A DNA stretch of 64,000 bases from Schlesneria paludicola DSM 18645 (GTDB taxonomy: Bacteria > Planctomycetota > Planctomycetia > Planctomycetales > Planctomycetaceae), in the NCBI GenBank assembly GCA_945862235.1, contig CAMAYU010000007.1, forward strand, positions 1 through 64,000, in the 5' to 3' direction. The notes below the pieces were generated by a model that saw only the letters and a list, made by a program, of their open reading frames with translations, was not told the DNA's origin and did not search any database. Of the stretch, positions 1 to 64,000 are shown in pieces. A program made the position numbers and the translations under genes. Position 1 is the first letter of the stretch; each line of letters opens with the position of its first letter.

Positions 1-369
1 CAACAGGCGTTCGATCCGTGGCGTCAGGTCTACAACACCGAGCGGCCTCACGAAGCGTTGAGCCTGGAAGTTCCCGCGAGTCGCTATCGCGCCAGCGAGC
101 GTTCGTACCCGGAGACCCTGCCGGTGATCGAGTACGCACCCGACGTGCACGTCCGCCGCGCATCGCTCAAGGGCGTGATCAAGTTCGACTCGCGTTCGAC
201 CCGCATCGGCCGAGCCTTCAGTGGCGAGCCAGTCGGCGTGCGGCCCACTCCAACCGCGGGCCTCTATGAAGTGTTCTACGCCCACCAAACGCTGGGCCGA
301 TTCGACGTGAGCCAAACCCCACGCGGCAGTCCCGAGGTATTAAACATCCACCGCGTTCTCCGCGAATGA
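1..369 (+). CDS. C-terminal part of an integrase-core (IS481-like) transposase, truncated by window start
   Basis: Frame 1 reads QQAFDPWRQVYNTERPHEALSLEVPASRYRASERSYPETLPVIEYAPDV...; YNTERPHEAL plus P..RY is typical of the rve-core C-terminal end. Confidence 0.75.
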   Translation, partial: QQAFDPWRQVYNTERPHEALSLEVPASRYRASERSYPETLPVIEYAPDVHVRRASLKGVIKFDSRSTRIGRAFSGEPVGVRPTPTAGLYEVFYAHQTLGRFDVSQTPRGSPEVLNIHRVLRE

Positions 370-755
370 CCTGACCGTGACGAATGACGACCAGTCGCTC
401 ACTCCCCACAGTCGGTATCTCCGGCCACGCCGCAGACTTTGGAACCCGTTCTCGTCTCCTTCAACCTGTTACACATGTCCCCAGTTTAATAGAGAAGCAA
501 GCCGGGCCACCCCGCGGGTCCTGTCCTGCCAAGATCGTCCCTGCTGTGGAGCGATGATTGTTCACTCGCGTACGTAGTTGCCAATCATGGCTCCACCGAG
601 ACAAGCTGGGCGGAGGCCAAATCTTTCGTTCGTCATCGCTTCTAGCGGTCAATCATCGCTTCCACCGAGGCAAGCTCGGAGGGGAGCCTTCAAAAAACAG
701 TCCGTGTGACTTCAAAGCTCTCGCTTCGGGTTGGTGTCCTGTTGAAAGGAAGATC

Positions 756-2135
756 ATGTACACGACGCGCCGTTCACTGGGGTTGATGATCGCTGTCTGC
801 GGTGTCCTTGCCGGTGAAGTGTTTGCTCAGGGAAACAACAACCAGAACAACAATCAAAACAACGCGAGCGGCATCAAGGTGGATGCCCAAGGAGTGGTGA
901 GCTTTGCCCTCGCCAATGACAGTGCGGGAGTGCTCGATAAGAAGCGGCGCGAGGCGGCGGCGAAGAAGAACGCGGTGGGTGATTCCTCCAAGCGGAGTGA
1001 CCAACGCTTGGTGTCGTTGGTGAAACTGGAGAGGCGGGTTCAGGAATGCCTTGCCGAGGGGAAGCCGATCCCCGACGAAGTCTTCTATCTCGCGGGGCTG
1101 CAACGGATCGACCAAGTCTTCGTGTTTCCTGACGACAAGGATTTGGTGATCGCGGGACCGGCGGAGGGCTTCGTGCCAGATGCCGTCGGTCGGATGATCG
1201 GGGTCGAAAGTGGCAGACCCGCGCTGAGGCTGGACGATCTCGCCGTTGCCCTGCGGACGTTGTTCAAATCGCGCGAAGTCGGCTGCTCGATCGATCCCGT
1301 TCCCGAACGACTGGCCTCGTTGCAGAAGTTCGTTCAAGCGGGCGGACCATCGACCGTGGCGGCCGTCGAAGCGCGATTCAAACAGATGGACGACATCCTC
1401 GGCCTGCAAAACGTGCGCGTTGATGGCGTTCCCGCCGAGACTCACTTTGCTCTTTCGCTGATCGAAGCGGACTACCGCATGAAGCGGATTTCCATCGGCC
1501 TCGAAAACCCCGGCGTCAAAGGCTTGAAGAGCCATCTGGCGATGATCGGTGCCGGAGGAAACACGATTCAGCGCTGGTGGTTTGTCCCGCTCTACGACGC
1601 GATCTATCGGAGCGACGATGGTCTCGCCTACCAGTTCGAGGGCCAGCGCGTCCAACTGTTGTCGCAGGAGGAAATGTCGGACGCACAGGGCAACCGCTCC
1701 GCTGCGGCAACAACACGCCTTTCGACTCAAGCCTTCGCCAAGCAGTTCACCGAGAAGTATCCCGAGCTGGCTGACCGCTCACCGATCTTCGCCGAGTTGC
1801 AAAACCTGATCGACTTGGCGGTTCTCGCAGCGTTGATTCAAAAGGAGCGGCTCGATCACAAGGTCGATTGGAAAATGACGACCCTGCTCGACGAACAACG
1901 ATTCCTCGTACCGACCTATCCGACGCCGAAGCAAGTTCCGTCACTGGTCAACTACAAGCGCGCGGGGAGCAACATCGTGGGCCTCGTCGGCGGCGGAGTC
2001 ACCATCCGACCGCAACAGGTGCTGAACAAGCTGACCTCGCCCCCCGATTCCAAGGCCCCGCGCCTCGATGCGATCCGAACCACCGCCGCATCCGCCAAAC
2101 GAACCGACTCGCACCCGTGGTGGTGGGACCGTTGA
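756..2135 (+). CDS. DUF1598-type planctomycete secreted protein
   Basis: Start MYTTRRSLGLMIAVCGVLAGEVFAQ (signal peptide) inside ORF 558-2135; body pattern VFYLAGLQRIDQVFVFPDDKDLVIAGPAEGF...GVESGRPALRLDDLAVALR...GCSIDP. Confidence 0.8.
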   Translation: MYTTRRSLGLMIAVCGVLAGEVFAQGNNNQNNNQNNASGIKVDAQGVVSFALANDSAGVLDKKRREAAAKKNAVGDSSKRSDQRLVSLVKLERRVQECLAEGKPIPDEVFYLAGLQRIDQVFVFPDDKDLVIAGPAEGFVPDAVGRMIGVESGRPALRLDDLAVALRTLFKSREVGCSIDPVPERLASLQKFVQAGGPSTVAAVEARFKQMDDILGLQNVRVDGVPAETHFALSLIEADYRMKRISIGLENPGVKGLKSHLAMIGAGGNTIQRWWFVPLYDAIYRSDDGLAYQFEGQRVQLLSQEEMSDAQGNRSAAATTRLSTQAFAKQFTEKYPELADRSPIFAELQNLIDLAVLAALIQKERLDHKVDWKMTTLLDEQRFLVPTYPTPKQVPSLVNYKRAGSNIVGLVGGGVTIRPQQVLNKLTSPPDSKAPRLDAIRTTAASAKRTDSHPWWWDR

Positions 2136-2158
2136 TTCCAAGCTGCCGTTGGAAGTTC

Positions 2159-2284
2159 AGGGCCAGCGCCTTGTTGGGTCTGCAAAAAATATCGGGGGCG
2201 ACCAGCGGCGCTTCGCCGCGCCGGCCCACCATGATTTCTGGACGTTTTATGATGGTGGACCGGCGGTCGAACCGAGCTGGCCCC
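2159..2284. repeat. Dispersed ~126 bp repeat, copy A (inverted relative to copy B at 13852-13980)
   Basis: Reverse complement matches 13852-13980: GGaCCAGCTCG..TCGA.CGCCGG.CC.CCATC...AGAAATCATGGTGGGCCGGCGCGGCGAA.CGCC.CTGGTC...CCAACAAGGCGCTGGCCCTGA. Confidence 0.75.
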
Positions 2285-2407
2285 AATCTACGTTGAAAAA
2301 GGCGATGGCTCTGTTGGAACCTTCCGTGAAGTTTGCCGTTCGTTCTCGTGACTCGTACACTCCGGCCCCTCCCTGATTGACCTGCCGAGAATTGAAAGGC
2401 CAGCCTC

Positions 2408-3313
2408 ATGTCAGAACCAGTATCCTTTGGTTCACCTTCCGCGACTGCTCCTGCCGCCGCAGCGTCGTTTGTCATCAATGTCACCATGACCACGTTTCAG
2501 CAGGAGGTCATGCAGCGCTCGCTCGAAGGGTTGGTCGTACTCGACTTCTGGGCTCCGTGGTGTCAGCCGTGTCAGCAACTCGCGCCGGTGCTCGAGAAGC
2601 TGGCCGTTGAGTACGCGGGCAAGTTCACTCTGGCCAAGGTCAACACGGACGCCGAACCCAACATCGCGCAGGCATTCGGGATTCAATCGCTCCCCACCGT
2701 GATCGCGTTTGCGAATGGACAACCTGTCGATCAGTTTCAGGGGATGCTGACGGAAGAGCAGATTCGACAGTGGCTCGCGCCGCTGTTGCCTTCGCCCGCG
2801 CAGATTCTCGCGCGAGAAGCGGCCGCGTTGGTCGAGACCGATCCTCAGGCAGCCGAGTCCAAGTACCGCGAGGCACTCGCGCTGATGCCCGATCAGGATC
2901 CGTTGAAGATTTGTTTGGCGAGCGTGCTGCTCAAGCAAGGCCGACTCGACGAATGCGGTTCGTTGATCGCCGCTCTCGAACAACGCGGCTTCCTCGAACC
3001 GGATGCCGAGCGGATCAAGTCGGAACTCGAACTCCGCGTCGCCAGCGCCGAGAGTGGCGGAGTCGAAGAAGCCCGTAAGACGGCCGAGGCCGATCCGACG
3101 AATCTCGTCCTGCAAGTGCGAGTCGCCGATGCCCTCGCGGCATCGTCACAACACCGCAAGGCACTCGAACTTTGCTTGGAGATCGTCCAACAAGACTTCG
3201 GCGACGCTCGCACCGCCGCCAAGGACACGATGGTCAACATCTTCTCGATCCTCGGCCCCGCCTCCGAGCTGACGAGCGAGTTCCGACGCAAGCTTTCGAC
3301 CGCGCTTTACTGA
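2408..3313 (+). CDS. Thioredoxin-domain plus TPR protein (YbbN/CnoX-like co-chaperone)
   Basis: VLDFWAPWCQPCQQLAPVLEKLAVEYAGKFTLAKVNTDAEPNIAQAFGIQSLPTVIAF followed by helical repeats. Confidence 0.88.
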   Translation: MSEPVSFGSPSATAPAAAASFVINVTMTTFQQEVMQRSLEGLVVLDFWAPWCQPCQQLAPVLEKLAVEYAGKFTLAKVNTDAEPNIAQAFGIQSLPTVIAFANGQPVDQFQGMLTEEQIRQWLAPLLPSPAQILAREAAALVETDPQAAESKYREALALMPDQDPLKICLASVLLKQGRLDECGSLIAALEQRGFLEPDAERIKSELELRVASAESGGVEEARKTAEADPTNLVLQVRVADALAASSQHRKALELCLEIVQQDFGDARTAAKDTMVNIFSILGPASELTSEFRRKLSTALY

Positions 3314-3323
3314 GGAAGTCAGG

Positions 3324-3530
3324 AAGAGTTTGAACCACGAATCTCACGAATCTGAAGGCGGGAAGGCAAAAGTTACGAGAGACGAAGGCCCAACTGAAGC
3401 TGGCGATTTGGTGACGTCCTTCATTGACCGCGCGATCACTCGCCAAACGGACTGAAATCACAATCGCCTGCATTCTGCCTCCTCCTCTTCAGATTCGTGC
3501 GTATTCGTCTGATTCGTGGTTCAAACTCTT
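3324..3530. repeat. Palindromic element with 20-bp perfect outer arms
   Basis: AAGAGTTTGAACCACGAATC (3324-3343) versus GATTCGTGGTTCAAACTCTT (3511-3530), plus inner CACGAATCTGAAG / CTTCAGATTCGTG. Confidence 0.7.
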
Positions 3531-3672
3531 TGCCTCTCGCCTCAACTCGCCGCTTCAAAACGGTCTGATGCGTTCGTAGAATCTCGCCCACTGCCCGCCT
3601 GACTGATCCCGCCAGATTGCCTTCCACTTGATGCTCTGCACTTGATGCCTTCCGACTGAGGACCGATTCACG

Positions 3673-6600
3673 ATGATCTCTCACGCTCGTTTCGTTGCTG
3701 TTCTGATTGGACTGGGACTACTCAGAGCGACTGCGTTCGCTCAAGAGGCGGTTGATGAAGTGAAGGGGGCCATTCGTGCGACGGCGGTCGTCAACTTCTC
3801 GTTCGATGAGGAGAGTGGTTCGGCACTGGACACGGCGGCGGCAGGAGCGGTGCCAGATGAAGGAAAACTTGTCGGCGATCCGGCTCGTGTGGCGAGTCCC
3901 TTCTGGAATCAGACCGGCAAGAAAGCCGTGCAACTCGACGCAGCCAAGTCGCAATGTGTTGAGATCGCCGACGGTGCCGATGTCGATGCGACGAAAGCGG
4001 TCTCATTTGGGCTGATGGTCGTCAATCTGACCGAGCCAACCGACGCGGCCTATCACGGACTTGTTGCCAAGCGAGGATTGACGGCCCCAGCATCAACCAA
4101 CTACGGCATCAACTTCACGATGCAGGCCGACAACTTTCAGGTCTACATTCACGACGGGACCACGTTCAAAGTCGTCACCTACAGCACGAAGGCGGCGCTG
4201 CCGTATCGCAAGCTGGTCTATCTCACCGCAACGTTTCTCGTCGGAGATGCTCCGAAGCAAGACGACGACACCGACGAGGACGATGTCCGGATCATGCTGT
4301 TCGCGAACGGCGAACCACTGGTGCCGCTCAGTTCCGGCTCTGGTTATGTCCAAGGGAACCAGGCGTGGATCACGAACGTCAACGTGGCCGGGTTGCTCAA
4401 CTCGTTCACCACGACGATCGGTCGGAGCGAGCCGGGCCTTGAGCATCTGAGCTGCGTCGTCGACGAGTTCTCGCTGTTCGACAAGGCACTCAGCCCGCCT
4501 CAGGTGAAGCGGCTGTTCCTCGAAGTGGCGGGTAACAACGTCGCGAAGCTCATCGCCGCCGACAAACCGGTCCCGGCGATCGTGCCGGTGATTGGAAGTC
4601 TCTCTCAAGCCGGTCTGCAAATCGGCCAGACGACGCAGCTCATCGTGAACGGCACCGACTTGGGGCCAGACCCGGCAGCGGTCTTCCCTGTTCCCGGAGT
4701 GCAGTTCGCGGTTGCGGAAGGCTCGGTTCCGAATCAACTGAAGCTGAACGTGACCATTCCCGCCGATACAACGCCCGGCATCTATCCGCTGTGGGTGAAG
4801 TCGCAAGCGGGGGTGAGCAAGTCGGTCGCGCTGGCTCTCGACCGCTTGCCGCACGTCGCGGTCGGTGGCTCGACTCCTGCAGCGCCCGCCACGTTGCCTG
4901 CCGCGTTTTTCGGAATGCTTTCCGGCGGACAGCAGCATCGCGTTTACTTCAGCGGAACGAAGGGGCAGCGTGTCGTGGCCGATGTCGAACTGAAGCGACT
5001 CGGCGGCGCGGCCAATCCGGTGGTCGAGATCAAGTCGCCAGCCGGGACGCCGCTTGCCATCGGTTGGGGACAGAGTTCACTCAAGGGAGACGCGCGAGCT
5101 GAAATGATTCTCCCAAGCGACGGCCTCTATCACATCGAGCTGCACGACCTGACATTCGGCGGGCCGGGGCAGAGTATCTTCCGATTGAAGGTCGGGGATT
5201 TGAAGCTCGTCGATGCCGTGTTGCCTGCTGCCGCTGTGTCTGGGCCACTGGAAGTCGAACTGGTTGGGAGCGGTTTCGCACCTGGAACAAAGCTGGCGGG
5301 AATCTTCGCGTCGGCCAGTGAAAGCGCGAGCGGACTTCTTTCGTTACCGTTGGAGTCGGGTGTGGCCAGTGGTGTTCCTTCGATGTCCGTCAGTCGCGGG
5401 ACCGAGATTGTCGAAGCGGCCCGTTCGGCTGACGGTGTTCTTCAACGCGTCGATGCCACGTTCGCGCAGGCTCCCATCAAACAGGTCGCAATCAGTGGCC
5501 GAGTCGCCGTGAAGAACGAACGCGATCGGTTCTTGCTCAATGTCACCGCCGGACAGCGATTGAAGTTCACGCTGCAATCGGACTCGGTCGGCTCGACGCT
5601 CGAAGGTGAGATCGCCCTCTTCGCGAACCCGCCCACGACTGCCGTTGCTCAGACGAGCGACCAACCGACTATCGGCGATCCGTCGTTGGAGTACGTGGTG
5701 CCAGCAGGCGTCGCGCAAGTGATCGTGCAAGTCCGTGACCTCTTTGGGCGCGGAGACGCGCGCGCGTTCTATCGCCTCGTCATCGAACCGGCGGGGCAAC
5801 CGACGTTCTCGCTGATGCTCAACACTCCGACCGTGAACTTGCCCGAAGATGGATCGGCCATCGTCGAGATGCAGATCACCCGCGCGGGCTATGCGGGACC
5901 GATCAAGCTGAGCGTCGTCGGTGACAACAGCGTCGTGGTCTCTCCCAACGAGATTGCCGCCAACATGCAGGGGAAGGCGTTGCTGAGGCTGGTCCGCACG
6001 AACAAGCCCGCAGAAGGAACGGCTCCGCTGTTGAGACTCTTCGGCGAATCGGTCGGCGCGGACCCAGCCATCAAGCAGACTGCGCGGCTGCAAACGGGCG
6101 TCGTCGCCCCGACCTTCACCGACACAATGGCCGTCGGCACGATCCGTCCGTCGGGTCTCGGCATCGAGCTTCAACAGCTTCCCACCGTCCTCTTCCGAGG
6201 CGTGAGTCATCCGATTCCGATGATCCTCAAACGCCAGCCGCAAGCGGGCGAAGAGTCGCTCCCGGTGAAGCTGTTGCTCGACTCGACGGAACCCGTGCGT
6301 CGCCGCGATCCGAACAACCCGGCACCGGGCAACTTCCCACTCGTCGCGGCGGCTCCTCAAATGATCATGCCCGATCAACCCGAACTGGCGACGGTGAAGA
6401 TCGTCGTCCCGCTCGAATCGGTCGAGCCGGTGATCGACTTCGTGGTGAAGGTCGAAGCGACGCCGCACGTTTACTCGGATCGAGTCCTCGCCAGCGCGTT
6501 CTCGCAACCGTTCCGGGCCGAGATCAAGAACGCCGTCGCGCCGAAGGTCGATGACGCCACGTTGGCCGTCGTCGGTGAAGCCGATCACAAAATCACCGGC

Positions 6601-6843
6601 CTCCTGCAACGGACGCCCGGCTTCACGGGCCCAGCCGAAGTGACCCTCACCGGCCTTCCCGCTGGTTACACCGTCCAACCGGTCACCGTCGCGGGCGATC
6701 AGGACAAGTTCGAGTTCGTCGTGAAGGCCCCCAAAGTGGCCGCCGACACGCCGGTGGCTAACGTCAAACTGCGGGTCACTTCGAGTGGCAGCCTGCTCAT
6801 CGCCGAGATGCCGGTCAATGTGAAGGTTGTCGCGAGCAAGTGA
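3673..6843 (+). CDS. Large secreted protein with LamG-like and pre-peptidase (PPC)-like domains
   Basis: Signal peptide MISHARFVAVLIGLGLLRATAFAQ; VVNFSFDEESGSALDTAAAG...CVEIADGADVDATKAVSFGLMV (LamG-like); repeated PPC-like segments. Confidence 0.8.
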   Translation: MISHARFVAVLIGLGLLRATAFAQEAVDEVKGAIRATAVVNFSFDEESGSALDTAAAGAVPDEGKLVGDPARVASPFWNQTGKKAVQLDAAKSQCVEIADGADVDATKAVSFGLMVVNLTEPTDAAYHGLVAKRGLTAPASTNYGINFTMQADNFQVYIHDGTTFKVVTYSTKAALPYRKLVYLTATFLVGDAPKQDDDTDEDDVRIMLFANGEPLVPLSSGSGYVQGNQAWITNVNVAGLLNSFTTTIGRSEPGLEHLSCVVDEFSLFDKALSPPQVKRLFLEVAGNNVAKLIAADKPVPAIVPVIGSLSQAGLQIGQTTQLIVNGTDLGPDPAAVFPVPGVQFAVAEGSVPNQLKLNVTIPADTTPGIYPLWVKSQAGVSKSVALALDRLPHVAVGGSTPAAPATLPAAFFGMLSGGQQHRVYFSGTKGQRVVADVELKRLGGAANPVVEIKSPAGTPLAIGWGQSSLKGDARAEMILPSDGLYHIELHDLTFGGPGQSIFRLKVGDLKLVDAVLPAAAVSGPLEVELVGSGFAPGTKLAGIFASASESASGLLSLPLESGVASGVPSMSVSRGTEIVEAARSADGVLQRVDATFAQAPIKQVAISGRVAVKNERDRFLLNVTAGQRLKFTLQSDSVGSTLEGEIALFANPPTTAVAQTSDQPTIGDPSLEYVVPAGVAQVIVQVRDLFGRGDARAFYRLVIEPAGQPTFSLMLNTPTVNLPEDGSAIVEMQITRAGYAGPIKLSVVGDNSVVVSPNEIAANMQGKALLRLVRTNKPAEGTAPLLRLFGESVGADPAIKQTARLQTGVVAPTFTDTMAVGTIRPSGLGIELQQLPTVLFRGVSHPIPMILKRQPQAGEESLPVKLLLDSTEPVRRRDPNNPAPGNFPLVAAAPQMIMPDQPELATVKIVVPLESVEPVIDFVVKVEATPHVYSDRVLASAFSQPFRAEIKNAVAPKVDDATLAVVGEADHKITGLLQRTPGFTGPAEVTLTGLPAGYTVQPVTVAGDQDKFEFVVKAPKVAADTPVANVKLRVTSSGSLLIAEMPVNVKVVASK

Positions 6844-7000
6844 GATTGTTGCGGAGTACACGCTGGTCAAACGACCGGCGTCACTCCCGAGAATTCGCAT
6901 CGAACCAGTTCGCCGCGGTTCGCTTCGCCGTCTTGGACTTGCCATGTGTGGCTTCACGGCGGATGGCCCACTCCTCGCCTGCGAAGTGGGAATCAACGAG

Positions 7001-7609
7001 TCACGGGATTACAGGGCTATCTGGCGTCGGTCGCAGCAATACGCCATCTGTTGGCAAGAACGGAAGGCCCTGCGTCTGACCGTGCAATCGACAGAAGAAG
7101 AGCCGACCTTGATCTGGCCTTCCTTCGGGTGCGCCGGGGAGAAAGATCGGCCCCTCGAATTCAAGCACCTCATCGCGTTCAGGCACTTTGGCAGAGGCCG
7201 CTTCGTCACGAGCCATCTCCATCCGCAATAGCGGCTGGCCACCGCGCGTCACCTCGGCTATCGCAGGGAGTCCGACATCCACGCGGACTCCCGCGTAGTG
7301 ACACGGAGTCCGAAAGAGGATCCGTTCGACAAAGGCGAAGAACCGGATCGAATTGAAGGCTTGAACGAGGAACGCTCCGTCACGAGTCGTTCCACCGAGA
7401 GTTCGGCTGACGAACACGGAGATCGAAAGCTCTCGAAAAGTGGGGCCCATGAACCGGCTTTCTGCCGCGCAAATCAAAAGGCTCGCACGGCCACCCTCCT
7501 CCGTCGGGAACAGCCCTTCCCCCGCCAATCGCTCCAGCCAGAACGAGAAGTCCGCAACGCCTCGCAACGAAACTTCTCGCACGGGTGAGACCCCTACGTC
7601 GTACTTCAT
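7001..7609 (-). CDS. Hypothetical protein, possibly DUF2071/acetoacetate-decarboxylase-like
   Basis: Coherent ORF with FMGPTFRELSISVFVS...GAFLVQAFNSIRFFAFVERILFRTPCHYAGVRVDVGLPAIAEV. Confidence 0.55.
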   Translation of the reverse strand: MKYDVGVSPVREVSLRGVADFSFWLERLAGEGLFPTEEGGRASLLICAAESRFMGPTFRELSISVFVSRTLGGTTRDGAFLVQAFNSIRFFAFVERILFRTPCHYAGVRVDVGLPAIAEVTRGGQPLLRMEMARDEAASAKVPERDEVLEFEGPIFLPGAPEGRPDQGRLFFCRLHGQTQGLPFLPTDGVLLRPTPDSPVIP

Positions 7610-7650
7610 TCGTGAGCCTTAGTTGTCAGCTTGCCTAATCGGCATGGTGC

Positions 7651-8425
7651 TCACTTCGTGGCAGTAATGAGACGCTGCTGTGACCACACCAACTGACTCT
7701 CATTCAGTGGCGGTGCCACACTGCGGTCGTAGTGGAGCGTGTAGTCGTAGCCAGCGCGGTCGTAGGTCGTGGTGAAGACGGTTTGCAAATCGAGTGACAC
7801 GTCCGGGTCGCCGTCGGTCAGCCGAATGGGGGATCGTCGGCAGTGAACGATCCGGCGGCGACGCATAGACCTCGGCCATCGGTCTCCGTTCGGCACGCGA
7901 CACGAACGCGAAGTAGTCTCCCGGCGAAAGTGGCTCGACGGTCGGGAGTCGCTCGCCCCCGCGCAGCAGGTCGATCTCGATCAGGTGCGCGCGGCTGCGG
8001 AGAAGTGAGTTCCGTTTGGCGAGCTACTCGGCCCGACCATCGCGCGACGACTTATTGGTCGGCGAGAGGAGTTCGATGATGGCGACGGTCTCCTCGTTGT
8101 CGCTTCGGCGAATCGCAAGGTAGGGAAGCTCGAGTGGCTCCGTCATCGGAAGAGTGAAAACGGTCGGTTCGATGGCGACGGCGACACCGCCGTCATTGTC
8201 TTCCATCCAACCAGCACCTCGAACCACTGAGACTTCGGGAACGAATATCGTGACTGGCGTCCCATCTTCTTTGGCGAGATAGATGTCTTCCTCAACATCG
8301 ACCACGTAACGCGGACGGACGTGCGGCATCAACGCGTCGCCAATCGCGGCGATAAAGCGTGTGTGGAAGCCCTTCCACTTCTGGCCTTCAATAAACGGGT
8401 CCATTCCAGGGAACGGTGATGGCAT
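7651..8425 (-). pseudogene. DUF4058-family protein, disrupted by nonsense and frameshift
   Basis: MPSPFPGMDPFIEGQKWKGFHTRFIAAIGDALMP...IELLSPTNKSSRDGRAE*LAKRNSLLRSRAHLIEIDLLRGGERLPTVEPLSPGDYFAFVSRAERRPMAEVYA... continues after a TAG in the same frame, then resumes as LTDGDPDVSLDLQTVFTTTYDRAGYDYTLHYD in another frame. Confidence 0.8.
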
Positions 8426-8454
8426 AAGGACTCTCGGTAACAGCCTGTCCTTAA

Positions 8455-8531
8455 CGTAGGGTAAGCGTCTCGCTTGCCCGCTTTCTCAGAGCGAACTTGG
8501 GGCTGGTGGCGAACCAGACGCTTACCCTACG
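8455..8531. repeat. Inverted repeat, CGTAGGGTAAGCGTCT family
   Basis: CGTAGGGTAAGCGTCT (8455-8470) versus AGACGCTTACCCTACG (8516-8531); flank CAGCCTG shared with 47620 element. Confidence 0.8.
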
Positions 8532-8545
8532 AGCGGTTCGCGAAC

Positions 8546-9772
8546 TCACAGAACGCCCGTGTTGTAGTCCTTCGTTTCGGCCGTGTACTTCTCGTAGTAG
8601 TCGGCGATTTGCGAATCGACATCGAAGAGGTAGGCGAGCAGTGCGGCTCGGACCCACATGCCGTTGCGAGCTTGTCGGAAGTAGAAGGCGCGCGGATCGG
8701 CGTCGATGCTCGTGGGGATCTCGCCGAATTCCTCATCGCGCGGGAACGGATGCAGGATCGCGGCGTAGGGCTTCATGCGGGCGACGAGCTTGGAGGTGAG
8801 CCGATACGGGTTGAAATCGAGGTTGGCGAAGTCGGCTTCGTCCTCGGGCGAATTGTGTTCGCGTTGCAGCCGCGTCATGTAAAGGACATCCAGGTTCTCG
8901 ATCACCGACGACGAGCCGCACGGATCGTCGAACGTGGAGAACTCGCGGACCTCGGCCTTGCGGTCGATCAGGAGCGACTTCATTTCGGGAGCGATCCGCA
9001 GCTTCGGATGGGGTGGCGAGACGAAGTACATCGACATGTCGTCGTACAGAGTCAACAACCGCGACAGCGACCGCACAGTGCGGCCTCGTCGCACGTCGCC
9101 GCAAAATCCGATCTTCTTCCCGCCGATGCCGCGTCGCAGGCCCGGCTCGGTCTGACGCAGCTCTTCAAACCACGTCCATTTGCTCGAGTCCTTCGGGTGA
9201 TCGAAGGTGAGCGCCCGTTGGATCGTGTAGATATCGAGCAGCGCCTGCGTCGGGTGTTCGTCGGCACCGGCACCGGCGTTGATGATTGGGACACTGCGCC
9301 GCGAGGTCTCACCCAGATCGTTCATCAGGTACGCGCAGCACTCGGCGAATTGAGGCTGATTGCTGCGCATGATGACGATGTCGAAGTAGCTGCTGAACAT
9401 CCGCATCGAGTCAATCGGAGACTCGCGTTTGGACTCAGACGATGTCTTCGGGTCGCGAACTTCCGCGCACGAGACGCCGAGTAACTGACAGGCTGACATG
9501 AATGACAAGAACGTGCGCGTCGAAGGTTGCGTGAAGTAGAGCATCGCCTTGATGTGCGGCAGCAACTCGCGCAAGAACCGGCAGCCGTCTTTCGACTTGT
9601 GGACCGTGCGAATGCGGTCGGCGGTGCGAGTCACTCGTTCAAGAATCCCGCGTGTAAACTGGTCGGCGAAGATCACATGCCGCAGTCGTTCGCCCGTTTG
9701 CAGCTCGGGAATCTTCACGTTGATCGGTCGAGACAGGCGCGACTCGTAGTCGTAGAACTGCTCTTTCTTCAC
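8546..9772 (-). CDS. pyrB: Aspartate carbamoyltransferase catalytic subunit
   Basis: PSTRTFLSF, DEHPTQALLDIYTI, KIGFCGDVRRGRTVRSLSRLL, HPFPRDEE. Confidence 0.9.
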   Translation of the reverse strand: MKKEQFYDYESRLSRPINVKIPELQTGERLRHVIFADQFTRGILERVTRTADRIRTVHKSKDGCRFLRELLPHIKAMLYFTQPSTRTFLSFMSACQLLGVSCAEVRDPKTSSESKRESPIDSMRMFSSYFDIVIMRSNQPQFAECCAYLMNDLGETSRRSVPIINAGAGADEHPTQALLDIYTIQRALTFDHPKDSSKWTWFEELRQTEPGLRRGIGGKKIGFCGDVRRGRTVRSLSRLLTLYDDMSMYFVSPPHPKLRIAPEMKSLLIDRKAEVREFSTFDDPCGSSSVIENLDVLYMTRLQREHNSPEDEADFANLDFNPYRLTSKLVARMKPYAAILHPFPRDEEFGEIPTSIDADPRAFYFRQARNGMWVRAALLAYLFDVDSQIADYYEKYTAETKDYNTGVL

Positions 9773-9886
9773 GGCGGTTGCCCTTCACTGCTGAGTGCTT
9801 TTGCTTCGAGAACCTGAGTGCCACACGGCCAACTCATGCTCGCGTCGGGGACCAAGCCACCTCAATTTGCGAGGGCTGATAACAAA

Positions 9887-9922
9887 AAATCCCGCCGCGA
9901 CTTCTGTCGGGGCGGGAGTATA
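9887..9922 (-). terminator. Rho-independent terminator downstream of Gfo/Idh/MocA gene
   Basis: On minus strand ACTCCCGCCCCGACAGAAGTCGCGGCGGGATTTTTTGTT: GC stem followed by T6. Confidence 0.75.
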
Positions 9923-9969
9923 TCAACCGGTTTGACGCGGGGCATTCGTCCCAGCAAGCACGATCACTT

Positions 9970-11334
9970 TCACAGCCACTTCGGCTCGAAGCCCTTGCGG
10001 TAGGGTTTGGTCAGCAGGGCGTTGGCCTTCGCGTTGTTGGTGATCGTTCCCTTGGCGGCGTCCCACAACAGGGTTTCGCCGGGGAGTCGGATCGCGACGG
10101 TGCCAAGCAACACGGTTTCGGTCAGCGGCACGGCGTAATCGAAGTGCGAGGTCGTGTGATCGGCACCTCGGCAGGCATCGGCCCAGCTCACGTAGTGGTC
10201 GCGTGCGGGAACCTCTTCAATCTTGAAGTCGGCAAACTTTTCTTCAGGGAAGAGTTTCGGAGCCGCGACGTGCGGGATCACCAACGTTCCCTTCTCGCCA
10301 ATCAGGACCGAGCCGGACGCGGGGAGCTTGTAGCTGGCGGGCAAGCCGTGGGATTCGCTCGATGGGAAGTGGCCATCGCCGTCGTACCATGTCACTTTGA
10401 TGGGGCCAGCCACGGTCAGCTCGGTCGCGGGGAACTCATACGAAACCTTCGACTTCTTGTACCAGACCTCGCGGTTCATCGCGGTCGCCTCGGCAGTCAC
10501 CTTGAGCGGTGACGACAGCTTCAATGCCATGCTGACCGGGTCGAGAATGTGGCAACCGAAGTCGCCGAGCTGACCGTTCGAGAAGTCCTGCCAGCCTCGC
10601 CAGTTGAACGAGTGATAAATCTTGCCGACGTAGGGTCGTTCGGGAGCGACACCCAGCCACTCGTCCCAGTGAACCGTGCTCGGCACCTCGTCCTTCGTGG
10701 CGGGTCGATCATCGGCGAGGATCCAACCCATGTGGCCGCTCTGCCACGCATGGACTTCCTTGACCTTGCCGATCGCCCCGTCATGCACCAGCTTCACGGC
10801 CGTCCGATAGAACTGGTGCGATTGAATCTGGTTCCCCATCTGGGTGACGACCTTGTACTTCGTCGCAGCCAGTCGCATCTGACGCGCTTCGTGAACGGTG
10901 TGCGTCAGCGGCTTCTGACAATAGACGTGCTTGCCGAGCTGCATTGCGGGCAGGGCAATCGGCGCGTGCATGTGATCGGGGGTCGAGACAATGACCGCAT
11001 CGAACGCTTTTTGATTGGCATCGTCGAGCAGCTTGCGGTAGTCGGTGAACTTCGCGGCCGACGAAATTTTCTCGGCCGCTCGCCCCAGATGAACCTGCGA
11101 TTCGTCGATGTCGCACAGCGCCACGACGTTCACATTCGGGCTCTTCGCCACTTGCGTGAGGTCATCCCAGCCTTTGCCTCCCGTCCCGATCGACGCCACG
11201 TTCAGCCGTTCATTCGCGCCGTACACGCGACTCCAGCTGGAAGCCGACCAACCGATGGCCACGCCCCCCACAAGAGTCTGCTTCAGAAAATCGCGCCGCG
11301 TGGAAGTGGAACGTGCTGAGGTTGAGTGCGTCAT
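9970..11334 (-). CDS. Gfo/Idh/MocA family oxidoreductase, TAT-exported
   Basis: MTHSTSARSTSTRRDFLKQTLVGGVAIG...LNVASIGTGGKGWDDLTQVAKSPNVNVVALCDID...VYCQKPLTHTVHEARQM. Confidence 0.92.
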   Translation of the reverse strand: MTHSTSARSTSTRRDFLKQTLVGGVAIGWSASSWSRVYGANERLNVASIGTGGKGWDDLTQVAKSPNVNVVALCDIDESQVHLGRAAEKISSAAKFTDYRKLLDDANQKAFDAVIVSTPDHMHAPIALPAMQLGKHVYCQKPLTHTVHEARQMRLAATKYKVVTQMGNQIQSHQFYRTAVKLVHDGAIGKVKEVHAWQSGHMGWILADDRPATKDEVPSTVHWDEWLGVAPERPYVGKIYHSFNWRGWQDFSNGQLGDFGCHILDPVSMALKLSSPLKVTAEATAMNREVWYKKSKVSYEFPATELTVAGPIKVTWYDGDGHFPSSESHGLPASYKLPASGSVLIGEKGTLVIPHVAAPKLFPEEKFADFKIEEVPARDHYVSWADACRGADHTTSHFDYAVPLTETVLLGTVAIRLPGETLLWDAAKGTITNNAKANALLTKPYRKGFEPKWL

Positions 11335-11526
11335 GAAAACTTTCCCGAAACAGGAGAGAGAACGAAGTCCGGAACCAATCGACGATGTCATGCCCGAGCA
11401 TCAGGCAAACGACCGCGACCGCGTGCAAGAACGGTAGTCGGACCCATCGGGGATTACAAATCGACCAGTAACTCATTCTGTCGCGAGCCGCATGACGCCC
11501 GTTGTTTGGAGTGACGACGCTGATCA

Positions 11527-11562
11527 TAAAAAAGTCCAGCTTTCAGAAAAGCCTGACTTCGT
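11527..11562 (-). terminator. Rho-independent terminator downstream of EF-G-like gene
   Basis: Minus strand GAAGTCAGGCTTTTCTGAAAGCTGGACTTTTTTTATGA. Confidence 0.75.
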
Positions 11563-11580
11563 GGTGATTCTGGCAACGTG

Positions 11581-13692
11581 TCACTCATCGTCGTGCTTCA
11601 TTTGAGCGGAGGCGACGATCTTCTGTTGCTCGTGCGGTGGAACCTGTTCGTAGTGACTGAACTCCATCGTGTATGAACCTTGGCCACCGGTCATGCTGGA
11701 GAGGGCGCGGGCGTAGGTAGTCAGTTCGGCCAGTGGGGCACGGGCTTGGACAACGGTCATGCCGCCGGCGACGGAGTCCATGCCTTCCATGCGGCCGCGG
11801 CGCGGGTTGAGATCGCTGGTAATCGCACCGAGGTGATCGCCGGGAACGGTGACTTCCATCTGCATCACCGGTTCCAGCAGACACGGCTTGGCTTGCAGGA
11901 AGACATCGCGGAAACAGCAGCTTGCCGCCGTGCGGAACGCCGCTTCGTTGCTATCGACCGGATGGTCCTTGCCGAAGAAGACCGCGACGGCGAGGTCTTG
12001 AATCTGATAGCCCGCGAGGACTCCTTTCTCCATTCGCTCGATCACTCCCTTCTCGATCGCCGGGATGAACTGATTGGGAATCGTGCCGCCGGAAACGCAA
12101 TCGAGGAACGCGAAATTCAGCTCTTTGTTGTAGTGGTGTTCGCGCAGGGACTCGTAGTTAACGCGAGTGAACTCCGTTTCCGGGTCGATGTCGCGCGACA
12201 GCGGGTAGACGCGCAGATGGACTTCCGCGAACTGGCCCGATCCGCCCGACTGTTTTTTGTGGCGGTACGAGCCTTCCGCGCGGCCGATGAACGCCTCGCG
12301 ATACGGCACCTTCGGGGCGTGAGTGACGATGTCCACCTTGTCGCGTTTGTGCAGCCGTTCGGTGACGATTTGCAGGTGCAGGTCGCTCATTCCGCGCATG
12401 ACCATCTCATGCGTTTGCGGATCGCGCGTGATGCGGAACGTCGGGTCTTCCTCTTCGATCTTGTGGAGGGCACCCGAAATCTTCTGCTGGTCGGCGCGAC
12501 TCTTCGGCTCGACGGCGAGGCCGATCATCGGACTCGGGAAGTCGAACGTCGGCAGTGTGAAGCTGCGGTCGCTCGCCACGAGAGTGTCCCCCACTTGGAA
12601 TTCGTCCACTTTCGCGACGACCACCACGTCACCGGCATGAGCCTCATCGACCGACTCGACCTGACCACCCTGAACGTCGAGCAGTTGATGGACTTTGACC
12701 GGCTTCCCGGTCCGCATGTCCTTGACCATCGAGTCCTTCGTCATCCGGCCCGACAGAACGCGGATGAAGCTCATTTTCGAGACGAACGGGTCGATGCGCG
12801 TCTTGAAGACCTGCGCGACGAGCGGCCCGTCGTCGGACGAGCTCAATTCGACATCATCGCCGCCGCCAGAGGTCGCGTGTCGGACGAGTTCACCCGGCGT
12901 GAGAGCGAAGTCGGCCACGGCGTTCATCAGTTCCGGAACGCCCACGCCCGTCTTGGCACTCACGCAGAAGATTGGGATCAGCGAACCCAACGCGATCGCC
13001 TTGTTCACTCCGCCCAACACCTCGTCCGCCGACAGCGTCTCTCCTTCGAGATACCGCTCCATCAACTCTTCATCCGCCTCCACGATCGCGTCCATCATCG
13101 CCGCGCCATACGCCGACGGATCGACCACCGCGCCGTTCTCTTCGGCGTGAGATAGATTCAGCGTGCTCTTCACTCGCTTGAAGGTCGCCCCCGCGCCGCA
13201 CGGCACGTTCATCGGGATGCAGTTCGCGCCGAAGGTCTCTCGGATTTGATCGACCAGGCGGACGAAGCTGATGTTCTCGCCATCGAGCTTGTTGAGAACG
13301 AGGACTCGCGCGAGATGGGCCTTCCCCGCCAGTTCGAACGTGCGGCGCGTGTTGGCTTCGATCCCGGCGCCCGCGTTGATCGTGATGAGTGCGGTCTCGG
13401 CGGCACAGACGGCGCTGATGACTTGCCCCACGAAGTCGGGATAGCCGGGCGTGTCGATCACGTTGACTCGCACGCCGTGATGCTCGAAATGAACCATCGC
13501 GGCCGAGATCGAGAAGTGGTGTTGCCGGGCCTCGTCGTCGGTGTCGAGCTGACTGGTGCCGTCATCGACAGACCCGGCTCGCGAGCCGACTCCCGCCTTG
13601 AACAGCATCTGATCCGCCAGCGTCGTCTTCCCGACGGCACCATGGCCCACCAGCACAATGTTGCGAATTTTCTCCGAAGCATACTTGGACAT
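11581..13692 (-). CDS. Elongation factor G-like GTPase (EF-G2 type)
   Basis: GHGAVGKTTLADQMLF, DTPGYPDFVGQ, NKLD, and EF-G domain IV/V text GMSDLHLQIVTERL, DLNPRRGRMEGMD. Confidence 0.9.
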   Translation of the reverse strand: MSKYASEKIRNIVLVGHGAVGKTTLADQMLFKAGVGSRAGSVDDGTSQLDTDDEARQHHFSISAAMVHFEHHGVRVNVIDTPGYPDFVGQVISAVCAAETALITINAGAGIEANTRRTFELAGKAHLARVLVLNKLDGENISFVRLVDQIRETFGANCIPMNVPCGAGATFKRVKSTLNLSHAEENGAVVDPSAYGAAMMDAIVEADEELMERYLEGETLSADEVLGGVNKAIALGSLIPIFCVSAKTGVGVPELMNAVADFALTPGELVRHATSGGGDDVELSSSDDGPLVAQVFKTRIDPFVSKMSFIRVLSGRMTKDSMVKDMRTGKPVKVHQLLDVQGGQVESVDEAHAGDVVVVAKVDEFQVGDTLVASDRSFTLPTFDFPSPMIGLAVEPKSRADQQKISGALHKIEEEDPTFRITRDPQTHEMVMRGMSDLHLQIVTERLHKRDKVDIVTHAPKVPYREAFIGRAEGSYRHKKQSGGSGQFAEVHLRVYPLSRDIDPETEFTRVNYESLREHHYNKELNFAFLDCVSGGTIPNQFIPAIEKGVIERMEKGVLAGYQIQDLAVAVFFGKDHPVDSNEAAFRTAASCCFRDVFLQAKPCLLEPVMQMEVTVPGDHLGAITSDLNPRRGRMEGMDSVAGGMTVVQARAPLAELTTYARALSSMTGGQGSYTMEFSHYEQVPPHEQQKIVASAQMKHDDE

Positions 13693-13851
13693 ACCGGCTC
13701 CCCTTTCGTCGAACGACAGTTGAGTTTCCACCAGCACGGACGCGGAACAGCGTCACCCAGAACGGGCACGGCGGAAATTGTACGACCGGCTAACAGGGGA
13801 TTGCCAGTTCGTAGGAGTAGCCAGCAGGGCCATCGCCTTGATCCAAATAGG

Positions 13852-13980
13852 GTGGGACCAGCTCGCCTCGAGCGCCGGCCCCCCATCGGGAAACACCGAG
13901 AAATCATGGTGGGCCGGCGCGGCGAAACGCCACTGGTCCCAACCTACAGGTTACGCAGCCCCAACAAGGCGCTGGCCCTG
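13852..13980. repeat. Dispersed ~129 bp repeat, copy B
   Basis: See copy A (2159-2284); both encode pseudo-peptide MVGRRGE(A/T)PLV...PNKALAL. Confidence 0.75.
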
Positions 13981-13998
13981 AGTAGCCAGAGACATACT

Positions 13999-14919
13999 CT
14001 ACGGCTGGGGACGTACCGGGATCGCGCGGTAGAGGCGGGTGAGGCCGAGTAGCAGCACGAAGCCGCCGCCGCCGATTCCGGCGAGAACGGTCAGGCTGAG
14101 CCAGTCGCTGAAGATGACTCGGGTTTGCCCCCAGAGCCAGCTCCAGCGGAACAGGACACAGACGGCGGCGATGCTCAGCCACGGGCCGTAGGGCAGGTAA
14201 GTCTTGCCGGTGATCATCTTGATCAGGATGCCCACACTCAGCCCCGCGAGCGGTGCCAGCAGGAACACGAGGACGACCGCTTGCCAGCCGAGAAAGCTGC
14301 CGATCATCGCCATCAGAGTGACATCGCCGAAGCCCATCGCTTCTTGACCCATGACGCGCGAACTGACGGCTCGCGCCAACCAAGTCAGTCCCCCACCAGT
14401 GATGAGTCCCGCGCTGCTCCACGCGAGACCGTGCCAATGCGGGTGTGGGGCGTACCACGCGGGAATCATCGGACCACGCAGTTGAGGGATGGCGATCGAC
14501 CAATCGACCCACAAGTGACAGAGTTGGAGATCGCCAAACGCGACCGCTCCGAGCAGACCGACCAGCATTCCGGGGAACGTGATTCGGTCTGGGATCATGT
14601 AGCAGTCGAAGTCGATCGCCGTCGCGACGATCAGCAGCGACAGCAAGACGAGGTGGTAATAGAGCCGCATTTTCCGGCCGAGCCACGACGGCTGGACTTC
14701 GTCGGTATCGAGGACACGTACGACATGTTCGGCCCAGTAAAGTATTCCGAACAACAGCGCCGTGACCAAGATCAGCGCGGCGCAACGCATCCAACGGACG
14801 CGACTCGAAACGGCGGACAAGTTCAGCGCAGCGCGCTCCACGCGACTGAGCTGTTCAAGCCAACAGCTCAAGCCCAAGCCGATCAGTAGGCCAATCAGTC
14901 CCGTCACCAATCCACTCAA
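13999..14919 (-). CDS. A24-family prepilin peptidase
   Basis: AIDFDCYMIPDRITFPGMLVGLLGA and MGFGDVTLMAMIGSFLGW (GxGD), multiple TM helices. Confidence 0.85.
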   Translation of the reverse strand: MSGLVTGLIGLLIGLGLSCWLEQLSRVERAALNLSAVSSRVRWMRCAALILVTALLFGILYWAEHVVRVLDTDEVQPSWLGRKMRLYYHLVLLSLLIVATAIDFDCYMIPDRITFPGMLVGLLGAVAFGDLQLCHLWVDWSIAIPQLRGPMIPAWYAPHPHWHGLAWSSAGLITGGGLTWLARAVSSRVMGQEAMGFGDVTLMAMIGSFLGWQAVVLVFLLAPLAGLSVGILIKMITGKTYLPYGPWLSIAAVCVLFRWSWLWGQTRVIFSDWLSLTVLAGIGGGGFVLLLGLTRLYRAIPVRPQP

Positions 14920-15019
14920 GGCGGTGTTCTCCAGCTAACGCGAGCGGCAGGAACTCATGGACCGGTAGGTCGGTGATGCGAACTCTTTCCACTTGCCTCC
15001 GCACTCAACGGACGACCCA

Positions 15020-16162
15020 TCACTTGCCGTCAGGCAGCGTCTCGGGCTTGTACTCGTGCGGTCGTTTGCGAGTGACCGTGGCCGACTCGATCTTGTCGTC
15101 CTTCTTGAGTGACGCCGCCACGTCGAGGCCCTCGACAATGTGACCGAAGACCGTGTGGCCTGACTGAGCATCGACGTTCGCGTTCAGATGCGGCGTGGGG
15201 AGGTGCGTCAGGAAGAACTGCGATCCGCCGGTGTTGGGTGCGGCGGTCTTGGCCATGCTGAGCGAACCGCGAAAGTGGCGGCGGGCGCTCTTTTCAAAGC
15301 ACTCGCATTTGATCATGTAGCCGGGGCCACCCTGACCATCGTTGCTGGGATCATCGTCAAGCGAGTTCGGGTCTCCCCCTTGAGCCATGAACATCGGGAT
15401 CACTCGATGAAACTTGATCCCGTCATACTTCTTGGCTTCGACGAGACTCATAAAGCTGGCGACCGTGTTCGGGGCTTCGTTCTCAAACAGTTCGAGCACA
15501 ATGTCGCCGCGATTCGTCTTGAAGAGGACTCGCGGGAGCTGTGCATCTCCGGTCGCAGCCGCTTCCGCGTTGCGAATGGCCTGCTCTTCCTTCCAGAACG
15601 CGACGTACTCAGCGGCGGCCTCTTGATAGCGCCCACCCAATTGCGGGTGCAGCATCTCAGCCTTTTCAGCTACGGCAAACGTTTCGACCGCCGTTGCGAA
15701 ATCGTGTGTGGCGAATTGCGAGACGCCCAGCACATTGACCGTCAGCATCGTCTTCCGGCCAGCGGCGATCAGTCCCTCGGCAAGCTGCTTCGATTCGTCA
15801 AAGCGATGATTTTGGAAGGCGGCTTCCATCACCGTCTCACCCGCGTCGAAGTTCTTGGGATCAGCGGCGTAGACCTGCGGAGCCAACTTGACCAACCGTT
15901 CGTCCAGACTCTGGAATTCGGTTCGCTTTTCCGTGAACTCCTGACGCATTGCGTCTTGCTCGTCCGTCGATTTGGCTTTGCGAAAGTTCTGCTGCAACTC
16001 GGTCAGTCGCGCGGCAATTTTCTGCCGCTGCGAGAACATCTCGGGCCAGCTCTCCGCCTTCGTCGGTTTGGCCGCAGGCGGGGCATCTTGAGAAAACAGC
16101 ACCGCGCCGAAACTCAGCGAGAGACTGAGCAGGGCGAGTACGGCAAATCGGCGAGTGTGCAT
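15020..16162 (-). CDS. Cyclophilin-type peptidyl-prolyl isomerase, exported
   Basis: MHTRRFAVLALLSLSLSFGAVLFSQ signal; FKTNRGDIVLELFENEAPNTVASFMSLVEAKKYDGIKFHRVIPMFMAQGGDP. Confidence 0.93.
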   Translation of the reverse strand: MHTRRFAVLALLSLSLSFGAVLFSQDAPPAAKPTKAESWPEMFSQRQKIAARLTELQQNFRKAKSTDEQDAMRQEFTEKRTEFQSLDERLVKLAPQVYAADPKNFDAGETVMEAAFQNHRFDESKQLAEGLIAAGRKTMLTVNVLGVSQFATHDFATAVETFAVAEKAEMLHPQLGGRYQEAAAEYVAFWKEEQAIRNAEAAATGDAQLPRVLFKTNRGDIVLELFENEAPNTVASFMSLVEAKKYDGIKFHRVIPMFMAQGGDPNSLDDDPSNDGQGGPGYMIKCECFEKSARRHFRGSLSMAKTAAPNTGGSQFFLTHLPTPHLNANVDAQSGHTVFGHIVEGLDVAASLKKDDKIESATVTRKRPHEYKPETLPDGK

Positions 16163-16207
16163 TGAGGATTCCTCAACCTGTGATCGGTGGGGCGGGGGAG
16201 AAGTATT

Positions 16208-16367
16208 AAGGAACTGGCTCAAAATAACTTCGCGATTTCCAGTCGCTCGTTTAAGCGTAAGCCAAAGGCGAGCGCGGAGGCGGTACGGAGTTGAGGCCCT
16301 GTGTTACCCCTCCGCGCTCGCGTTTGGCTTGCGGTTCAACGAGGAAGTTGTTTCGAGCCAGTTCCTA
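16208..16367. repeat. ~160-bp palindromic element
   Basis: AGGAACTGGCTC...GTAAGCCAAAGGCGAGCGCGGAGG versus CCTCCGCGCTCGCGTTTGGCTTGC...GAGCCAGTTCCT. Confidence 0.8.
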
Positions 16368-16380
16368 AGCGGCACAACTG

Positions 16381-16472
16381 CCTGTTGAAAAACGTAGAGT
16401 AGGCGGCTCGCCGGCTTGCTTTTGTAGTTAAACAAACAAGCGAGCCGCCTGTGCTAAGACTTTTTCAACAGG
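16381..16472. repeat. 92-bp palindromic element
   Basis: CCTGTTGAAAAA(16381) ... TTTTTCAACAGG(16472), with inner GGCGGCTCGCCGGCTTG / CAAGCGAGCCGCC. Confidence 0.85.
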
Positions 16473-16795
16473 TTGGTAAGCCACGCCGTTTCACTCACCA
16501 ATCCCATTGCATCGCGGCTAGATCCAAAACGGCGGCGAGAGTGTAGGAGCCTGCCGGTGCCGACAAAAGGGACGAACGGAGCCTGTAATCGTCGCGAATC
16601 GTTCGCCGTTACTGACTACCCACGTTGCCGGGTATCGGCTACCTTCCCCTGCTGCGCTCGATACGCCGTCCTCAGGGTGTTTCGAGCGAGATTTCAAGCT
16701 TCGAGACAGGAACTGCGGCTGGGAAATGTCGGGACCGCTTCACGCCAAGTCCCGCGAATTCATCTTCCCACCACCGCAAAAACAGGGAACCGTCC

Positions 16796-19700
16796 ATGAC
16801 GTTGTCGGAACTGCTGGAAGGCAAGTTTCGTGGCGATATTCGCTTTCGGGGTGCCGCGTACATTCAGGCCGAGCGAGTCTCCGTGATTCGTGTGACGCCA
16901 GATCATTTGTTCGCCGTCGTGCGGGATGGCGTTGAATTTCAAACGCAACTCAGCCGCGATGGCGGGCCGTTTCGGATGATCTGCAATTGCGCGGGAACGT
17001 CCGCGAATCCGAGCGGCAACGCTCAGTGCAAGCATTTGTGGGCCACGATCCTCGCCGCCGATGCCGGATCCTACGTCTCGCCCTCCACCAAGCCGGGGTT
17101 CTTTCCGCCGTTCATGGTTGAGGACGATGTGCCGCTCCGTTTCGGAAGCGATTCCGAAGTCTGGGATGATGTCGAAGCCGATGCCGCCGCCTTGGCTGAT
17201 ATGGGAACGTCTTCCAGTCGCTCCAAGAAGAAAAAATCAAAGGCTGGCGACGATGACGACGATGCGGACGAACCAAAATTTGAAGCATCGGTACGCCTGA
17301 AAGAGTGGGAAATCCGACTCAGTGAACTGCGCAAAGAGATGCAGGGCGAAGAGTCCTCCACTTCAGCGGCCGGTCGCGAGCGGCAGGTCTTTTACGAGAT
17401 TGACGCTCGGGCGAGCGAAGAGGCGGGATTGATCGTCATTCAAACCTCGCAACGTCAGCGACGCGCGAACGGCGAATGGGGGAAACTGAAGCCGCTCAAG
17501 CTGCGTCCTGGCAAGTTTGAAGAGATCGACGACGACGAGGATCGCCGTATCCTCGCGCACATCGTTGGCGGGACTCCCGACCGAACCTCGCTCTCCGGAC
17601 AAGTGGCCGACAATCTGGCCGCGTTCCGTTACCGAGTCCCTCACGATCTGTGCCAACTGCTGTTGCCCGCGATTTGTGCCACCGGTCGCATCCGCCTGCT
17701 TGGCGACGACGAACGCGTCACCGAAACGCTGTCATGGGACGCGGGCGCGCCGTGGGAACTTTGCTTGGCAGTCGAGTTTGAAGAAGACCAGCAAGTCTGG
17801 AAGTTGCGAGGAACATTGCGACGCGGATCGGAAAAGATGCCGTTGCGTGAGCCGGTACTGGTCGTGCCGGGTGGCCTCGCCATCACAGACACGCAGGTCC
17901 GACCGTTTCAGGATTTCGATGCCTATCCGTGGGTGACACTGCTCCGACGCTCAGACGAATTCCAAGTGGCCGCAGGCGAAGAACACGCACTCGTTGACCG
18001 ACTGCTCGACATGCCCGCGCTGCCGAAGCTCGAGCTTCCGGAAGAACTGCGTCTCGAAGAAGTGGTCGTGGCACCGCAACCGATTGTGGTGGTCCACGCT
18101 CCCGGCCGATCGCGCTGGCATCAGGATCGACTCAAGGCGGAAGTGTTGTTCGACTACGATGGCACTCCCGTGCGCGGGACCAGCAGCCAGTGGGCCATCG
18201 TTCAGCGTAAGGCCAATCGCTGCCTCGTGCGCGATCGTCAGGCCGAAGCCTTGGCGTGGTCACAGTTGCAGGACGGCGGCTTCCGGCGACTGCTCGATTA
18301 CCGTCGCGGCCAGCACGACGCCGAGATCGCTGCACGCGATCTCGCTCCCGCCGTGCGTGCCCTCATCGCCGATGGCTGGCAGGTGAAAGCCGATGGCAAG
18401 CAAGTGCGACAAGCGGTCGATCTGAAGTTCCAAATCAAGTCGAACATCGACTGGTTCGAGCTGCATGCCGACGTGAATTTCGGCGGGGCGCGCGTCACGT
18501 TTCCCGAGTTGCTCGCCGCGCTGGCTCGTGGCGACGGCACCATTATGCTGGACGACGGTTCGCTGGGAATTCTGCCCGAAGAATGGATGGAGCGTTACGG
18601 GTTGCTCGCAGGGTTGGGCGTGGCCGAAGGAGACCATCTCCAGTTCACCAACGTTCAAGTCGGCATCTTGGACGCGCTGCTCTCGACGCAATCGACGGTC
18701 GATCTCGACGCCCGCTTCATTGAGGTCCGCGATCGGCTTGCGGCATTTGAAGGGATCAAGAGCGAGCCGGAACCTCCTTCGTTCAAAGGTGAGCTTCGTC
18801 CGTATCAGCGCGAGGGCCTTGGATGGCTCCGATTCCTCGAAGAGTTTCAATTCGGCGGCTGTCTCGCGGACGACATGGGTCTCGGTAAGACGATCCAAGT
18901 CCTCGCGTTCCTTGAAGGGCGACGCAAGCCCGCCAAGAAACGCCGCACGTCACTCGTGGTCGTCCCCAAATCGCTGATGTTCAACTGGAAGCAGGAAGCG
19001 GAGAAGTTTACGCCAGAGATGAATGTGCTCGAATACTCGGGACTCGACCGCGCCAAGCTGCGTGACGACTTTGGCGAGTACGACTTGATCCTGACGACCT
19101 ACGGGACGCTGCGACGCGATGTCCTCATCATGAAAGAAGTCGATTTCGACTACGTGATTTTGGATGAGGCTCAAGCCATCAAGAACTCGGCCTCGCAAGT
19201 GGCCAAGGCGACGCGATTACTCAAAGCGCGACACCGTATCGGCCTGAGCGGCACGCCGATCGAGAACCATCTCGGCGATCTCTGTTCCATTTTCGAGTTC
19301 CTCAACCCCGGCATGTTGGGACGCAGTTCCGCCTTCAAATTGCATGCGGCCGATCCCGAAAACGTCGAGACCCGCCGCGTTTTGGCTGACGGCTTGAAGC
19401 CGCTCATCCTGCGACGCACTAAGCAAAGCGTGGCCAGCGAACTTCCCGAAAAGCTCGAACAAACGATCTTTTGCGAGATGGGGCCCGATCAACAGCGGCT
19501 GTACGACGAGATGCGTGCCCATTACCGCGACTCGTTGCTTGGGATCATCGAGGATCAAGGCTTGGCCAAGTCCAAGATGCACGTTCTCGAAGCGTTGCTC
19601 AGATTGCGACAGGCCGCGTGTCACCCGGCTCTGCTCGACAAGTCGTCCTCCGCCGATTCGAGTGCAAAGCTCGATGTCCTCATTCCGCACATCGAAGAGT

Positions 19701-20167
19701 TGATCGAAGAGGGGCACAAGACGCTCGTCTTCTCGCAGTTCACCAGCATGTTGGCGATCGTGCGAGAACACTTCGACAAGAAGGGAATCGTCTACGAATA
19801 CCTCGATGGCCAGACGCGCGACCGTAAGGAACGCGTCGAGCGATTCCAGTCGGATGAAAAATGCGGCGTGTTCCTCATTAGCCTCAAAGCGGGCGGTTTG
19901 GGTCTGAACCTGACTGCGGCCGATTATGTCTTCATTCTCGATCCGTGGTGGAACCCCGCCGTCGAAACGCAGGCAATCGACCGCGCCCACCGCGTCGGTC
20001 AAACGCGACAAGTCTTCGCGTATCGACTCATCTGCAAAGGGACCGTCGAAGAGAAGATCGCCGAGTTGCAGAAGCAGAAACGAGAACTCGCCGACGCGAT
20101 CCTCGAACAGAACAACTCAATCCTCCAAGACATGACCGCCGACGACTTGAAGATGTTGCTGTCGTAA
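16796..20167 (+). CDS. SWIM zinc-finger SNF2/DEAD-like helicase
   Basis: CNCAGTSANPSGNAQCKHLW (SWIM), LADDMGLGKTIQVL, VILDEAQAIKN, GLSGTPIENHLGDL, LISLKAGGLGLNLTAADYVFILDPWWNPAVE. Confidence 0.95.
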   Translation: MTLSELLEGKFRGDIRFRGAAYIQAERVSVIRVTPDHLFAVVRDGVEFQTQLSRDGGPFRMICNCAGTSANPSGNAQCKHLWATILAADAGSYVSPSTKPGFFPPFMVEDDVPLRFGSDSEVWDDVEADAAALADMGTSSSRSKKKKSKAGDDDDDADEPKFEASVRLKEWEIRLSELRKEMQGEESSTSAAGRERQVFYEIDARASEEAGLIVIQTSQRQRRANGEWGKLKPLKLRPGKFEEIDDDEDRRILAHIVGGTPDRTSLSGQVADNLAAFRYRVPHDLCQLLLPAICATGRIRLLGDDERVTETLSWDAGAPWELCLAVEFEEDQQVWKLRGTLRRGSEKMPLREPVLVVPGGLAITDTQVRPFQDFDAYPWVTLLRRSDEFQVAAGEEHALVDRLLDMPALPKLELPEELRLEEVVVAPQPIVVVHAPGRSRWHQDRLKAEVLFDYDGTPVRGTSSQWAIVQRKANRCLVRDRQAEALAWSQLQDGGFRRLLDYRRGQHDAEIAARDLAPAVRALIADGWQVKADGKQVRQAVDLKFQIKSNIDWFELHADVNFGGARVTFPELLAALARGDGTIMLDDGSLGILPEEWMERYGLLAGLGVAEGDHLQFTNVQVGILDALLSTQSTVDLDARFIEVRDRLAAFEGIKSEPEPPSFKGELRPYQREGLGWLRFLEEFQFGGCLADDMGLGKTIQVLAFLEGRRKPAKKRRTSLVVVPKSLMFNWKQEAEKFTPEMNVLEYSGLDRAKLRDDFGEYDLILTTYGTLRRDVLIMKEVDFDYVILDEAQAIKNSASQVAKATRLLKARHRIGLSGTPIENHLGDLCSIFEFLNPGMLGRSSAFKLHAADPENVETRRVLADGLKPLILRRTKQSVASELPEKLEQTIFCEMGPDQQRLYDEMRAHYRDSLLGIIEDQGLAKSKMHVLEALLRLRQAACHPALLDKSSSADSSAKLDVLIPHIEELIEEGHKTLVFSQFTSMLAIVREHFDKKGIVYEYLDGQTRDRKERVERFQSDEKCGVFLISLKAGGLGLNLTAADYVFILDPWWNPAVETQAIDRAHRVGQTRQVFAYRLICKGTVEEKIAELQKQKRELADAILEQNNSILQDMTADDLKMLLS

Positions 20168-20256
20168 CAAGACCAACTGCGGTCGCACTCGCCAATTCGT
20201 CCGATATACTCCTGCCGTTCCGTTATTCCTCGTGAATGAAATGTGAGACCGCTGCC

Positions 20257-21376
20257 ATGGAAACTGCCCAACAAGATGAAGCGAAGTCGCTGATTGCCCG
20301 GATTCTCCAACTCCGAGACTCTCTTTGACTGGGCTGCCAAGCAGCAACGCATCGCCGAGATTAGTACGCGCATGTCTGAGCCAGACTTCTGGAACAACCA
20401 GGAGAAGGCTCAGGCCACGATGAACGAGTTCAAGCAGCTCAACGCCGCGATCAAGCCGATCGCCGAACTCGTCAAAGGGGCCGAAGACCTTGGCGTCATG
20501 GTTGAGTTCGCCGAAATGGGCGAAGACGTGGGAGACGATGCGGTCACATTGGTCGCATCGCTCCACGAGCAGTTCGCCAAAGCCGAACTGCAAGCGATGC
20601 TGTCCGGCCCGCAAGACGGCAACGCCGCTTACATCGCGGTTCAATCGGGCGAAGGAGGCACGGACGCCCAAGACTTCGCCGAGCTGCTGCTGCGCATGTA
20701 TCAACGCTGGGCCGAGAATCGTGGGTTCACTTCGGAATTGCTCGATTCGTCACCCGCCGAAGAGGCCGGCATTCACTCGGCCACGCTCATCATTCGCGGT
20801 CCGTTCATTTTCGGACTGCTGAAGGGCGAGACAGGCAATCACCGGCTGATCCGGATGAGTCCCTTCGATTCGGCTCACCGCCGCCAAACGTCGTTCGCGG
20901 CCGTCGATGTCACACCCGAAGTGGACGACAGCATCAACATCGATGTCGCATGGGACGATCCGAAGATCATCCGCGAAGACATCTGTCGCGCCAGTGGTGC
21001 CGGTGGCCAGAAGGTCAACAAAACCGACTCGGCCATCCGGCTGACGCACCTGCCAACCAACGCCGTGGTTCAGTGTCAGAACGAGCGGAGCCAACATCAG
21101 AACCGGGCACTCGCCCGCAAAATGATGATCGCCAAGCTGTACCAGTTGGAGGCCGACAAACGCGACGCCGAGATCTCTGCTCGGCGCGGCCAAAAGTCAC
21201 GTATCGGCTTCGGTGGTGAAACAATTCGCAGCTACGTCCTGCACCCCGAGTCGTACTGCAAAGACAATCGCTCCGAGTACAAGACCTCTCACCCGCTGGC
21301 ACTACTGGATGGCGACCTCGACCCGTGGATCGAAGCCTACCTCCGTTGGGCATTGGCTCAAAGTACGGCCACGTAA
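20257..21376 (+). CDS. prfB: Peptide chain release factor 2, with programmed +1 frameshift at CTT-TGA-C (20323-20329)
   Basis: METAQQDEAKSLIARILQLRDSL then TGA; +1 frame DWAAKQQRIAEISTRMSEPDFWNNQ...GAGGQKVNKTDSAIRLTH. Confidence 0.93.
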
Positions 21377-22120
21377 TCGTTCGACCGAGTCGATCATGTC
21401 TCACGCAGCTGAGATTGTTTCGAGCGGTTCTGTCGGTGACGCGATGGAACGACGGTCGTCCCGTCGCTTCGTCAACGGGATGGCCTAACTCGTCTAGGAG
21501 AGATCGTCTTGGCAATCCGTCGCCGGAGCTGTTGTAGGGCGGGCGGTTTGGGTCGGTGGGGGGGCAGATGGAATTGTGGTCGGAGAGGCTGGTGGTGAGC
21601 GAGAAGCCTATCGGGCATGGCGGCCGGATCGGAGTGGTTGTTGCCACCTTCGCCATGGGACAGGTTGCCAAAAAGGGCATCTCGTCAATTTTTTGATGGA
21701 TGCATCTCGTCATTTTTTGATGGATACTGTGCGGGAACTCAACATCAGCCCGATCACGACTCATTAGGCGACTGGAAAGACTTGCCTGACCCACACCAAC
21801 CCGAAGTGTGAGTTGCAGAGTTACCCGCCCGGCTGTGGGAGACAACACTGATCCGCGGATGATGCTGACGCCCTTGATCTTCAATGACGTGACGGAAGAC
21901 TCGGTCGTCGGGGGGAATCATGACGAAGATCATGACTCGGTGCGAGCAGGACATGGCGTGTCGCGTGATCGCCTGAAAGAACACCCCAGCCTGTTTTCGT
22001 GAAGGCTCAACCGGTGTTTCGGGGAGGTCTGTTCGCGTCGAGGAAAAGCGATTAAATCGCTTGGAGAGCATACGGCTGGGAGCTGTGTAAAACATCGAAG
22101 GAATTGGTATCGGGGGGCCA

Positions 22121-22250
22121 GGGATCGAACTTGCACTTCTGCCGTTGATTGACGAAGTGAAGTACTTTGCGATGGTTCGGAAGCTGCGTTGGCCGGAGGA
22201 TGTTTGTTGCTCTCATTGCGAATCGGCGCAGGTGACGCGGCGGGGCTGAA
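22121..22250 (+). pseudogene. IS1595-like transposase N-terminal remnant
   Basis: LPLIDEVKYFAMVRKLRWPEDVCCSHCESAQVTRRG* : zinc-finger RWP..V.CxHC motif then stop. Confidence 0.5.
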
Positions 22251-22531
22251 TGAACCGAAAACCGCTCCTGCACCCACCTTGCCCACCCACTCAACGTCCA
22301 ACTCCGCAGAAAGATAGGGGGACCGAGAAATTGTGAAGTTGAAACACAACGAGAATTCTCGGTGAAAAACAGCCCTTCGATGATTGACAACTTGAACTAA
22401 CAACACTTTACTCTGCTTCCGGGTCGCCGCTGGCGTGTGCCCCTGACAAGGATGTCGAGCAGGAAGATGGACTTTTCTGAGTCGCGAGATCGCAGTATTT
22501 GATCACGAGATCACAACCTGAGGAGTAGGAA

Positions 22532-22849
22532 ATGTCGGAAGCAAAGAAGGCGAAGTCCAAGACGGAAGTACTCACCGCTTTGGCGGAAGCCACTGGACTG
22601 ACCCGCAAAGATGTCGGAAATGTGTTCGCCCAATTGAGTGAACTGATTGGCAAAGAGATCGGCAAAAAGGGACCTGGTGTGTTCAGCTTCCCAGGACTCT
22701 TGAAGATTCAAGTAATTCGTAAACCAGCCACTAAGGCCACAACTCGCAAGAACCCTTTCAAGCCCGATGAAATGATGGAAGTTAAGGCCAAGCCCGCTCG
22801 TAATGTTGTGAAGGTTCGGCCGCTCAAGTCCCTCAAGGAAATGGCGTAG
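22532..22849 (+). CDS. HU-family DNA-binding protein
   Basis: KTEVLTALAEATGLTRKDVGNVFAQLSELIGKEIGKKGPGVFSFPGLLKI...RKNPFKPDEMMEVKAKPARNVVKVRPLKSLK. Confidence 0.9.
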   Translation: MSEAKKAKSKTEVLTALAEATGLTRKDVGNVFAQLSELIGKEIGKKGPGVFSFPGLLKIQVIRKPATKATTRKNPFKPDEMMEVKAKPARNVVKVRPLKSLKEMA

Positions 22850-22915
22850 CCTCCCGAGTGCGAGCTTCAGACATTGAATCGCTCGCCAGAGGCTCCCGGT
22901 TGGAAGGAGCTTATT

Positions 22916-23119
22916 ATGCTTGTCTTGTCTCGCAAGAGAAACGAAAGCATCCTCATTGACGGCTCAATTGTTATCACGGTTATTGAAATTCGTGGTGATA
23001 AGGTTCGACTTGGTATCGAAGCCCCTCGTGAAGTGCCGATTCACAGACAGGAAGTTTCAGCAGCGATCGCTGCCGAGATGGAACTGTTGGTGATAGCGAA
23101 GACAGACTGTGAAGGGTGA
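22916..23119 (+). CDS. csrA: Carbon storage regulator CsrA
   Basis: [47 protein letters not shown]. Confidence 0.96.
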
Positions 23120-23207
23120 TCACTGGTGTCGCGGAGCGGGTGGTGTTTGGGTTGCCGGTGGTCTTTTTGAAAGATAAGCTTCGCTGCGGTTCCTCTCAGT
23201 GCTTGAT

Positions 23208-23280
23208 GGCCCCATCGTCTAGAGGCCTAGGACAACGGATTTTCAGTCCGTGAACTGGGGTTCGAATCCCCATGGGGTCA
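23208..23280 (+). tRNA. tRNA-Glu (TTC)
   Basis: GGCCCCA...TGGGGTC acceptor stem, anticodon arm ACGGA-TTTTCAG-TCCGT, GGTTCGAATCC T-arm. Confidence 0.95.
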
Positions 23281-23318
23281 GTATTTTGGTTGAGGTTGAG
23301 GTTGAATCGTGTCGAATA

Positions 23319-23350
23319 GAAAGCCCCTGCTCACGCAGGGGCTTTTTTTG
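23319..23350 (+). terminator. Rho-independent terminator after tRNA-Glu
   Basis: AAGCCCCTGC TCAC GCAGGGGCTT TTTTT. Confidence 0.9.
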
Positions 23351-23520
23351 TTTCTCTTCTGAGGACTTCTTTGCCTGCCAGTTTTGTGAGCGTGGTCTTG
23401 CGGCGACGCGTGAGTAAGGTCCCTGGCGACAACAGCGAGCGCGGCATCGAGATCATGATTCTCGTGCCCTCGTCGGGCGAGGGTACTTCTGGCGGCGAAA
23501 GGCCAGAACCAAGAGTCACG

Positions 23521-24615
23521 TCAGCGAATCTTCAGGCTTGCCACAGCGAGCAGGGCCAATAACGCCGAGCCGATCCAGAATCGGACGACGATCTTCGTTT
23601 CGGAGATGCCTCGAAAAACGAAGTGATTGTGGAGTGGGCTACACGCGAGAACACGGCGTCCAGTAAACCGGTAGCTGGCGACTTGAGCGATCACGCTGAG
23701 CGTCTCCACGACGAAGACACCGCCCACGATGACGAGTAGGACCTCTTGTCGCACCACCAAAGCTCCGTATCCAAGGAGGGCGCCGGTCGGAAGTGAGCCG
23801 GTGTCCCCCATAAAGACTTCGGCGGGGTGGCAGTTGAACCAAAGGAACCCGAGCATCGCTCCGACCATGGCCGCGAACAACACACCCAACTCACCGGCTC
23901 CGACCATGTGCGGGATGCTGAGATATTCAGCCATGAGGCGGTGGCCACTCAGATACGACAGGGCCGCATACGCGAGGCCCGCAAAAACCAAACATCCGGC
24001 AGCCAGGCCATCGAGTCCATCCGTTAGATTGACTCCGTTGGAGCTGCCGACCATGACAAAGGCGGACCAACCGATGAAGCCCGCCCCGAGAAACAGGCTC
24101 ATTTTCCCGAACGGAAACACCAATTCCAATCCCTGTGGCTGGCTGAGTTGCACCATGTAGAGCCATGAAGAAACCGCCAGTGCGAAGACCGACTGTGCGA
24201 CTATTTTTTGACGTGCCGTCAGACCGCGTCGCTGGGTGCTGATCTTGATCCAGTCATCCATCGCACCGAGACAGCCGAATCCGACGACGACGAGCAGCGC
24301 CTGAATCACGTAGCGATTGGAGAGGTCGGCACAGCAGACCGCCGCCACCACGATTGCGGCCACAATGAACAAACCACCCATCGTGGGAGTGTTGCTCTTG
24401 GCGGCATGGAGTTCGTTGAGCCGGGCCGAAGCGCTGTCGATCCGTTCGCGAAAGCGCGACTTCAACCAGCGGATGGCAAACGGCCCGCAGACGACGGCGG
24501 TCAGGAACGACACCATTGCGGCCAATGCAATGCGCGCGGTGAGGAAGACGTGAGAGTCACCCGTCGCAGCGTCCGCCAGCCAGAAGCCATAATGTTTGAG
24601 AAGCCAGACGAGCAT
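23521..24615 (-). CDS. mraY: Phospho-N-acetylmuramoyl-pentapeptide-transferase
   Basis: TPTMGGLFIVAAI, LTDGLDGLAAG, FMGDTGSLPTGALLG, SPLHNHF. Confidence 0.96.
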   Translation of the reverse strand: MLVWLLKHYGFWLADAATGDSHVFLTARIALAAMVSFLTAVVCGPFAIRWLKSRFRERIDSASARLNELHAAKSNTPTMGGLFIVAAIVVAAVCCADLSNRYVIQALLVVVGFGCLGAMDDWIKISTQRRGLTARQKIVAQSVFALAVSSWLYMVQLSQPQGLELVFPFGKMSLFLGAGFIGWSAFVMVGSSNGVNLTDGLDGLAAGCLVFAGLAYAALSYLSGHRLMAEYLSIPHMVGAGELGVLFAAMVGAMLGFLWFNCHPAEVFMGDTGSLPTGALLGYGALVVRQEVLLVIVGGVFVVETLSVIAQVASYRFTGRRVLACSPLHNHFVFRGISETKIVVRFWIGSALLALLAVASLKIR

Positions 24616-24654
24616 CAGCGGCGATCCAATGGCACTGGTAAAACGGTTTCAAAA

Positions 24655-24731
24655 CCAACTCGAAGCGTCAGCGAGGAACGATTGGCGTCTAGCCAGGGTG
24701 GAGCAGCGTCCTCGCTGACGCTTCGGGTTGG
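24655..24731. repeat. LTLRVGV/TNPKRERG-type palindrome
   Basis: CCAACTCGAAGCGTCAGCGAGGA (24655-24677) versus TCCTCGCTGACGCTTCGGGTTGG (24709-24731), one mismatch. Confidence 0.85.
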
Positions 24732-24973
24732 TGTCGGCCAAGCGACTCCTGCCGCTCGAAATGCGGAGCCGGGTGCCGGGAGATGATCCCCCGGCACCCG
24801 GTCGTTGGTTTCGTCACCGAGACAAACAAAACGACTGACCCAGTAGCCACTTCATTCGCTCTTGAAGCACTCGCGGCCGGCGCGACCCAGACCGCATGGA
24901 TTCCCGCAAACCCTGCACTCGTGACGAAACCGATTCTCCTGCTGACTTGCGGTGATTCGTTCAATCTTGCGAC

Positions 24974-26395
24974 TTAGGCACAATGCCGTTGAGTCGTATC
25001 TCCTCTCAGCGTCATTTCGAGGCTGGCTCGATCTCGCAGCCAGTCGATGATTCGTTCCATGCGTGTGGCGCGTGAGCCTTTGACGAGCAGTGTGTCACCC
25101 GGTTCGAGCCAGCAGTCGAGGACCGCCTTCGCGGTTTCGATATCCGGCGATGCGGCGATGCGATGCGGAGCCATTCCGGCGCGTTCGGCCCCGATGGCGA
25201 TGTCATCCGCGTGTGAGCCGCAGGCCAGCAGAAGTTCGATGCCAAGTTGAGCGACCAGTGCGCCGATCTGTTCGTGTTCGTAAGCGGCCGTCGAACCAAG
25301 TTCCTTCATGTCACCGAGAACCATGATGCGCTGACCGATCCCCGGCAGTTCGAGGTCGCGCATCATCTGGCACGCGGCGGCGACCGACTTCGGGCTGGCG
25401 TTGTAGGTGTCGTCGATCACGGTCCATGAGCCGATTCGCTTGAGATTGCAGCGACCTTCAATCGGTTGGAAGTACGACAGTCCCTGAACGAGTGACTTGG
25501 ATCGCACGCCGATCTCGCGCGCAATCGCGATGGCACACAGTACGTTGGTCAGGTGATGGCGACCGCAGACCGGCACGTCGAATTCAACGCCATCCGCGTG
25601 GAATCGTAGTCCCTCGAAGGAGGCTTGAACGCGCGTCGCCTGCAAATGGTTGTCGTCCCCTTCACCGACGAAGATCACCGGACAGGGTGCTCGATCAGCC
25701 ATCTGCCTCAGAATCGGATCGTCGCCCGGCAGGACGGCAAACCCGGTCGAGGGGAGGCATTCGAGCAACTCGCCCTTCGTTTGAATGATCGCGTCGAGGC
25801 TACCGAAACTGGCGAGATGAGCGGGGCCGATGGCGGTGACAACGCCGATCTCGGGAATCGCGATCTCGGACAGTTCGCGAATGTCGCCGGGTCGAGACGC
25901 TCCCATTTCTAAGACGGCGAACTCGTGCTGCTGCTCAATATCGAGCAGGCTGAGCGGCAGGCCGATCAAGTTGTTGAAGTTCTTGCGGCTCCGCAGCCCC
26001 TCAAATTCGGAGGCGAGTGCGGCATGAATCAGATCGCGTGTCGTGGTCTTTCCGACGCTGCCGGTCACACCGACAACGAGCGTTTCGAGAGTCGAGCGAT
26101 ACCAGCGTGACAACCGCCCCAGTGCGGCGAGTGGATCGTCCACGAGCAGCGTCTGCCCTCTGGTCGTTTCACCGAGTGAGCGGCTCGTCACGCAAAGGGC
26201 CGCGCCCCGTTCGAGTGCTTGCGGAATGAAGTCGTGACCGTGGCAACGTTCGCCTGGCAATGCCCAAAAGAGATCGCCCGGTCGGACCTCGCGCGAGTCA
26301 ATGCAAACGCGGGCGAACGAAAGATCGGCTGTCGGCGACGACGCCAACTGGCCACCGGTGGCATCGATCAGGTCACTCAGGTTGAGCCGTTCCAT
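24974..26395 (-). CDS. murF: UDP-N-acetylmuramoyl-tripeptide-D-alanyl-D-alanine ligase
   Basis: GVTGSVGKTTTRDLIHAALAS, LEMGASRPGDI, DDTYNASPKSV, LGDMKELG. Confidence 0.95.
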   Translation of the reverse strand: MERLNLSDLIDATGGQLASSPTADLSFARVCIDSREVRPGDLFWALPGERCHGHDFIPQALERGAALCVTSRSLGETTRGQTLLVDDPLAALGRLSRWYRSTLETLVVGVTGSVGKTTTRDLIHAALASEFEGLRSRKNFNNLIGLPLSLLDIEQQHEFAVLEMGASRPGDIRELSEIAIPEIGVVTAIGPAHLASFGSLDAIIQTKGELLECLPSTGFAVLPGDDPILRQMADRAPCPVIFVGEGDDNHLQATRVQASFEGLRFHADGVEFDVPVCGRHHLTNVLCAIAIAREIGVRSKSLVQGLSYFQPIEGRCNLKRIGSWTVIDDTYNASPKSVAAACQMMRDLELPGIGQRIMVLGDMKELGSTAAYEHEQIGALVAQLGIELLLACGSHADDIAIGAERAGMAPHRIAASPDIETAKAVLDCWLEPGDTLLVKGSRATRMERIIDWLRDRASLEMTLRGDTTQRHCA

Positions 26396-26397
26396 GG

Positions 26398-27930
26398 TCA
26401 GGCACTCGCTCGCCGTTGCTGGCTCAGTTGTGGTCGCCATCGTTCCGACAGAAACGCGCGTGAGACCTGTCGATCGTCGAACGGAAGGTGTCGTCCGTCG
26501 ATGATCTGTTCATTTTCGTGCCCTTTGCCTGCGATCAGCACGCTGTCGCCGGGTCGAGCCAGTTCGAGTGCTCTCTGAATCGCCGCCGCGCGATCCGGTT
26601 CGATGATCGACTCACGGTGCGAGGCCGACATGCCGCCGACGATTTCGTCGATGATCGCCAGTGGGTTTTCACTGCGAGGATTGTCACTTGTCACGATCGC
26701 CACATCGGCGAGCAACGCGGCACGACCGAGGAGCGGTCGCTTGGCGCGATCGCGATCACCGCCCGCACCGAACACGCAGATGATTCGCCCCGGCGTGATG
26801 CTCTTCAAACTTTGCAGGCAGCGCCGCAGCGCGTCATCCGTGTGCGCGTAATCGACAAAGACTTCAAATGGCTGGCCACATTGAATTCGTTCGAGTCGGC
26901 CGGGGACGCAGTGAAACTGCTCGATTCCGGTGACGATTTCGTCGGGGGTCAGTCCCAGATGGAACGCGATGGTGGCGGCGGCAACACAGTTCGAGATGTT
27001 GTGTCGCCCGATCAATGATGTCGCACAATCGACAGTTGTGCCGTGGAGTGACAACCGGAAGCGGCTCCCCTCCATCGACTCTTCACGCACTTGCGCCGCC
27101 ACGTCTGCCTTTGGTCGCAGTCCATACGAAACGAACGACATCGAATTGGAAACGCGATCTCGCAACGACCAACTCCCAGAGTCATCAGCATTCAGAGCGA
27201 CCAGTCCACCCGGCCGCACCGTCTCCAGTACGCGGGCCTTCGCCGCGCGATACGGATCGAAGCTCTGGTGGTAGTCGAAGTGGTCTTGCGTGATGTTCGT
27301 GATGAGGGCCGCTTCCAGCTCTATCCCGGCCGCGCGACCTTGATGCAGTGCGTGGCTCGACAACTCGATCGCGGCGTGAGTCGTCCCGCGCGAAGCCATG
27401 CGATGCATCCAGCGGGCCAGCGACCGCGAATCGGGCGTGGTGAGACTCGCCGGTTCGATCGCGAAGCCATCCGAGTACTCGACCGTCCCTAGTATGCCGC
27501 AGCGACGACCGGCTCGTTCGAGCATCGTGCGCACGATCCAAGTCGTGGTCGTCTTGCCGTTCGTTCCGGTGATTCCCGCGACATCAAGCCGTCGTGTTGG
27601 ATCTCCCGCCAGTGCTTCGCACACGCGCGAATACGCGGATCGAACATCGGAAACGACACATTGCGGCAGGGTCATTCCCGGCAGAGGTCGATTCACCAGC
27701 AGACCGTTCGCTCCGCGCGAGACCGCTTCATGAATGAACTGCGCCCCATTCGCCTTCGCGCCCTGAACCACCGCGAACAGACTTTGAGGAGTCACGTCAC
27801 GACTGTTTTGGAACGCATCGGTCGCACAGATGTTGGCACAGCCGACGAAGCTCGCTTGTGGGAACAGACGACGCAGACTGACTGCGACTGGGAATGTCGA
27901 GACCGTCGAAACCACCGCGAACGCCTCCAT
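26398..27930 (-). CDS. murE: UDP-N-acetylmuramoyl-L-alanyl-D-glutamate ligase, DNPR motif suggests meso-DAP type
   Basis: GITGTNGKTTTTWIVRTML, TTPDS, ELSSHALHQGR, TSDNPRSENPLAIIDEI. Confidence 0.95.
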   Translation of the reverse strand: MEAFAVVSTVSTFPVAVSLRRLFPQASFVGCANICATDAFQNSRDVTPQSLFAVVQGAKANGAQFIHEAVSRGANGLLVNRPLPGMTLPQCVVSDVRSAYSRVCEALAGDPTRRLDVAGITGTNGKTTTTWIVRTMLERAGRRCGILGTVEYSDGFAIEPASLTTPDSRSLARWMHRMASRGTTHAAIELSSHALHQGRAAGIELEAALITNITQDHFDYHQSFDPYRAAKARVLETVRPGGLVALNADDSGSWSLRDRVSNSMSFVSYGLRPKADVAAQVREESMEGSRFRLSLHGTTVDCATSLIGRHNISNCVAAATIAFHLGLTPDEIVTGIEQFHCVPGRLERIQCGQPFEVFVDYAHTDDALRRCLQSLKSITPGRIICVFGAGGDRDRAKRPLLGRAALLADVAIVTSDNPRSENPLAIIDEIVGGMSASHRESIIEPDRAAAIQRALELARPGDSVLIAGKGHENEQIIDGRHLPFDDRQVSRAFLSERWRPQLSQQRRASA

Positions 27931-28065
27931 GCGGACACGACCGAAATCCTTTTAGCCGCCGAGCGGCGGACTTGTCCCCGATCCGCGGGAAACGGTCAAG
28001 GCGATCTTGTTGCGGTCCAAGCAGAGGTAGGCTCGGGCATTTCGGCGAGCGGCCTGAAATGGTTA

Positions 28066-28179
28066 ACCCAACCCACACCAATCCGAAGCGTGAGCGAGGG
28101 CGTGAGCGAGGGCGTGAGCGTTCGACTCCCTCATTCATACTTCTCTCTCGTTCACACTTCGGGTTGGTGTGGGTTGGGC
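28066..28179. repeat. LTLRVGV/TNPKRERG-type palindrome with internal 12-bp tandem repeat
   Basis: CCCAACCCACACCAATCCGAAGCGTGAGCGA... ...TCGTTCACACTTCGGGTTGGTGTGGGTTGGG; internal (CGTGAGCGAGGG)x2.7. Confidence 0.85.
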
Positions 28180-28196
28180 AACACAGACGTGACCGA

Positions 28197-28316
28197 CAAA
28201 AGTCGCCTTCAACGCTCCGCGTGAATTCCGCCGAGTCACCAGCGACCCGGATACGCGGGAAACAGCGTCGTTCCGCGTTCGGCTGTCTTCACGCGGAGCG
28301 ATGAAGGCGACTTTTG
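28197..28316. repeat. 29-bp-arm inverted repeat
   Basis: CAAAAGTCGCCTTCAACGCTCCGCGTGAA (28197-28225) versus TTCACGCGGAGCGATGAAGGCGACTTTTG (28288-28316), one mismatch. Confidence 0.9.
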
Positions 28317-28588
28317 GCGGGCGCATCAACACTGGTCACCCGCAGTGTTCGGCAAAGGTTGCCTGAAAGACTCGGTGGTCTGCGTTGGCTCTGGCGCGTA
28401 TGGGATCATGGCAAGCCGGGCGAACTGATTCTTCGCTGTCCTTGCGACAATCGACCAACTCTTCCAGACCGGTACGACCGGCTCCAGCGATCAACCTTCC
28501 GTGACCGATTCGAATCAGTGACGTGGAGTAAAGTGCCGTCGGCATTTTGCGGGGATGCTCGTCTGGAAGCGGTGTCGAGAGGTGACGC

Positions 28589-30736
28589 ATGGCAGGATCA
28601 CAACGAAATCAGCGACAACACGTTGATCTGCCTCGCAACTGGCGGCTGATTTCAGCGGCCGGTCTAACCGCCTTCGGCCTGGCTTGCGGAGTCGGCCATC
28701 CCGCCATGGGAGATTGGTGGGCATTGCCGAAAGTAAGGTCGTCGTCCAACGCCGCCGCGCCGAAGTCGGCCGGATCGAAAGCGACTGCGGCCCGCTCTCG
28801 TGAAACGAAGCCATCGGCGACCGAGAACGGCTTTTCCGCAACGATCCGCCGCTTGCAAGCCGACGCGCAGCACCAAGCCGAACAGGGTGATCTCGACCGT
28901 GCCGTTCAACTGGCCGAGCGTGCCGCCAAGATTTCTGAAGCCTCTTCACAATTGAATGGCTCTGCAAAAGATTGTTCGCCTGAGCAGACAGCTCTGTTCG
29001 CGAATGATTTACGATCACGACGCGATGCGATTGCGGGGCGAGGTCATCGCGGGGAAGCCGAACCACGGATGGCCGCAGCGGCTCCACGATCCTCGACAAC
29101 GATCTCTCCCAAATCAGGCGCCGAGAGGGGATCGGAGGTCTCTCGATCCGAAGAGAAATTGGTTGAGTCCGCGCGAGACCACTTGCAACCGACCAATCGG
29201 CCAACCAATTCCAACGAACAAGACCTCGCGTGGGCTGGCGACTTGCCGCCAACTCCCGCTCCAGAAGCCGAGCCGTTTCAGACTCCCACCAAGTTCCGGC
29301 GGATCGTTCTCAATCGAACGGCGATCGAGTCCGACGAACCGGATGTGAAATCGCACATCCTGCCCGACGAGAGACTCGTCGTGTCGCAATCCCGCGACGT
29401 AATCGATGATCCGTTCGATCTCGAAGATGATCTGGAACAATCACCCATCGCGGTGGTCGCAACTCGCACGAATGAGGCTCCGGCAAACCGACGAGCCGCT
29501 CGTCCGGAGACATCCGCCCCTGTGGAAGAGTCGCTGCGTGAGCCATTCCGCGACCAGATTCAGCACGTTGCCGACAAGGAACTTGACGACGAGTCCTCGC
29601 CGTTCAATCGCAAGTTGGAATGGGAACACGAAGACCTCAACACCGAACCGGTTCTTTCTGCGAAGCCAACGGTGTCCTCTGTGAAGCCAACTGTGAAGCC
29701 AACAGCGTCCGTCGTGCAGCGATCCGCTGACCTTACGGAGAAGCGTGCCGCCACGAAGTCGAAGGAAAGCGAAGCCGAGAACTCGGCCGACGAATCGTTC
29801 CCCGTGCAGCGCGTCGTTCAGTTGCGTCGTCGCTTGGAGTCGGCAGCTTCGCTGAATCCCGGCGGGGCCTTCAAGTTGCCAGCTCAGGCTGAAGCGGCTC
29901 CGTCAGCGAATGCGTCATCGCAGCGACACCTCGCGCCGACGGAGCCATCGGAGACGAAGACCTCGACAACCATTCCCGCTTCGCGTGATGGTTCGATCGT
30001 CTCGACGCGGCGCAGTCGATCGTCGTTGGAAGTAGCTCCACCAGCAGTCGCAACGCCCGAACAGGCTCCGCGTCCCGAACGACACCTCGTGAAGCTGCGC
30101 GAACATCGACTGCAATCGGAATCGGTTCAACACGCTTCCACGAACGCGTTGCCGCCAGCTCAGTCGTCACGTCGTCACTCGGTTGGATTCTCGGAACCGA
30201 TCCTCTGGCAATCGGTTGAAGAACGCGGCCCCGTCGTTCCAACGTTGTCCCTCATCAGTGACATTCGCAACCGTGATGACGGCACTCGTCTGGCATCCGC
30301 CACATCGTCCTCAGACAAACTCAACGGTTCGATTTTGATACCCGCTTCTCGCTCTGAGACTCCTCACTTTGGAACGATCGAATTGCCGAGTGGTGATTCG
30401 CAAGCGACGGGAACCGGTGCCTCCGTCCTGTTCGCGTCGAGCCACTCCACGCGTCCATCTTCAACGGTTGACGGCCCGGCGCTGGGCGAAACAAACGGGC
30501 TCGCATCAACAGCAATCGACAAGTCGTCAAGCACCGTGCGCAATAAGAACACGTCCGCTTCGAAGCCAAGCCACCGAGTGTCGCGACACTCGTTCGCGCT
30601 GATCGAACCACTTGCCGCATCACTCACGCTGCCCGTCGCCACGACGGCATCGCTCCTCGGTTGTGCGGGCCTCGCACTCTTTGGCTTCGGCCTGATTCTG
30701 CTCCGCGCCGCGTTCCGCTGGCGGCATGTCGGGTGA
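28589..30736 (+). CDS. Hypothetical two-ended membrane protein with long disordered Ser/Glu/Arg-rich middle
   Basis: N-terminal hydrophobic LISAAGLTAFGLACGVG and C-terminal TM ATTASLLGCAGLALFGFGLILLRAAFRW in a 715-aa uninterrupted ORF. Confidence 0.7.
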   Translation: MAGSQRNQRQHVDLPRNWRLISAAGLTAFGLACGVGHPAMGDWWALPKVRSSSNAAAPKSAGSKATAARSRETKPSATENGFSATIRRLQADAQHQAEQGDLDRAVQLAERAAKISEASSQLNGSAKDCSPEQTALFANDLRSRRDAIAGRGHRGEAEPRMAAAAPRSSTTISPKSGAERGSEVSRSEEKLVESARDHLQPTNRPTNSNEQDLAWAGDLPPTPAPEAEPFQTPTKFRRIVLNRTAIESDEPDVKSHILPDERLVVSQSRDVIDDPFDLEDDLEQSPIAVVATRTNEAPANRRAARPETSAPVEESLREPFRDQIQHVADKELDDESSPFNRKLEWEHEDLNTEPVLSAKPTVSSVKPTVKPTASVVQRSADLTEKRAATKSKESEAENSADESFPVQRVVQLRRRLESAASLNPGGAFKLPAQAEAAPSANASSQRHLAPTEPSETKTSTTIPASRDGSIVSTRRSRSSLEVAPPAVATPEQAPRPERHLVKLREHRLQSESVQHASTNALPPAQSSRRHSVGFSEPILWQSVEERGPVVPTLSLISDIRNRDDGTRLASATSSSDKLNGSILIPASRSETPHFGTIELPSGDSQATGTGASVLFASSHSTRPSSTVDGPALGETNGLASTAIDKSSSTVRNKNTSASKPSHRVSRHSFALIEPLAASLTLPVATTASLLGCAGLALFGFGLILLRAAFRWRHVG

Positions 30737-30849
30737 ACGGGAGTGTCGTTTGTCGCCCGTGAAAAAACGTAGTTTGGACGCCCACGTCCGAGTGCATTCC
30801 CGTTGGAAACGAACGAACGAGAGCGTCTGGCCTTCATGCCTTCGTGTCG

Positions 30850-31920
30850 TCACGCCAAGCGTGAGAGCCCTGCGAGGTCGTCCAACAGCGCGTCGAGACT
30901 CAGCGCGACTGAGATGTTCTGGTCGATGTGGCTCGCTGCCGTGATGGTGCGGTCGATGAGTTTTCCCAACCGATCAAACGGCTCCGCGTGAGTGGCGATT
31001 TGATCGGCGAATGCGGTTGCTTCGGGGATCATCATCGTGTTGCTACTCGCAGTGGCACCGTGACCCAGCCGCCACATTGCCGCTCGGTAAAACTCGACCG
31101 CAAACCGGATCAGCCAGAGGATGTTGACGCGTTGCGCGGGCGTGTCCGCACTGATCTTGTCGATCCCCTCAAACAACAGCTTGGACAGACTGAGTCCGCT
31201 GAAGTTGGCTTGCGACAGTGCGAGGTAAAGCGTCGATCGCAGTGACGCTAGCTCCGGTTCGAGCAGTTGCCGAGCCACGGTCAGACTGCCGTCGCTGAGT
31301 GCCGCCGCGAACTGAGCCTCCTCGCGAGACGGGACCAAGTCCTGTTCGACCAGCAACGCGGCGACATCGGAATTCGAGAGCGGCGAGAATCGAACCAACT
31401 GACAGCGTGAACGGATCGTCGGCAGCACGGCATCCAGATTCGAGCCGATCAAAAACAGCATCGCTCGCTCGGGCGGCTCTTCGAGCGTCTTCAACAGCGC
31501 ATTCGCGCTGGCCTCATTCATCAAGTCGGCATCGTCGATGATCGCCACCTTGCGCGAACCCGCGAGTGGCCGGATCGATAAGTCGTGACACAACCCCTCC
31601 TGTCCGCGACGCTCCTTCGAGCCAATCATCAGGTCGATCGGTATTTCGCGCTTGCCCTCGGGACATCCGACGAACAAAAAGTCCGGATGAGCCGACGCGA
31701 GATACGGACGGCAACCCGCACACTGGCCGCACGCTTCGAGTGGGTCTTCACCCAACGCCTGGCACAACAACGACTGAGCCAACCGCCGCGCGAACTGCTG
31801 CTTGCCGATCCCATCGGGGCCGACGAGCAAGTACGCCTGCGACAGCCGTCCACGCGAGATCGCGCGTCGAAACATCTCACGCTGTTCCGCGTGACCACGA
31901 AGTGAAGACCAGTGAGACAT
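30850..31920 (-). CDS. holB: DNA polymerase III subunit delta prime
   Basis: MSHWSSLRGHAEQREMFRRAISRGRLSQAYLLVGPDGIGKQQFARRLAQSLLCQ...CGQCAGC...NALLKTLEEPPERAMLFLIGSNLDAVLPTIRSRCQ. Confidence 0.93.
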   Translation of the reverse strand: MSHWSSLRGHAEQREMFRRAISRGRLSQAYLLVGPDGIGKQQFARRLAQSLLCQALGEDPLEACGQCAGCRPYLASAHPDFLFVGCPEGKREIPIDLMIGSKERRGQEGLCHDLSIRPLAGSRKVAIIDDADLMNEASANALLKTLEEPPERAMLFLIGSNLDAVLPTIRSRCQLVRFSPLSNSDVAALLVEQDLVPSREEAQFAAALSDGSLTVARQLLEPELASLRSTLYLALSQANFSGLSLSKLLFEGIDKISADTPAQRVNILWLIRFAVEFYRAAMWRLGHGATASSNTMMIPEATAFADQIATHAEPFDRLGKLIDRTITAASHIDQNISVALSLDALLDDLAGLSRLA

Positions 31921-32232
31921 GGGCAAGACCACTTTGAAAAATGGACGGTACGGAAAGCCTGGGTAAAGATGCGAGTTGCGTTCTCGCAGACACTCCGAGT
32001 TCGTGCCCGCTTCGGCCGCGTGGAGTGTATACCTCACGCGATCATCAATGAGACATCCTTGGTGAGCCGGGCGGAGTCAGCCCACTGGCTCACCACGACT
32101 CTAACCGCAGAGAACGTCTCATTGCAGACCGCACGAGGTGTAGCAGCCTCGGACGGAATGGGGTTCCCCGCTATGCTTCGCCCCGTCTAAGTGGCTGTTC
32201 CGTTGGTCATGTCATCTCTCGGTATCGACTTC

Positions 32233-32976
32233 ATGCTGATAATTGGTTTGGAAACGAGTGGGTTTGTGGGAAGCATCGCGTTGCGGCGCGATGGCCAGCT
32301 TCTCGAAGAGCGGTTGCTTGGGCAAGCAGGGCGGCGGCACGCTCAATCGTTGGTGCTGGAGTTGCGAGAACTGCTGCACACCCACGGCGCGACCTCGCGC
32401 GACGTTCAAGCCATCGCGGTGAGCAAAGGTCCCGGCAGCTTTACCGGCCTGCGCGTCGGCCTCGTTTGCGCGAAGACATTCGCGTACGCGACCGGTTGCC
32501 GGTTTGTCGCAGTCGATACGTTTGCAGCCATTGCCGAGAACTGTCCGTGCAACGTGACCGATGTCTGGGTCGTGGAGAACGCTCAACGCGGAGACTTCTT
32601 CGTCGGACGCTATGCGATCGACAATGCGATTCCCACTTCGATCAGCTCGTGGCGATTAATGGCTCCCGTGCAGATCGTCTCGGCGGACGAGTGGCTGGCG
32701 AACCGAGCGGCCTCGGACACCATCACGGGGCCGGGACTGACCGACCACGCAGGGGCGATTTCGCCAGCAAGACTGCTCACGGACGAAGTGATCGCCAAGC
32801 CGCGAGCCAGTTCCATCGCACGGCTGGGTGAACAACGACTGCTCTCAGACGCGACGCCTTCGATTGATAGTGGTCTCGAAAACGACACCGACTTCTGGAA
32901 GGCCGTCCCGTTCTACTTCCGGCCGAGTGCAGCAGAAGAACAGCAAGCGAAACGCAGCGGTGTTGCCAGCGCGTGA
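32233..32976 (+). CDS. tsaB: tRNA threonylcarbamoyladenosine biosynthesis protein TsaB
   Basis: MLIIGLETSGFVGSIALRRDGQ...AIAVSKGPGSFTGLRVGLVCAKTFAYA. Confidence 0.93.
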   Translation: MLIIGLETSGFVGSIALRRDGQLLEERLLGQAGRRHAQSLVLELRELLHTHGATSRDVQAIAVSKGPGSFTGLRVGLVCAKTFAYATGCRFVAVDTFAAIAENCPCNVTDVWVVENAQRGDFFVGRYAIDNAIPTSISSWRLMAPVQIVSADEWLANRAASDTITGPGLTDHAGAISPARLLTDEVIAKPRASSIARLGEQRLLSDATPSIDSGLENDTDFWKAVPFYFRPSAAEEQQAKRSGVASA

Positions 32977-33021
32977 GGGCGAGTCAGGCTTCTAGGCGAG
33001 TGACAGGAAATCGCTTACCCA

Positions 33022-33081
33022 AAAGTAGACGAGTCACTCCGTGACTCGAAGATTCCGGTCACGGAGTGACCGGCCTACTTT
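33022..33081. repeat. Imperfect inverted repeat
   Basis: AAAGTAGACGAGTCACTCCGTGACT versus GGTCACGGAGTGACCGGCCTACTTT. Confidence 0.7.
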
Positions 33082-33321
33082 CTTCTGCCGGTCGGGCTAT
33101 CAGCACCGTCGCGCGAGGCACATGTTCTTCGCGGAACGGTTTCTCTCAACCAAACTGTTCGCGACGGGCGTTTTCTGTCGAAATCAGAATGTGTTGATTT
33201 GTGGTGCCGTCTGCGGCTAGACTCGGCCCGCTTGGCCTCCCTGCGTTCAAGAATTGGTTTGAACGCCCCGCTCAATAGACCACTTCTACGAGGTGGCCAC
33301 CCACCTGTTGGAGCTTCGCAA

Positions 33322-34629
33322 ATGATCAATATCCTCGGACAACGACAGCCGTTCTGTGATCGCATCGCTCGACGAGACTTCTTGCGGATCGGTGGCCTCG
33401 CGATGGGTGGCCTGACGCTGCCGTCCCTGTTGCGAGCCGAACAGGCTGCCGGGGGGCGAGCGACGGGCAAGTCGATCATCAACATCTACTTGCCGGGCGG
33501 TCCGACTCACATGGACACGTTCGACATGAAGCCGACCGCCGCGAAGGAGTTTCGTGGCGAGTTGCTGCCGGTCGCGACCAATGTTCCCGGCATGGAGATT
33601 TGCGAGTTGATGCCGAAGCTGGCTCGCATGGGCGACAAGTTTTCGGTCGTGCGTTCGATCACTGGCCTGCGTGACGAGCACGCTCCGCAGCAGAGTGATT
33701 CGGGTTGGAGTGAGTCGTCGTTGCGAACGATGGGCGGTCGGCCGGGCATTGGTTCGGTGATGTCGAAGCTGTGGGGGCCGTCTCAAACGACGCCGCACGG
33801 CACCGCACCCACCTTCGTCGATCTGACCGGTTGGACGAAGACCGGCTTCGTCGGGCAGATCAATGCGGGCTTTCGACCCGATGGTGAGGGTCGCCAAAAC
33901 TTGTCGCTCAACGGACAGGTCAACTTGAACCGGCTGGACGATCGCCGCGGGTTGCTCACCGGATTGGATCGACTGCGGCGCGATGTCGATTCGCACGGGA
34001 TGTTGAATGCGATCGACAGCTTCACCGAACGAGCCGTCGGGATCGTCACGTCGGGCGAGTTGGCCAAGTCGCTCGATCTGCGGAATGAAGATCCGCGAAT
34101 CTTGGCTCGGTACGGAGTCGGCCAAGACAAGGGCTTCGGAAATGAACGGTTTGTCCTAGCGCGACGGCTCATTCAGGCGGGCGTTCGCTGTGTTTCGTTG
34201 TCGGTCGGCGGGTGGGACACGCACGGAGACAACTTCAACCAGATGCGTCGCCAGTTGCCGCCGCTCGACCAAGCGTTGACCGGGCTGATCGAAGACCTCG
34301 ACGCCCACGGATTGCTCGACCAAACAATCATCATGATGTCGGGTGAGTTCGGACGGACGCCGCGCGTCAACGGGACGGCCGGTCGCGATCACTGGTCACG
34401 CGCGTCGTTCTTCTTCCTCGCGGGCGGCGGTATGCGTCACGGCCAGATGATCGGTGCGACCAACCGCAACGGCGAAGAGCCGATCGAACGACCGGTTCAC
34501 ATTCAGAACGTCTTTCACACGGTCTATCACCAACTCGGGATCGACGCGAACGCGGTGACGCTCAGTGATCCGAACGGACGCCCGCAGTACTTGGTCGATG
34601 ACCGCAAGCTCATCACCGAACTGATTTGA
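33322..34629 (+). CDS. DUF1501-domain protein, TAT-type signal
   Basis: CDRIARRDFLRIGGLAMGGLTLPSLLRAEQAAG...SIINIYLPGGPTHMDTFDMKP...MMSGEFGRTPRVNGTAGRDHW. Confidence 0.92.
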   Translation: MINILGQRQPFCDRIARRDFLRIGGLAMGGLTLPSLLRAEQAAGGRATGKSIINIYLPGGPTHMDTFDMKPTAAKEFRGELLPVATNVPGMEICELMPKLARMGDKFSVVRSITGLRDEHAPQQSDSGWSESSLRTMGGRPGIGSVMSKLWGPSQTTPHGTAPTFVDLTGWTKTGFVGQINAGFRPDGEGRQNLSLNGQVNLNRLDDRRGLLTGLDRLRRDVDSHGMLNAIDSFTERAVGIVTSGELAKSLDLRNEDPRILARYGVGQDKGFGNERFVLARRLIQAGVRCVSLSVGGWDTHGDNFNQMRRQLPPLDQALTGLIEDLDAHGLLDQTIIMMSGEFGRTPRVNGTAGRDHWSRASFFFLAGGGMRHGQMIGATNRNGEEPIERPVHIQNVFHTVYHQLGIDANAVTLSDPNGRPQYLVDDRKLITELI

Positions 34630-35054
34630 TCGAGATCACATTAGATCGAGATCACAATTGAAGTTATGTCCACTTCGCCCCGGTCGCTCCGGGGCGATTT
34701 CGTTATGAACTCGGAACCGTTGTGCGTGACAAGCGTCGAGATGTTTCAGAAGGAACTGTGGCGTGCAGCCTTCGACCGCGTCCTGTGCTACGCCGTGCAA
34801 GACAAACTCCCCAACCGCCCGAATCGAACCTGCGAACGCGAGGCATACAATCAACGCCCCCAATCCGCACAATTCAAAAAACGCCCCCAAAAAAAATCTC
34901 GGATGAACCCCAATTCTTGAGGCCCGGTGGCGTGGTGCGATCTGGGCCGTTTATACTCGTGCCCGCCGGTCTGAAGGTTCGATAACAGGTTGGCGTAGGC
35001 TGGCCGTTCGGCGGCTTTTGACTCACTTTTGGCGACAGCAGAGGGATCACTCGG

Positions 35055-35246
35055 ATGGCATCCAATCTTCCGAAGAACTTGGTGTTCGGCTCATTCGGCG
35101 CAGCGGGCTTGGTGGCGGTCCTCGCCATTCTCGACCTCGCGACCACGTTCCCGTTCGCGGGTTCGATGGTCATGGACATCCTCTTCATTCTGAGCGCCGC
35201 CATCGTCGGCTACCTCGCGTGGGATGCGTTCAAGGACATGGCGTGA
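35055..35246 (+). CDS. Small two-TM membrane protein
   Basis: MASNLPKNLVFGSFGAAGLVAVLAILDLATTFPFAGSMVMDILFILSAAIVGYLAWDAFKDMA. Confidence 0.7.
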   Translation: MASNLPKNLVFGSFGAAGLVAVLAILDLATTFPFAGSMVMDILFILSAAIVGYLAWDAFKDMA

Positions 35247-35265
35247 GCCGGAAGTTGGACGCCGC

Positions 35266-35571
35266 ATGTTCGAGATCGTGAAGCGAGTCACCAGCTTGCC
35301 CGTCCAGTTTGGCGGCGAACAACACACCGGCTGGCTCCCCGCAGGTGCTGCAGTTCCGCTGCCCACGCCCGCCATCGACGTATTGCTCGATATTGAGATT
35401 CAATCTGACGGGGATGGCTACTTGTTGTGCTACTCGTCACAGGACGGCACGGTGCATGGCGATACTTGGCACCAGTCAGTAGTCGAGGCAGAGAATGCCG
35501 CTGCAAAGGATTTCGGCGTGCGGCCATCACAGTGGGAACCGGGCCAAAATCCGGATGTCCAGCTCGGTTGA
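35266..35571 (+). CDS. Hypothetical protein
   Basis: MFEIVKRVTSLPVQFGGEQHTGWLPAG...; acidic/polar codon-consistent ORF in gap between genes. Confidence 0.55.
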   Translation: MFEIVKRVTSLPVQFGGEQHTGWLPAGAAVPLPTPAIDVLLDIEIQSDGDGYLLCYSSQDGTVHGDTWHQSVVEAENAAAKDFGVRPSQWEPGQNPDVQLG

Positions 35572-35577
35572 TGGCGC

Positions 35578-37494
35578 TCACACATCGAGGTCGTCCACGA
35601 GGTTCGCCTCGCTCATGATGATGCGGTAGCGTTCGCTGGGGTCTTTGCCCAAGAGTTGCATGAACGTCTTTTCGGTCTCGATCACGCTGTCGATATCGAC
35701 GGCGAGCAGCGTGCGTGACTTGGGGTCGAGCGTCGTCTCCTTCAGTTGTTGGGCGTTCATTTCACCGAGGCCCTTGAACCGCTGAATCTCCACTTTGCGA
35801 TTGGCGGGAAGTGCGGCGAGCATTTCCTCCTTCTGAACGTCGTCCTGTGCGTAGGTCGTTTGAGTTCCGACTTGAATTTTGTAGAGCGGCGGTTGGGCGA
35901 GGAACAGTTTCTTGCCGGTGATGAGTTCCCGCATGTGACGGAAGAAGAACGTCAGCAGCAGCGTGCTGATGTGATAGCCGTCGCTGTCGGCGTCCATCAT
36001 GAGAATGATCCGGTCGTAACGGAGTCGGCGGACATCGAAGTTCGTGCCGATGCCGGTGCCGAGTGTCTCGACCAAATCCTTCAGTTCTTGGTTTTCGAGG
36101 ACCTTGGAAATGGTGAGCGATTCGGTGTTCAGCACTTTGCCGCGTAGAGGCAGCACCGCTTGATAGCGACTGTCGCGGCCCATTCCCGCAGAGCCACCGG
36201 CCGACTGACCTTCGACAATGAACAGCTCGGAATCGGCCGGGTTGGTCGAGCGGCAGTCGAGCAGTTTTCCGGGAAGGCTGGTGCGTCGCGTGGTCGCGGT
36301 TTTGCGACGGACCTCGCTGGCTGCTTCACGACTCGCCTGACGTGCTCGTGCGGCGAGGACAATCCGGCCGATGATCGCGTCGGCGATGGACGTGTTACTG
36401 CTGAGCCACGTCTCCATCGCGGGACGAATGAGACTCTCAACGGCGGCGGTCATCTCGGGGTTGTTCAGTTTCTCCTTCGTCTGGCCCTGAAACATTGGCT
36501 CGGAGAGAAAGACCGACAGGATGCCGAGGACTCCTTCGCGGATGTCGCCATTCTCGATCGCGATCCCTTTGAACTTGATGTCGTGAACGTCGAGATGATT
36601 TTTGACCGCCTTGCTGATCGCCGACCGGAAGCCCGATTCATGCGTCCCGCCGGCGTGAGTCCGGATGCCGTTGACGTAGCTGCGGACCTGTTCGTCCGTC
36701 GCCTCGGTCCAACGCAGCACCGCTTCGATTTTGATTTTGCCGTCGTCGCGCGAGATCGCGAACATCTGCTCATGCGTCGCTTTCTTCTGTCCTTCGGCCA
36801 GCACTTTTTCGAGGTACGCGGCGATGCCGTCGGCGTGGAGGTACTCGATCTTCTCCTTGCGCGCATCGTCGTGGAAGACGATCTTCAGACCGGCGTGGAT
36901 GTACGAGATGTCTTCCAGATGCTGCTTGATCGTCTCGGGGTTGAACGTCGTCTTGGAAAAGATTTCTTCATCCGGCCGAAAGAAAATCGTCGTCCCTCGC
37001 CCACGAAACGGTCGGACCTGTTTGACGGGCGTCGTCGGCTTGCCGCGCTTGTACCGCTGCGACCACTCGAAGCCGTCGCGATGGACGGTCGCTTCCATTT
37101 CGATGGAGAGGGCGTTCACGACGGACGAGCCAACACCGTGCAGACCGCCGCTGCGCGCATAGGCTTGACTCGAAAACTTGCCGCCGGAATGGAGCGTCGT
37201 GAGGATCGTTTCGAGCGCCGACTTCTTCGTCTTCGTGTGCATGTCAACGGGGATGCCTCGCCCGTCATCCTGCACCGAACACGACGCACCGTCCTTGTGC
37301 AGCGTGACGATGATCTCGTGACAGTGCCCAGCGAGATGCTCATCGACGCTGTTGTCGACGATCTCCCACAACAGGTGATGCAGCCCGCGCGTATCGACTC
37401 CGCCGATATACATCGACGGCCGCCGCCGCACGGCATCGAGACCTTCCAGAACTTCAATGTCGTCAGCGGTGTAGCGGGTGGGGTCGGTGGACAT
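35578..37494 (-). CDS. Type IIA topoisomerase subunit B (GyrB/ParE-like)
   Basis: VLEGLDAVRRRPSMYIGGVDTRGLHHLLWEIVDNSVDEHLAG, DDGRGIPV, LFIVEGQSAGGSAGMGRD, LPLRGKVLN, MMDADSDGYHI. Confidence 0.93.
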   Translation of the reverse strand: MSTDPTRYTADDIEVLEGLDAVRRRPSMYIGGVDTRGLHHLLWEIVDNSVDEHLAGHCHEIIVTLHKDGASCSVQDDGRGIPVDMHTKTKKSALETILTTLHSGGKFSSQAYARSGGLHGVGSSVVNALSIEMEATVHRDGFEWSQRYKRGKPTTPVKQVRPFRGRGTTIFFRPDEEIFSKTTFNPETIKQHLEDISYIHAGLKIVFHDDARKEKIEYLHADGIAAYLEKVLAEGQKKATHEQMFAISRDDGKIKIEAVLRWTEATDEQVRSYVNGIRTHAGGTHESGFRSAISKAVKNHLDVHDIKFKGIAIENGDIREGVLGILSVFLSEPMFQGQTKEKLNNPEMTAAVESLIRPAMETWLSSNTSIADAIIGRIVLAARARQASREAASEVRRKTATTRRTSLPGKLLDCRSTNPADSELFIVEGQSAGGSAGMGRDSRYQAVLPLRGKVLNTESLTISKVLENQELKDLVETLGTGIGTNFDVRRLRYDRIILMMDADSDGYHISTLLLTFFFRHMRELITGKKLFLAQPPLYKIQVGTQTTYAQDDVQKEEMLAALPANRKVEIQRFKGLGEMNAQQLKETTLDPKSRTLLAVDIDSVIETEKTFMQLLGKDPSERYRIIMSEANLVDDLDV

Positions 37495-37638
37495 GGCGAA
37501 ACTCAGTGGGAGGAACGGTGGAGTGATGGGAAGGTCCGTTGGAGGGCGGGTTCAGGTGGTTCAAAGTGAGTGGTTTCTGAGCGGGGCGGCGTAAGCCCCC
37601 CGCTCAGAGGTCTCATCACTAACCGCGCGAAGTACATC

Positions 37639-40041
37639 TCACCCCTCCATAGCCGCCCAATCGATCAGTTGGATATCCGGGCGGATGATTTCGATGAACG
37701 TGCTGCGTTGAGCGGCTCGGACTCCTTTGCCGCCTCGCGCGGAGAGTTCGTATTTCATCTGGCCGAAGACGAGGACTTTGTCGCCGCTGGTCTGCACGCG
37801 GAGGCAGTCGCTGGGACGAGCCATCTGGGCGGCACCGAGGACTTGGTCCGTGGGATCGCTGAGCTTGATGCCGCGCACGCCTTTGCCAGCTCCGGACAGA
37901 ATCGGCACTTCGTCGATCGCGAAGTGAGCGACTCGCGTTTGCTTGGTGGCGACGAAGAGCGACGTGGCGTCGCGCACGAGCTCGACCCATACAACACGGT
38001 CTCCCTCGACCAGACGGCAGTACTTGCGACCCGACTTCGTGGAGGGAGTCCGGAACAGTGAGAGCGGCAGGCGCATGATCTGCCCGTGCAGCGTGAGGGC
38101 CAGAAAATAGGGACTCGGCGGCAGGTCGTCCTTCGCTTCCGCATCGGCTGGCGTGAAGCGGGCGTCGGTGGAAAGAGCGGCCACGATGTTGATGCCGTCA
38201 CCCAACTTAACGTGTTTTGAAATCGGTTCGCCATAGCCCGATGAAGCGGGGATGTCGGTCAGGTTGAGCGTGTAGGCGACGCCATCCGCCGCGAAGAAGA
38301 TCGCGGTGTCGGTCGTGCTGCCGGGGATGACATCGAGGACCGAATCCCCTTCACGCACGCGCGTCGTCTCGACGCTTTGCAGCCGCCCGACACGCTTGAT
38401 CCAACCTTCGCGCGTCAGCACGACGTTCGTGTTCTCTTTGACAATGTACGTCGCCGCATCGAACTCGACGATCTCTTCACTGCTGCCAATCGCCGTGCGG
38501 CGCTTGTCGGAATGCTTGGTCCCGAATTCTTCGAGTTCGGTACGAATGACCTTCCACAACAGCTTCTCACTGGCCAGCAGCTTGCGCAACTTTTCGGCGG
38601 CCTTTTGTTGCTCGCCCAACTCATCAAGGATCGTGTTGATCTCGAGCGTTGAGATGCGATAGAGCTGCAGTTCGAGGATCGCCATCGTCTGCTCTTCGTC
38701 GAGCGGGAAGACCTTCATCAGCTTCTCGGCCGCGTCGCGTTTGCCGCTGCTCGCGCGAATGATCTTCAACGCGCGGTCCAAGTCGTTGAAGAGGAGGGCG
38801 AAGCCTTCGAGGATGTGGATGCGGTGCTCGTGCTGGCGCAGTTGGAACTCAAACCGCAGCCGCACTGTTTTGAGCCGAAACGTCAGAAAGTGCCGAACCA
38901 TATCGACAAGGTTCAGCCGCAGCGGCCCGAGCGTGCCGTGTTCATCCGGGACGAGGCACGTCGGGTTGTACGCGAAGTTTTGTTCGAGGGCCGTGTGCTT
39001 GTAGAGGTACGTCATCACCGTCGCGGGATCGGTCCCCGGTTTGAGATCGAGGACGATGCGGAGGCCGTTCTTGTCGTCGGTCTCATCGTTCGAGTCGATC
39101 AGTTGCGGCACCTTCTTGCTGTTGACGATCGCTCCGATTTCGGAGGCGACCGGGCCGGAATCGACTCCGTAGGGGAGCGAGTAGATGACGATGCGAGTCT
39201 CGACGACCGCCTTCTTCTCTTTGTCGAGCCTCCATTCGGCCCGGACCTTCATGCTGCCGCGCCCCTCTTCGTAGATGGTCCTCAATTCCTTGCGGTCGGT
39301 CATGAGGCGACCGCCGAGAGGGAAGTCTGGCCCCTTGATGTGCCTCAGCAGGTCTTTGGTCTCGGACTCCGGCTCGTCGATCAGTTGGAGACAGGCCGCG
39401 ATCACTTCGCCCAAGTTGTGCGGCGGGATGTTCGTCGCCATGCCGACCGCGATCCCGGTCGCGCCGTTGACGAGCAGGTTCGGAAACTGAGCGGGCAACA
39501 CGACCGGTTCGTTCTTGCGGCCGTCGTAGTTCGGGCGCATCTCAACCGTTTGGTACCGCAGCTCGGTCATGAGCTGTTCGGAGATCGCGGTGAGTCGCGC
39601 TTCGGTGTACCGATCGGCGGCGGCGGGAAGGCCCATGATCGAGCCGAAGTTCCCCTGCGGATGGATCAGCGGGTAACGGAGCGTAAAGTCCTGTGCCATC
39701 CGAACGAGCGCGTCATAGATCGCCATCGGCCCGTGCGGGTGATAGTCGCCGCTCGTATCACCGGCAATTTTCGCGCACTTGTACGGCTTGCTGTCGGCCG
39801 TGAGGCGCAGCCCCTCGAACATGACGTACAGGATGCGACGCTGCACCGGCTTAAGACCGTCGCGCACGTCAGGCAGCGCGCGCGACGTGATGACCGACAT
39901 CGCGTAGTTCAAGTACCGCCGCCGCGTCTCCTGACCGAGCGACACATAGTGAATGCGATCTTCGGGTTCATCACCGTCACTAACATTCGCCGCATCCGAA
40001 TTCCGTTTCGCCAACGTGGCCTCCTTGCCGTGTTGTCTCAT
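37639..40041 (-). CDS. Type IIA topoisomerase subunit A (GyrA/ParC-like)
   Basis: YLNYAMSVITSRALPDVRDGLKPVQRRILYVMFE...YHPHGPMAIYDALVRMAQDF...ATNIPPHNLGEVI. Confidence 0.93.
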   Translation of the reverse strand: MRQHGKEATLAKRNSDAANVSDGDEPEDRIHYVSLGQETRRRYLNYAMSVITSRALPDVRDGLKPVQRRILYVMFEGLRLTADSKPYKCAKIAGDTSGDYHPHGPMAIYDALVRMAQDFTLRYPLIHPQGNFGSIMGLPAAADRYTEARLTAISEQLMTELRYQTVEMRPNYDGRKNEPVVLPAQFPNLLVNGATGIAVGMATNIPPHNLGEVIAACLQLIDEPESETKDLLRHIKGPDFPLGGRLMTDRKELRTIYEEGRGSMKVRAEWRLDKEKKAVVETRIVIYSLPYGVDSGPVASEIGAIVNSKKVPQLIDSNDETDDKNGLRIVLDLKPGTDPATVMTYLYKHTALEQNFAYNPTCLVPDEHGTLGPLRLNLVDMVRHFLTFRLKTVRLRFEFQLRQHEHRIHILEGFALLFNDLDRALKIIRASSGKRDAAEKLMKVFPLDEEQTMAILELQLYRISTLEINTILDELGEQQKAAEKLRKLLASEKLLWKVIRTELEEFGTKHSDKRRTAIGSSEEIVEFDAATYIVKENTNVVLTREGWIKRVGRLQSVETTRVREGDSVLDVIPGSTTDTAIFFAADGVAYTLNLTDIPASSGYGEPISKHVKLGDGINIVAALSTDARFTPADAEAKDDLPPSPYFLALTLHGQIMRLPLSLFRTPSTKSGRKYCRLVEGDRVVWVELVRDATSLFVATKQTRVAHFAIDEVPILSGAGKGVRGIKLSDPTDQVLGAAQMARPSDCLRVQTSGDKVLVFGQMKYELSARGGKGVRAAQRSTFIEIIRPDIQLIDWAAMEG

Positions 40042-40441
40042 GTGGTCCCGCTTTGGAGCGTCATCACCGAACGGCCGACTCCTTGGCTTGAGACACTTAT
40101 CGTCTCTTGAAGTCCGGCGGTTGACCTCGCAATGAAATTGGGGGGAGCTAATCCATCACTCAGCCCCATCCAAACGTCACACTGCGTGAACTTTAATGGT
40201 CAATCAGACTCTAGCGAAGCCGCCGACTGAATGGGATATGCGGGTTGTACAGCGGCATCTAAGCCGTTGGCGAGTCACAGGTTGCCAATTTACGGGGACC
40301 AAGACCGACGCACACGGAATGACTCATTCAAGCGGACCTCTCTGGCCGAAAGCTTGATGTACTCGGTGAGGAGCGCTGACTGGGGGCGAAGCCAATTTTG
40401 CCTCGCCACACAGATCAGCCAGAAATCCAGGGAGGGATTTG

Positions 40442-41065
40442 ATGAAACGCCACTTGTTCTCATTCGCAGCCTGCACGAAGTTCGCAGCCTGCACGAAGTT
40501 CGCAGCCTGCACCGTGGTTCTCTCAGCATTCATGCTGCCGACGGCACGTGCTGATGAAGAGTTCTCGGATCCGTTTGCGGCGGAACTCGCAGCGCCACCA
40601 GCGCTCGCGTTTGAAGAGGCCACAGTCGAGGCGAGCGCCGAGACCAATGTGGTTCCTTTGTTGTATGCCCCGCCAGAGGTTCCGGCTCAGCCCGCGATCC
40701 TTCAGCAGAGCGGCATGATGCAGCAGGTCGCTCCACAGCCGGTTGGCGCGGGGGCGGGGATGATGGCTCCGCTGGGACCGCAGCAACAGCAGGGCTATGT
40801 CCGACTGAATGCTCCGCTCTACCCGTCACCCAAGCCAAACATTCCGATCTGGACGGGTTCGACGATGATTACAAATCAGGCGTTCGCGCCTCATGAGATG
40901 CTTTATCCGCACACTTATAAAGCGATTTATCCCCCGTTCTATCACAAGGTCAAAGGGGGCTGGATTGTGACGCCGTTCGGCGTGCGATCTCACGAACGTT
41001 GGGAGCTGCAAGGAACGCAAGTTCAGGTGAAGTACCGTTCGCAACAACCGGGTTGGTTTCGTTGA
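40442..41065 (+). CDS. Secreted hypothetical protein with signal-peptide tandem repeat
   Basis: MKRHLFSFAACTKFAACTKFAACTVVLSAFMLPTARADEE...; ORF to TGA. Confidence 0.75.
   Translation: MKRHLFSFAACTKFAACTKFAACTVVLSAFMLPTARADEEFSDPFAAELAAPPALAFEEATVEASAETNVVPLLYAPPEVPAQPAILQQSGMMQQVAPQPVGAGAGMMAPLGPQQQQGYVRLNAPLYPSPKPNIPIWTGSTMITNQAFAPHEMLYPHTYKAIYPPFYHKVKGGWIVTPFGVRSHERWELQGTQVQVKYRSQQPGWFR
40463..40511. repeat. 18-bp tandem repeat, about 2.7 copies
   Basis: TCGCAGCCTGCACGAAGT x2 then TCGCAGCCTGCAC. Confidence 0.95.
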
Positions 41066-41149
41066 GACCCGCGTTGGAACGGGAGCTTGTGAATTCGAAA
41101 TGCCTTGGCCCTGTCTGTGAAACGTTCTTTCGGCCGTGAAGGTTGCCTC

Positions 41150-41500
41150 ATGAATGGCAGATTTAGTGATCTTCGAGTTGGTCTCGCAGCCCTCGTTTGT
41201 GGTGCGGGATTGATGTTCACAGCCTCTGAGTCGTACTCGGCGGAGCCCGGTGCGAAGGTGCCGGCCCAGGCGGTGGGGCGAGTTTATCGGACGGCATATG
41301 GCGCGGTGTCGAACAATGACGCACACCTGAACTGCGAACACGAAGACGGGCGGACAAAGCAGTGGGACGAATGCCGCTGGGGCGGGCGATTGCACGCTCG
41401 ACCCAAAGCCTACTGCAACGAGAAGGAAGCTTGGCATCTGTATATTAGAGGTGTCGGGCCCGCAATCCATGAGCGGCCAGCCGCTCGACCGTACTGGTGA
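41150..41500 (+). CDS. Small secreted hypothetical protein
   Basis: MNGRFSDLRVGLAALVCGAGLMFTASESYSAEPG signal peptide. Confidence 0.65.
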   Translation: MNGRFSDLRVGLAALVCGAGLMFTASESYSAEPGAKVPAQAVGRVYRTAYGAVSNNDAHLNCEHEDGRTKQWDECRWGGRLHARPKAYCNEKEAWHLYIRGVGPAIHERPAARPYW

Positions 41501-41694
41501 ATGACGCATTGATATGAGGTGAGTCTCTGATCGGGCGCGGCAGCACGTTCAGCCACTCACCATGTGTCTGAACGAGTTGTTGTGACACGAAGACCGGGCA
41601 ACGAAACCTTGACGAGGGACTTCTCTCGATGGGCTTGCAGTTGCGACGAAGACGATTACCGCCGCAGGTCGGCGTGAAGGGAAGGATCTGAGAG

Positions 41695-42372
41695 ATGAAA
41701 CCGCTATTCCAGACCATCGTGCGTACATCGTTCGCGGCCGGACTGAGCTTGCTCGCGTGTGCGGGTGTCTACGCTCAGGACGACTCCGAGGGAATCGTTC
41801 GCATCAGCAAGCCGAAGACCGCCGCCGTGATGACACAGCAGGTGAGTCCCGCATCGTTTGGCCACCATCAAGGGACGGTGGTGCAGGAGAACTGCAACGC
41901 TCAGGGTGGCGGAAGTTGCCAGTCGGGCAACGGTTCGTGTCCGTCCCCATTCCGCGAGGACTGGCGAACTGCGGATTGGAACGGCGACTATCGGGGATCG
42001 ACATTGCATATGCGGACTCAGGGGCACAGCCTTGCGATGGAGGAACGCTGGTGCAATCGATTTGGTCATCAGCCGGGCATGTACTACCACGATGAATCTG
42101 GTCAGGCGATGGTCGATTACTTCCGCTGCAAGTTCAAATACTTCATCCCCACAGGAGCGGGTGGAGCGGGGGTTCCGATTGTCGGCAAGTATGGTCGCGT
42201 CTATCCGCAAGACCCGCATTACTTCGATCAGCGTGATGGCCAAGTTTGGGCGGCTCAAGGTTACGGCGCTCCGATGGCCGTGCCGCTCGCGCCGGTTGTC
42301 GGCCACACCTACAACTATGGCTGGGGCATTCCTTCCAGCCGCCTGACGCCCATTTCGCACCCGGCTTATTGA
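41695..42372 (+). CDS. Secreted hypothetical protein (EGIVRI family)
   Basis: MKPLFQTIVRTSFAAGLSLLACAGVYAQDDSEGIVRISKPK; GGGSCQSGNGSC. Confidence 0.75.
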   Translation: MKPLFQTIVRTSFAAGLSLLACAGVYAQDDSEGIVRISKPKTAAVMTQQVSPASFGHHQGTVVQENCNAQGGGSCQSGNGSCPSPFREDWRTADWNGDYRGSTLHMRTQGHSLAMEERWCNRFGHQPGMYYHDESGQAMVDYFRCKFKYFIPTGAGGAGVPIVGKYGRVYPQDPHYFDQRDGQVWAAQGYGAPMAVPLAPVVGHTYNYGWGIPSSRLTPISHPAY

Positions 42373-42591
42373 TGGCGTTGCCGACAATAGTCGAAATCGG
42401 GTGCTCCCGGATTCTTAGCTGCAATCACAGACAAGAGTCCGAGGGCTTACGCCGCCCGGCTCACCGCTTCTGTCGGAAACGTCGTTGATGACTTTCTGGC
42501 GACACACCTTCCCGGCAGCACGACGTACTGTCCGCCGGACACTCCTACTCGCGACAGCGGCCTTTCGCCCGTGACCTGAAGGAACAGACGC

Positions 42592-43362
42592 ATGAACTCC
42601 CTGAAACTGAACTGGCTGGCTGCAGTTGCGATGTTGGTGGCTCCCGCCGTGGTTCCGATGGCTCAAGCTCAAGACACGAGTGCGCCAGGTATCGTCCGAA
42701 TCACAGACAGCAAGCCGCGGTTGACGGCTCAGCCCGCCTCGTTCCACGGTCATCGACACACGGCTGTTTACGGTGATTCGGGAAGCTGCCCCACCGGAGA
42801 ATGCCAGAACGGGAACTGCCAAACCGGTCACGGTTGCTTCGCCGAGCGGTACTGCGGCAAGAACTCGCCCGATCACGGCTATTCGCCACCGGCGAAGTAC
42901 CCGCTGCACCGACGCGGAGTGCAATACACGAGCAACTTTCCGAACCAGTGGTACGGATTACCAGGCAGTGAGTTGGCCGGTGGTTATCCGATGGTCTATC
43001 AAGCGACCGACACGACTCAGCTCGGCTTCTACTATCAGCACGTTCCTTACTGGCAGCCGAACCGCAACATGATGCCGCAGCGACCGGTACCGGCGCAGTG
43101 GAACATTGTCGCTCCCCCCTACAACTTGAACCTCTTTGCCGGTCAAGGGGGGTGTCCGGCCAACGGATACAGCGGCAACGGAAACTGTCCAGTACAACCC
43201 CAACAGGGAGTCCCCGTTCAACAGGGCGTTCCTCAACCGGTTGAGACCCCGAACGCTGTGCCGATGCAGAATGCTCCCGCCCCGGCCGCCGGGCTTCCGC
43301 CATCACCGCGTGAAATTCAGAACTCCGCCGAGAGCGACCACATTCGCCGTGCGGCCTTCTAA
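42592..43362 (+). CDS. Secreted hypothetical protein, paralogue-like to 41695-42372
   Basis: MNSLKLNWLAAVAMLVAPAVVPMAQAQDTSAPGIVRITDSKPRL; Cys/Gly-rich GSCPTGECQNGNCQTGHGC. Confidence 0.75.
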   Translation: MNSLKLNWLAAVAMLVAPAVVPMAQAQDTSAPGIVRITDSKPRLTAQPASFHGHRHTAVYGDSGSCPTGECQNGNCQTGHGCFAERYCGKNSPDHGYSPPAKYPLHRRGVQYTSNFPNQWYGLPGSELAGGYPMVYQATDTTQLGFYYQHVPYWQPNRNMMPQRPVPAQWNIVAPPYNLNLFAGQGGCPANGYSGNGNCPVQPQQGVPVQQGVPQPVETPNAVPMQNAPAPAAGLPPSPREIQNSAESDHIRRAAF

Positions 43363-43553
43363 AGTCGGTTCGTTGGACTCGATCGTTGTTAAAGAGGGAA
43401 GGGCAAGCGTTCGGCTTGCCCTTCCTCGTTTGAAGCGCCTCGTTGAGCTGATGCCTTCGTGTTCGCTCAAGGGTTGGTTGACGCTCGTCTGGGCCTTTGG
43501 TACGTCTCTGCCAGACCTGACACAACCTGCATCCTGCTCTTCTGAAATTCGAC

Positions 43554-45161
43554 ATGATCCCGATTGTTGCGACGTATCGGCTGACGTGTGCTGCCGACGA
43601 AGTCGATCGTTTGAGTCGCGACATCGCGCTGGAGCAGACGGTTGAAATCCCCGAGTCACTCCTGATTTGTGATCGGCTGCGCGAGACCGTTGTTGGGCGA
43701 GTCGCGTGGATTACTCCGGTGCCGGACGTGTCGAATCAGTTCGACGCGGGGATCGAATACCCCGTCGATCTTGCGGCGGGTGGACTCGGCTCGCTGCTAA
43801 ATCTGGTCTACGGCAACATCTCGCTCAAACGTTGCACTCGCTTGATGGACGTGAGTCTGCCCGAGTCGTTGCTCAGCCAGTTTCGCGGACCCAATCAGGG
43901 CGTGACGGGACTGCGGCGGATGCTCGGAGTGTTCGGACGACCGTTGTTAGCGACGGCACTCAAGCCGCGAGGCTCCTCGCCGGAAGAGTTGGCGGCGTCC
44001 GCCAAGAAATTTGCGGCGGGCGGCGGTGATGTCGTGAAGGACGATCACAATCTGATCGACGCACGCTTCGATGACTTTCGGCGGCGGATCGAACTTTGTC
44101 AGCAGGCCGTTCTTTCAGGGAACCAAGCTTCGGGGCGAACGTGCCTCTACTTTCCAAATCTTGCCGGTCCCGCCAGCGAACTGGAACGTCGCGCCCGATT
44201 CTTGGTCGATCTGGGAGTGAAGGGCGTATTGATCGCGCCACTGATCGCCGGACTCGATCAGGTGCGACATCTGGCGGAGACCTTTCCGCTGATGTTTCTC
44301 GCTCATCCGACTTTCTCAGGCGCGTACTTTCACGATGCGAGCCATGGGATTGAACCGGGATTGTTGCTCGGAACGTTCTTTCGATTGGCGGGCTGTGACG
44401 CCACGATCTACCCGAACCTGGGCGGCCGCTTCTCGTTCTCGGCCGATGAATGCAGACATATTGCGGCTCGCGTCCTCGAACCGCTGGGACACCTAGCTCC
44501 CGCATGGCCCGCTCCGGCGGGAGGCATGTCGTTCAATAACATCGCTCAAATGGCCAGCGAGTCCGGTGCGGATGCGATGTTCCTGATCGGCGGCGCGTTG
44601 CTGGCGGACTCGACCGATTTGCGAGTCAGCACCGCCCGGTTCCAGTCGCGAATCGCGGAGTTGTTCCCGGCCTGTTCGTTCACGTCCAACGCGCTGGCGG
44701 AGTCGGGTTTGAAGTCGAGCGGTGAGTTCGTGTCCGCGTGCGAGTTGCCTGCGTCGGCATTGAAGACGCCGTTGCTGGAACACCTGCGTCACAGCGGTGA
44801 CTTCCGCTGGGAGGGCCGCCCACCGGTCGCCTACAAGATCAGCAGCGAGCTGCCGTTTCGGGAGGTCACCCGAACGGAACTGATCGGCACTGCGGGTGAA
44901 CAGTCGGAGTTCGATCTACGCTACTTCGAGATCGCACCAGGAGGCCATTCCAGCCTCGAACGGCACAACCACACGCACGTCATCATCGTCGCACGCGGTA
45001 CCGGAGTGTTGCTCAGCGGCGAGTCCCGACTCACGTTGAGCCAGTTCGATGTCGCTTACGTCCCACCGCAGCAGGTTCACCAATTGCGGAATGAATCGCC
45101 CGAACCGTTCGGCTTCTTCTGCATCGTCGATCACGACCGTGACCGGCCGATGGCTCCGTAG
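43554..45161 (+). CDS. RuBisCO-like protein (form IV type) fused to C-terminal cupin domain
   Basis: RLP: LLATALKPRGSSPEELAASAKKFAAGGGDVVKDDHNLID, FLAHPTFSGAYF, WPAPAGGMSFNNIAQM, DAMFLIGGALL; cupin: IAPGGHSSLERHNHTHVIIVARGTGVLL...YVPPQQVHQLRN. Confidence 0.88.
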   Translation: MIPIVATYRLTCAADEVDRLSRDIALEQTVEIPESLLICDRLRETVVGRVAWITPVPDVSNQFDAGIEYPVDLAAGGLGSLLNLVYGNISLKRCTRLMDVSLPESLLSQFRGPNQGVTGLRRMLGVFGRPLLATALKPRGSSPEELAASAKKFAAGGGDVVKDDHNLIDARFDDFRRRIELCQQAVLSGNQASGRTCLYFPNLAGPASELERRARFLVDLGVKGVLIAPLIAGLDQVRHLAETFPLMFLAHPTFSGAYFHDASHGIEPGLLLGTFFRLAGCDATIYPNLGGRFSFSADECRHIAARVLEPLGHLAPAWPAPAGGMSFNNIAQMASESGADAMFLIGGALLADSTDLRVSTARFQSRIAELFPACSFTSNALAESGLKSSGEFVSACELPASALKTPLLEHLRHSGDFRWEGRPPVAYKISSELPFREVTRTELIGTAGEQSEFDLRYFEIAPGGHSSLERHNHTHVIIVARGTGVLLSGESRLTLSQFDVAYVPPQQVHQLRNESPEPFGFFCIVDHDRDRPMAP

Positions 45162-45203
45162 AGCGGCCGTGATACCTCGCGCGGTTATGAATGAGTTGTT
45201 CTC

Positions 45204-45345
45204 GGCTCTGTTTTGAAACCCCACCGCGCTTGCCGGGGTGGTCTTCAGGCCTTTGCACGACACCCAAATCCGGCCGTCGTCGAGTAGTGCAAAACCGGAT
45301 TCCACCGGGACAAGCCCGGTGGGGTGAGTTTCAAAATACAGCCTA
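45204..45345. repeat. Palindromic element, copy 1 of family shared with 60003-60151
   Basis: Shared core TTTGCAC...GAGTAGTGCAAA..C..GATTCCACCGGG.CAAGCCCGGTGG; outer arms TCTGTTTTGAAAC-CCCACCG / CGGTGGGGTGAGTTTCAAAATACAG. Confidence 0.8.
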
Positions 45346-45373
45346 GTTTGTCGTCATCCCTAAGAATGGGGTT

Positions 45374-45439
45374 CTGTGAGCGGCACGGCGCTAGCCGCCG
45401 TTCGTTCACTACCGGCGACTAGCGCCGTGCCGCTCACAG
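45374..45439. repeat. 27-bp-arm inverted repeat
   Basis: CTGTGAGCGGCACGGCGCTAGCCGCCG versus CGGCGACTAGCGCCGTGCCGCTCACAG, one mismatch. Confidence 0.9.
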
Positions 45440-45772
45440 AGTCAGTCCCAAAATCTCGGTTTGACAACGCACTAATCGAGCCGTACGAGGTGACGGATGT
45501 GGAACACCGGCGTCCGGTTCGACGGGCTGTGTCGGTTGTTCGACCTGCGGGCAGATTTCCGGTTCAGTCGATGTCGTCGAGTGCGATGTTTGGCGAATGG
45601 TCTCGGCCGTTTCGCCGATGAATGACAGATTGTGAGCCATTGGGGCGGATCGGTAGAGTAGTCTTCCGTCGGAGTCACACAGTCGAACGGTGCGAGAGTT
45701 CGGTCGGGCGTGCCATCCGAGAGCGGTGCAGCATCACCGAGAGCGTTCAACCTCACGCGGTACACGCTGACA

Positions 45773-45829
45773 CTAACCCGAAGCGTAAGCGCGGATGCAA
45801 CACACGTCCTCGCTTACGCTTCGGGTTAG
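45773..45829. repeat. LTLRVGV/TNPKRERG-type palindrome
   Basis: CTAACCCGAAGCGTAAGCG (45773-45791) versus CGCTTACGCTTCGGGTTAG (45811-45829), perfect. Confidence 0.9.
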
Positions 45830-45891
45830 GATGAAATGTGCCATCCTCATCCGTGAGCGGTATATCCATTTTCGAGCGGAGTTCGGTCAAC

Positions 45892-47520
45892 ATGGCAGCC
45901 AACAAGAAGTATCTAAGTCTGGAAGAGGCTGCCGCGCTGCTGAAGCTCAGAAACGACGAGCTGATTCGGTTCCGCGAGAAAGGCGACATTCGCGGTTTCG
46001 CGGATCGCGGCAGCTGGAAGTTCAAGGCCGACGACGTTGAGGAATTCCGCCGACGACGCCAGCCCGACTCTGATCCCGATATGCCGATCATGGATGACGA
46101 TGATCTCGGCGAACGCTTGATGAGCGACCCGGAACTGCAGATTTCGAGTAGCTCCGAGAACGCGCTCGATGAGGACGACGAACTGGGGCGGCAAGCGACC
46201 ATCATCCGCAAGGGGCGTGAAAGCACTTCGGACAGTGACGTGCGGCTGGTCTTGGACGATGGTTTGAAAGACCGTCTGACCGGAAGCAGCGGCGAATTGC
46301 CCGTCATCGACATGGGCAATTCAGACAGTGATGTGCGGTTGGTGAGTGATTCGGGGGCCAAGCTGCGTCCCGACTCCGACAGCGATGTCAAACTCGTGAA
46401 TCCGTCCGGTCTTGGCAGCATCGCGGGACTGAGTGACTCCGACAGCGATGTGCGTCTTGCTCCGTTGTCAGGCGACCGCAATCCCAGTGGCATGGGATCT
46501 GGGCACCGAACCGACAGCGAGATCGCGTTGATCCAACCCAGGTCTCAATCGGCGGGCAGTGGTGTCGGCAACGATGCCCTCGACTTCAATTTGGTCGATG
46601 ACGGCCCCGGAGCGTCCGCACTGTTGGACGATGACGACGTGGGAATCGTGCTGCCCGGTGACAGCGGGATCGCATTGAGCGGCGACAGCGGCATTCAACT
46701 TCGCAAGCCAGCCGACAGTGGGATTCTGCTGGAAGGTGACGACAGTGGAATCAGGCTGAGTACCGGCGACAGTAGTCTCAAGCTGGGTGGCGATAGTGGA
46801 TTTCGACTCGCTCCGTTGGGTGGCAGCAGCGTCAAGTTGAAGGGCAACAGCAGCATCAAGCTCAAGGGAGGAAGCAGCAAGAATCTCAAAGGGCGTCAGG
46901 CGGCCGATGACCTCGGCTCGACCGCCCCGATGTTGCTCGCCTCGGGTGACGACGACGACCTGAACTCCACGTCGCCGATGCTACTCAGCAACGACGATGA
47001 CTTGAGCAGCACGGACCTCGAAATGCCGATGTTTTCGGCGGATGATGGCGGTTCAGGCACGACCGGTGGTCGCACCGCATCGATCGTCATGTTCGACGAC
47101 GACGACGACGATAACGCGACCGGGACGCCGAAGAAGACCGGCGGTAAGAAGTCATCCAGTGATTCGGGATTCGATTTCGACGACGAAGCGGACGAAGAAC
47201 TCGAAGTCAGCGACGAAGTTCTCGGTGAAGATGACGAACTCGAAGACCTCGACGCGTTCGATTCGGACGACGACGAGTTCGACGAATCGTTTGAATCGGG
47301 AGCCAGTCAGCTTGGATTCGGCAAGCGCCAGGACAGGATCGTCGTGCCGCAAGAGGCCGAGTGGGGAACAGGCTTCTTCCTCGGCTTGCTCGCTTCGACC
47401 TTCGTCCTGATGGTCGGTGCCTTACTATCTGTGGACCTGCTCCGCACCACCTGGGCTGGCAGTGAATCGTCGGTCTATCAGGGCGAGTTCATCGGGTTAT
47501 TCGCAGGCTTGTTCCAGTAA
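45892..47520 (+). CDS. Excisionase-type HTH protein with acidic DSDVRLV/DSGIxL repeats and C-terminal TM segment
   Basis: MAANKKYLSLEEAAALLKLRNDELIRFREKGDIRGFADRGSWKFKADDVEEFRRRR; many SDSDVRLV and GDSGIxL units; FFLGLLASTFVLMVGALLSVDLL. Confidence 0.85.
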   Translation: MAANKKYLSLEEAAALLKLRNDELIRFREKGDIRGFADRGSWKFKADDVEEFRRRRQPDSDPDMPIMDDDDLGERLMSDPELQISSSSENALDEDDELGRQATIIRKGRESTSDSDVRLVLDDGLKDRLTGSSGELPVIDMGNSDSDVRLVSDSGAKLRPDSDSDVKLVNPSGLGSIAGLSDSDSDVRLAPLSGDRNPSGMGSGHRTDSEIALIQPRSQSAGSGVGNDALDFNLVDDGPGASALLDDDDVGIVLPGDSGIALSGDSGIQLRKPADSGILLEGDDSGIRLSTGDSSLKLGGDSGFRLAPLGGSSVKLKGNSSIKLKGGSSKNLKGRQAADDLGSTAPMLLASGDDDDLNSTSPMLLSNDDDLSSTDLEMPMFSADDGGSGTTGGRTASIVMFDDDDDDNATGTPKKTGGKKSSSDSGFDFDDEADEELEVSDEVLGEDDELEDLDAFDSDDDEFDESFESGASQLGFGKRQDRIVVPQEAEWGTGFFLGLLASTFVLMVGALLSVDLLRTTWAGSESSVYQGEFIGLFAGLFQ

Positions 47521-47554
47521 CACGAGCCGCACACGGCAACAGGGAACGGACGTA

Positions 47555-47589
47555 GGACGGGCAATCTTGCCCGTCCTCTTTTTCTTTAG
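47555..47589 (+). terminator. Rho-independent terminator
   Basis: GGACGGGCAATCTTGCCCGTCC followed by TCTTTTTCTTT. Confidence 0.85.
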
Positions 47590-47619
47590 GAACGGGTTCC
47601 GCTTCGTTTCACGGCCTAT

Positions 47620-47718
47620 CAGCCTGAAGAAAAGCGTAGGGTAAGCGTCTGGCTTGCCCTTTTTTCGACTGCAATCACGGGCAAGCCAGACGCTTACCCT
47701 ACGCTTTTCTTCAGGCTG
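47620..47718. repeat. Perfect 40-bp-arm inverted repeat
   Basis: CAGCCTGAAGAAAAGCGTAGGGTAAGCGTCTGGCTTGCCC (47620-47659) versus GGGCAAGCCAGACGCTTACCCTACGCTTTTCTTCAGGCTG (47679-47718). Confidence 0.97.
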
Positions 47719-48108
47719 TTTGTCTGCTCGTGGCGACGGCCATCGACGATGGCTACGGCAGGTTTTGCCGCAGTCGAATCACTGCCGATGCCTTCCTTGG
47801 GATTCCTGCTCGTGAACCGGGAGTTTCGCTGAAGACTCCTCTTGGCGAGGCTTTGGTCGGCTTCTATAAACCGCCCCCTCAGCCGTTCCAGCCGGAAGGC
47901 GACCATCGCGGGAACTTTGGTCGCGCTCCTGGATTGGCTGTCCTGTCAGCGGGTTTTCTCCCCAGTTCAATCTCATCCACTGTTCGATGGCGGTTTCGTC
48001 ACGACGCTTGCGCGTCGCAGTGCGGTCGTTTGCATATTTGAAGTGCATTCGGTCGCCACGCGGCTTGCTCGATGGTCGTGGACCGCGCCTGTCGCCCAGG
48101 AGTTCTCG

Positions 48109-48942
48109 ATGTCTCAACGAAGTCGGACTTGTTTGTTGTTGGCCATGTCACTCTCGCTGATGGCACCACTCGGTTGCCGTCACGCGCCCCGAAACGCTCT
48201 CCAGCAGAGTCAGCTTAGGGCGCATCAGCTCTATCAGCAGAACCGTGCTCTCGCGATGGAGCGGAACGGGATCGGAATGAGCCAGGCGGAGCTTGCCGCC
48301 GATCGCGCTCGGTTGGAGCAGCAATACATCGCGACTAAGCAAAGCTTGGATGCCGCCAACGCGCGGCTCGAAAACATGCAGGCATCCAATGGACAGCTCG
48401 AAGACCGCGTGAAGAACATGCTGATGAGCAACCGTCCCGGCACGAACCCGCTCTCCGAAGATGCGACTTTGCGGATGAAGAAGCTCAAGGAGAAGTACCC
48501 CGAGTTTGAGTTCGATCCATCCACCGGAGTCAGCAAGTTCTCAACCGACTTGCTGTTCAACTCGGGCAGCGATGACGTTCGCCCGGAAGCGATGAAGGTG
48601 CTGCAAGAGTTCGCGTCGATCATGAACCAGTCGGACGCTCGTCACCTGAAGGTGCTGGTCTCTGGTCACACCGACGATCGACCGGTCGCGAAGAAAGCGA
48701 CTCAGGACAAGCACGGCGACAACATGGGGCTGTCGGCTCACCGCGGCTTGACCGTTGTGCGTGCTTTGAGAAAGTCGGGGATTGACGAAAAACGGATGGG
48801 CGTCTCGGGCTACGGGATGCACCAGCCAGTTGAGCCGAACAAAACCGAAGCCTCTCGCTCGAAGAACCGCCGCGTGGAAATCTACGTCCTCGCCCCGGAT
48901 GCGTCGGTCGCCGGATGGGATCCGGATTCGGAAATGCGATAA
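48109..48942 (+). CDS. OmpA/Pal-family lipoprotein
   Basis: LLLAMSLSLMAPLGC lipobox; DLLFNSGSDDVRPEAMKVLQEFASIM...VLVSGHTDDRPV...LSAHRGLTVVRALRKSGIDEKRMGVSGYGMHQPV...KNRRVEIYV. Confidence 0.92.
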   Translation: MSQRSRTCLLLAMSLSLMAPLGCRHAPRNALQQSQLRAHQLYQQNRALAMERNGIGMSQAELAADRARLEQQYIATKQSLDAANARLENMQASNGQLEDRVKNMLMSNRPGTNPLSEDATLRMKKLKEKYPEFEFDPSTGVSKFSTDLLFNSGSDDVRPEAMKVLQEFASIMNQSDARHLKVLVSGHTDDRPVAKKATQDKHGDNMGLSAHRGLTVVRALRKSGIDEKRMGVSGYGMHQPVEPNKTEASRSKNRRVEIYVLAPDASVAGWDPDSEMR

Positions 48943-49013
48943 ACGTTAATGCCATGCGTGAACGAGAGCGACCACACCTGAGTGACTCTCAAGAACAAAC
49001 AGCACCCAAAACC

Positions 49014-49052
49014 AACAGCCCGATGACTTGCGAGTCGTCGGGCTGTTTTGTT
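49014..49052 (+). terminator. Rho-independent terminator after OmpA-family gene
   Basis: AACAGCCCGATGACT-TGCG-AGTCGTCGGGCTGTTTTGTTTT. Confidence 0.8.
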
Positions 49053-49078
49053 TTCACGACGCGGTATTTGGTGGGACA

Positions 49079-49417
49079 TCACGCCGACTTCGCCAAGGAG
49101 GTCTCTTCGGTGAGTTGGTCTTCATCGTCAGCAGCCTTTCCCGACAAAGCCTGCTTGCCTTGCGACGTCAGTTGATACCGCATCCCGGCGTCACGACCCG
49201 CGAGATCGAACTTGAGGAACCCGAATGCGATCAGCTTGCCATGAATGGCGGGCAACTTCGCGGACTCAATCGCCTCGAGTTCGGTCACACGAGGAATCCA
49301 GCCGTCAAACTCGGGCGATCGTTCGCGTGACTCAGCTTGCAGGTCGTGATAGACCTTGAGCGCTGTCCGCCACTCGGGGTTTCGTCGCAACTGTTCGAGG
49401 TCAAAGTCGTCGATCAT
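49079..49417 (-). CDS. Hypothetical protein (possible winged-helix)
   Basis: MIDDFDLEQLRRNPEWRTALKVYHDLQAES...GMRYQLTSQGKQAL. Confidence 0.6.
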   Translation of the reverse strand: MIDDFDLEQLRRNPEWRTALKVYHDLQAESRERSPEFDGWIPRVTELEAIESAKLPAIHGKLIAFGFLKFDLAGRDAGMRYQLTSQGKQALSGKAADDEDQLTEETSLAKSA

Positions 49418-49597
49418 GCCGTTGGTATCGGCCCGACTTTGCAGAGCCAGCCAGCACCAGCGGGACCGCACGCAGGACCATACTACTCGCCATGACCCTT
49501 CGATTCGGAGCGACCGGAATGATCGGACGAGTCACCTTGGCGAGCCGTCTCGCCAAGCGGGAGCGGCAGTCAACGCCGAATGCCCACTCCGCAAACT

Positions 49598-51004
49598 TCA
49601 CATGTTTGTCTTCGCATCGGAGGCTTCGCCGAGGACCGCGTTCAACGCGGTGTTGAGCACGCTGTCGTGGCGGTGGTCTTTTGAGTAGATGCGGAAGACG
49701 CAGAAACTGACGGGGAGTGCGCGGAACAGGTCGTCGTCGGAAAGTTCCTGCGGCGAGCCGACAGCCGGATCGAGCAGGTAATTCTGACCGCCTGCCGGGA
49801 GGCGACCGCTCGGGCGGTGATAGTGCTTGGCCACGTCGATCTTGAGCGGAAGTTCCTTCAAGTCGGCAGGCATTCGTTCGCGGACTCGCTTCAGGACGAG
49901 ATCGGGTTCGGAAATGATCGACGTTCGTTCGGCGCTGCCCGAGTGGAAGTTGAGCGTTCGCTCGCAGGCCATCTTCCACGTCACTTCGCGTCGCAGGATT
50001 TGCTGCCAACGATCGCCAAGTTCCTTCAACACGGGATCGGTTGCGTCGGCCCAGCGATGGACATCGACAAGGAACGACGATTCGGTGAACTTGCGGTAGG
50101 CATCGAGCTTGTCGAGCGGGTTGCCTTGGAACAAGCGCGGCATCGTTTCGGGGAAGAGTTCTTCGAGCGAGAGATCGACCGCGCGAACGGTGCGATGGAA
50201 GTAGACCGTGCGGAAGAGATTGGCGCGCGTTTCGATGAAGTTGATCAGCGTCGGCAGCCCGCGCGCGTGGATCGTCAGACCGGCCGAAGTGAAGAACGTG
50301 TAGTGCAGAATCCGATTCAGATCGAACGCCTTTGTGTTGTAGCCGGTCATGTAGGCGTCGCGTAGCACGAAGTCCATGTTGTCCACCGTGTAGATGCCGC
50401 TGAACATCGACCGCAGTTTTCTCAGCCAGTCGGGATGTCCTTCTTCGGCGGCGGCGTCTCGTTTGGGGCGACGGATCAGCCATGCGATCTGGTGCGGGTC
50501 GAGTTCTTCGAGCGGCGACAACTTGCCGCTCGGGTTGCGGCGGATGCGACGGAGCAAGTCACCCAATTCCTGTTCGATCACCGCTCCACCGATGTCTTCA
50601 TGCGTGACACCGAACTGGTCGAGATAGTGATCGTCGAAGAAGTGCCCGAACGGGCCGTGCCCGACATCGTGCAAGAGGGCCGCCATGCGGAGCAGACTTT
50701 CGACGTAAGCCCGACTCGGCACATTGCGGGTCGAATCGCAGAGCGACTCGTACCAATGTTCGATTGCCACCGACGCGAGGTGCATCGCGCCGAGGATGTG
50801 TTGAAACCGCATGTGCTCGGCGGACGGAAAGACCCACCACGCCGTCTGAAGCTGGTGAATCTGCCTCATCCGCTGGACCCACGGATGGTCGATCACGTCC
50901 TGCTCGGCCACTTCACCCTCGGGCAATCCGGATCGGGCGATGAACGGGATGTACCCGTGAATCGGATCGTGCGAGAGGCTTTCGTTGATGAAATCACGCG
51001 GCAT
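49598..51004 (-). CDS. HD-domain phosphohydrolase (dGTPase-like)
   Basis: DPIHGYIPF, MRFQHILGAMHLA, LLHDVGHGPFGHFFD. Confidence 0.9.
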   Translation of the reverse strand: MPRDFINESLSHDPIHGYIPFIARSGLPEGEVAEQDVIDHPWVQRMRQIHQLQTAWWVFPSAEHMRFQHILGAMHLASVAIEHWYESLCDSTRNVPSRAYVESLLRMAALLHDVGHGPFGHFFDDHYLDQFGVTHEDIGGAVIEQELGDLLRRIRRNPSGKLSPLEELDPHQIAWLIRRPKRDAAAEEGHPDWLRKLRSMFSGIYTVDNMDFVLRDAYMTGYNTKAFDLNRILHYTFFTSAGLTIHARGLPTLINFIETRANLFRTVYFHRTVRAVDLSLEELFPETMPRLFQGNPLDKLDAYRKFTESSFLVDVHRWADATDPVLKELGDRWQQILRREVTWKMACERTLNFHSGSAERTSIISEPDLVLKRVRERMPADLKELPLKIDVAKHYHRPSGRLPAGGQNYLLDPAVGSPQELSDDDLFRALPVSFCVFRIYSKDHRHDSVLNTALNAVLGEASDAKTNM

Positions 51005-51170
51005 CGGCGGACCTTGAAGGGAGTAAGGAATCAGGAGGCAGGATACAGGAGTCAGAAGTGGGCAGACAGGGAAGCTGGCCTCCTTCGGCCTGACTTAAAG
51101 GGTTCTTCCGTTCCCTCTGAGGACACTCGTTGGTGAGGAACAGGCAGTCCCCTGCACTACCGTAATCCCG

Positions 51171-51236
51171 TCGCTCCGTGTGATGAGCCGTTCACAATTG
51201 GACACCCGATCTTACAAGGCTCATCACGCGGAGCGA
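51171..51236. repeat. 19-bp-arm inverted repeat
   Basis: TCGCTCCGTGTGATGAGCC versus GGCTCATCACGCGGAGCGA, one mismatch. Confidence 0.8.
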
Positions 51237-51254
51237 TGATGACTACCCTGAGCA

Positions 51255-51983
51255 TCAATTTGAGCAGCACAGGTCCGATTGGCTGTGCCATTCGTGCTCG
51301 ATGTCGCGCATCAGCAGGGCGCAGTCGAACTCGATCGAACCTTTGGGGAAGAGGGACTCGTCGTCGAAGAAGCTGGAGCGGACTTCTTCGACGGCCAATG
51401 GCTCGATCGACCAATTGCGGCAGCGGAGTTCAAGGCCCTGAAACCGCGCGGCATCGTGCGTGGCCGAGTAGCCCAGCGCCCCGGCCTGATAGAACGCGGA
51501 TGCATCTTCCAGTGTCTGGAACATCGACGACGCGGGGAGCCCGTCCGTGCGATGGCCTGTGACGGACATCGACGTATCGCGGTCATCACTCTGCAATGCG
51601 ACCACGAAGTGATCGGCGGTCTCTTTTACCGTGAAGGAGGCGTGGTTTTGGAGGCCAGGAAAAACGCGACCGCCTGCCAAAGTGTTGAGCCACGAACTCG
51701 TGTCGCGCCGACGCACGTAAACCCCCTCGCGCGTCGTGCCGTTGTCGTCCCACTCGACCGCTGTTCGATGTGCAGCGTTCTCGGAAGAGAGGCCGCACCA
51801 CTTGGGTAGGAACGCCGGACGAACCTGCTTCAACCGAATCAGACAAATTCCGACGCTGCCCGTCCCACCAACCACTTTCGGCCGAAAGGGGGCAGGCAAG
51901 AGCGGCGCGAGGACTCGTGGATCGACCCGGTAGTTGACGAGGATCCTGCGATCAATGACACCGCGAATGACGGGACATTTCAT
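51255..51983 (-). CDS. DUF2071-family (acetoacetate decarboxylase-like) protein
   Basis: MKCPVIRGVIDRRILVNYRVDPRVLAPLLPAPFRPKVVGGTGSVGICLIRLKQVRP. Confidence 0.8.
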   Translation of the reverse strand: MKCPVIRGVIDRRILVNYRVDPRVLAPLLPAPFRPKVVGGTGSVGICLIRLKQVRPAFLPKWCGLSSENAAHRTAVEWDDNGTTREGVYVRRRDTSSWLNTLAGGRVFPGLQNHASFTVKETADHFVVALQSDDRDTSMSVTGHRTDGLPASSMFQTLEDASAFYQAGALGYSATHDAARFQGLELRCRNWSIEPLAVEEVRSSFFDDESLFPKGSIEFDCALLMRDIEHEWHSQSDLCCSN

Positions 51984-52203
51984 GAGTATGTTCTCCGGGG
52001 AGCAGACAGTAATTGCGGAGGAAGCATAACGACGCGGGTCATTTCGGGGGGCATTCAAGGGGTTTGGTTGCGAAAGGCTGGGGCGACTCTTATAGTTCCC
52101 GCCCTTGTTCCGGCTCCTGAGGCGTTGATTCGCCTTGGATCGCCCCTCGCGGGACGCCGTGCCTGTGCACGCTCCGGACCTTTTTGAACCTGAGTGAACC
52201 TTC

Positions 52204-53682
52204 ATGTTTGACGGCATTACCAACGGTTTGCGCTCGGCACTGTCAGTGTTGGGACGCGGTGGGAAACTCACCGAGTCCAACATTCGCGACGGCTTGGCGG
52301 AGATTCGCAAAGCGCTCCTCGAAGCCGACGTGCATTACGACGTGGCCACGAGTTTTATCAAGCGCTGTACCGAACAAGCCATTGGCGAAAAGGTTCTCAA
52401 GTCTCTCCGACCCGACCAGCAGATCGTCGGGATCATCCATCAGGAACTCTGCAACCTGATGGGCCCGGCCGATCCCTCGCTTCATTTGCGACGTGATGGC
52501 CTCAACAAAATCATGATGTGCGGCCTGCAAGGGAGTGGAAAAACCACAACCTGCGGCAAGCTGGCCCGAATGCTCAAAGAGCAGGGGCGTCGCCCGATGC
52601 TCGTCGCGGCGGACCTTCAGCGTCCCGGTGCCATCGAACAGCTTCAGATTGTCGGGCAACAGCTCGATGTTCCCGTCTACAGTGAGGCCCCAGGTGGTTC
52701 GTCCCCGCTGAAGGTGTGCGTCAACGGGCTGGCTGCTGCGAAGCAAGCGGGTGTCGATGTCGTGATCTTCGACACGGCTGGCCGGCTGCACGTCGATGCC
52801 GACCTGATGAACGAGCTGGAGCAGATCGACCGCAAGGTTCAGCCCGATCAAATCCTGCTCGTCTGCGACGCAATGACCGGCCAAGATGCGGTCAACAGTG
52901 CGAAGGCGTTCAACGCGGCGCTTGAGCTGGATGGCATCATCCTCACTAAGCTCGACGGTGATACGCGCGGTGGTGCGGCGATCAGCGTCAAAGAGGTGAC
53001 GGGCGTTCCGATCAAGTTCATCGGTACAGGGGAAACGCTCGACCGACTCGAACCGTTCCATCCCGATCGCATGGCCGGCCGCATCTTGGGCATGGGCGAC
53101 GTGGTCTCGTTGTTTGAGAAGGCTCAAAAAGAGTTCGATGCTGACGAGGTGGAACTCCAGCAGCAACGAATGATGGAGGGCAAGTTTTCGCTGGAAGACT
53201 TTGCCAAGCAGATGAAAATGATCCGCCGGATGGGGCCGCTCGGCGATCTCCTCAAGATGATTCCGGGCTTGGGTGGTCTGGCTGCGACCGTTCCGGGGAT
53301 GGACGCCGACAAAGACATGGGGCGGATCGAAGCGATCATCAGTTCGATGACTCCGTACGAGCGGCGTCATGCGGATCGAATCGATCGCAGCCGTCGGCAT
53401 CGCATCGCACGCGGAGCGGGAACCGATCCGGCCGACGTCAATCGTTTGATCAAAGACTTCGGGAACATGGCGGGCATGATGCAGAAGATGTCCGGCCTTG
53501 GACCGATGGACAAAATGAGAGCCATGAAGGGGATGGCTGATGGCGGCATGTTGAACCCCGGCTCTCAGTTGACTTCCGCGAAAGAACGCAGCAAGCGCGG
53601 CCCGGCCGACCCCAAAGAGGCCGACGAAAAACGCAAAAAGGCCAGAAAAGAAGCCAAGAAGCAAAAGAAGCGAAATCGGTGA
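52204..53682 (+). CDS. ffh: Signal recognition particle protein Ffh
   Basis: [62 protein letters not shown]-domain [25 protein letters not shown]. Confidence 0.96.
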
Positions 53683-53792
53683 TCGACAAGTGTCGTTTCA
53701 CAGGGGCCGGTTATATAGAGCCAAGCCGGACTTCCAGCCCTGATCCAGAGTCCTCTATTCAGATCGAGTAACTTCAGTCCAAGGAGAGTTGA

Positions 53793-54149
53793 GTGGCAGT
53801 CAGAATCCGCATGAAAAAAATTGGACGCAAGCATCGTCCGTTCTACCGCATCTGTGTGATGGACTCGCGCGTCCATCGTGAAGGGAAAGCCCTCGAAGAA
53901 GTCGGCTGGTACGACACGTCGGTTGCCGACAAGTCGAAGCGAGTCTTGGTCGATCTGGCTCGCGTTGATTACTGGATTTCGGTCGGGGCCAGCATGTCTG
54001 ACCGAGTCGCCACGCTGGTCAAAAAGGTGAAGACCAACCGATTCGGTGTCGCAGCGGCTCCACCAGCGTTGATCGCTCCAAAGCAACCGGCTCCGCCAGC
54101 ACCGGAAGGTGAAGCGGCACCTGCTGAAGAAGCACCGGCTGCGGAGTGA
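53793..54149 (+). CDS. rpsP: 30S ribosomal protein S16 (GTG start)
   Basis: MAVRIRMKKIGRKHRPFYRICVMDSRVHREGKALEEVGWYD. Confidence 0.95.
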   Translation: MAVRIRMKKIGRKHRPFYRICVMDSRVHREGKALEEVGWYDTSVADKSKRVLVDLARVDYWISVGASMSDRVATLVKKVKTNRFGVAAAPPALIAPKQPAPPAPEGEAAPAEEAPAAE

Positions 54150-54229
54150 CTGGTTGCGAAGAGACAGCCGATCTCGGTTGGCTGTTGCCAGTCGGGGTTG
54201 GTTTGGGACGAGTCCTGTGAGCGGCCAAG

Positions 54230-54931
54230 ATGCGATTCGATGTTCTGACATTGTTCCCTGAGTTGTTCCACAGCTACCTGCAGCAAAGCCTGTTGAAGTT
54301 GGCGATCGAGAATCAACGGGTCGATGTCAGGTTGTGGAACATCCGCGATTGGTCCACCGACAAACACAAGTCGGTGGACGACACTCCATACGGCGGCGGC
54401 CCAGGAATGTTGTTGTCTTGCCCGCCCATTTACGCGGCGGTCGAGGCGGTTCAGGCCGATGCCCCGCAGCCGGGACAACTGGTGATGCTCACTCCGCAAG
54501 GACGAAAGCTCGATCAGGGTCTGGTCCGGGAGTTGGCTCAATTCCCGCGACTCGTCCTGATGTGTGGTCGCTATGAAGGATTTGATGAACGAATTGCTGA
54601 AGGGTTGAAGCCGCTCGAAATCTCAGCGGGCGACTTCATCTGCAACGGCGGCGAAGTTCCGGCGATGATGGTGATCGACACGGTCATCCGTCTGGTGCCG
54701 GGCGTGTTGGGAGACGAAACAAGCAGCAAGTACGACTCGTTTGGCGAGTCCGGCCTGTTGGAATACCCGCAGTACACGCGACCGCGCGAGTTCCGGGGAA
54801 TGGTCGTGCCGGACATCTTGCTGAGTGGCAATCATGGTGAAATCGCCCGCTGGCGCGAGCAACAAAGTTTGGAGCGAACACGTCAACGACGTGGCTCTTC
54901 AACAACCGATTCGTCAGCAGGAATGCAGTAA
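54230..54931 (+). CDS. trmD: tRNA (guanine-N1-)-methyltransferase
   Basis: MRFDVLTLFPELFHSYLQQSLLKLAIEN...DDTPYGGGPGMLL...LMCGRYEGFDERI...GDFICNGGEVPAMMVID. Confidence 0.96.
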   Translation: MRFDVLTLFPELFHSYLQQSLLKLAIENQRVDVRLWNIRDWSTDKHKSVDDTPYGGGPGMLLSCPPIYAAVEAVQADAPQPGQLVMLTPQGRKLDQGLVRELAQFPRLVLMCGRYEGFDERIAEGLKPLEISAGDFICNGGEVPAMMVIDTVIRLVPGVLGDETSSKYDSFGESGLLEYPQYTRPREFRGMVVPDILLSGNHGEIARWREQQSLERTRQRRGSSTTDSSAGMQ

Positions 54932-55048
54932 GACACGTTTCGAGTCGAGGCAATTTGGCAGACTCATTGAAATTTCGAGACTCGAAGTAGACAGCACTCA
55001 TCACAGGCGGGCAGTCCCCGCCCTTGGACTGAAGTTGGAAGAGAAAAC

Positions 55049-55456
55049 ATGATTAACAAGTACGTGAAAGCCGTTGAAGACAAGTATCTGCGTCCCGATC
55101 CGCTCGTGTTTGAAGTCGGCGACACCGTCGATGTTCACACGAAGATTCAGGAAGGCGACAAAGAGCGAATCCAGATTTTTAACGGAGTCGTCATCGGTCG
55201 CCGGGGTGGTGGGACGCGCGAGATGTTCACCGTCCGACGCATCGTCGCCGGGGAAGGGGTCGAGCGAACGTTCCCGTATCACTCACCCAAGATCGCCAAG
55301 ATCGACGTGAAGCGGCACGGTAAGGTTCGTCGCGCGAAGCTGTTCTTCCTGCGCGATCGTATCGGCAAGGCGACCAAGCTGATCGAGCGCGTCGATATCG
55401 CCGAACTCGAAGCCAAGAACGCCGCCAAGAAGAGCAAGAAGGCCGCGGCCAAATAA
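55049..55456 (+). CDS. rplS: 50S ribosomal protein L19
   Basis: [62 protein letters not shown]. Confidence 0.96.
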
Positions 55457-55627
55457 TCTGCGGCGGCTCGTCGCGCACAATTTGAGTTGGCAAGAAGATT
55501 GAGAACTGCCCGACTTCTGAGTCCTACGCGGGTTCGGAGTACGGGCAGTCTCTGTTTTCTTTGGCGCCACCGACGGAGACTGCAACCCAGCGTGTGAAGT
55601 CCGAAGCACTTCGCGGGGAGAGTCCGA

Positions 55628-56050
55628 ATGTGGAACTGGTTAGCTCGCCTTTGGTCGCCCTGCTTTCCGTCCGACTCTCTTGGAAATCGGGGTGAGGTCG
55701 CCGCCGCCCGATTTTTGGAGCGGCTCGGTTATCGAATCCTCGAACGGCAATTGCGCAATCACTTCGGTGAGCTGGACCTCGTGGCACTCAACGGAGATGT
55801 GGTTGTGTTCGTCGAGGTTAAGACGCGAACCACGTTGTTGGCAGGGCATCCGACCGAAGCCGTCACCGCCACCAAGCAGCGAAAAATCACGCGGTCTGCT
55901 TTGGCGTATCTCAAGCGTCGAGGCTGGCTCGGACGCCGCGTCCGCTTTGATGTGATCGCCATCGTGTGGTCAGGCGAAGACCATGCTCCCGAAATTCAGC
56001 ACTACATCAGCGCCTTCGACTCGGGCGACTTCGGGCAAATGTACTCGTGA
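55628..56050 (+). CDS. YraN/UPF0102-family protein
   Basis: GNRGEVAAARFLERLGYRILERQLRNHFGELDLVALNGDVVVFVEVKTR. Confidence 0.93.
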   Translation: MWNWLARLWSPCFPSDSLGNRGEVAAARFLERLGYRILERQLRNHFGELDLVALNGDVVVFVEVKTRTTLLAGHPTEAVTATKQRKITRSALAYLKRRGWLGRRVRFDVIAIVWSGEDHAPEIQHYISAFDSGDFGQMYS

Positions 56051-56093
56051 TAATTCCACTTCGACAGGCTGCTCAGCTCGGATCCCCTTGAAC

Positions 56094-57035
56094 TCAAGCG
56101 GTCTCGCCATGCAGGACTCGTCCCGCACCTTGGATGAGCAGCCGTTGCGCCACTTGTTGGCCGAGGAACGCGGCGTCGCAGGTTGTGCCAGATGCGGACG
56201 CGATCCAGCGATCTGAGCCATCCTGCGGCAGAACGACCGCTTCCAATCGTAAAGTGTCATCAACGACCTGCGTGGAGACCCCGAGCGGAGCGTGGCATCC
56301 GGCGCGGAGTGTGGCGAGCAAGCTCCGCTCGGCCGTGACAGCGGCTTGCGTCGGACAGTGAGTGATGAGCGCGAGGACTCGTCGCGCAAGTATGTCATCC
56401 GTCCGGCATTCGACTCCAATCGCTCCCTGTCCGACAGCGGGATAGACGGTTGGGGGAGGCAACTCGCGCGAGATGCGATGTCCCAACCCGAGCCGCGTCA
56501 GTCCGGCGGCGGCGAGAACGAGAGCTTCGTACTGGCCTTCGTCGAGCTTGCGTAGCCGGGTCTCCACATTGCCACGCACTTCACTGAGTTGCAGGTCGGG
56601 ACGCAGGTATCGCAACTGAGCCTGCCGTCGCGGGCTACCGGTTCCGACGCGCGCTCCTTGGGGTAACGCATTCAGTTCGATGGAGCCGGTGTGATTCAGC
56701 GGCATCACCAACGCATCGGCCGTCAAACCGCGAGTCGGTGTCGCGGCGAGCATCAGCCCCTCGACGTAATCCGTCGGCAGGTCCTTCAAACTGTGAACGG
56801 CCACGTCGGCACGGCCATCGAGCAACGCGAGCTGCACCTCGCGCGTGAAGACTCCAAAACTGCCGAGGTCCCGCAACCGCTCGGTCTGATCACGATCGCC
56901 CGCCGTGCTGATGTGGACCAGCTCAACAGTCATCTCGGGTGAGGTGGCTCGAATCAGGTCCGAGATGTGGTGAGCTTGCCAGAGAGCCAAGTTGCTGGAA
57001 CGTGTGGCGATGCGAATCGTCGAAGTGGCTGTCAC
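56094..57035 (-). CDS. hemC: Porphobilinogen deaminase
   Basis: IRIATRSSNLALWQAHHISDLI, GVFTREVQLALLDGRADVAVHSLKDLPT, RVGTGSPRRQAQL, GCHAPLGV. Confidence 0.95.
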   Translation of the reverse strand: MTATSTIRIATRSSNLALWQAHHISDLIRATSPEMTVELVHISTAGDRDQTERLRDLGSFGVFTREVQLALLDGRADVAVHSLKDLPTDYVEGLMLAATPTRGLTADALVMPLNHTGSIELNALPQGARVGTGSPRRQAQLRYLRPDLQLSEVRGNVETRLRKLDEGQYEALVLAAAGLTRLGLGHRISRELPPPTVYPAVGQGAIGVECRTDDILARRVLALITHCPTQAAVTAERSLLATLRAGCHAPLGVSTQVVDDTLRLEAVVLPQDGSDRWIASASGTTCDAAFLGQQVAQRLLIQGAGRVLHGETA

Positions 57036-57143
57036 CGAGGGGGATCTCCGAGGCTGTCATGAACAAAGGCTGGCAACATGCCACAGGGCAAACGACCGAA
57101 GTCCGGCTTAGCTTTGTCAGCCGGACTTCAAAAACTGTCACAC

Positions 57144-57932
57144 CTACGGCGGGCTGACGGCAATCACGGCTACGACGACGCGTTTGGCTCCGGCCCGCTT
57201 CAACGTGCGAGCCGCTTCGTGAGCTGTGGCTCCGGTCGTCAGGATGTCGTCCACGACGAGCAACGTTTGGCCGTGCAAGTTTGTTCGCTTCAAAGTGCCG
57301 AACGCGCCGTGCTGTTGGATTCGCCGCTCGGCCGGTGAACTGTGGGCCTGCTTGGGAGTCCAACGTTGCTTGGCGAGAATACCGGTCGCTAGGTGGACCT
57401 TCAACCGGCGTGACAACTCGCGAGCGATGGTCTCGGCCGCGTACTGAGGCCGCGCGAGTCGCTTCAGCCAATGCTCGGGGACGGGGACGACCGCGTCGAA
57501 GGTTTGTGCCGTGAGAGCCTCACGCTGCGCGGTGACCAGTTCGCTCGCCAGCGCTCGCCCCATCAACGCACCTGTGGGACTCTTCGCCATCAGACAGGCG
57601 GCGCGGAGTTCATCGCGATACAGGCCAAGTCGAATCACTTGATCGAAGGCGAAGCGCTCGCGAATGCACAGCGTGCAGCCTTCCCCCGATGGTGAGTAAG
57701 GCCCGAGCGGCGCACCGCAGCGACAACAGGCATTCGTGGTTGCCGGTCTGAGCTTCGCGTGACAGTCTCCACAAAAGGAAACGTGACCGCGCGTCGCATT
57801 CGATCCAGGCAGAGTGTCGTCGTCACACAACAGACAACGCGGCGGATAGACGAAGTCGAGCGCGGCATCGGCCAGCATACGCCCTCCGCCAACGAGGGCT
57901 GATCCGAGTTGTTGAGCGAGATTGAGGTTCAT
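57144..57932 (-). CDS. ComF-family protein
   Basis: CLLCDDDTLP...CRCGAPLG...FDAVVPVPEHWLKRLARPQYAAETIARELSRR...LLVVDDILTTGATAHEAARTLKRAGA (coordinates 57144-57932 on minus strand). Confidence 0.92.
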   Translation of the reverse strand: MNLNLAQQLGSALVGGGRMLADAALDFVYPPRCLLCDDDTLPGSNATRGHVSFCGDCHAKLRPATTNACCRCGAPLGPYSPSGEGCTLCIRERFAFDQVIRLGLYRDELRAACLMAKSPTGALMGRALASELVTAQREALTAQTFDAVVPVPEHWLKRLARPQYAAETIARELSRRLKVHLATGILAKQRWTPKQAHSSPAERRIQQHGAFGTLKRTNLHGQTLLVVDDILTTGATAHEAARTLKRAGAKRVVVAVIAVSPP

Positions 57933-58136
57933 CGGAACAACCTTGGACGCGGCACTCGATTCGCCAAACCACGGCGGCGATTGGCTCACTGTTCAACACC
58001 AAGCCATCGCGAGCATATCGGTCACTCAACAGTTTCTCCATCACGGTGTGCGACGGCATCGCAATGCGTAGGGCATCCGATATTCTCTCGCCACGATCGA
58101 ACATGGCGACGTTATTTTGAGGGATCACAGACGAAC

Positions 58137-59642
58137 ATGCGAATCGTGATTGCAGGCGGCGGACTGGCGGGATTGGCGGCGGCGGTCGCGTTGACCGAGC
58201 GCGGGTTGCCGTGCGAGGTGCTGGAGTCACGGCCGCGACTCGGTGGGCGAGCCAGTTCGTTTCTCGATCCTGTTTCAGGGATGTCGATCGACAACTGCCA
58301 GCATGTGTCGCTCGGTTGTTGCACGAACTTCCGTCACTTCTGCGAGACGACCGGACTGGCCGAGTTCTTCCGGCGCGAGGCGACCCTGCACTTCATCGGT
58401 CCCGAGGGACGAGTCGATCAATTCTCGGCCAGTTCGCTGCCCGCTCCGTTTCATCTGGTGGGAGCCTTCGCGCGGTTGAGTTATCTGACGTGGCACGACA
58501 AATTCTGGCTAGCTCGCGGCTTGAAGGCTCTCGCCCGAGGAGTGACTGCCGAAGAACGGCGGCTCCCGTTTTCAGAGTGGCTCGCACGGCATGGTCAGAC
58601 GCCCGTCGCGATCAGTCGCTTCTGGCAGGTCGTGTTGGTCAGTGCTCTCAGTGAATCGCTCGATCGGATTGATGTTGAGCACGCGCGGAAGGTCTTCGTG
58701 GACACGTTCCTCGCGCATCGTGACGGTTGGTTCGTCGAGATCCCAACGGTGCCGCTCGATGACTTGTATGGCGGACGGTTGACCGAGTGGCTGATCTCGC
58801 GCGGGACCACGATCCGCCTGCAAACGGCGGTCGAGCGGATCGAGATCGAAGAGGGGCGTGTGAGCGCGGCGCGGATGTCATCTGGAGAAACCGTGGGCGG
58901 CGATGAGTTTATTCTCGCGTTGCCATTCTTTCGCGTGAGGTCGGTCCTGCCCGAATCACTCGCGGCGCATCGCGATCTAACGGGCATCGAACGCCTGGAA
59001 GCGGCCCCCATTTCCAGCGTTCACCTTTGGTTTGACCGGCCGATCACGGAACTGCCTCACGCGGTGTTGGTCGATCGGCTTTGCCAGTGGATGTTCAATC
59101 GAACAGCTCTGGGAACGGCATTCGTTCCGACGAGCTTCAACACCAACCCGCAGCGTGAGCGATCCCATTCGAAAGACACTGACATCCGCACTCACATTGC
59201 GGGTTGGTGTCCGGAGACCACCGCGACCTCGAACGGCTTCTACTATCAGATCGTGATCAGTGCGAGTCGCGAGTTGGCGGGACAGTCGCGGGAAGCCATC
59301 CTCGCACAGGTGTTGGCGGAGCTGACGAGCATCTGGCCGGAGACCGCTCGCGCGACGCTGCTTCACTCGCGCCAAGTGACGGAGCATCGCGCGGTCTTCT
59401 CGCCGCTGCCGGGTGTGGATGCGTTGCGACCGACGCAGCAATCGCCGATTGCCAACCTGCAATTCGCGGGCGATTGGACTCAAACCGGCTGGCCAGCCAC
59501 GATGGAGGGGGCTGTGCGCAGCGGATACCTTGCCGCCGCCAATGTCCTCGCCCGGTTAGGACGACCTGAATCAGTCGTCCGTCCCGATCTGCCGGTGGGA
59601 ATCTGGTCGCGACTGCTGATGGGAGTCTCCGGACGATCATGA
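58137..59642 (+). CDS. hpnE: HpnE-like FAD-dependent hydroxysqualene dehydroxylase
   Basis: MRIVIAGGGLAGLAAAVALTERGLPCEVLESRPRLGGRASSFLDPVSGMSIDNCQHVSLGCCTNF...FAGDWTQTGWPATMEGAVRSGYLAA. Confidence 0.88.
   Translation: MRIVIAGGGLAGLAAAVALTERGLPCEVLESRPRLGGRASSFLDPVSGMSIDNCQHVSLGCCTNFRHFCETTGLAEFFRREATLHFIGPEGRVDQFSASSLPAPFHLVGAFARLSYLTWHDKFWLARGLKALARGVTAEERRLPFSEWLARHGQTPVAISRFWQVVLVSALSESLDRIDVEHARKVFVDTFLAHRDGWFVEIPTVPLDDLYGGRLTEWLISRGTTIRLQTAVERIEIEEGRVSAARMSSGETVGGDEFILALPFFRVRSVLPESLAAHRDLTGIERLEAAPISSVHLWFDRPITELPHAVLVDRLCQWMFNRTALGTAFVPTSFNTNPQRERSHSKDTDIRTHIAGWCPETTATSNGFYYQIVISASRELAGQSREAILAQVLAELTSIWPETARATLLHSRQVTEHRAVFSPLPGVDALRPTQQSPIANLQFAGDWTQTGWPATMEGAVRSGYLAAANVLARLGRPESVVRPDLPVGIWSRLLMGVSGRS
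59140..59210. repeat. LTLRVGV/TNPKRERG-type palindrome inside hpnE-like CDS
   Basis: ACACCAACCCGCAGCGTGAG (59140-59159) versus CTCACATTGCGGGTTGGTGT (59191-59210), two mismatches. Confidence 0.88.
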
Positions 59643-59732
59643 GTGGAACCGATATCCTTCACGCGGCCCGCTCGGATGTCTCATCGCTAACCGCGTGAAG
59701 TAACTGGGCCGAGCAGCCGGGAAGAGTTTACT

Positions 59733-59805
59733 CGTAGGATGGACGCCCCGTCCGTCCGGTTCTTCTGGGCAAGCTCGGACGGACGAGGCAGGCGTCCATC
59801 CTACG
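59733..59805. repeat. Inverted repeat
   Basis: CGTAGGATGGACGCCCCGTCCGTCCG versus CGGACGGACGAGGCAGGCGTCCATCCTACG. Confidence 0.9.
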
Positions 59806-60002
59806 TTGCACGTCCGCGAACTTTTGCCGCTCGCCAAAGGGCCGAGAGCCCGCTTCGGCGGCAACTGCCGCGAGCGGGGCTATTCATTCGAGAGGCATTC
59901 GCTCCCGATCCACATGCAACGGTGCTGACGGTCATATTGAAAATCGTCAACTGTGCTGGTGCCCTAGCCCGAAATGATCAAGCACGGCGAGTTGGACTTT
60001 CA

Positions 60003-60151
60003 ACTAGCAGTCTGTGAAAAGCCACCCCACCGGGCTTGTCCTGGTGGCTCGCGGGTCTTTGCACCTTCCGTAACCAAGTGGAAATGAGTAGTGCAAAGAC
60101 CTGATTCCACCGGGGCAAGCCCGGTGGAATGGTTTTTCAATAGGCTGTTAG
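60003..60151. repeat. Palindromic element, copy 2 of family shared with 45204-45345
   Basis: CTAGCAGTCTGTGAAAAGCCACCCCACCGGGCTTG ... CAAGCCCGGTGGAATGGTTTTTCAATAGGCTGTTAG; inner TCTTTGCAC/GTGCAAAGA. Confidence 0.85.
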
Positions 60152-60292
60152 ACCGCGGTGGCCGTCAGGTGTTGTCTTACCGCAGACCAAAGCCTGACGC
60201 CTTGGGCACGCTGATTGTGGCAGCTCGGCTACTCGCCGTTCAGCCATAGCAATGCCGTCGAACAGGATGCTTTAGCGGTCGGACCGAATCAG

Positions 60293-61495
60293 ATGACGCG
60301 CGGCCACGGTGTTGGACTCTTGATATGCGCCGTGTGGCTGGTCAGTGACCTCACGCCCTCGCAAGGGCAGACGCACTTTTCCGATCTGTACTCGGCGCAG
60401 CCCAGCGTTCCTCAGTACGACGCACAAGTTTTCAGCGGTCCGGCCAGCGTCTCGTCGCGGATGAATGACGGCGCGGCCCGCTCTCCTTATGGCGACTATC
60501 GGCTCGCCCCCGCAGGCCATTCACTGACGAGCGGCTACGGTGTTACCAACTCCGCGTGCGAGCAGTCCTGTCCGGATGGTGGCGATCCTGGGCCGGAGCC
60601 GGGAGGGCCTCCGCCCGGCGACTTCGGCCTGCCCCGAATGGGTTGCTTGAATGCAGACTGTGGGCCGTCTCGTTTGACCTTTCGGAAAGGAATGGTGTTC
60701 CTCCACCGCAGCCGCCCCGATTCTCAAGCGTTCACGGATGGTGCGACGCCCACGAACGCTCACGACTTCGACCCCGGATTTCAGTCGGGGCTGCAAGGTG
60801 ACCTCACCTGGCGGAACCTGAACCGATCCAATGTGGACCTCCAAGGATTGTTCTTTCATGTGAGCGGCTTCAGCGGGGAAACGGCGACGCTCGCCGCGTC
60901 TCAACTGCTGACTACGCCGCCCATCAACTTCCCCGTGATGGATGTCACCAACTTCTTCAACTCATCCATGTCCAGCGGCGAACTGAATCTGCGGCGCGAA
61001 TGGTCTCCGTGGTTCACGGTCATCGGTGGCGTCCGCTACTTCGACTTGCAAGAGCAGCTCTTCCACAAGATTTGCGATACCGGCATGACAGAACGGATTC
61101 GAGCCTCGAATCATGCCTACGGTTTTCAGAGTGGAGCGGAGGCCGTCTTCTTTCGATCCTGCCGCTTGGAATTCGGTGGCTGGGCCAAGTACGCCGTTTT
61201 GAACAACTTTGTCGAACAGCAAACAGTGACGACGCTCATACCGGGAGTCCTGCCGTCGTTTGCCGACAGCGGGAGTCAGATCGCGTTCCTCGGCGACGTG
61301 GGGCTGTCCGCCACGCTCCGCATCACATGTTGGCTGTCGGTGCGAGGCGGCTATCAATCCATGTGGTTTAACGGAGCAGCGACCGCCGCACCTCAGATGC
61401 TGACCTCGAACGTCATCACCGGCGCAGGATCAGTCGCCGCCGACAGCAACCTGTTCTTCCACGGCGGCTTCGCGAATTTCGAGATCAACTGGTAG
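60293..61495 (+). CDS. BBP7-like outer-membrane beta-barrel protein
   Basis: Signal-like MTRGHGVGLLICAVWLVSDLTPSQG; alternating aromatic strands FTVIGGVRYFDLQEQL...FGGWAKYAVLNNFVEQQ...GGYQSMWF...GGFANFEINW (terminal aromatic). Confidence 0.75.
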   Translation: MTRGHGVGLLICAVWLVSDLTPSQGQTHFSDLYSAQPSVPQYDAQVFSGPASVSSRMNDGAARSPYGDYRLAPAGHSLTSGYGVTNSACEQSCPDGGDPGPEPGGPPPGDFGLPRMGCLNADCGPSRLTFRKGMVFLHRSRPDSQAFTDGATPTNAHDFDPGFQSGLQGDLTWRNLNRSNVDLQGLFFHVSGFSGETATLAASQLLTTPPINFPVMDVTNFFNSSMSSGELNLRREWSPWFTVIGGVRYFDLQEQLFHKICDTGMTERIRASNHAYGFQSGAEAVFFRSCRLEFGGWAKYAVLNNFVEQQTVTTLIPGVLPSFADSGSQIAFLGDVGLSATLRITCWLSVRGGYQSMWFNGAATAAPQMLTSNVITGAGSVAADSNLFFHGGFANFEINW

Positions 61496-61651
61496 AGCCA
61501 AGACGCGATGTGATTGACTCGCGAATTGTGGCCTCACTTCGCGTCAACGCTGTGATCTCACTTCCTGCCGTGATGAGCCGGGGCTATCTTGGCCGGCTCC
61601 AGTATTTGCTCGCTTGTCACTGCGGGCGAAACATCACCGAAGGAAAACAAC

Positions 61652-62533
61652 ATGCGATTGGCGAAGCTCAAGCTGGCTGACAACTCTGTTCGAGTGGCGC
61701 GCGTCGAGGATGACGGGCGGTTTCGAGTGCTGGACCTGACGCAGGTCGAGAACGTCCGCAGTTTGATGGACGTGTTGAATTCGCCCGATCCGATCGGGAT
61801 GACGAAGTTCCTGGTCGATAAGAACGCCCCGGCACTAGACGCGCGGTTGGTGACGGTCCTCGCGCCGATCGACGAGCAGGAAGTGTGGGCGGCGGGCGTG
61901 ACGTACAAACGAAGCCAAGTCGCTCGCATGGAAGAATCGAAGGCTGGGGCGTCGCACTACGACAAGGTCTACACCGCGCCGCGACCGGAGATCTTTTTTA
62001 AGGCAACCGCCAGCCGAGTCTCCGGCCCCGGCCAGCCGCTCCGCGTGCGAGCCGACAGCAAATGGTCGGTGCCGGAACCGGAGCTGGCGCTCGTGATTTC
62101 GTCGAGCGGCAAGTTGGTCGGCTTCACTGTCGGCAATGACATGTCCGCGCGAGACATCGAGGGCGAGAACCCTCTGTATCTGCCTCAAGCCAAGGTCTAT
62201 AACCAGTGCTGCGGCCTCGGCCCGTTCGTCTGGATTCCCGAAGGCCCAGTCGATCGCCCCGCGACGAAAATTCGCTTGTCGATCTCGCGAAGCGGTGCGG
62301 TGGTCTTCAGCGGCGAGACCGATCTCGATCAGATGAAGCGTGGTTTTGAAGAGTTGATCGGCTGGCTGGTGCTGGAGAACGAGATGACGCGCGGCGCGTT
62401 CCTGCTCACAGGGACAGGCGTCGTTCCGCCCGACAACTTCACGCTGGAAGACGGCGATGCGGTCAGCATCGAGATCAACGGGATCGGCACGCTGACGAAC
62501 CCGATCGTGAAGGCACACCAACCCGCAGCGTGA
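61652..62533 (+). CDS. Fumarylacetoacetate hydrolase-family protein
   Basis: [90 protein letters not shown]. Confidence 0.92.
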
Positions 62534-62535
62534 GC
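62515..62535. repeat. Half-site of the LTLRVGV/TNPKRERG repeat at gene end
   Basis: ACACCAACCCGCAGCGTGAGC, 20 bp identical to left arm at 59140-59159 and overlapping the TGA stop. Confidence 0.85.
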
Positions 62536-62606
62536 AAGAACGAGGCGAGCAGGGCGGCGTCAGCCCCGCTCGCCTAGAGGACATTTCAAAACCTGTTCTT
62601 GCCTCG

Positions 62607-62684
62607 AAAAACTAGCCCGACGCGCAAGCGAGGGCTGGGCATTCGACGATGGTGAAGCCCTCGCTTGCGCGTCGGGCTAGTTTT
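62607..62684. repeat. Perfect 29-bp-arm inverted repeat
   Basis: AAAACTAGCCCGACGCGCAAGCGAGGGCT (62607-62635) versus AGCCCTCGCTTGCGCGTCGGGCTAGTTTT (62656-62684). Confidence 0.97.
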
Positions 62685-62715
62685 GAAATGCCCTCTAATC
62701 TTGAGAGCGTGCGAC

Positions 62716-63285
62716 TCAGAAGCTATCTGACGCCAATGGCATCACGTCGTCTTCGCGTTCAAACTCGACGACAGGGAGATGGCTGTCGGGCGATGTGCCG
62801 TTTCGTCGCACCGGCTTCATCTGCACCATCGACGCTTCCACAGCGAAGTCCTGACCCATCTCTGGCAGCGGGACGGGGCCGTTCGGATTCATCTGAATCG
62901 GCGGCAGTGGTCGAGCCTGCTGCTGTGCGAGTGCTGGATCCTCGTAAGTCTTGCGAGCGTCGCCCCCCTTTTGCGCTCCGGCTTTGTTCGACGGAGCTTC
63001 GGCTTGCAGGCGGAACCGCACGTCGCCAATAGCCAGCTCGTCACCGAACATCAGTCCCGCTTCTTTGCGAACGCGCGAGCCATTCACGAACACGCCGTTG
63101 GTGCTGCCAAGATCGCGCACCACGAAGGCCGTATCGACCTGCGCCACGCAGCAATGTTTGCGGGAGACCTTACGGCTGTGCGTTAGAGAGACATCGCAGT
63201 CGGCTTGTCGGCCGATCAGCACGATGGCTTTCTCAAGGGGGATCAGGCACAGACCCGGGTCGAGCGGTACTAGAAATGCCGACAT
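62716..63285 (-). CDS. FHA-domain protein
   Basis: VLIGRQADCDVSLTHSRKVSRKHCCVAQVDTAFVVRDLGSTNGVFVNGSRVRKEAGLMFGDELAIGDVRF. Confidence 0.93.
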   Translation of the reverse strand: MSAFLVPLDPGLCLIPLEKAIVLIGRQADCDVSLTHSRKVSRKHCCVAQVDTAFVVRDLGSTNGVFVNGSRVRKEAGLMFGDELAIGDVRFRLQAEAPSNKAGAQKGGDARKTYEDPALAQQQARPLPPIQMNPNGPVPLPEMGQDFAVEASMVQMKPVRRNGTSPDSHLPVVEFEREDDVMPLASDSF

Positions 63286-63777
63286 GCCGAGAACTCCATA
63301 AGGGAGAGACAGCTCGGACTATAAGCAACCGTCTCTACGAAAGGAATCCGTCATCGGGCGGGGTTATTGAACTTTGCACGAACTCGTGACGAATATGCCA
63401 CCTCACGAAATCGGTCAACAGGAGATGCCGCAACAAGTAAATGAACCGACTTGAACCAGAATCGACCTGAGCCACCGCACCGTGAGTCGGTTTGTAACCT
63501 GCCCGAGGACAGCCACGCCCGACGTCCGGCTAATCCGAAAGCCAGACTTCGCCCCCGTATCGCTCATCGCGATTGCTGCAACCCATACGATTGCTGCAAC
63601 CCAACCTTGTCCGGCGGTGGGACAATCGGTACTTTCCCGCCCGTCCATCCCGGCCACCCTTCACTCGCGATGCTGGCCACCCACCCGAACTCGACAAGAT
63701 GTCGCTCCCTGCGGAGGCCGCTCAACTTGAGCAGTACTTCTTGGGGAAGTTCTCACCCCTCTTCAAGGAGCTCAAGG

Positions 63778-64000
63778 ATGAGCCGACTGAGTGTGTATTG
63801 GCCGGACGAGTGCGAAGCTGTCACGACCGCCGTGTTGGACGAACCGCGTCTCCTGCAATTTCCTCGATCTCGCAGACGGAGTTCCGCTGAGAGCCACTCG
63901 GTCCCAGACCGAACGCTCTGCGCAAAGGCTCCCCGATTGGACGTGATCGCTAGGGCACGGTTGCTCTTCTCGAATCGTCAGTGCTGTCGATGTCGCTCGC
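63778..64000 (+). CDS. Partial hypothetical protein running off window end (Cys-rich near end)
   Basis: ATG preceded by AAGGAG; open frame MSRLSVYWPDECEAVTTAVLDEPRLLQFPRSRRR...DVIARARLLFSNRQCCRCRS with no stop. Confidence 0.5.
   Translation, partial: MSRLSVYWPDECEAVTTAVLDEPRLLQFPRSRRRSSAESHSVPDRTLCAKAPRLDVIARARLLFSNRQCCRCRS

Follow-up and report, generated by a model that had tools for sequence, protein, structure and literature searches.

Within the window, the whole stretch of 64,000 nucleotides analysed here, a single gene encodes a RuBisCO-like protein (RLP) joined through a linker to a cupin, and we predict, with a probability of roughly 0.84, that its product performs two consecutive steps of the MTA-isoprenoid shunt (rubrum-type methionine salvage). 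In this pathway, MtnA would supply 5-methylthioribulose-1-phosphate (MTRu-1-P), the RLP half would convert it to 1-methylthioxylulose-5-phosphate (MTXu-5-P), and the cupin half, relying on a metal held by His residues and on a catalytic Cys523, would strip the methylthio group from MTXu-5-P to give 1-deoxyxylulose-5-phosphate (DXP). The Cys-S-SCH3 intermediate on Cys523 would then be resolved, yielding methanethiol. Less certain than this two-step assignment is the suggestion that Cys396, on the disordered linker, may take over resolution of the methyl disulfide in bacteria lacking glutathione. The substrates, the reactions, the methyl disulfide intermediate and any channelling are all predicted features.

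Oxygen-independent methionine salvage is experimentally known from purple bacteria, and the assignment would extend it to planctomycetes and several other phyla, with methanethiol release predicted there. That the two halves are fused is a strong and independent indication that RLP and cupin handle one substrate in consecutive steps. Methionine-salvage enzyme fusions are known from Tetrahymena (MtnBD and MtnAK; PMC6302742, PMC3698126), but those consist of classical-pathway enzymes and include neither an RLP nor a cupin methylsulfurylase. Our search of the open literature found no earlier description of an RLP-cupin fusion, planctomycetes included, and a prior mention is possible. The fusion joins two known consecutive enzymes; new here is the conserved cysteine motif of the linker, which the earlier note had overlooked, a candidate answer to how the methylsulfurylase is reduced without glutathione, in which a protein cysteine would replace the small thiol.

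Gene and domain organisation

An earlier note on this DNA, made from its letters, had described one 535-aa open reading frame with an RLP followed by a cupin. Translation bears this out, with a 535-codon frame free of internal stops at exactly the interval given in the first row of Table 1. Pfam places RuBisCO_large at residues 117-283 (2.5e-19, 70 bits versus a cut-off of 30), so that the N-terminal part, for which the earlier note had allowed that no such match might appear, has a significant one, and Cupin_2 at residues 457-524 (3e-12, above the gathering score). The AlphaFold2 model, built from a 39-row alignment, shows a disordered linker between two domains predicted with confidence (mean pLDDT 90).

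Table 1. Features of the fusion gene, with positions in the window.
Feature	Position	Strand	Evidence
RLP-linker-cupin fusion, 535 aa; predicted bifunctional MTRu-1-P 1,3-isomerase / MTXu-5-P methylsulfurylase	43554..45161	+	Pfam, homology, trees, AlphaFold2, fold search
RLP domain, residues 1-374	43554..44675	+	Active-site alignment, AlphaFold2, fold match 3qfw
Disordered linker, residues 375-406, pLDDT < 50	44676..44771	+	AlphaFold2
Conserved linker motif S394-A-C396-E-L-P399; C396 is a hypothetical resolving thiol	44733..44750	+	Linker comparison
Cupin domain, residues 412-535	44787..45158	+	Pfam, PDB matches, alignment, AlphaFold2

The gene is apparently solitary, with 192 bases to the nearest upstream gene on the + strand, and no consensus sigma-70 promoter was found near it. 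It is flanked by genes for an unannotated small protein, a helix-turn-helix protein, an OmpA protein and an HD-domain protein. Two adjoining small proteins at window 41695-42372 and 42592-43362 (+) have similar starts and Gly/Cys/Asn-rich stretches and are likely tandem paralogues; the one at 42592-43362 has no Pfam match.

Identity and active site of the RLP half

The RLP half has 3qfw as both its top PDB sequence match (E 3.9e-65) and its top match in the fold search (TM 0.94 on the target). We take this entry to be RLP1 (RPA2169) of R. palustris, because RLP2, the other RLP of that organism, is a separate entry (2qyg). Knockout and metabolite data identified RLP1 as an MTRu-1-P 1,3-isomerase, while knockouts and metabolite tracing identified the adjoining cupin as an MTXu-5-P methylsulfurylase (PMC5893883). 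RLP1 is the nearest characterised protein in sequence and fold, but it is not fused, its cupin neighbour being encoded by a gene of its own (RPA2170), and its identity to the RLP half is only 37%.

The catalytic-type residues of the RLP half are K137, K162, D163, D164, H165, H251, R292 and P321AGG324. In the alignment, the RuBisCO positions K175 and K201/D203 correspond to K137 and to K162/D163/D164, and the positions K177 and E204 to R139 and H165, all as the earlier note had read them. The same note had seen no K334 loop; this reading has to be revised, as the K334 position aligns with Arg292 inside a conserved PNxGGRF segment. Residues K137, K162, D163, D164, H251 and R292 are common to the window RLP, RLP1 and the cupin-linked RLPs. 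At the E204 position the aligned loci have His, but five gammaproteobacterial fusions have Gln; one search pattern included KDDH, so that His was partly preselected among the loci, while the window RLP and RLP1 carry KDDH independently. The overall signature (KPx, KDDH, AHP, PNxGGRF, PxGG) is shared with RLP1 and differs from that of MtnW (KDDE, PSxYGSV) and of RuBisCO. In a tree built with a quick method, the window RLP groups with RLP1 and the cupin-linked RLPs, apart from MtnW and RuBisCO (support 91).

Models of other families fall far below their cut-offs. For MtnW, the DK-MTP-1-P enolase, TIGR03332 gives 132.1 of the 513.6 bits needed, and KDDH stands in place of KDDE; for OiaX, the 3-oxo-isoapionate-4-phosphate decarboxylase, NF042437 gives 70 bits against a cut-off of 700; and RuBisCO forms I-III reach 132.9 of 438 and 119 of 497 bits, with Arg139, His165 and Arg292 at K177/E204/K334. 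The form IV class and the planctomycete origin assumed in the earlier note hold, and the sequence strongly suggests that the RLP half is a form IV RLP of the DeepYkr type with a predicted MTRu-1-P 1,3-isomerase activity. Other RLP types also occur in the class (L015 and L152), namely a 515-aa RLP with IKEDED and a 404-aa MtnW-like RLP with KDDE.

Identity and active site of the cupin half

The best PDB matches of the cupin half are 3ibm, Rru_A2000 (3jzv, 3.4e-26) and 3kgz, which we take to be the R. palustris cupin, each at 1e-24 or below; DddK follows at 1e-8. The homology to Rru_A2000 spans residues 4-124 of the 124-aa cupin query, and Rru_A2000 and 3kgz align with the cupin end to end, including His471, His473, His475, His509 and Cys523. 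These five residues, the last within GFFC, and Arg456 are invariant across 25 fused cupins, 14 separate cupins and three solved relatives, in line with the earlier note's view of HNHTH and VHQLRN as a competent metal site. Y427, K428 and R440 fail solely in L051, whose frame looks damaged. Cys523 is absent from DddK, and its counterpart is the sole cysteine in the aligned part of Rru_A2000. In work attributed to Warlick et al. 2012, the active-site Cys is said to attack the methylthio sulphur and to take the methylthio group as a methyl disulfide. Rru_A2000 is the cupin of the RLP/cupin pair Rru_A1998/Rru_A2000 of R. rubrum (PMC4958253). Together, homology and conserved residues argue strongly for a predicted MTXu-5-P methylsulfurylase.

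Fused and separate cupins also differ from each other. Most separate cupins have an extended C-terminal tail of the LRxDPxIAAFIR type, which the fused ones lack, whereas the fused cupins have F519, nearly always E442 and usually the Cys motif in the preceding linker.

Distribution and evolution of the fusion

The fusion, which the earlier note had thought might prove absent from close relatives, recurs without internal stops in four further members of the genus, at 68-69% identity, and, at 61% identity, in a family member whose genome is a single contig. Both halves lie in one frame in 17 of 398 genomes of the class, the host included and all within its family, and fusions occur in at least four further phyla; the fusion is no assembly error. 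The distribution is patchy, since only 5 of the 15 genomes of the genus have the fusion.

The RLP half was used to scan 85,462 species genomes; this gave 268 relatives, and a cupin profile was applied to the best 80. Among these best 80 of 268, 24 loci are fused (the window being additional) and 14 have a separate cupin gene adjoining the RLP, the two genes often overlapping or nearly so; at the remaining loci there is no cupin nearby or a contig end interrupts. The fused loci, mostly from metagenome assemblies, include Planctomycetota, Nitrospirota, Hydrogenedentota, Fibrobacterota and Gammaproteobacteria. Extra N-terminal domains in gammaproteobacterial fusions (frames of up to 830 aa) look, by eye, like non-coding read-through upstream of the start. 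A metagenome-assembled genome titled Klebsiella pneumoniae (L094) has an adjoining RLP and cupin pair, and its name may be a mislabel.

In the RLP tree every fusion falls into one group of 39 rows (support 92, SH-aLRT only), beside 12 RLP-only rows and two separate pairs, and RLP1 lies outside this group, beside separate RLP/cupin pairs. The fused state changes five times on this tree, and the starred branches force two of the changes. In the cupin tree, one branch with 100/100 support divides fused from separate cupins. On these trees, which are unrooted, the simplest reading, short of proof, is one fusion event followed by losses and transfers. Long-branch planctomycete RLPs in the fusion group (L052, L054-L056, L063, L065, L067, L089) have no cupin nearby, which may reflect cupin loss or a changed function.

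Linker cysteine motif and small-thiol synthesis genes

The linkers are variable in sequence and in length (62-101 residues in untrimmed rows, counted between the GG motif of the RLP and the YK of the cupin), and 22 of 25 contain [SAGPT]C[DE], mostly as SACELP. Cys-Glu is their nearly invariant core, and the flanking E-L-P is conserved too. Shuffled linkers contained the motif in 1.2 cases on average and in 6 at most (2000 trials) versus the 22 observed, a comparison in which the motif was defined on the sequences counted. The fusions are related by descent, and the count therefore shows conservation, not independent gain. Two further fusions outside the defining set also have the motif. Additionally, six planctomycete genomes with no RLP detected (L007, L008, L147-L150) encode a standalone methylsulfurylase-type cupin with, by eye, a comparable C[DE] segment at its N- or C-terminus; because such cupins occur without a detected RLP, the cupin may act on other substrates as well. 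No such segment was seen, again by eye, in 13 separate R. rubrum-type cupins.

The thiol of R. rubrum is glutathione (PMC4334135), and a survey found gshA-B confined to Cyanobacteria, Proteobacteria, eukaryotes and a single actinobacterium (PMC6282198), and for these reasons we scored GshB and then BshC. Fusions with the motif have GshB in 1 of 17 genomes (L053) and BshC in 2 of 17 (L027, L038). GshB is present in all three motif-less fusions (the lineage L041/46/47) and in 8 of 13 separate RLP/cupin pairs, with BshC in 4 of the other 5. Taking the known genes for making glutathione or bacillithiol together, 14 of 17 motif genomes have none and 15 of 16 motif-less ones have some (3/14 versus 15/1, Fisher p 1.3e-5, with species treated as independent though related); BshC was scored after the GshB result had been seen, and a gene missing from a draft genome says little. 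Independent pairs number only three, too few for significance to be reachable, and usually two to three of them point in the predicted direction, with none against. The host has no GshB over the cut-off, and glutathione is therefore probably unavailable to it. On this pattern we propose, as a hypothesis, that C396 may be a built-in resolving thiol.

Alternative explanations

Tentatively, the fusion may be self-sufficient in stripping the methylthio group: Cys396 would swing to the cupin, attack the Cys523 methyl disulfide and free methanethiol, and thioredoxin would reduce the internal disulfide. If this were true, the MTA-isoprenoid shunt would be possible without glutathione or bacillithiol, and the lack of the motif in fusions of one glutathione-making gammaproteobacterial lineage would be explained. 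We give about even odds to an arrangement with the same two activities in which the linker Cys motif serves for docking, structure or redox switching or as a recognition peptide for thioredoxin, and the cupin is resolved by thioredoxin or a different small thiol. The motif is disordered in the AlphaFold prediction, its placement being of low confidence in both models, motif-bearing fusions with GshB or BshC exist, and conservation of E-L-P is needless for a bare resolving thiol, all of which suits such an arrangement; the nearly invariant Cys-Glu, the terminal position of the motif on standalone cupins of the same type and its lack in the GshB-bearing fused lineage fit it less well.

Other departures concern the substrate. 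It is improbable that the substrate of the fusion is some other 5-substituted or 5-deoxy ribulose-1-phosphate, such as one derived from 5'-deoxyadenosine or a different SAM by-product, with 1,3-isomerisation by the RLP and an unknown elimination by the cupin. Planctomycete genomes in which no RLP was detected do have such cupins, and an identity to RLP1 of 37% would allow some drift, but the cupin keeps the methylsulfurylase Cys and His cluster and, by our own reasoning, a 5-deoxy substrate would give DXP straight from the RLP and leave nothing for the cupin to do. The earlier note had proposed an RLP enolisation or decarboxylation coupled to a cupin isomerase, epimerase or sensor on one sugar-acid phosphate; consecutive steps survive in outline, but the sugar-acid phosphate is unsupported (OiaX, 70 versus 700 bits), and so is the role given to the cupin, whose nearest solved relatives include methylsulfurylases. 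An RLP working as an enolase (MtnW type) or decarboxylase (OiaX type), in combination with a cupin that does an unrelated step or acts as a sensor, is very hard to credit: the generic RuBisCO_large match and the sub-cut-off matches of MtnW models would accommodate it, but those models stop at 132 of 513.6 bits, the active-site signature is different, the genome has no MtnD and the cupin is methylsulfurylase-like.

Metabolic context

The host has mtnA over the cut-off, as do 51 of the 59 genomes searched, so that this gene does not mark fusion bearers in particular. The neighbourhood comparison located neither mtnA nor an MTAP gene next to any of the fusions, and it found no recurring operon. 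The MTAP search returned PNP-type proteins only, all below the MTAP cut-off, and these are candidates for the MTA-cleaving enzyme. Classical methionine salvage was rejected for the host, where no ARD/MtnD was found and MtnB matches stay below the cut-off, and two Cys/Met-metabolism PLP enzymes are below the OAH sulfhydrylase cut-off. Replacement of Dxs by the fusion was rejected, with dxs over the cut-off in all 59 relatives, host included. Given this context, the fusion would serve MTA clean-up and sulphur recovery and would not be the main source of DXP. A 942-aa open frame with an OAH-sulfhydrylase-like domain (G000:C70; L139, L141) is possibly another methionine-metabolism fusion.

An extra PNP-family gene of the VTN type (L125 on G000:C11, L128-L131) is present in 5/5 genus members with the fusion and 0/10 without it, a co-occurrence that is likely due to clade inheritance. 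The other PNP/MTAP-type copy of the host, of a more widely shared kind, has VTD. Asp at this position is the MTAP-like state, and the extra copy is therefore not the better MTAP candidate.

Further, L079, L082, L064 and about 17-20 cupin-free RLP loci (within L048-L100) form cassettes with a split transketolase, often together with mtnA and an mtnK-like kinase. The N half of the transketolase is Transketolase_N, and the C half comprises Transket_pyr and Transketolase_C. These cassettes possibly represent a different salvage branch, with transketolase acting after the RLP.
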